Translations under genes and position numbers: made by a program
The notes under the pieces: generated by a model
Database searches by the model: none
What the model was told of the DNA's origin: nothing
The model's input: only the letters and a program-made list of their open reading frames with translations
Shown here: positions 1 to 13,028 of the stretch, one piece after another
Numbering within the stretch: the first letter of the stretch is position 1
How the letters are laid out: the number at the start of each line of letters is the position of its first letter
Origin: Nitrospinae bacterium RIFCSPLOWO2_12_FULL_45_22
GTDB lineage: Bacteria; 2-12-FULL-45-22
Assembly: GCA_001803565.1 (NCBI GenBank)
Contig: MHDQ01000285.1
Coordinates: 1-13,028, forward strand
Length of the DNA: 13,028 bases
Reading direction: 5' to 3'

Positions 1-111
1 GACCTTTCTCCGTTGTGGGATAGCCAATTTTTCGGCAAAAAGGTCTAATACTTGTCGTACAAAACCCTTTCTGTCTTGGGTCTCCTGGACATAGATAGTA
101 GCTTTTCCCAT
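1..111 (-). CDS. Partial CDS, N-terminal 37 residues; possibly a DUF362 iron-sulfur protein
   Basis: Only the first 37 codons are inside the window; the gene runs off the left edge. The ATG (complement of 109-111) is preceded by a G-rich Shine-Dalgarno stretch about 8 bases upstream, so the start is well supported. The visible protein begins MGKATIYVQETQDRKGF and ends in a basic stretch (QRRKV). The pattern of a short beta strand, a DR turn, an amphipathic helix and then a basic run resembles the start of DUF362 proteins, which continue into a 'KPN' motif, but that motif would lie outside the window, so the family is a guess. It points the same way as fni and lies downstream of it, separated by a palindromic repeat, so it may be the distal gene of that operon. 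Confidence 0.5.
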   Translation of the reverse strand, partial: MGKATIYVQETQDRKGFVRQVLDLFAEKLAIPQRRKV

Positions 112-139
112 CTTATTTTCCCCCCAGGTTGAAGTTGTT

Positions 140-306
140 ACCACAAAGACACAAAGGACACCAAGCATTTAATATTGGTTATTAAGTTATTGCGTCATTA
201 GGTCATTGGGTTATTGCCTTAAGGTTGCTGAATGCCCTAATTGCCTAATGACCCAATTACCCAATGCCCTAATCACTCTTCTTTTTGTGCTTTGTGGCTT
301 TGTGGT
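140..306. repeat. Long imperfect palindrome (MITE-like / intergenic repeat)
   Basis: The ends are inverted copies: ACCACAAAG at 140-148 pairs with CTTTGTGGT at 298-306, and the following CACAAAG pairs again with CTTTGTG at 290-296. An inner pair continues the symmetry: CATTAGGTCATTGGGTTATTG (near 196-215) against CTAATGACCCAATTACCCAATG (245-266), with mismatches. The whole 167 bases therefore fold toward a centre near 220. It fills the gap between fni and the next minus-strand gene and holds no convincing gene. No target duplication or transposase is visible. Confidence 0.7.
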
Positions 307-317
307 TTATCTTACAC

Positions 318-1373
318 TCAGGGCAAGGGTAGATGGCGTGAAATGAGCCAGTCCTTCAATTTGCCGGTAATAACCAGTTTTTGCTGCTGGAGTTCGGTCA
401 GATTGCGGCATCCGGTTAAGAGCATAGCCATACGTAATCCCTTAACTAGATAATCAATATAGGCCTCTACCGCCGACATCCCTCCGCTAGCGTATTCTTT
501 CAGGAAAGGCAAGGCTATACCTGTTACTGTAGCCCCTAGAGCAATGGCTTTAGCTATGTCTAACCCGTTCCTTATACCACCCGAGGCAATAGTAGTAAAG
601 CCAAGGTTTTTCAGCTCACATAAACTAGCTGCGGTAGGGATACCCCAGTCCCAAAATAGCTCCCCTAGTTGTTTCGCTACCCCCTGGCTACGCAAAGATT
701 CTATCCCTACCCAGGATGTCCCCCCAGCCCCACCTATATCTACTAAGTCTATCCCGATGGCTTTGAGCTTTAACCCTACCTCGCGAGATAAGCCTCCCCC
801 GGTCTCTTTAACAATTAAGGGGCATTTAAGGCTTTGGTTCAATCTCTCTAGTGTTTCATAACTTTTACTAAAATCTGTATCACCTTCTGGCTGGATCAAT
901 TCCATAGCGGTATTGAGATGGATAGATATGGCATCAGCCTCGATACTATCTACCAGGGCCTGTATTTCTTCTGAGGATATATTCCGGGCCTGTTGGATAC
1001 CAAGATTAGCCAGAAATAGGATGTCAGGAGCTACATCCCTGATCTGGTAAGTAAGGGCTAAAGAGGGCAGCTCATGCATGGCCCGCTGACTACCTACACC
1101 GAAACCCAAACCATACTTGGCGGCGGCTGAGGCTAAAGCCTTATTAATAGCCTGAGCCCTTTTGGTCCCTCCAACCATCGCCCCAATCAGGATAGGGGCT
1201 TTTAACCTTTTAGATAGAAAAAAAGTACCCGGGTCAACTTCATCCAGATTTACTTGAGGTATAGAATTAGGGATAAATTCTATATCTTCAAACAGGGTAG
1301 TCTTGTTGCGGGATTCTACCTGAGCCTGGAGACAAAGTTCTAGATGATCTTCTTTCCTCTTTTGTATGCCCAT
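318..1373 (-). CDS. fni: Type 2 isopentenyl-diphosphate delta-isomerase (FMN-dependent)
   Basis: Cytoplasmic flavoenzyme that interconverts isopentenyl and dimethylallyl diphosphate, the C5 units of all isoprenoids; the family needs reduced FMN, NAD(P)H and Mg. At 351 residues it has the usual length. Seen in order: RKxDHL-type start (RKEDHL, 6-11), MVGG at 66-69 where MTGG is more common, GSQR at 94-97, HLN...QPEGD at 152-165 (His, Asn, Gln and the metal-binding Glu), KETGGG at 189-194, the phosphate/FMN loop GGAGGTSW at 214-221, and a C-terminal ASGGIRNG FMN-phosphate motif. A modest AGGGA ribosome site lies upstream of the ATG. It follows the phosphorylase gene by 28 bases and is presumably cotranscribed. 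The T-to-V change in MVGG is the only oddity. Identification is firm. Confidence 0.95.
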   Translation of the reverse strand: MGIQKRKEDHLELCLQAQVESRNKTTLFEDIEFIPNSIPQVNLDEVDPGTFFLSKRLKAPILIGAMVGGTKRAQAINKALASAAAKYGLGFGVGSQRAMHELPSLALTYQIRDVAPDILFLANLGIQQARNISSEEIQALVDSIEADAISIHLNTAMELIQPEGDTDFSKSYETLERLNQSLKCPLIVKETGGGLSREVGLKLKAIGIDLVDIGGAGGTSWVGIESLRSQGVAKQLGELFWDWGIPTAASLCELKNLGFTTIASGGIRNGLDIAKAIALGATVTGIALPFLKEYASGGMSAVEAYIDYLVKGLRMAMLLTGCRNLTELQQQKLVITGKLKDWLISRHLPLP

Positions 1374-1401
1374 TGTTTACTATCCCTGCCAATGCATTAG
1401 G

Positions 1402-2145
1402 TCAAATCATAGGGAGGAGTTCCTGTACTAATAGGGTTAGCCGGGTGGTGGCTTTTCTAATATTCTTTTTCATCTTGCCCAGTTCCCATAAGGCCATGGG
1501 GTGCCTCAAGGTATATTTTATAAATTTGGCAGGATTGAGCTCACCATTATCTGTTATCTGATTGACCTCTACTTTAAAAGTGTAATCGGCAATGTCAGAG
1601 ATAGATCGCAGCGCAAGGAAAGGGCATCCTTTCTGGGCAGCTTCCAGGCCAATAAATGCCGTCTCCATCTCTACGGCCAAGGCCCTGGTATCGAGGAATA
1701 TTGCCTTTTTCTCCTCCGAGCTACCGATTACCCTGGATACCGTAATAAGATCTCCCAGGTAAGGGGTTAACTGGAGCCTGCGGCAAGCTACCGAGGCTAG
1801 CTCGACCAATCTATCCAACGATACTGCCGCTATTTGAGGAGAATTTTGCACCAATACCCTCCGACCAATCACCAGATCTCCTACCTTCAATCGGCTGTCC
1901 ACTGCCCCAGAAATACCAATAGAGATGAGAGATACCGGATTAAAGTGGTCTAATAGGACTTTGGTAGCCTCCCGGGCATTTTTTTCGCCCATGCCAGATA
2001 GAGCCAGTATGATCTCTCGGTCTTGATAGCGACCCTGGTAATATAAGAAAGAATTCAGGGTCATCTTGGCCTTAAGGTCTATCTCCCTCCTAATACCATC
2101 AATCTCATCCTTTAAGGCACCAATAATAGCTATACAATTTGTCAT
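1402..2145 (-). CDS. Nucleoside phosphorylase/nucleosidase family protein, HpnG-like
   Basis: Member of the purine nucleoside phosphorylase / MTA-SAH nucleosidase fold, which cleaves the glycosidic bond of purine nucleosides. I use the ATG at 2143-2145 because GAGGT sits 5 bases upstream; a TTG four codons earlier lacks this site. Of 247 residues: GALKDE at 9-14 with Glu14 at the catalytic glutamate position of MTA/SAH nucleosidase, GISGAVD at 77-83, VEMET at 158-162 (ribose-binding), SDIAD at 183-187 with the catalytic Asp. The C-terminal extension (LRHP...L..LG followed by a basic helix, 213-247) resembles the hopanoid-associated HpnG group, which removes adenine from adenosylhopane. Neighbouring fni and the cyclase remnant agree with this, but MTA/SAH nucleosidase or futalosine hydrolase remain possible. 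Family is sure; substrate is inferred. Confidence 0.8.
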   Translation of the reverse strand: MTNCIAIIGALKDEIDGIRREIDLKAKMTLNSFLYYQGRYQDREIILALSGMGEKNAREATKVLLDHFNPVSLISIGISGAVDSRLKVGDLVIGRRVLVQNSPQIAAVSLDRLVELASVACRRLQLTPYLGDLITVSRVIGSSEEKKAIFLDTRALAVEMETAFIGLEAAQKGCPFLALRSISDIADYTFKVEVNQITDNGELNPAKFIKYTLRHPMALWELGKMKKNIRKATTRLTLLVQELLPMI

Positions 2146-2241
2146 AAGTGACCTCAAAAAGATAAGTATCCTTATGAAAATCTTCTTTAGCGAAGCTAGA
2201 AAAATCCTTATAATTTTTCGTGATAGGCAGGCTGGTTAATT

Positions 2242-2270
2242 ATTATCCCTCAAATATATGTTGACGTCAA
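2242..2270 (-). promoter_or_regulatory. Sigma-70-type promoter of the phosphorylase-fni operon
   Basis: On the minus strand TTGACG (complement of 2265-2270), a 17-base spacer and GATAAT (complement of 2242-2247) form a near-consensus promoter. The predicted transcript has a leader of about 90 bases before the ATG at 2145. The leader contains small hairpins (TAGC-GAA-GCTA; GAAAAAT...ATTTTTC) with no run of U, so there is no clear attenuator. Confidence 0.65.
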
Positions 2271-2271
2271 C
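2260..2271. promoter_or_regulatory. 12-bp perfect palindrome GTTGACGTCAAC over the -35 box
   Basis: GTTGACGTCAAC reads the same on both strands and covers the whole -35 box of the minus-strand promoter. A palindrome there is well placed for a dimeric repressor or for chance symmetry of TTGACG. There is no matching -10 on the plus strand at the right distance, so it is not a symmetric divergent promoter. Confidence 0.4.
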
Positions 2272-2376
2272 TATAGGGTAGTAGAAATACGATGGAATAT
2301 TGAGCAAAATTACTTTGAGATTGATTCTTACCGGTTCTATTGCTAAGGCCATATATTTTATTGGTATACAATCTCT

Positions 2377-2404
2377 TTGACATAAATAAAAAGGGGAGTA
2401 TTAT
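2377..2404 (+). promoter_or_regulatory. Sigma-70-type promoter for the DUF116 operon
   Basis: Perfect TTGACA at 2377-2382, 16-base spacer, then TATTAT at 2399-2404. Transcription would start near 2411 and leave about 150 bases before the DUF116 ATG. It is arranged divergently from the phosphorylase promoter about 110 bases away. The rest of the 414-base gap (2146-2559) has no other gene I can support beyond the short ORF at 2498. Confidence 0.65.
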
Positions 2405-2497
2405 ATACTTATATTTTCCTCTACTCCTATAACGAGCTGCTGCCCGGTAGCGGAAAGGCTTCCTGATAGCATTGTAGAGATACTAAAGGATCACTAT

Positions 2498-2563
2498 ATG
2501 ACCCGAGAATATCTGCTCTATATTATAATGTATAAGAGAGATTGCTGGAAGGCTTTAGCATGA
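2498..2563 (+). CDS. Possible 21-residue ORF overlapping DUF116 by ATGA
   Basis: ATG at 2498 has AAGGA seven bases upstream and opens 21 codons ending in TGA at 2561-2563, which overlaps the DUF116 start as ATGA. The peptide is MTREYLLYIIMYKRDCWKAL plus Ala. That geometry is typical of translational coupling. The same frame is open back to 2390 with no usual start codon, so it could instead be the 3' tail of an older gene. No homolog is recognised; short ORFs with this layout arise by chance fairly often. Confidence 0.35.
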   Translation: MTREYLLYIIMYKRDCWKALA

Positions 2564-3381
2564 CTCGTACCAGACAAATATTCCGATTCACCCATGCAAG
2601 TTGGAGTAAAGAGAGGTTATTTTTTTCTCTCTTATTCCTCCTTCTCCTGGGTATCGCAGGAGCTACTTACGTACTATTCAAAATAGCTTCAGGATTGACT
2701 AAGCATTACAATCCGTATTTTGGCCTTTTAATAAAGGGGGGGGTGATAGGTTTTTTCCTAATAGTGGGTTCCAGTATTTTTTTGCTAGGAATAAATCTAT
2801 TCACGGGGATTGAATTACCTTTCAATGATAAGATAAAAAAAATAACTATCTCCTTTTTCTTTCCTCTTACTGTATCAGTGGGAAAAATCTTACGTATCTC
2901 GAAGGAACAAATCCAGGAATCCTTTCTTGAAGTAATTAATAAACTTATCCGGGCTAAGACATACCGCATCTATCCTCAAAAGATACTGCTCCTCCTGCCC
3001 CATTGTTTACAAAATTCCCGTTGCCCGATTAGGCTAACTCCACAGGGGAGTAATTGTCAGCGGTGTGGGGAGTGCGGGATTAAGGATTTATGCGAGATAG
3101 CAGATGGATATGGGGTGAAGCTGACTATTGTAGCTGGTGGGGAACTCGCCCGAACATTCATAAAAGATATTAAACCTGAGGCAGTGGTGGCTGTAGCCTG
3201 TACCAAGGAGATGATCTCCGGCATCCAAGATACTTATCCATTATTAGTCTTGAGTGTATTGAACCAACGGCCCAATGGTCCTTGTATTGATACCAGGGTA
3301 AATTTAGGAAGGGTGGAGGAGGCTATAAAATTCTTCCTGGGTGATAAAGGAGCCGGGCAGACTCATAGTGTGCTCTCATGA
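2560..3381 (+). CDS. DUF116 membrane protein with cysteine-rich cytoplasmic domain
   Basis: DUF116 family; function not established. I take the ATG at 2560 because GGAAGG lies seven bases upstream; a TTG at 2542 would add six residues. Of 273 residues, two membrane segments are clear (about 20-42 and 54-80), then a soluble domain. It carries the family hallmarks: LLLPHCLQ with Cys149, Cys155, a CxxCxxC cluster (Cys166, 169, 172) plus Cys178, VAGGELA at 191-197, VACTKEM with Cys214, and GPC at 240-242. The eight cysteines suggest metal or Fe-S binding, which is inference. It heads the plus-strand operon and ends in ATGA, overlapping the start of the cyclase remnant, so it was once translated together with that cyclase. 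Family assignment is confident, role unknown. Confidence 0.88.
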   Translation: MTRTRQIFRFTHASWSKERLFFSLLFLLLLGIAGATYVLFKIASGLTKHYNPYFGLLIKGGVIGFFLIVGSSIFLLGINLFTGIELPFNDKIKKITISFFFPLTVSVGKILRISKEQIQESFLEVINKLIRAKTYRIYPQKILLLLPHCLQNSRCPIRLTPQGSNCQRCGECGIKDLCEIADGYGVKLTIVAGGELARTFIKDIKPEAVVAVACTKEMISGIQDTYPLLVLSVLNQRPNGPCIDTRVNLGRVEEAIKFFLGDKGAGQTHSVLS

Positions 3382-3503
3382 TGCAATCTACCCCCTGAAT
3401 TGATAAAGGTCAAAATGATTATCAGTTAAATAGTGCTATTGCCCGGGCGCAAAAATTCCTTATGGAACTACAGGATAAACAGGATGGCTTTTGGGTAAGA
3501 TAA
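3378..3503 (+). pseudogene. Decayed N-terminal fragment of a probable squalene-hopene cyclase
   Basis: The ATG at 3378 overlaps the DUF116 stop (ATGA). The frame reads six codons (MMQSTP), meets TGA at 3396-3398, then continues for 34 sense codons to TAA at 3501-3503. The second part includes AIARAQKFLMELQDKQDGFW, which matches the N-terminal 'A..A..FLL.LQ..DGYW' pattern of squalene-hopene cyclases and related prenyl cyclases. Intact members are over 600 residues; here everything after about residue 40 is missing. No other typical start codon precedes the conserved part except the internal ATG at 3462. The dehydratase gene starts 4 bases later. The match is from memory of the family pattern and is short, so it could be another member of the prenyltransferase/terpene cyclase repeat superfamily. 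Confidence 0.55.
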
Positions 3504-3507
3504 AAAA

Positions 3508-4602
3508 ATGGGACAATTTAGCTTTGATAACCGCTACTGTAATCCGGATAAAGAAAAGCCCCAGATAGGCTATCTCTGTTCCTATACACCAATAGAAATT
3601 ATTGTAGCAGCCGGTCTCCAACCCATAAAACTGAATACCCGGGATGAGGCGATAAAGCAAGCCGATGGTTATACGCACAATACCATGTGTGCATATGTGA
3701 GGCAGATACTGGATATAGCCCTGGAGGGTAGTTATGACCAGTTGGCCGGGGTGATATTCGTCAACTCTTGTGATGCCATGAGGCGATTACATGATCTCTG
3801 GCGCTATTATATAAAGACTGGCTTTACCCATATTATAGAATTGCCCAGAGATGATACGGTATCGAAGAGGGCCTTTTACATTAAGGAATTAAATACATTT
3901 GCGCAGAAATTGGAGGAGCGTTTCTCATTAAAGATAACAGACGATAACCTCTGGGGAGCTATCCGGCTAATCAACCAGACCCGACGACTATTGCTGGAAT
4001 TATCACGCCTCAGAGAGGGTAACCATTACTCTTTGAGGGCCAGCGAAATATTCCCTATTATGCTGGCCAGCACAAAGTCTGATCCAGCCAGGTTCAATGA
4101 GGAGTTGGAACGCTATCTGGAAGAGATAAGAAAAGATTTATCTATGCAGGATAAAACCAGGCAACCCAGGGTCTTAATAACTGGCAGTATTATAGACCGG
4201 GGGGATATCATTGAGTTAATGGAAGATTTTGGCCTCTCCATAGTAGCTGAAGACCTTTGTACCGGCCTGCGGGGCATAGGTCAGTTAGTAGCAGAAAGGG
4301 ATGATCCCTGGGAAGCCCTTGCGGAACGATATTTAGAAAGGGCCCCCTGTGCGCGGATGAAGGGGCTGGAGCAACGCCTAAAATTTATTTATCAACTAAT
4401 TGGTGATTACAGAGTAAATGGGGTAATTTCTTACTCCTTAAAATTCTGTGACCCAGAGTTGATGTTTTATCCTTTTTTGAAGGCAGATCTAGAAAATAAG
4501 GCCATCCCCCATTTGCATTTGGAAGGCGATGGTACTACCGCTAGCCTTGGTCAGTTGAAGACCAGGATCCAGGCCTTTATCGAGATGCTGACAAAAGGTT
4601 AA
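3508..4602 (+). CDS. 2-hydroxyacyl-CoA dehydratase family protein, beta-like subunit
   Basis: Member of the HgdB/FldC/HadC/BcrB-C family (2-hydroxyglutaryl-CoA dehydratase D-component). Such enzymes remove water from 2-hydroxyacyl-CoA by a ketyl radical, or reduce aromatic acyl-CoA, and need an ATP-driven activator. The 364 residues match the shorter subunit. Visible: IGYLCSYTPIE near the N-terminus (20-30), Cys61 in HNTMC, Cys88 in VNSCDAMRR, Cys314 in LKFCDPE (the three likely cluster ligands), RAPCAR at 279-283, and the C-terminal LEGDGTT...TRIQAF signature. The ribosome site is weak (GGGT about 11 bases upstream), odd for an operon gene and consistent with its promoter-proximal sequence having been rearranged. 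The partner subunit follows by 13 bases. Substrate cannot be deduced. Confidence 0.9.
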   Translation: MGQFSFDNRYCNPDKEKPQIGYLCSYTPIEIIVAAGLQPIKLNTRDEAIKQADGYTHNTMCAYVRQILDIALEGSYDQLAGVIFVNSCDAMRRLHDLWRYYIKTGFTHIIELPRDDTVSKRAFYIKELNTFAQKLEERFSLKITDDNLWGAIRLINQTRRLLLELSRLREGNHYSLRASEIFPIMLASTKSDPARFNEELERYLEEIRKDLSMQDKTRQPRVLITGSIIDRGDIIELMEDFGLSIVAEDLCTGLRGIGQLVAERDDPWEALAERYLERAPCARMKGLEQRLKFIYQLIGDYRVNGVISYSLKFCDPELMFYPFLKADLENKAIPHLHLEGDGTTASLGQLKTRIQAFIEMLTKG

Positions 4603-4615
4603 GGGAGGAGATAAG

Positions 4616-5815
4616 ATGGCTAGCTTAAGAGAGGTCTATCAGGAATTCTATCAAATCGCAGAAGCCAGGGCCCAGAGGAAACCTTTTGCTAGTAACCTGG
4701 CTTTATGGGAAATGGCTAAGAATTGCCAGCGCCAGTTGACAGGTAATGAGCCGTTGGTCTGGACCCGCTGTACCTTTCCTCAGGAGCTGATATGGTCTTT
4801 TGGTATCTTGCCTGTCTATGCAGAGATGGTAACTACAATAATCGGCCATGTGAAGAAATCCCCGGACTTCCTCATGGAGACCGAATCCGCCGGATTTAGT
4901 ACCGATAGTTGCACGGTGCAACGGACTAGCCTGGGCGGCATCCTATCGGATAGTTACTTGAAGCCGGTTTTATTGATCGGCTCTACAGATTTCTGTGAGG
5001 ATGGCATGCGCTTTTTTGAGCATGCCAGCCGCCATTACCAGACCGAGTATTTCCTTCTGGAAGTGCCGCCTATCTGCTCCCCGGAGTCTGTAGATTATGT
5101 AGAAGAACAGTTAAGGAGCATAATCGCTAAGCTTAGCCAGGCTACTGGGAAGCCCTTTGATCAAGAGAAATTAAAGGGGTTAATAAGGTGCAGTAATCAG
5201 ATCCGGGCTATCCAACTGAAGATCGAGGAATGGAAAAGGCAGGTCCCAGCCCCGATATATGGCCGCAGGGAAGATGACTTTTTTGGCCTGCTTAATATGG
5301 GTATCTGTGGTAAGGTAGCCGGGGAACTGGCCAGTAAGTATTATGAAGAGATAGTTGCTCGGGCCGCTCAAGGGCTCAGGGGCGCAGAAAAAATACGCCT
5401 CATGTGGCTCTACGCCCTACCACCGGTCCCTAAGGTCTTTGAATTTCTGGAGGAGCTGGGCGCCCATCTAGTAGCTACCGAACAGAACAGTATCCATTGG
5501 GACGAGATGTATGAGAATGAACCGGTGAGAGCCCTGGCTAAAAAGATCTGCCAGAGCCGGACCATTGGCCCGATAGAGAACCGGCTCCGGCATATCATTA
5601 GAATGGCAAAAGATTATCAGGTAGATGGAGCTGTCCATTTCTCCCATTTTAGCTGTGCTTATAGTGTTGGTGGTATAAGGATCATAAGGGACGAGTTGGC
5701 CAGGCAAGGCATTTCCTTCCTGAACCTGGATGGTGACTGTGCCGTAGCTCAGCATAATAATATAGACCAGATGAGGGAGACTTTAGAAAGCTTTGTGGAA
5801 AGGCTCACGCATTAG
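4616..5815 (+). CDS. 2-hydroxyacyl-CoA dehydratase family protein, alpha-like subunit
   Basis: Second member of the same family, 399 residues, the usual size of the longer subunit (FldB/HadB-like). A strong GGGAGGAG lies five bases before the ATG. Cluster ligands by pattern: Cys99 in STDSCTVQR, Cys127 in STDFCEDG, Cys347 in HFSCAYS; the C-terminal LDGDC...QMRETLESF signature is present. The N-terminal part WTRCTFPQEL...GILPVY corresponds to the family's 'CxYxPxEiixAaG' region. It probably forms the heterodimer with the upstream gene. No gene for the activator ATPase (HgdC/FldI/HadI or BcrA/D type) is in the window, so it must lie elsewhere or be shared. Benzoyl-CoA-reductase-like paralogs of unknown substrate are common in anaerobes, and this may be one. 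Confidence 0.9.
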   Translation: MASLREVYQEFYQIAEARAQRKPFASNLALWEMAKNCQRQLTGNEPLVWTRCTFPQELIWSFGILPVYAEMVTTIIGHVKKSPDFLMETESAGFSTDSCTVQRTSLGGILSDSYLKPVLLIGSTDFCEDGMRFFEHASRHYQTEYFLLEVPPICSPESVDYVEEQLRSIIAKLSQATGKPFDQEKLKGLIRCSNQIRAIQLKIEEWKRQVPAPIYGRREDDFFGLLNMGICGKVAGELASKYYEEIVARAAQGLRGAEKIRLMWLYALPPVPKVFEFLEELGAHLVATEQNSIHWDEMYENEPVRALAKKICQSRTIGPIENRLRHIIRMAKDYQVDGAVHFSHFSCAYSVGGIRIIRDELARQGISFLNLDGDCAVAQHNNIDQMRETLESFVERLTH

Positions 5816-6695
5816 TCTGAGAAAATCCATCTTCCTTACTCCCGTAATCATTACCTTCTCTATTTATTTGATCCTTTTCTTTACCACCAGGGCGGACCCC
5901 TGGGGATTAGAGACCCACAAGGTAGTTAATGATCTGGCCTGTGAGACGCTGCCTCCCTCACCCCTAAAGACTTTCTTCATTATCCATAAAGAATATATCT
6001 CTGAGCATGCGACGGACCCGGATATAGCCCTCAGAGAGCTTTATGGTGCCGAGGAAGGGGTAAAGCACTTTATCAACCTCGATGCTTATGGCCCATTCCC
6101 CTTTAAAGAGCTACCCAGAGATTATCAGCAGGCGGTTAAAAAGTTTGGCCGAAAAATGATCCAGCAGGAAGGCATCTTACCCTGGTGGATCATTTGGTCA
6201 CAACAAAGATTGCAACGGGCTATGGAACAAGGAGACTGGAAGGGAGTGCGGCAGAGAGCCAGTCATCTAGGACATTATGTAGCAGACCTATTTATGCCCC
6301 TCCATACTACTGCTAATTATGATGGTCAACTGACGGGCAATGATGGTATCCATAAACGGCTGGAAGATAGCCTGGTAGATGCCCGGATAGAACAGTACCG
6401 GGTAGAAATGAGGAAGCAGCTTAAAAAAACCTCTCCAGAAATGGTTAGGGTAGAGGATATTTTTGGTTATTCCTTAAAGGGTTGGTTAATAGTAGAAACC
6501 ATTTTAGAAAATGATCGTCAGGCTAACAAGGAGATATTAGGGTTTTTCAGTATTAAGGGGTTTTATTATCAACGGCTGGATAGAAGATTAAAACCTATCA
6601 TAATAAGGCAATTGGTGGAGGCCTGCCAGCTCTTAGGCAATATCTGGTATTCTAGCTGGCTCCAGGCCGGCAAACCTGCCCCCATTATTAAGTAA
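5793..6695 (+). CDS. Exported S1/P1 nuclease - phospholipase C type zinc hydrolase
   Basis: Secreted trinuclear-zinc hydrolase of the S1/P1 nuclease and bacterial phospholipase C superfamily. The N-terminus has basic residues (LRK), a hydrophobic segment (about 13-31) and a likely cleavage near TRA-D at 34-35. This places the zinc-binding Trp37 near the mature N-terminus, as in the family. Other ligands by spacing: His42, Asp77, His92, His161-x3-Asp165-x5-His171, His187-x3-Glu191. Glu at the last position follows phospholipase C rather than P1 nuclease (Asp). The start is uncertain: TTG at 5793 overlaps the dehydratase gene by 23 bases; a GGAAAGG at 5797-5803 lies seven bases before an in-frame ATT at 5811, an unusual start. 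Either start leaves the signal peptide. The overlap suggests cotranscription. Phosphodiester or phospholipid substrate is not decidable. Confidence 0.82.
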   Translation: MWKGSRISLRKSIFLTPVIITFSIYLILFFTTRADPWGLETHKVVNDLACETLPPSPLKTFFIIHKEYISEHATDPDIALRELYGAEEGVKHFINLDAYGPFPFKELPRDYQQAVKKFGRKMIQQEGILPWWIIWSQQRLQRAMEQGDWKGVRQRASHLGHYVADLFMPLHTTANYDGQLTGNDGIHKRLEDSLVDARIEQYRVEMRKQLKKTSPEMVRVEDIFGYSLKGWLIVETILENDRQANKEILGFFSIKGFYYQRLDRRLKPIIIRQLVEACQLLGNIWYSSWLQAGKPAPIIK

Positions 6696-6704
6696 GGAGT
6701 AAGG

Positions 6705-6740
6705 AGTGAGCCGTGAGTAGTTAACGACTGACGGCTCACT
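6705..6740. repeat. 36-base near-perfect palindrome between convergent genes
   Basis: AGTGAGCCGT (6705-6714) pairs with ACGGCTCACT (6731-6740), and the symmetry continues to a central GTTAAC (6720-6725) with two mismatched pairs. Weaker pairing extends outward (AGTAAG.. at 6691 with CTTACT near 6753). It lies between the stop of the zinc hydrolase and the end of groEL. A bidirectional transcription end is likely by position, but there is no T-run on either strand, so it is not a canonical intrinsic terminator; a dispersed repeat is equally plausible. Confidence 0.6.
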
Positions 6741-6771
6741 TCCTCACTGTTTACTTACTGACGGGCGGATT

Positions 6772-8397
6772 TTAATACATATCCATCCCACCACCATGGG
6801 GCGGCATAGGTGGCATCTTCTCCTTCTCGGGCATATCGGTAACTAAGGCCTCGGTAGTTAGCATCAAACCAGCTATGCTGGCGGCATTCTGCAGGGCAAT
6901 CCGAGTTACTTTGGTCGGGTCAATGATCCCTTCTTTGATCATATCTACATACTGACCGTTATTAGCATCAAACCCAATATTGTCCTTCGAGTCCTTTACC
7001 TTATGGACCACAATTGATCCATCTACGCCAGCATTTATCGCTATCTGCCGTAAAGGTTCCTCCATGGAACGCTTTATTATGTTAGCACCCACCTGCTGAT
7101 CCCCTTCTAGCTTCAGTCTTTCTAAGGCTGGGATACACCTCAGGTAGGCCACGCCACCACCGGGGACAATACCCTCTTCTACCGCAGCCCTGGTGGCATT
7201 CAGGGCATCCTCTACCCGGGCCTTTTTCTCTTTCATCTCGGTCTCAGTAGCGGCCCCTACCTTGATTACTGCTACCCCACCGACCAGTTTAGCCAGCCGC
7301 TCCTGGAGCTTTTCCCGGTCATAATCAGAGGTGGTCTCTTCTATCTGGATCCGTATCTGCTTTACCCGGCCTTCGATATCCGAGGATTTACCATAACCCT
7401 CTATTATAGTAGTGTTTTCCTTGTCAATAGTAACCCTCTTGGCCCGGCCCAGGTCATCTAGCCTGACATTCTCCAGCTTAATACCCAGGTCTTCAGAGAT
7501 AGCCTTACCTGCGGTTAGGACCGCAAGATCTTCCAGCATGGCCTTACGCCGATCGCCAAAACCCGGGGCCTTGACAGCAGCACATTTAAGGGTTCCTCTC
7601 AGCTTATTAACAACCAAAGTGGCCAGGGCCTCTCCTTCTACATCCTCCGCAATAATCAGGAGCGGCCTACCCATCTTGGCTATCTGCTCCAATAGGGGGA
7701 GCAATTCCTTCATATTACTAACCTTCTTCTCATTGATTAGAATATAAGGCTCCTCCAATACTGTATCCATTCGCTCGGCATCAGTCACAAAATACGGTGA
7801 AAGATACCCTTTATCAAACTGCATCCCCTCAACAATTTCCAGGGTGGTATCCATTGCTTTCGCTTCTTCTACTGTTATTACCCCATCCTTTCCTACCTTT
7901 TCCATAGCTTCCGCTATCAGATCACCAATAGTGGGGTCCTGATTGGCCGAGATAGTACCCACCTGGGAGATTTCTTTCTTCCCTTTAGTGGGGGTACTCA
8001 TCTTCTTAATCTCCTCAATTACCGCATTTACGGCCTTTTCTATGCCACGCTTCAGGTCCATAGGGTTAGCGCCTGCGGTCACATTCTTCATCCCCTCGCG
8101 ATAAATGGCATATGCCAGCACCGTTGCCGTTGTGGTGCCATCACCCGCTACATCACTGGTCTTACTGGCTACTTCCCGGACCATCTGGGCACCCATATTC
8201 TCAAACCTGTCCTCCAGCTCGATCTCTTTGGCAACCGTGACACCATCTTTCGTACTGGTAGGGGAGCCAAATTTTTTGTCCAGGATGACATTGCGGCCCC
8301 GGGGGCCCAGGGTTACCCGCACCGCATCAGTCAGTTGGGTTACCCCTTTAAGCATCTTTTGTCTAGCCTCCTCGTCATAAAGCAACATCTTTGCCAT
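6772..8397 (-). CDS. groEL: Chaperonin GroEL (60 kDa subunit)
   Basis: Cytoplasmic folding chaperone, forming the double-ring ATPase that works with GroES. The 541 residues have the standard length. Visible family marks: [12 protein letters not shown] start, TLGPRGRNV (31-39), GDGTTTATV with the catalytic Asp in the ATP site near 86-94, [11 protein letters not shown] in the apical domain, the signature [17 protein letters not shown] before 400, and GIVPGGG near 410. It ends in a short Gly/Met-rich tail (HGGGMDMY), like the usual GGM tail but brief. GAGGAGAG lies seven bases upstream of the ATG. It follows groES by 54 bases in a classical operon under the CIRCE promoter. Nothing unusual is seen. 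Confidence 0.99.
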
Positions 8398-8451
8398 ATG
8401 TTTTCTCTCCTCTTATTAACGTTATTTTCGGTTAAACTTTCAACATCTTCT

Positions 8452-8742
8452 TTATTTCTCTATAATTCCCAATACGTCGTCTTCCCGCATCATCAACAGC
8501 TCTTCCCCATTGATTTTCACTTCGGTACCGGCATATTTGCCAAATAATATCCGGTCCCCTTCCTTAACCTCCAGGGGTTGCCGCTTACCATCTTCTAATA
8601 TCTTGCCACTACCTGCTGAAACCACCTTGCCTTCCTGGGGTTTCTCTTTTGCAGTATCTGGGATAATAATAGTGCCTTCCTTGGTCTCTTCCTCTTCTAT
8701 CCTCTTAACCAGGATCCGGTCATGCAATGGTCTAACCTTCAT
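8452..8742 (-). CDS. groES: Co-chaperonin GroES (10 kDa subunit)
   Basis: Heptameric lid of the GroEL folding chamber. The 96 residues match the family exactly: [14 protein letters not shown] start, a mobile loop around [14 protein letters not shown] (17-30) whose GTIIIPD holds the GroEL-contact hydrophobic triplet, [13 protein letters not shown] (34-46), [14 protein letters not shown] (62-75), and a C-terminal DDVLGIIE. A strong purine-rich ribosome site GGAGGGAGGT precedes the ATG by about four to five bases. It is the first gene of the groESL operon; the leader carries the CIRCE operator. Confidence 0.99.
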
Positions 8743-8806
8743 AGATACCTCCCTCCTTAACGATTATCTAACCTTGGCTCATAAGAACAAACTAAAAACT
8801 TCTCCC

Positions 8807-8849
8807 TCTTCCTATTAGCACTCTAATTAATCGAGTGCTAATAGGAAGA
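8807..8849. promoter_or_regulatory. CIRCE operator (HrcA binding site), extended arms
   Basis: The core TTAGCACTC-N9-GAGTGCTAA (8815-8841) matches the CIRCE consensus with no mismatch. The inverted repeat extends perfectly to 17-base arms (8807-8823 and 8833-8849), longer than the nine-base consensus. It lies just downstream of the -10 box, where HrcA would block transcription start and where the transcript would carry a leader hairpin. HrcA itself is not in the window. Confidence 0.97.
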
Positions 8850-8877
8850 AATATAATATTTTTTTTAAAAATGGCAA
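8850..8877 (-). promoter_or_regulatory. groESL promoter
   Basis: On the minus strand TTGCCA (complement of 8872-8877), a 16-base A/T-rich spacer and TATATT (complement of 8850-8855) directly precede the CIRCE repeat. This is the standard vegetative-sigma arrangement for HrcA-controlled groESL. Confidence 0.8.
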
Positions 8878-8930
8878 GGAGAAAATTTTATTTGGTCCCA
8901 GTAATGCAGAGGAACTTAAGTCGCAACATT

Positions 8931-9061
8931 ATCCCGAATTATGCAAGCTTCATGGCAAAGCATTGTTGGGCAAGCCTTTAGGCTTGCGTTATATCACCAC
9001 AGTTGCCGGGCTAAAGCCCTGCCCGACAAAAGATTAGGCATATGTTTGCATAATTCAGGAT
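8931..9061. repeat. 131-bp element with 16-bp terminal inverted repeats and nested hairpins
   Basis: ATCCCGAATTATGCAA (8931-8946) and TTGCATAATTCAGGAT (9046-9061) are inverted copies with one mismatch. Inside, TTGTTGGGCA (8963-8972) pairs with TGCCCGACAA (9020-9029) allowing one G-T, and encloses two hairpins: GCAAGCC-TTTA-GGCTTGC (8970-8987) and GGGCT-AA-AGCCC (9008-9019). The first hairpin shares three bases with the outer stem, so the two would compete. No reading frame fills it. The design suits a non-autonomous mobile or REP-like repeat. No target duplication is obvious. Confidence 0.65.
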
Positions 9062-9193
9062 TGTTTTTTATAGTATAATAGATGGAAAGTGTGCTGTCAT
9101 CTTTCACAAGGAATAATTGGCCTTAAAAATTAGGGCACTCACCCCGAGAGGCGCTTGCATGAATAGTCTATTCAAAGGGCGCTAATTTGCGAT
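9062..9193 (+). promoter_or_regulatory. Leader region of the small-protein/GT9 operon
   Basis: TATAAT at 9074-9079 is a perfect -10, but no good -35 lies 16-18 bases upstream. The following 110 bases have no gene. A hairpin is visible at 9151-9182 (GCGC ends around GAATAG-T-CTATTC), with AAAGGG on its 3' side 14 bases before the ATG at 9194. I recognise no known riboswitch. Confidence 0.3.
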
Positions 9194-9559
9194 ATGGAGC
9201 AAAAGATAAAGGAAGCAGTGACCATTATGTTAAGGATACTCAGGAGCCGCTCCCCCGCTGATCCCCTTTGTCGGGAAGATCTGGCTAAGCTCTTGATGTT
9301 ATATCGAGAAATATTTACTCAGGGTGAGGTTTATTTAGAGCCGTGGAGGGAGAAGCTCAAAGACACCTTATCAAAAGAAGAACTTGAATTACTGGAGATA
9401 TTACATCAAGCCCTCTTGTATCGAGTACAGGATGAGGAAGAAAAGTTAGAAGGGCGGGCTAAACAAAGAGAGGTTGAAGTAGAGAAGCTATTATCCGACC
9501 TGGAAAAAGAGATAATGAGAAAGAAAATAGCCGAAGGGAATATAAATGAGGAAATTTAA
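9194..9559 (+). CDS. Hypothetical small charged coiled-coil protein
   Basis: Not recognised. It has 121 residues, no signal peptide and no membrane segment, so it is probably cytoplasmic. The N-terminal half has short amphipathic helices with one Cys (about residue 26). The second half (about 58-115) is almost continuously Glu/Lys/Leu with heptad-like spacing (LSKEELELLEILHQALL, then a long acidic-basic run), consistent with a coiled coil. No clear Shine-Dalgarno sequence lies close to the ATG at 9194; an internal ATG at 9227 is an alternative. Its last 14 bases overlap the glycosyltransferase start, and that gene's AAGGG ribosome site lies within it, so the two are very likely coupled. A role with envelope glycan synthesis is only a guess from position. 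Confidence 0.7.
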   Translation: MEQKIKEAVTIMLRILRSRSPADPLCREDLAKLLMLYREIFTQGEVYLEPWREKLKDTLSKEELELLEILHQALLYRVQDEEEKLEGRAKQREVEVEKLLSDLEKEIMRKKIAEGNINEEI

Positions 9560-10685
9560 CAGTATGTATGAGTATAGATTAGACTGCCGACACCTGGTTC
9601 AACAACTTCCTTGCCAGTATCATAAAAAATCCGGGCAAACCTGTCCGACATGTGATCATTATGAACCTATCCAGACAAACATATTAATTATAAAAGTAGG
9701 GGCCATGGGCGATGTCCTGCGTACTACCACTATCCTACCTGCCCTAAAAAAGAAATATTCTCTTAGCAGAATAACCTGGGTTACTCAACAAGACTCTTAT
9801 GAGCTATTACTATCTAATCCTTATATTGACAATATCCTCGTAGCCGAAAGGGCTGTGACCTTCCCCGTGCTCCTGGCGGAGGAATACGCTACCGCTATAA
9901 ACCTGGATATAGATCCCCACGGTTCTGCCTTATTAAAGCTCTGCCATGCCCAGGAGAAATTGGGTTATGTCCTGGACAACCATGGTGGGATAAGACCGGC
10001 CTCAGTAGAGGCGGAAGAATGGTTTGAGATGAGTATAGATGACCGGCTTAAAAGGGCCAATAAAAAGACTTATCAGGAGCATATCTTCCGCATCTGCCAG
10101 TTGCCTTATAATAAAGAGAGGCCCCTGCTTACCTTGACCGATGCTATGAAGACCTTTAGTCAAGAGACTTGCCAGCAATACTCTTTATCAGACCAGGATA
10201 TTATAGCAGGTATTCATTCCGGAGCAGGTAACCGCTGGGAGAATAAAAAATGGACTCTGGAGGGTTATAATTTCCTGATAGAGAGTTTATTAGGTGACAG
10301 TCCCTTAATAAAAGTAATTCTATTTGGTGGTGATGCCGAGCAGTGCCGTAATAAACATATCCAGCAAAGATTTCCTGAAAGAGTCTATAATATAAATACT
10401 CAAAATAATCTTTCTGGTCTTATAGGGCTGATAGGTATCTGCCGGGTGCTGGTATGTAGCGACACCTTACCATTGCATATTGCTACTGCCCTAAAAGTGC
10501 CAGTAGTGGCTATTTTTGGTCCTACTTCCCACCATGAAATCGAGCTATATGAGCTGGGGACCAAGATAGTCTCTGAAATTGACTGCCTTTGCTGCTATCA
10601 ACAGCGGTGCAAACGTGAACCTAATTGTATGCAGATGGTAGACCCCGAGTTAGTGGTACGAGGTGTCTGGGAATTCGTGAAATGA
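9546..10685 (+). CDS. Glycosyltransferase family 9 (heptosyltransferase-like) with Cys-rich N-terminus
   Basis: GT9 enzymes transfer heptose or a similar sugar from a nucleotide donor to lipopolysaccharide core or other surface glycan at the inner face of the membrane. The 379 residues start at ATG 9546 with AAGGG seven bases upstream. After the N-terminal segment come the family motifs ILIIKVGAMGDVLRTT (46-61), GIHSGAGNRW with the acceptor-side region, VILFGGDAE, and CSDTLPLHIATALKVPVVAIFGPT, the donor-binding motif. The end has CLCCYQQRC...NCM, common in GT9. Odd is a 40-residue N-terminal extension with Cys14, Cys23, His26, Cys33, Cys36 (CRH...PC..H......CPTC), which looks like a small zinc-binding knuckle; binding is inferred. 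Its stop is two bases from the end of the convergent small membrane protein gene. Acceptor unknown. Confidence 0.9.
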   Translation: MRKFNSMYEYRLDCRHLVQQLPCQYHKKSGQTCPTCDHYEPIQTNILIIKVGAMGDVLRTTTILPALKKKYSLSRITWVTQQDSYELLLSNPYIDNILVAERAVTFPVLLAEEYATAINLDIDPHGSALLKLCHAQEKLGYVLDNHGGIRPASVEAEEWFEMSIDDRLKRANKKTYQEHIFRICQLPYNKERPLLTLTDAMKTFSQETCQQYSLSDQDIIAGIHSGAGNRWENKKWTLEGYNFLIESLLGDSPLIKVILFGGDAEQCRNKHIQQRFPERVYNINTQNNLSGLIGLIGICRVLVCSDTLPLHIATALKVPVVAIFGPTSHHEIELYELGTKIVSEIDCLCCYQQRCKREPNCMQMVDPELVVRGVWEFVK

Positions 10686-10687
10686 AC

Positions 10688-10906
10688 TTACCTCTTTGGG
10701 AGATAAGACCTGAGCCTTTGTAGGTAGTGATTTTGCTTTAATTTAGCCAGGAGGGCCTCTTTCTTATCAAAATCCAAGACCGTTATCCCGAGGAATATGA
10801 GGAGTACCCCTTGTAGTATGGGTAGGAAAAGACCTACGATGCCTAAAAGGATTAATATGGTACCAATAATATTCCGTATGATCTTCTTTGGGGAATAGAT
10901 AGCCAT
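10688..10906 (-). CDS. Small two-segment membrane protein, PGPGW-like
   Basis: 72 residues. A basic N-terminus (SPKKIIRN) is followed by one hydrophobic hairpin, about 9-28 and 30-45, with a turn at LPILQG, then a charged tail (KKEALLAKLKQN...) probably in the cytoplasm. The pattern 'ILLGIVGLFLP...G.LLIFLGI' resembles the PGPGW/DUF454-like small membrane proteins, although the PGPG turn itself is altered. The ATG overlaps the cinA-like stop (TAATG), so translation is coupled. Function is unknown; the context says only that it is cotranscribed with the CinA-like gene. Confidence 0.75.
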   Translation of the reverse strand: MAIYSPKKIIRNIIGTILILLGIVGLFLPILQGVLLIFLGITVLDFDKKEALLAKLKQNHYLQRLRSYLPKR

Positions 10907-11697
10907 TAACGGTCCTTAGGTAACCTTCTCTCGATCTCCTCTATAGCCTTACCTATCCGTTTTTTTATCTCTGCATAGTGTTTTCCTGATGCAGTTAAAC
11001 AGACTTCTAGCTCTACCTCTAAGCCAAAATGGGTGGGTTTGGACTTAAGATATACCTGCGGCACTATAGTCCTGACTTCGTGTAAGATACTGGTAAGCTG
11101 AGACTCATCCCTCAAGGGTGTCTTGATAACTCTATCCAGATGATAATAGGGGCCAAGGATGTTTTTCAGGCGTGGCGCGATAGACTCGTTGAAGATAGTC
11201 TTTAATTCCTGGGGTACACCAGGTAAGGATATTATGTGGCAGGGGCCGTGATCCAACCATATTCCTGGGGCGGCCCCGATGGGGTTAGGGAGCATGGCAG
11301 CCCCTTGAGGTAAGCGGGCCATCTTCTCCCGCTCTGGGGATATAATATCACTGGCTACATAGCCCTGGGAGCTGAAGTACTCATATCTCTCTTTTACGAA
11401 CCCTAATGCCTTAGGGTCTAGTTGCAAGGGTTTATTGATGGCCTTTGCTACCCCTTCTAAAGTCTGATCGTCAAAGGTAGGGCCCAGACCGCCCACGGTA
11501 ATAATAAATTTAGCGCCATTACCCATAGAGGTTCTTATCTCCGTAGCAATAACATCTATCACATCATCTACCACAACAATCCGCCTAACCTCGCCCCCTA
11601 AAGCAGTAACCTGTCCTGCTAGCCAATGGGAGTTACTATCCAGCACCTGGCCTTGCAATAACTCTCTCCCAACCGCAATAATCTCAACCCTATCCAT
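10906..11697 (-). CDS. cinA: CinA-like MoCF-domain protein without the NMN deamidase domain
   Basis: Cytoplasmic protein with the molybdopterin-binding-like (MoCF/CinA N-terminal, COG1058) fold. Full CinA hydrolyses ADP-ribose through this domain and deamidates NMN through a C-terminal PncC domain. Here 263 residues hold only the first part: IAVGRELLQGQVLDSNS (7-23; usually IGTELLLGQ), TVGGLGPTFDD (67-77), LPNPIGAAPGIWL (about 136-148), LPGVPQELKTIF (about 157-168), and then the small CinA KH-like region. There is no deamidase domain before the stop and the following gene is unrelated, so this is a short form as in YfaY or archaeal homologs rather than a break. Arg in place of Thr in 'VGRELL' is unusual. 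No good ribosome site is seen at the ATG. Confidence 0.85.
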   Translation of the reverse strand: MDRVEIIAVGRELLQGQVLDSNSHWLAGQVTALGGEVRRIVVVDDVIDVIATEIRTSMGNGAKFIITVGGLGPTFDDQTLEGVAKAINKPLQLDPKALGFVKERYEYFSSQGYVASDIISPEREKMARLPQGAAMLPNPIGAAPGIWLDHGPCHIISLPGVPQELKTIFNESIAPRLKNILGPYYHLDRVIKTPLRDESQLTSILHEVRTIVPQVYLKSKPTHFGLEVELEVCLTASGKHYAEIKKRIGKAIEEIERRLPKDR

Positions 11698-11841
11698 AGC
11701 ATTACTGCTGTATGAGGCTTCTTGCGATAAAAGGTGTGACCCACTAAAATTATCATAGTATAATCTTGGATTCCATGAAAGGAAAGAGGGGAGTAAAGAA
11801 ATAATTAGGGCTGATTTTCTAAGGAAAGAAAGAGAAACCAG
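11698..11841. other. Intergenic region between divergent cinA-like gene and HTH fragment
   Basis: 144 bases with no gene. TATAAT occurs on the plus strand at 11759-11764 and GATAAT on the minus strand (complement of 11749-11754), so divergent promoters may overlap here; neither has a convincing -35 box. No terminator or transposon end is seen. Confidence 0.3.
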
Positions 11842-12177
11842 GTGGATATTTCTGGGCAGATAGAAGCCATTAGCAGAGATAACCTTTTGAAAGCTTCAGC
11901 ACGAAGCATATTCCGATGGGTCACGAAGTTTAAAGAAGGAGGGGTGGAAGGATTAAGAGACCGGCCTAAAGGGCATATGAGATCTAAACTGACAGAAGAG
12001 CAGAAAAAACACATTGAGCAATGGATTGTAAGCGGTAAAAATGCCCGAGGGGAAACGGTGCCTTGGACATTGAAAAAGTTAAAAAAAGAACTGGAAAATG
12101 AATTTGGGATAAACATAGGCACAACGCCCCTATGGAAACACCTTGCTCTTATTTATGACATGTCATGGGGAATTTGA
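11842..12177 (+). pseudogene. IS630-type transposase N-terminal fragment (helix-turn-helix)
   Basis: The 111 residues correspond to the DNA-binding part of IS630-family transposases: RSIFRWVTKFKEGGVEGL (21-38), DRPKGH, KLTEEQ (49-54), VPWTLKKLKKELENEFGI (73-90), and LWKHL...MSW (97-109), which in full-length enzymes leads into the DDE catalytic domain. That domain is absent: stops follow in all frames after 12177. The frame begins with GTG at 11842 and lacks a good ribosome site, and the first HTH helix is poorly formed, so it is also damaged at its 5' end. No terminal inverted repeats were found. A solo regulator derived from a transposase is a possible alternative. Confidence 0.65.
12155..12166. 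repeat. 12-bp perfect palindrome ATGACATGTCAT
   Basis: Perfect palindrome near the 3' end of the transposase fragment. It may be a chance feature or the scar or end of an insertion. No partner copy is seen in the window. Confidence 0.3.
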
Positions 12178-12317
12178 TATTAGAAGGGCATTACCGATAA
12201 TGATGAGTGTAGGGATAGATTTTTCTCCCTTAATAGTTGTTTTCGCCATCTATTTCCTCCAGGTTTTTCTAGTCGGCTCTCTCCATGATATAGCCTTCCG
12301 CTTGCGCTAAGTTTAGT

Positions 12318-12323
12318 TATAAT
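12318..12323 (+). promoter_or_regulatory. Possible -10 box (TATAAT) for the restriction-modification gene
   Basis: Perfect TATAAT about 47 bases before the ATG at 12370. No strong -35 lies at 16-18 bases. The rest of 12178-12369 holds no gene. Confidence 0.35.
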
Positions 12324-12369
12324 AATAAGAGCTAATATCGGCTGCTATTGTAATACCGAGGATCGAATA

Positions 12370-13028
12370 ATGAAGCCCCATTATAACCATGGATTATTTT
12401 CTAACTATTACCTGAATGAACTCCTTCCCCGGGAGGAAGAATTAAAGACTTTCCAGTCTGCAACGCAAAAGGCATTTGATAATATTAAAGTCTTATGGAG
12501 TTCAGTAAAGGCAAACATCTCGGTCCTCAACGAAGATCAACTCCGCAAGCATTTTTTGGACAAGGTCTTTGATATGCTGGGTTGGACCGTTGATGTAGAA
12601 CCCCCTGTTCCTTCGGGAGAATGGTCTAAGCGCCCTGATTATGCCCTTTTTCCGGATAAGGAGAAGCTTCAGACCGCCCAAAAAGCCTCTAAAGAAGAAT
12701 ATTTCAAACAAGCGGTCTGTATAGGTGAGGCCAAACGTTGGGGAAGGTCTCTGGATAAAAAACTCAAGGCAGAAAAAGACCCATTCGAGGTACAGAATCC
12801 CTCCCTCCAGATCAGTCGTTATCTATGGCTTACCGAGGTCAAGTGGGGTATCCTTACTGGCGGTAAATATTGGAGACTCTATGAAAGAGAGACCTCTAAG
12901 CGATTAGATATCTATTATGAGGTTGACCTCCAAGACCTCTTAGAAAACGGCTCTGCCGAAGATTTCCGCTATTTTTATCTCTTCTTTGGCAAGGAAGCCT
13001 TCCCCGCTTTTATCGAGAAGGTTTATAA
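12370..13028 (+). CDS. Type IIG (Eco57I-class) restriction-modification enzyme, N-terminal part
   Basis: The frame is open from ATG 12370 to the window end (219 full codons) and continues beyond. GAGGA lies seven bases upstream, fixing the start. The N-terminus (HGLFSNYYLNELLP, 7-20) is typical of Eco57I-type fused enzymes. The PD-(D/E)xK nuclease site is visible: Asp90 in KRPDYALF, Glu120 and Lys122 in IGEAKRW, followed by Gln147 in NPSLQISRYL, then ILTGGKYWRLYE (161-172). These enzymes cut DNA and methylate it with one polypeptide; the methyltransferase (NPPY motif) and target-recognition parts should follow downstream. It sits beside a transposase remnant, as defence genes often do. A BREX- or DISARM-type methylase is less likely because those usually lack this nuclease part. 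Confidence 0.85.
   Translation, partial: MKPHYNHGLFSNYYLNELLPREEELKTFQSATQKAFDNIKVLWSSVKANISVLNEDQLRKHFLDKVFDMLGWTVDVEPPVPSGEWSKRPDYALFPDKEKLQTAQKASKEEYFKQAVCIGEAKRWGRSLDKKLKAEKDPFEVQNPSLQISRYLWLTEVKWGILTGGKYWRLYERETSKRLDIYYEVDLQDLLENGSAEDFRYFYLFFGKEAFPAFIEKVY

Follow-up and report, generated by a model that had tools for sequence, protein, structure and literature searches.

Probable 5′ remnant of a squalene-hopene cyclase gene between DUF116 and dehydratase-family genes in a Nitrospinae bacterium

Squalene-hopene cyclase (SHC; PF13249/PF13243, TIGR01787) produces the sterol-like lipids of bacteria. Two kinds of locus can be set beside the one described here: hopanoid operons in which shc stands together with hpnG, represented by loci L103 and L090, and operons of the order def-fmt-DUF116. 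The window, by which we mean the whole stretch of 13,028 nucleotides that was analysed, likewise has an HpnG-like gene close by; it also has fni, a relative of which lies near shc at locus L113, and in L090 a DUF116 gene is found inside the shc operon itself. The window differs from L103 and L090 in gene order, with its HpnG-like gene and fni on the opposite strand, and in that searches of the genome bin to which it belongs turned up neither an intact shc nor squalene synthase nor HpnH. Its DUF116 protein is of the same family as those of the def-fmt-DUF116 operons and, as in those, an N-terminal part precedes the domain, but the gene has neither def nor fmt adjacent to it and instead precedes a putative cyclase remnant and dehydratase genes. 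The features that enter the argument are the following.

318..1373, minus strand: fni, type 2 isopentenyl-diphosphate isomerase (TIGR02151, 382.5 bits, above the cut-off)
1402..2157, minus strand: HpnG-like nucleoside phosphorylase-family gene, divergent from the DUF116 gene (TIGR03468, 113 bits)
2581..3381, plus strand: DUF116 gene, overlapping the remnant by ATGA, with an alternative TTG start at 2542 (PF01976, E 1.5e-51; open reading frame)
3378..3503, plus strand: probable 5′ remnant of an SHC gene (translation; SHC N-terminal profile, 30.2 bits, with controls)
3414..3497, plus strand: part of the remnant homologous to the SHC N-terminus, peptide residues 6-33, including the first QW motif (profile alignment)
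3508..4602, plus strand: 2-hydroxyacyl-CoA dehydratase (HGD-D) family gene, 3′ of the remnant (PF06050, E 2.4e-89)
4616..5815, plus strand: second HGD-D family gene, same operon (PF06050, E 7.2e-61)

The DUF116 gene scores 174.3 bits on PF01976 against a cut-off of 25, which makes it a member of that domain family. Genes of the HGD-D type (2-hydroxyacyl-CoA dehydratase/benzoyl-CoA reductase-like) occupy 3508-5815 of the window and 12 further places in the bin; 13 matches were counted in the bin and 8 in a genome of the same order, an abundance that suggests an anaerobe rich in such enzymes. Two other frames of the window may be recorded as observations in their own right. The frame at 5793-6695, which overlaps the second dehydratase gene at that gene's end, is predicted to encode a secreted S1/P1-nuclease-like protein, its Pfam match being weak and below the cut-off, and a frame of 111 residues at 11842-12177 resembles, on visual inspection, an N-terminal fragment of an IS630-type transposase and may belong to a broken insertion sequence.

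The stretch of 126 bases between the DUF116 and dehydratase-family genes (3378-3503) begins with an ATG at 3378 that overlaps the DUF116 stop codon (TGA, 3379-3381) as ATGA, and in translation it reads MMQSTP, a stop, IDKGQNDYQLNSAIARAQKFLMELQDKQDGFWVR and a second stop. The first of these stops is an in-frame TGA at 3396-3398, the seventh codon of the frame; the final one is a TAA at 3501-3503, just past the first QW motif and separated by four bases from the ATG of the dehydratase-family gene at 3508. The translation contains FLMELQDKQDGFWV, and its QW motif, RAQKFLMELQDKQDGFW, is complete. The overlap, the TGA, the FLMELQDKQDGFWV signature and the four-base gap had all been given in the initial annotation, in each case correctly to the base. 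Downstream of the TGA the frame offers no ATG, GTG or TTG before 3462, and the ATG at 3415, which is spaced from an AAAGG that makes a better ribosome-binding site, lies in a different frame, so that the original start codon of the remnant cannot be fixed.

In the initial annotation this peptide was read as a cyclase-like N-terminal signature and the stretch as the start of an SHC gene cut off by a dehydratase operon, and both claims are supported by a specific SHC N-terminal profile and its controls. For the profile, 27 N-termini, none longer than 54 residues, were taken from SHC genes of unrelated genomes, with the window left out. On it the remnant peptide reaches 30.2 bits (single-sequence E 1.5e-11), with 28 residues aligned to model positions 9-35; within them the pattern LxxAIxRAxxFLxxLQ and the DGFWV are shared with SHC, and the first QW motif sits at the start of the frame, as it does in SHC. 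None of 94,582 scored shuffles reached this score (100,000 were made, the best giving 20.5 bits), the runner-up among the window's six-frame segments stood at 6.1 bits, and in a six-frame scan of DUF116 loci the remnant was the only significant match to the profile (E 7.8e-8). Genuine SHC N-termini that were cut at the same point and scored in a leave-one-out control gave 19.8-45.1 bits, and because 30.2 bits falls inside this range, the remnant resembles a member of the SHC family. In pairwise comparison the remnant is closest to the L075 SHC, down to an additional residue between Q and G that both have. As for a generic QW-repeat or prenyltransferase origin, the scores led us to reject it: the peptide reaches only 8.7 bits on a profile made from 207 other QW-repeat segments, and the N-termini of other QW-motif proteins reach 12.6-17.5 bits on the SHC profile.

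The check proposed in the initial annotation, a comparison of the remnant translation with cyclase families in a library, gave nothing. The 34-residue peptide matched no entry in Pfam, NCBIfam or PHROGs, and hence no curated SHC model, a result that follows from the length of the models set against a peptide of 34 residues; among PDB sequences no cyclase was found, the sole match being to YbgF, which is unrelated (E = 1.2). As there is no Pfam or NCBIfam match, we file the stretch as a remnant only and not as SHC. The homology stops abruptly at 3497, and unlike SHC the frame is broken and has lost everything beyond the first QW motif, including the catalytic part. Read from its sequence, with stops at 3396-3398 and 3501-3503 and with neither further QW motifs nor the C-terminal catalytic domain, the remnant is not a functional SHC.

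The host bin comprises 3.67 Mb in 321 contigs and is 85% complete. The remnant peptide occurs in it once, and a search for a second copy or for the remainder of the cyclase found none. Neither an SHC N-domain nor a full-length cyclase was found in this bin, and squalene synthase and HpnH were likewise not found; since the bin is 85% complete, these absences are not proof. The simplest reading is that hopanoid synthesis has probably been lost in the lineage, with the incompleteness of the bin as the main caveat. The nearest genome searched, of the same order and 68% complete, had neither DUF116 nor SHC.

The neighbouring genes bear on whether this was once a hopanoid locus. The product of 1402-2157 scores 113.4 bits on TIGR03468 (HpnG), below the curated cut-off of 187, and 117 bits on the MTA/SAH nucleosidase model, also below the cut-off. 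For comparison, the HpnG-like protein of L103, whose gene is directly beside an intact SHC gene and, by our own reading of the frames, shares its locus with two squalene-synthase-like genes, scores just 106.3 bits on TIGR03468. The C-terminal tail of the window's protein is shared with SHC-adjacent HpnG-like proteins, that of L103 among them. The gene at 1402-2157 thus appears HpnG-like only, and resembles HpnG about as closely as an SHC-adjacent HpnG-like gene does. Its relatives were found in 8 of 34 SHC neighbourhoods (up to 20 kb), and a relative of fni in one of the 34; DUF116 loci searched likewise, mostly with shorter flanks, held no relatives of either. With these HpnG-like features and the eight SHC neighbourhoods that contain relatives, it is reasonable, though not proven, that the window holds a hopanoid locus. 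The ancestral isoprenoid/hopanoid setting put forward in the initial annotation finds support in the HpnG-like neighbour, and a bin in which SHC, squalene synthase and HpnH were not found fits its loss.

We consider it probable that the stretch is the true, decayed 5′ end of an SHC gene, left in a locus from which hopanoid synthesis has been lost. An SHC gene would formerly have lain 3′ of DUF116, translationally coupled to it through the ATGA. We infer a deletion or rearrangement that would have removed the cyclase from about codon 34 on, leaving about the first 33 codons, with an endpoint some 10 bases short of the dehydratase-family start codon, and that would have put the dehydratase operon directly behind the SHC start. 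In an N-terminal comparison the N-terminus of the HGD-D gene at 3508 is similar to those of its relatives, which places the truncation of the cyclase immediately outside this gene. What remains would be dead, given the early nonsense codon, the stop after the first QW motif and the missing catalytic part, and with the loss of hopanoid synthesis the HpnG-like gene and fni would be left over. Of the former coupling at most a residue could persist, in that DUF116 translation running into the short frame could still help initiation at the dehydratase gene. The homologous residues number only about 28, which counts against an SHC remnant, as do the empty library and PDB searches and the score of the HpnG-like gene below its curated cut-off; these residues are also closely preserved, so that the loss of SHC would be recent, or else the junction is an assembly join.

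It is unlikely, in our estimate, that the junction is an artefact in which assembly, or strain mixing within the bin, joined a real SHC 5′ end to the dehydratase operon. The TGA may then be a base error, and the organism may still make hopanoids. A fragmented bin (321 contigs, 85% complete), homologous residues that are well preserved for a dead gene and the abrupt break in SHC homology at 3497 would all fit such a join; however, the rest of a mis-joined SHC might be expected in the bin and none was found, squalene synthase and HpnH were also not found there, and the dehydratase N-terminus looks natural. It is very improbable that the short frame is a selected leader, coupled to DUF116 and driving dehydratase initiation, with its cyclase-like residues a reused leftover. 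The upstream ATGA overlap, the four-base gap to the next start and the ribosome-binding site of the 3508 gene, which by inspection of the sequence looks weak and has no clear Shine-Dalgarno, agree with a leader, but a nonsense codon at the seventh position and the lack of a usual start afterwards until 3462 do not. That a non-coding spacer reads like a QW motif by accident is scarcely credible, for although the piece is short and the library and PDB searches gave no cyclase match, the SHC profile score with its shuffle, six-frame, leave-one-out and other-repeat controls speaks against chance, as does its location, directly after a coupled start and with an HpnG-like gene next to it.

The decayed SHC start that we favour had also been taken to link DUF116 to the hopanoid locus, and here the outcome is divided. 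The usual place of DUF116 in related genomes is after fmt, where often def comes first and rsmB or rng last, and outside the unrelated family f102 none of the DUF116 loci searched shows a cyclase. DUF116 was found in 62 of 386 genomes (E <= 1e-20) and SHC in 42 (E <= 1e-10), strict cut-offs at which the short DUF116 of family f102 is missed; only 3 of the 386 have both, on different contigs. With the fmt context and so few genomes containing both, the window reveals no general link between DUF116 and cyclases, and general adjacency of the two is rejected. A search of the bin for fmt with a Peptococcaceae query gave no match; it had no positive control, and the result perhaps reflects incompleteness or divergence. 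None of the papers searched contains both DUF116 and hopanoid, and titles and abstract openings of the others offered nothing relevant.

What partial support the claim has comes from family f102, in which a short DUF116 is kept on the strand of shc, some 1.0-1.4 kb downstream of it, at 13 loci in eight genera (L090, L091, L098, L178, L179, L181, L185, L186, L187, L189, L190, L232 and L233). At L090 the order is hpnH-hpnG-ispG-shc-ispH-UPF0047-DUF116, where ispG was assigned by frame reading and the others by family search. In four siblings or neighbours with shc, DUF116 is absent or the locus is cut by contig ends, and its place behind shc in f102 is accordingly frequent, not universal. These loci keep alive the idea of a link between DUF116 and isoprenoid synthesis, though their gene order differs from that of the window. 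We regard it as quite doubtful that DUF116 is a functional partner in isoprenoid/hopanoid synthesis, such as a cysteine-rich iron-sulphur helper, which would have been coupled to shc here and would independently end operons of the f102 type.

The remnant itself is, on well-supported grounds, a gene fossil of a known family and ordinary in kind. If real, it would record the loss of hopanoid synthesis in a poorly sampled bacterial lineage, and it would mean that a coupled gene start can persist as a readable fossil. The side result on DUF116 may be more useful than the remnant, as the short DUF116 behind shc-ispH-UPF0047 in eight genera of family f102 offers a lead on this functionally uncharacterised domain that can be put to the test.
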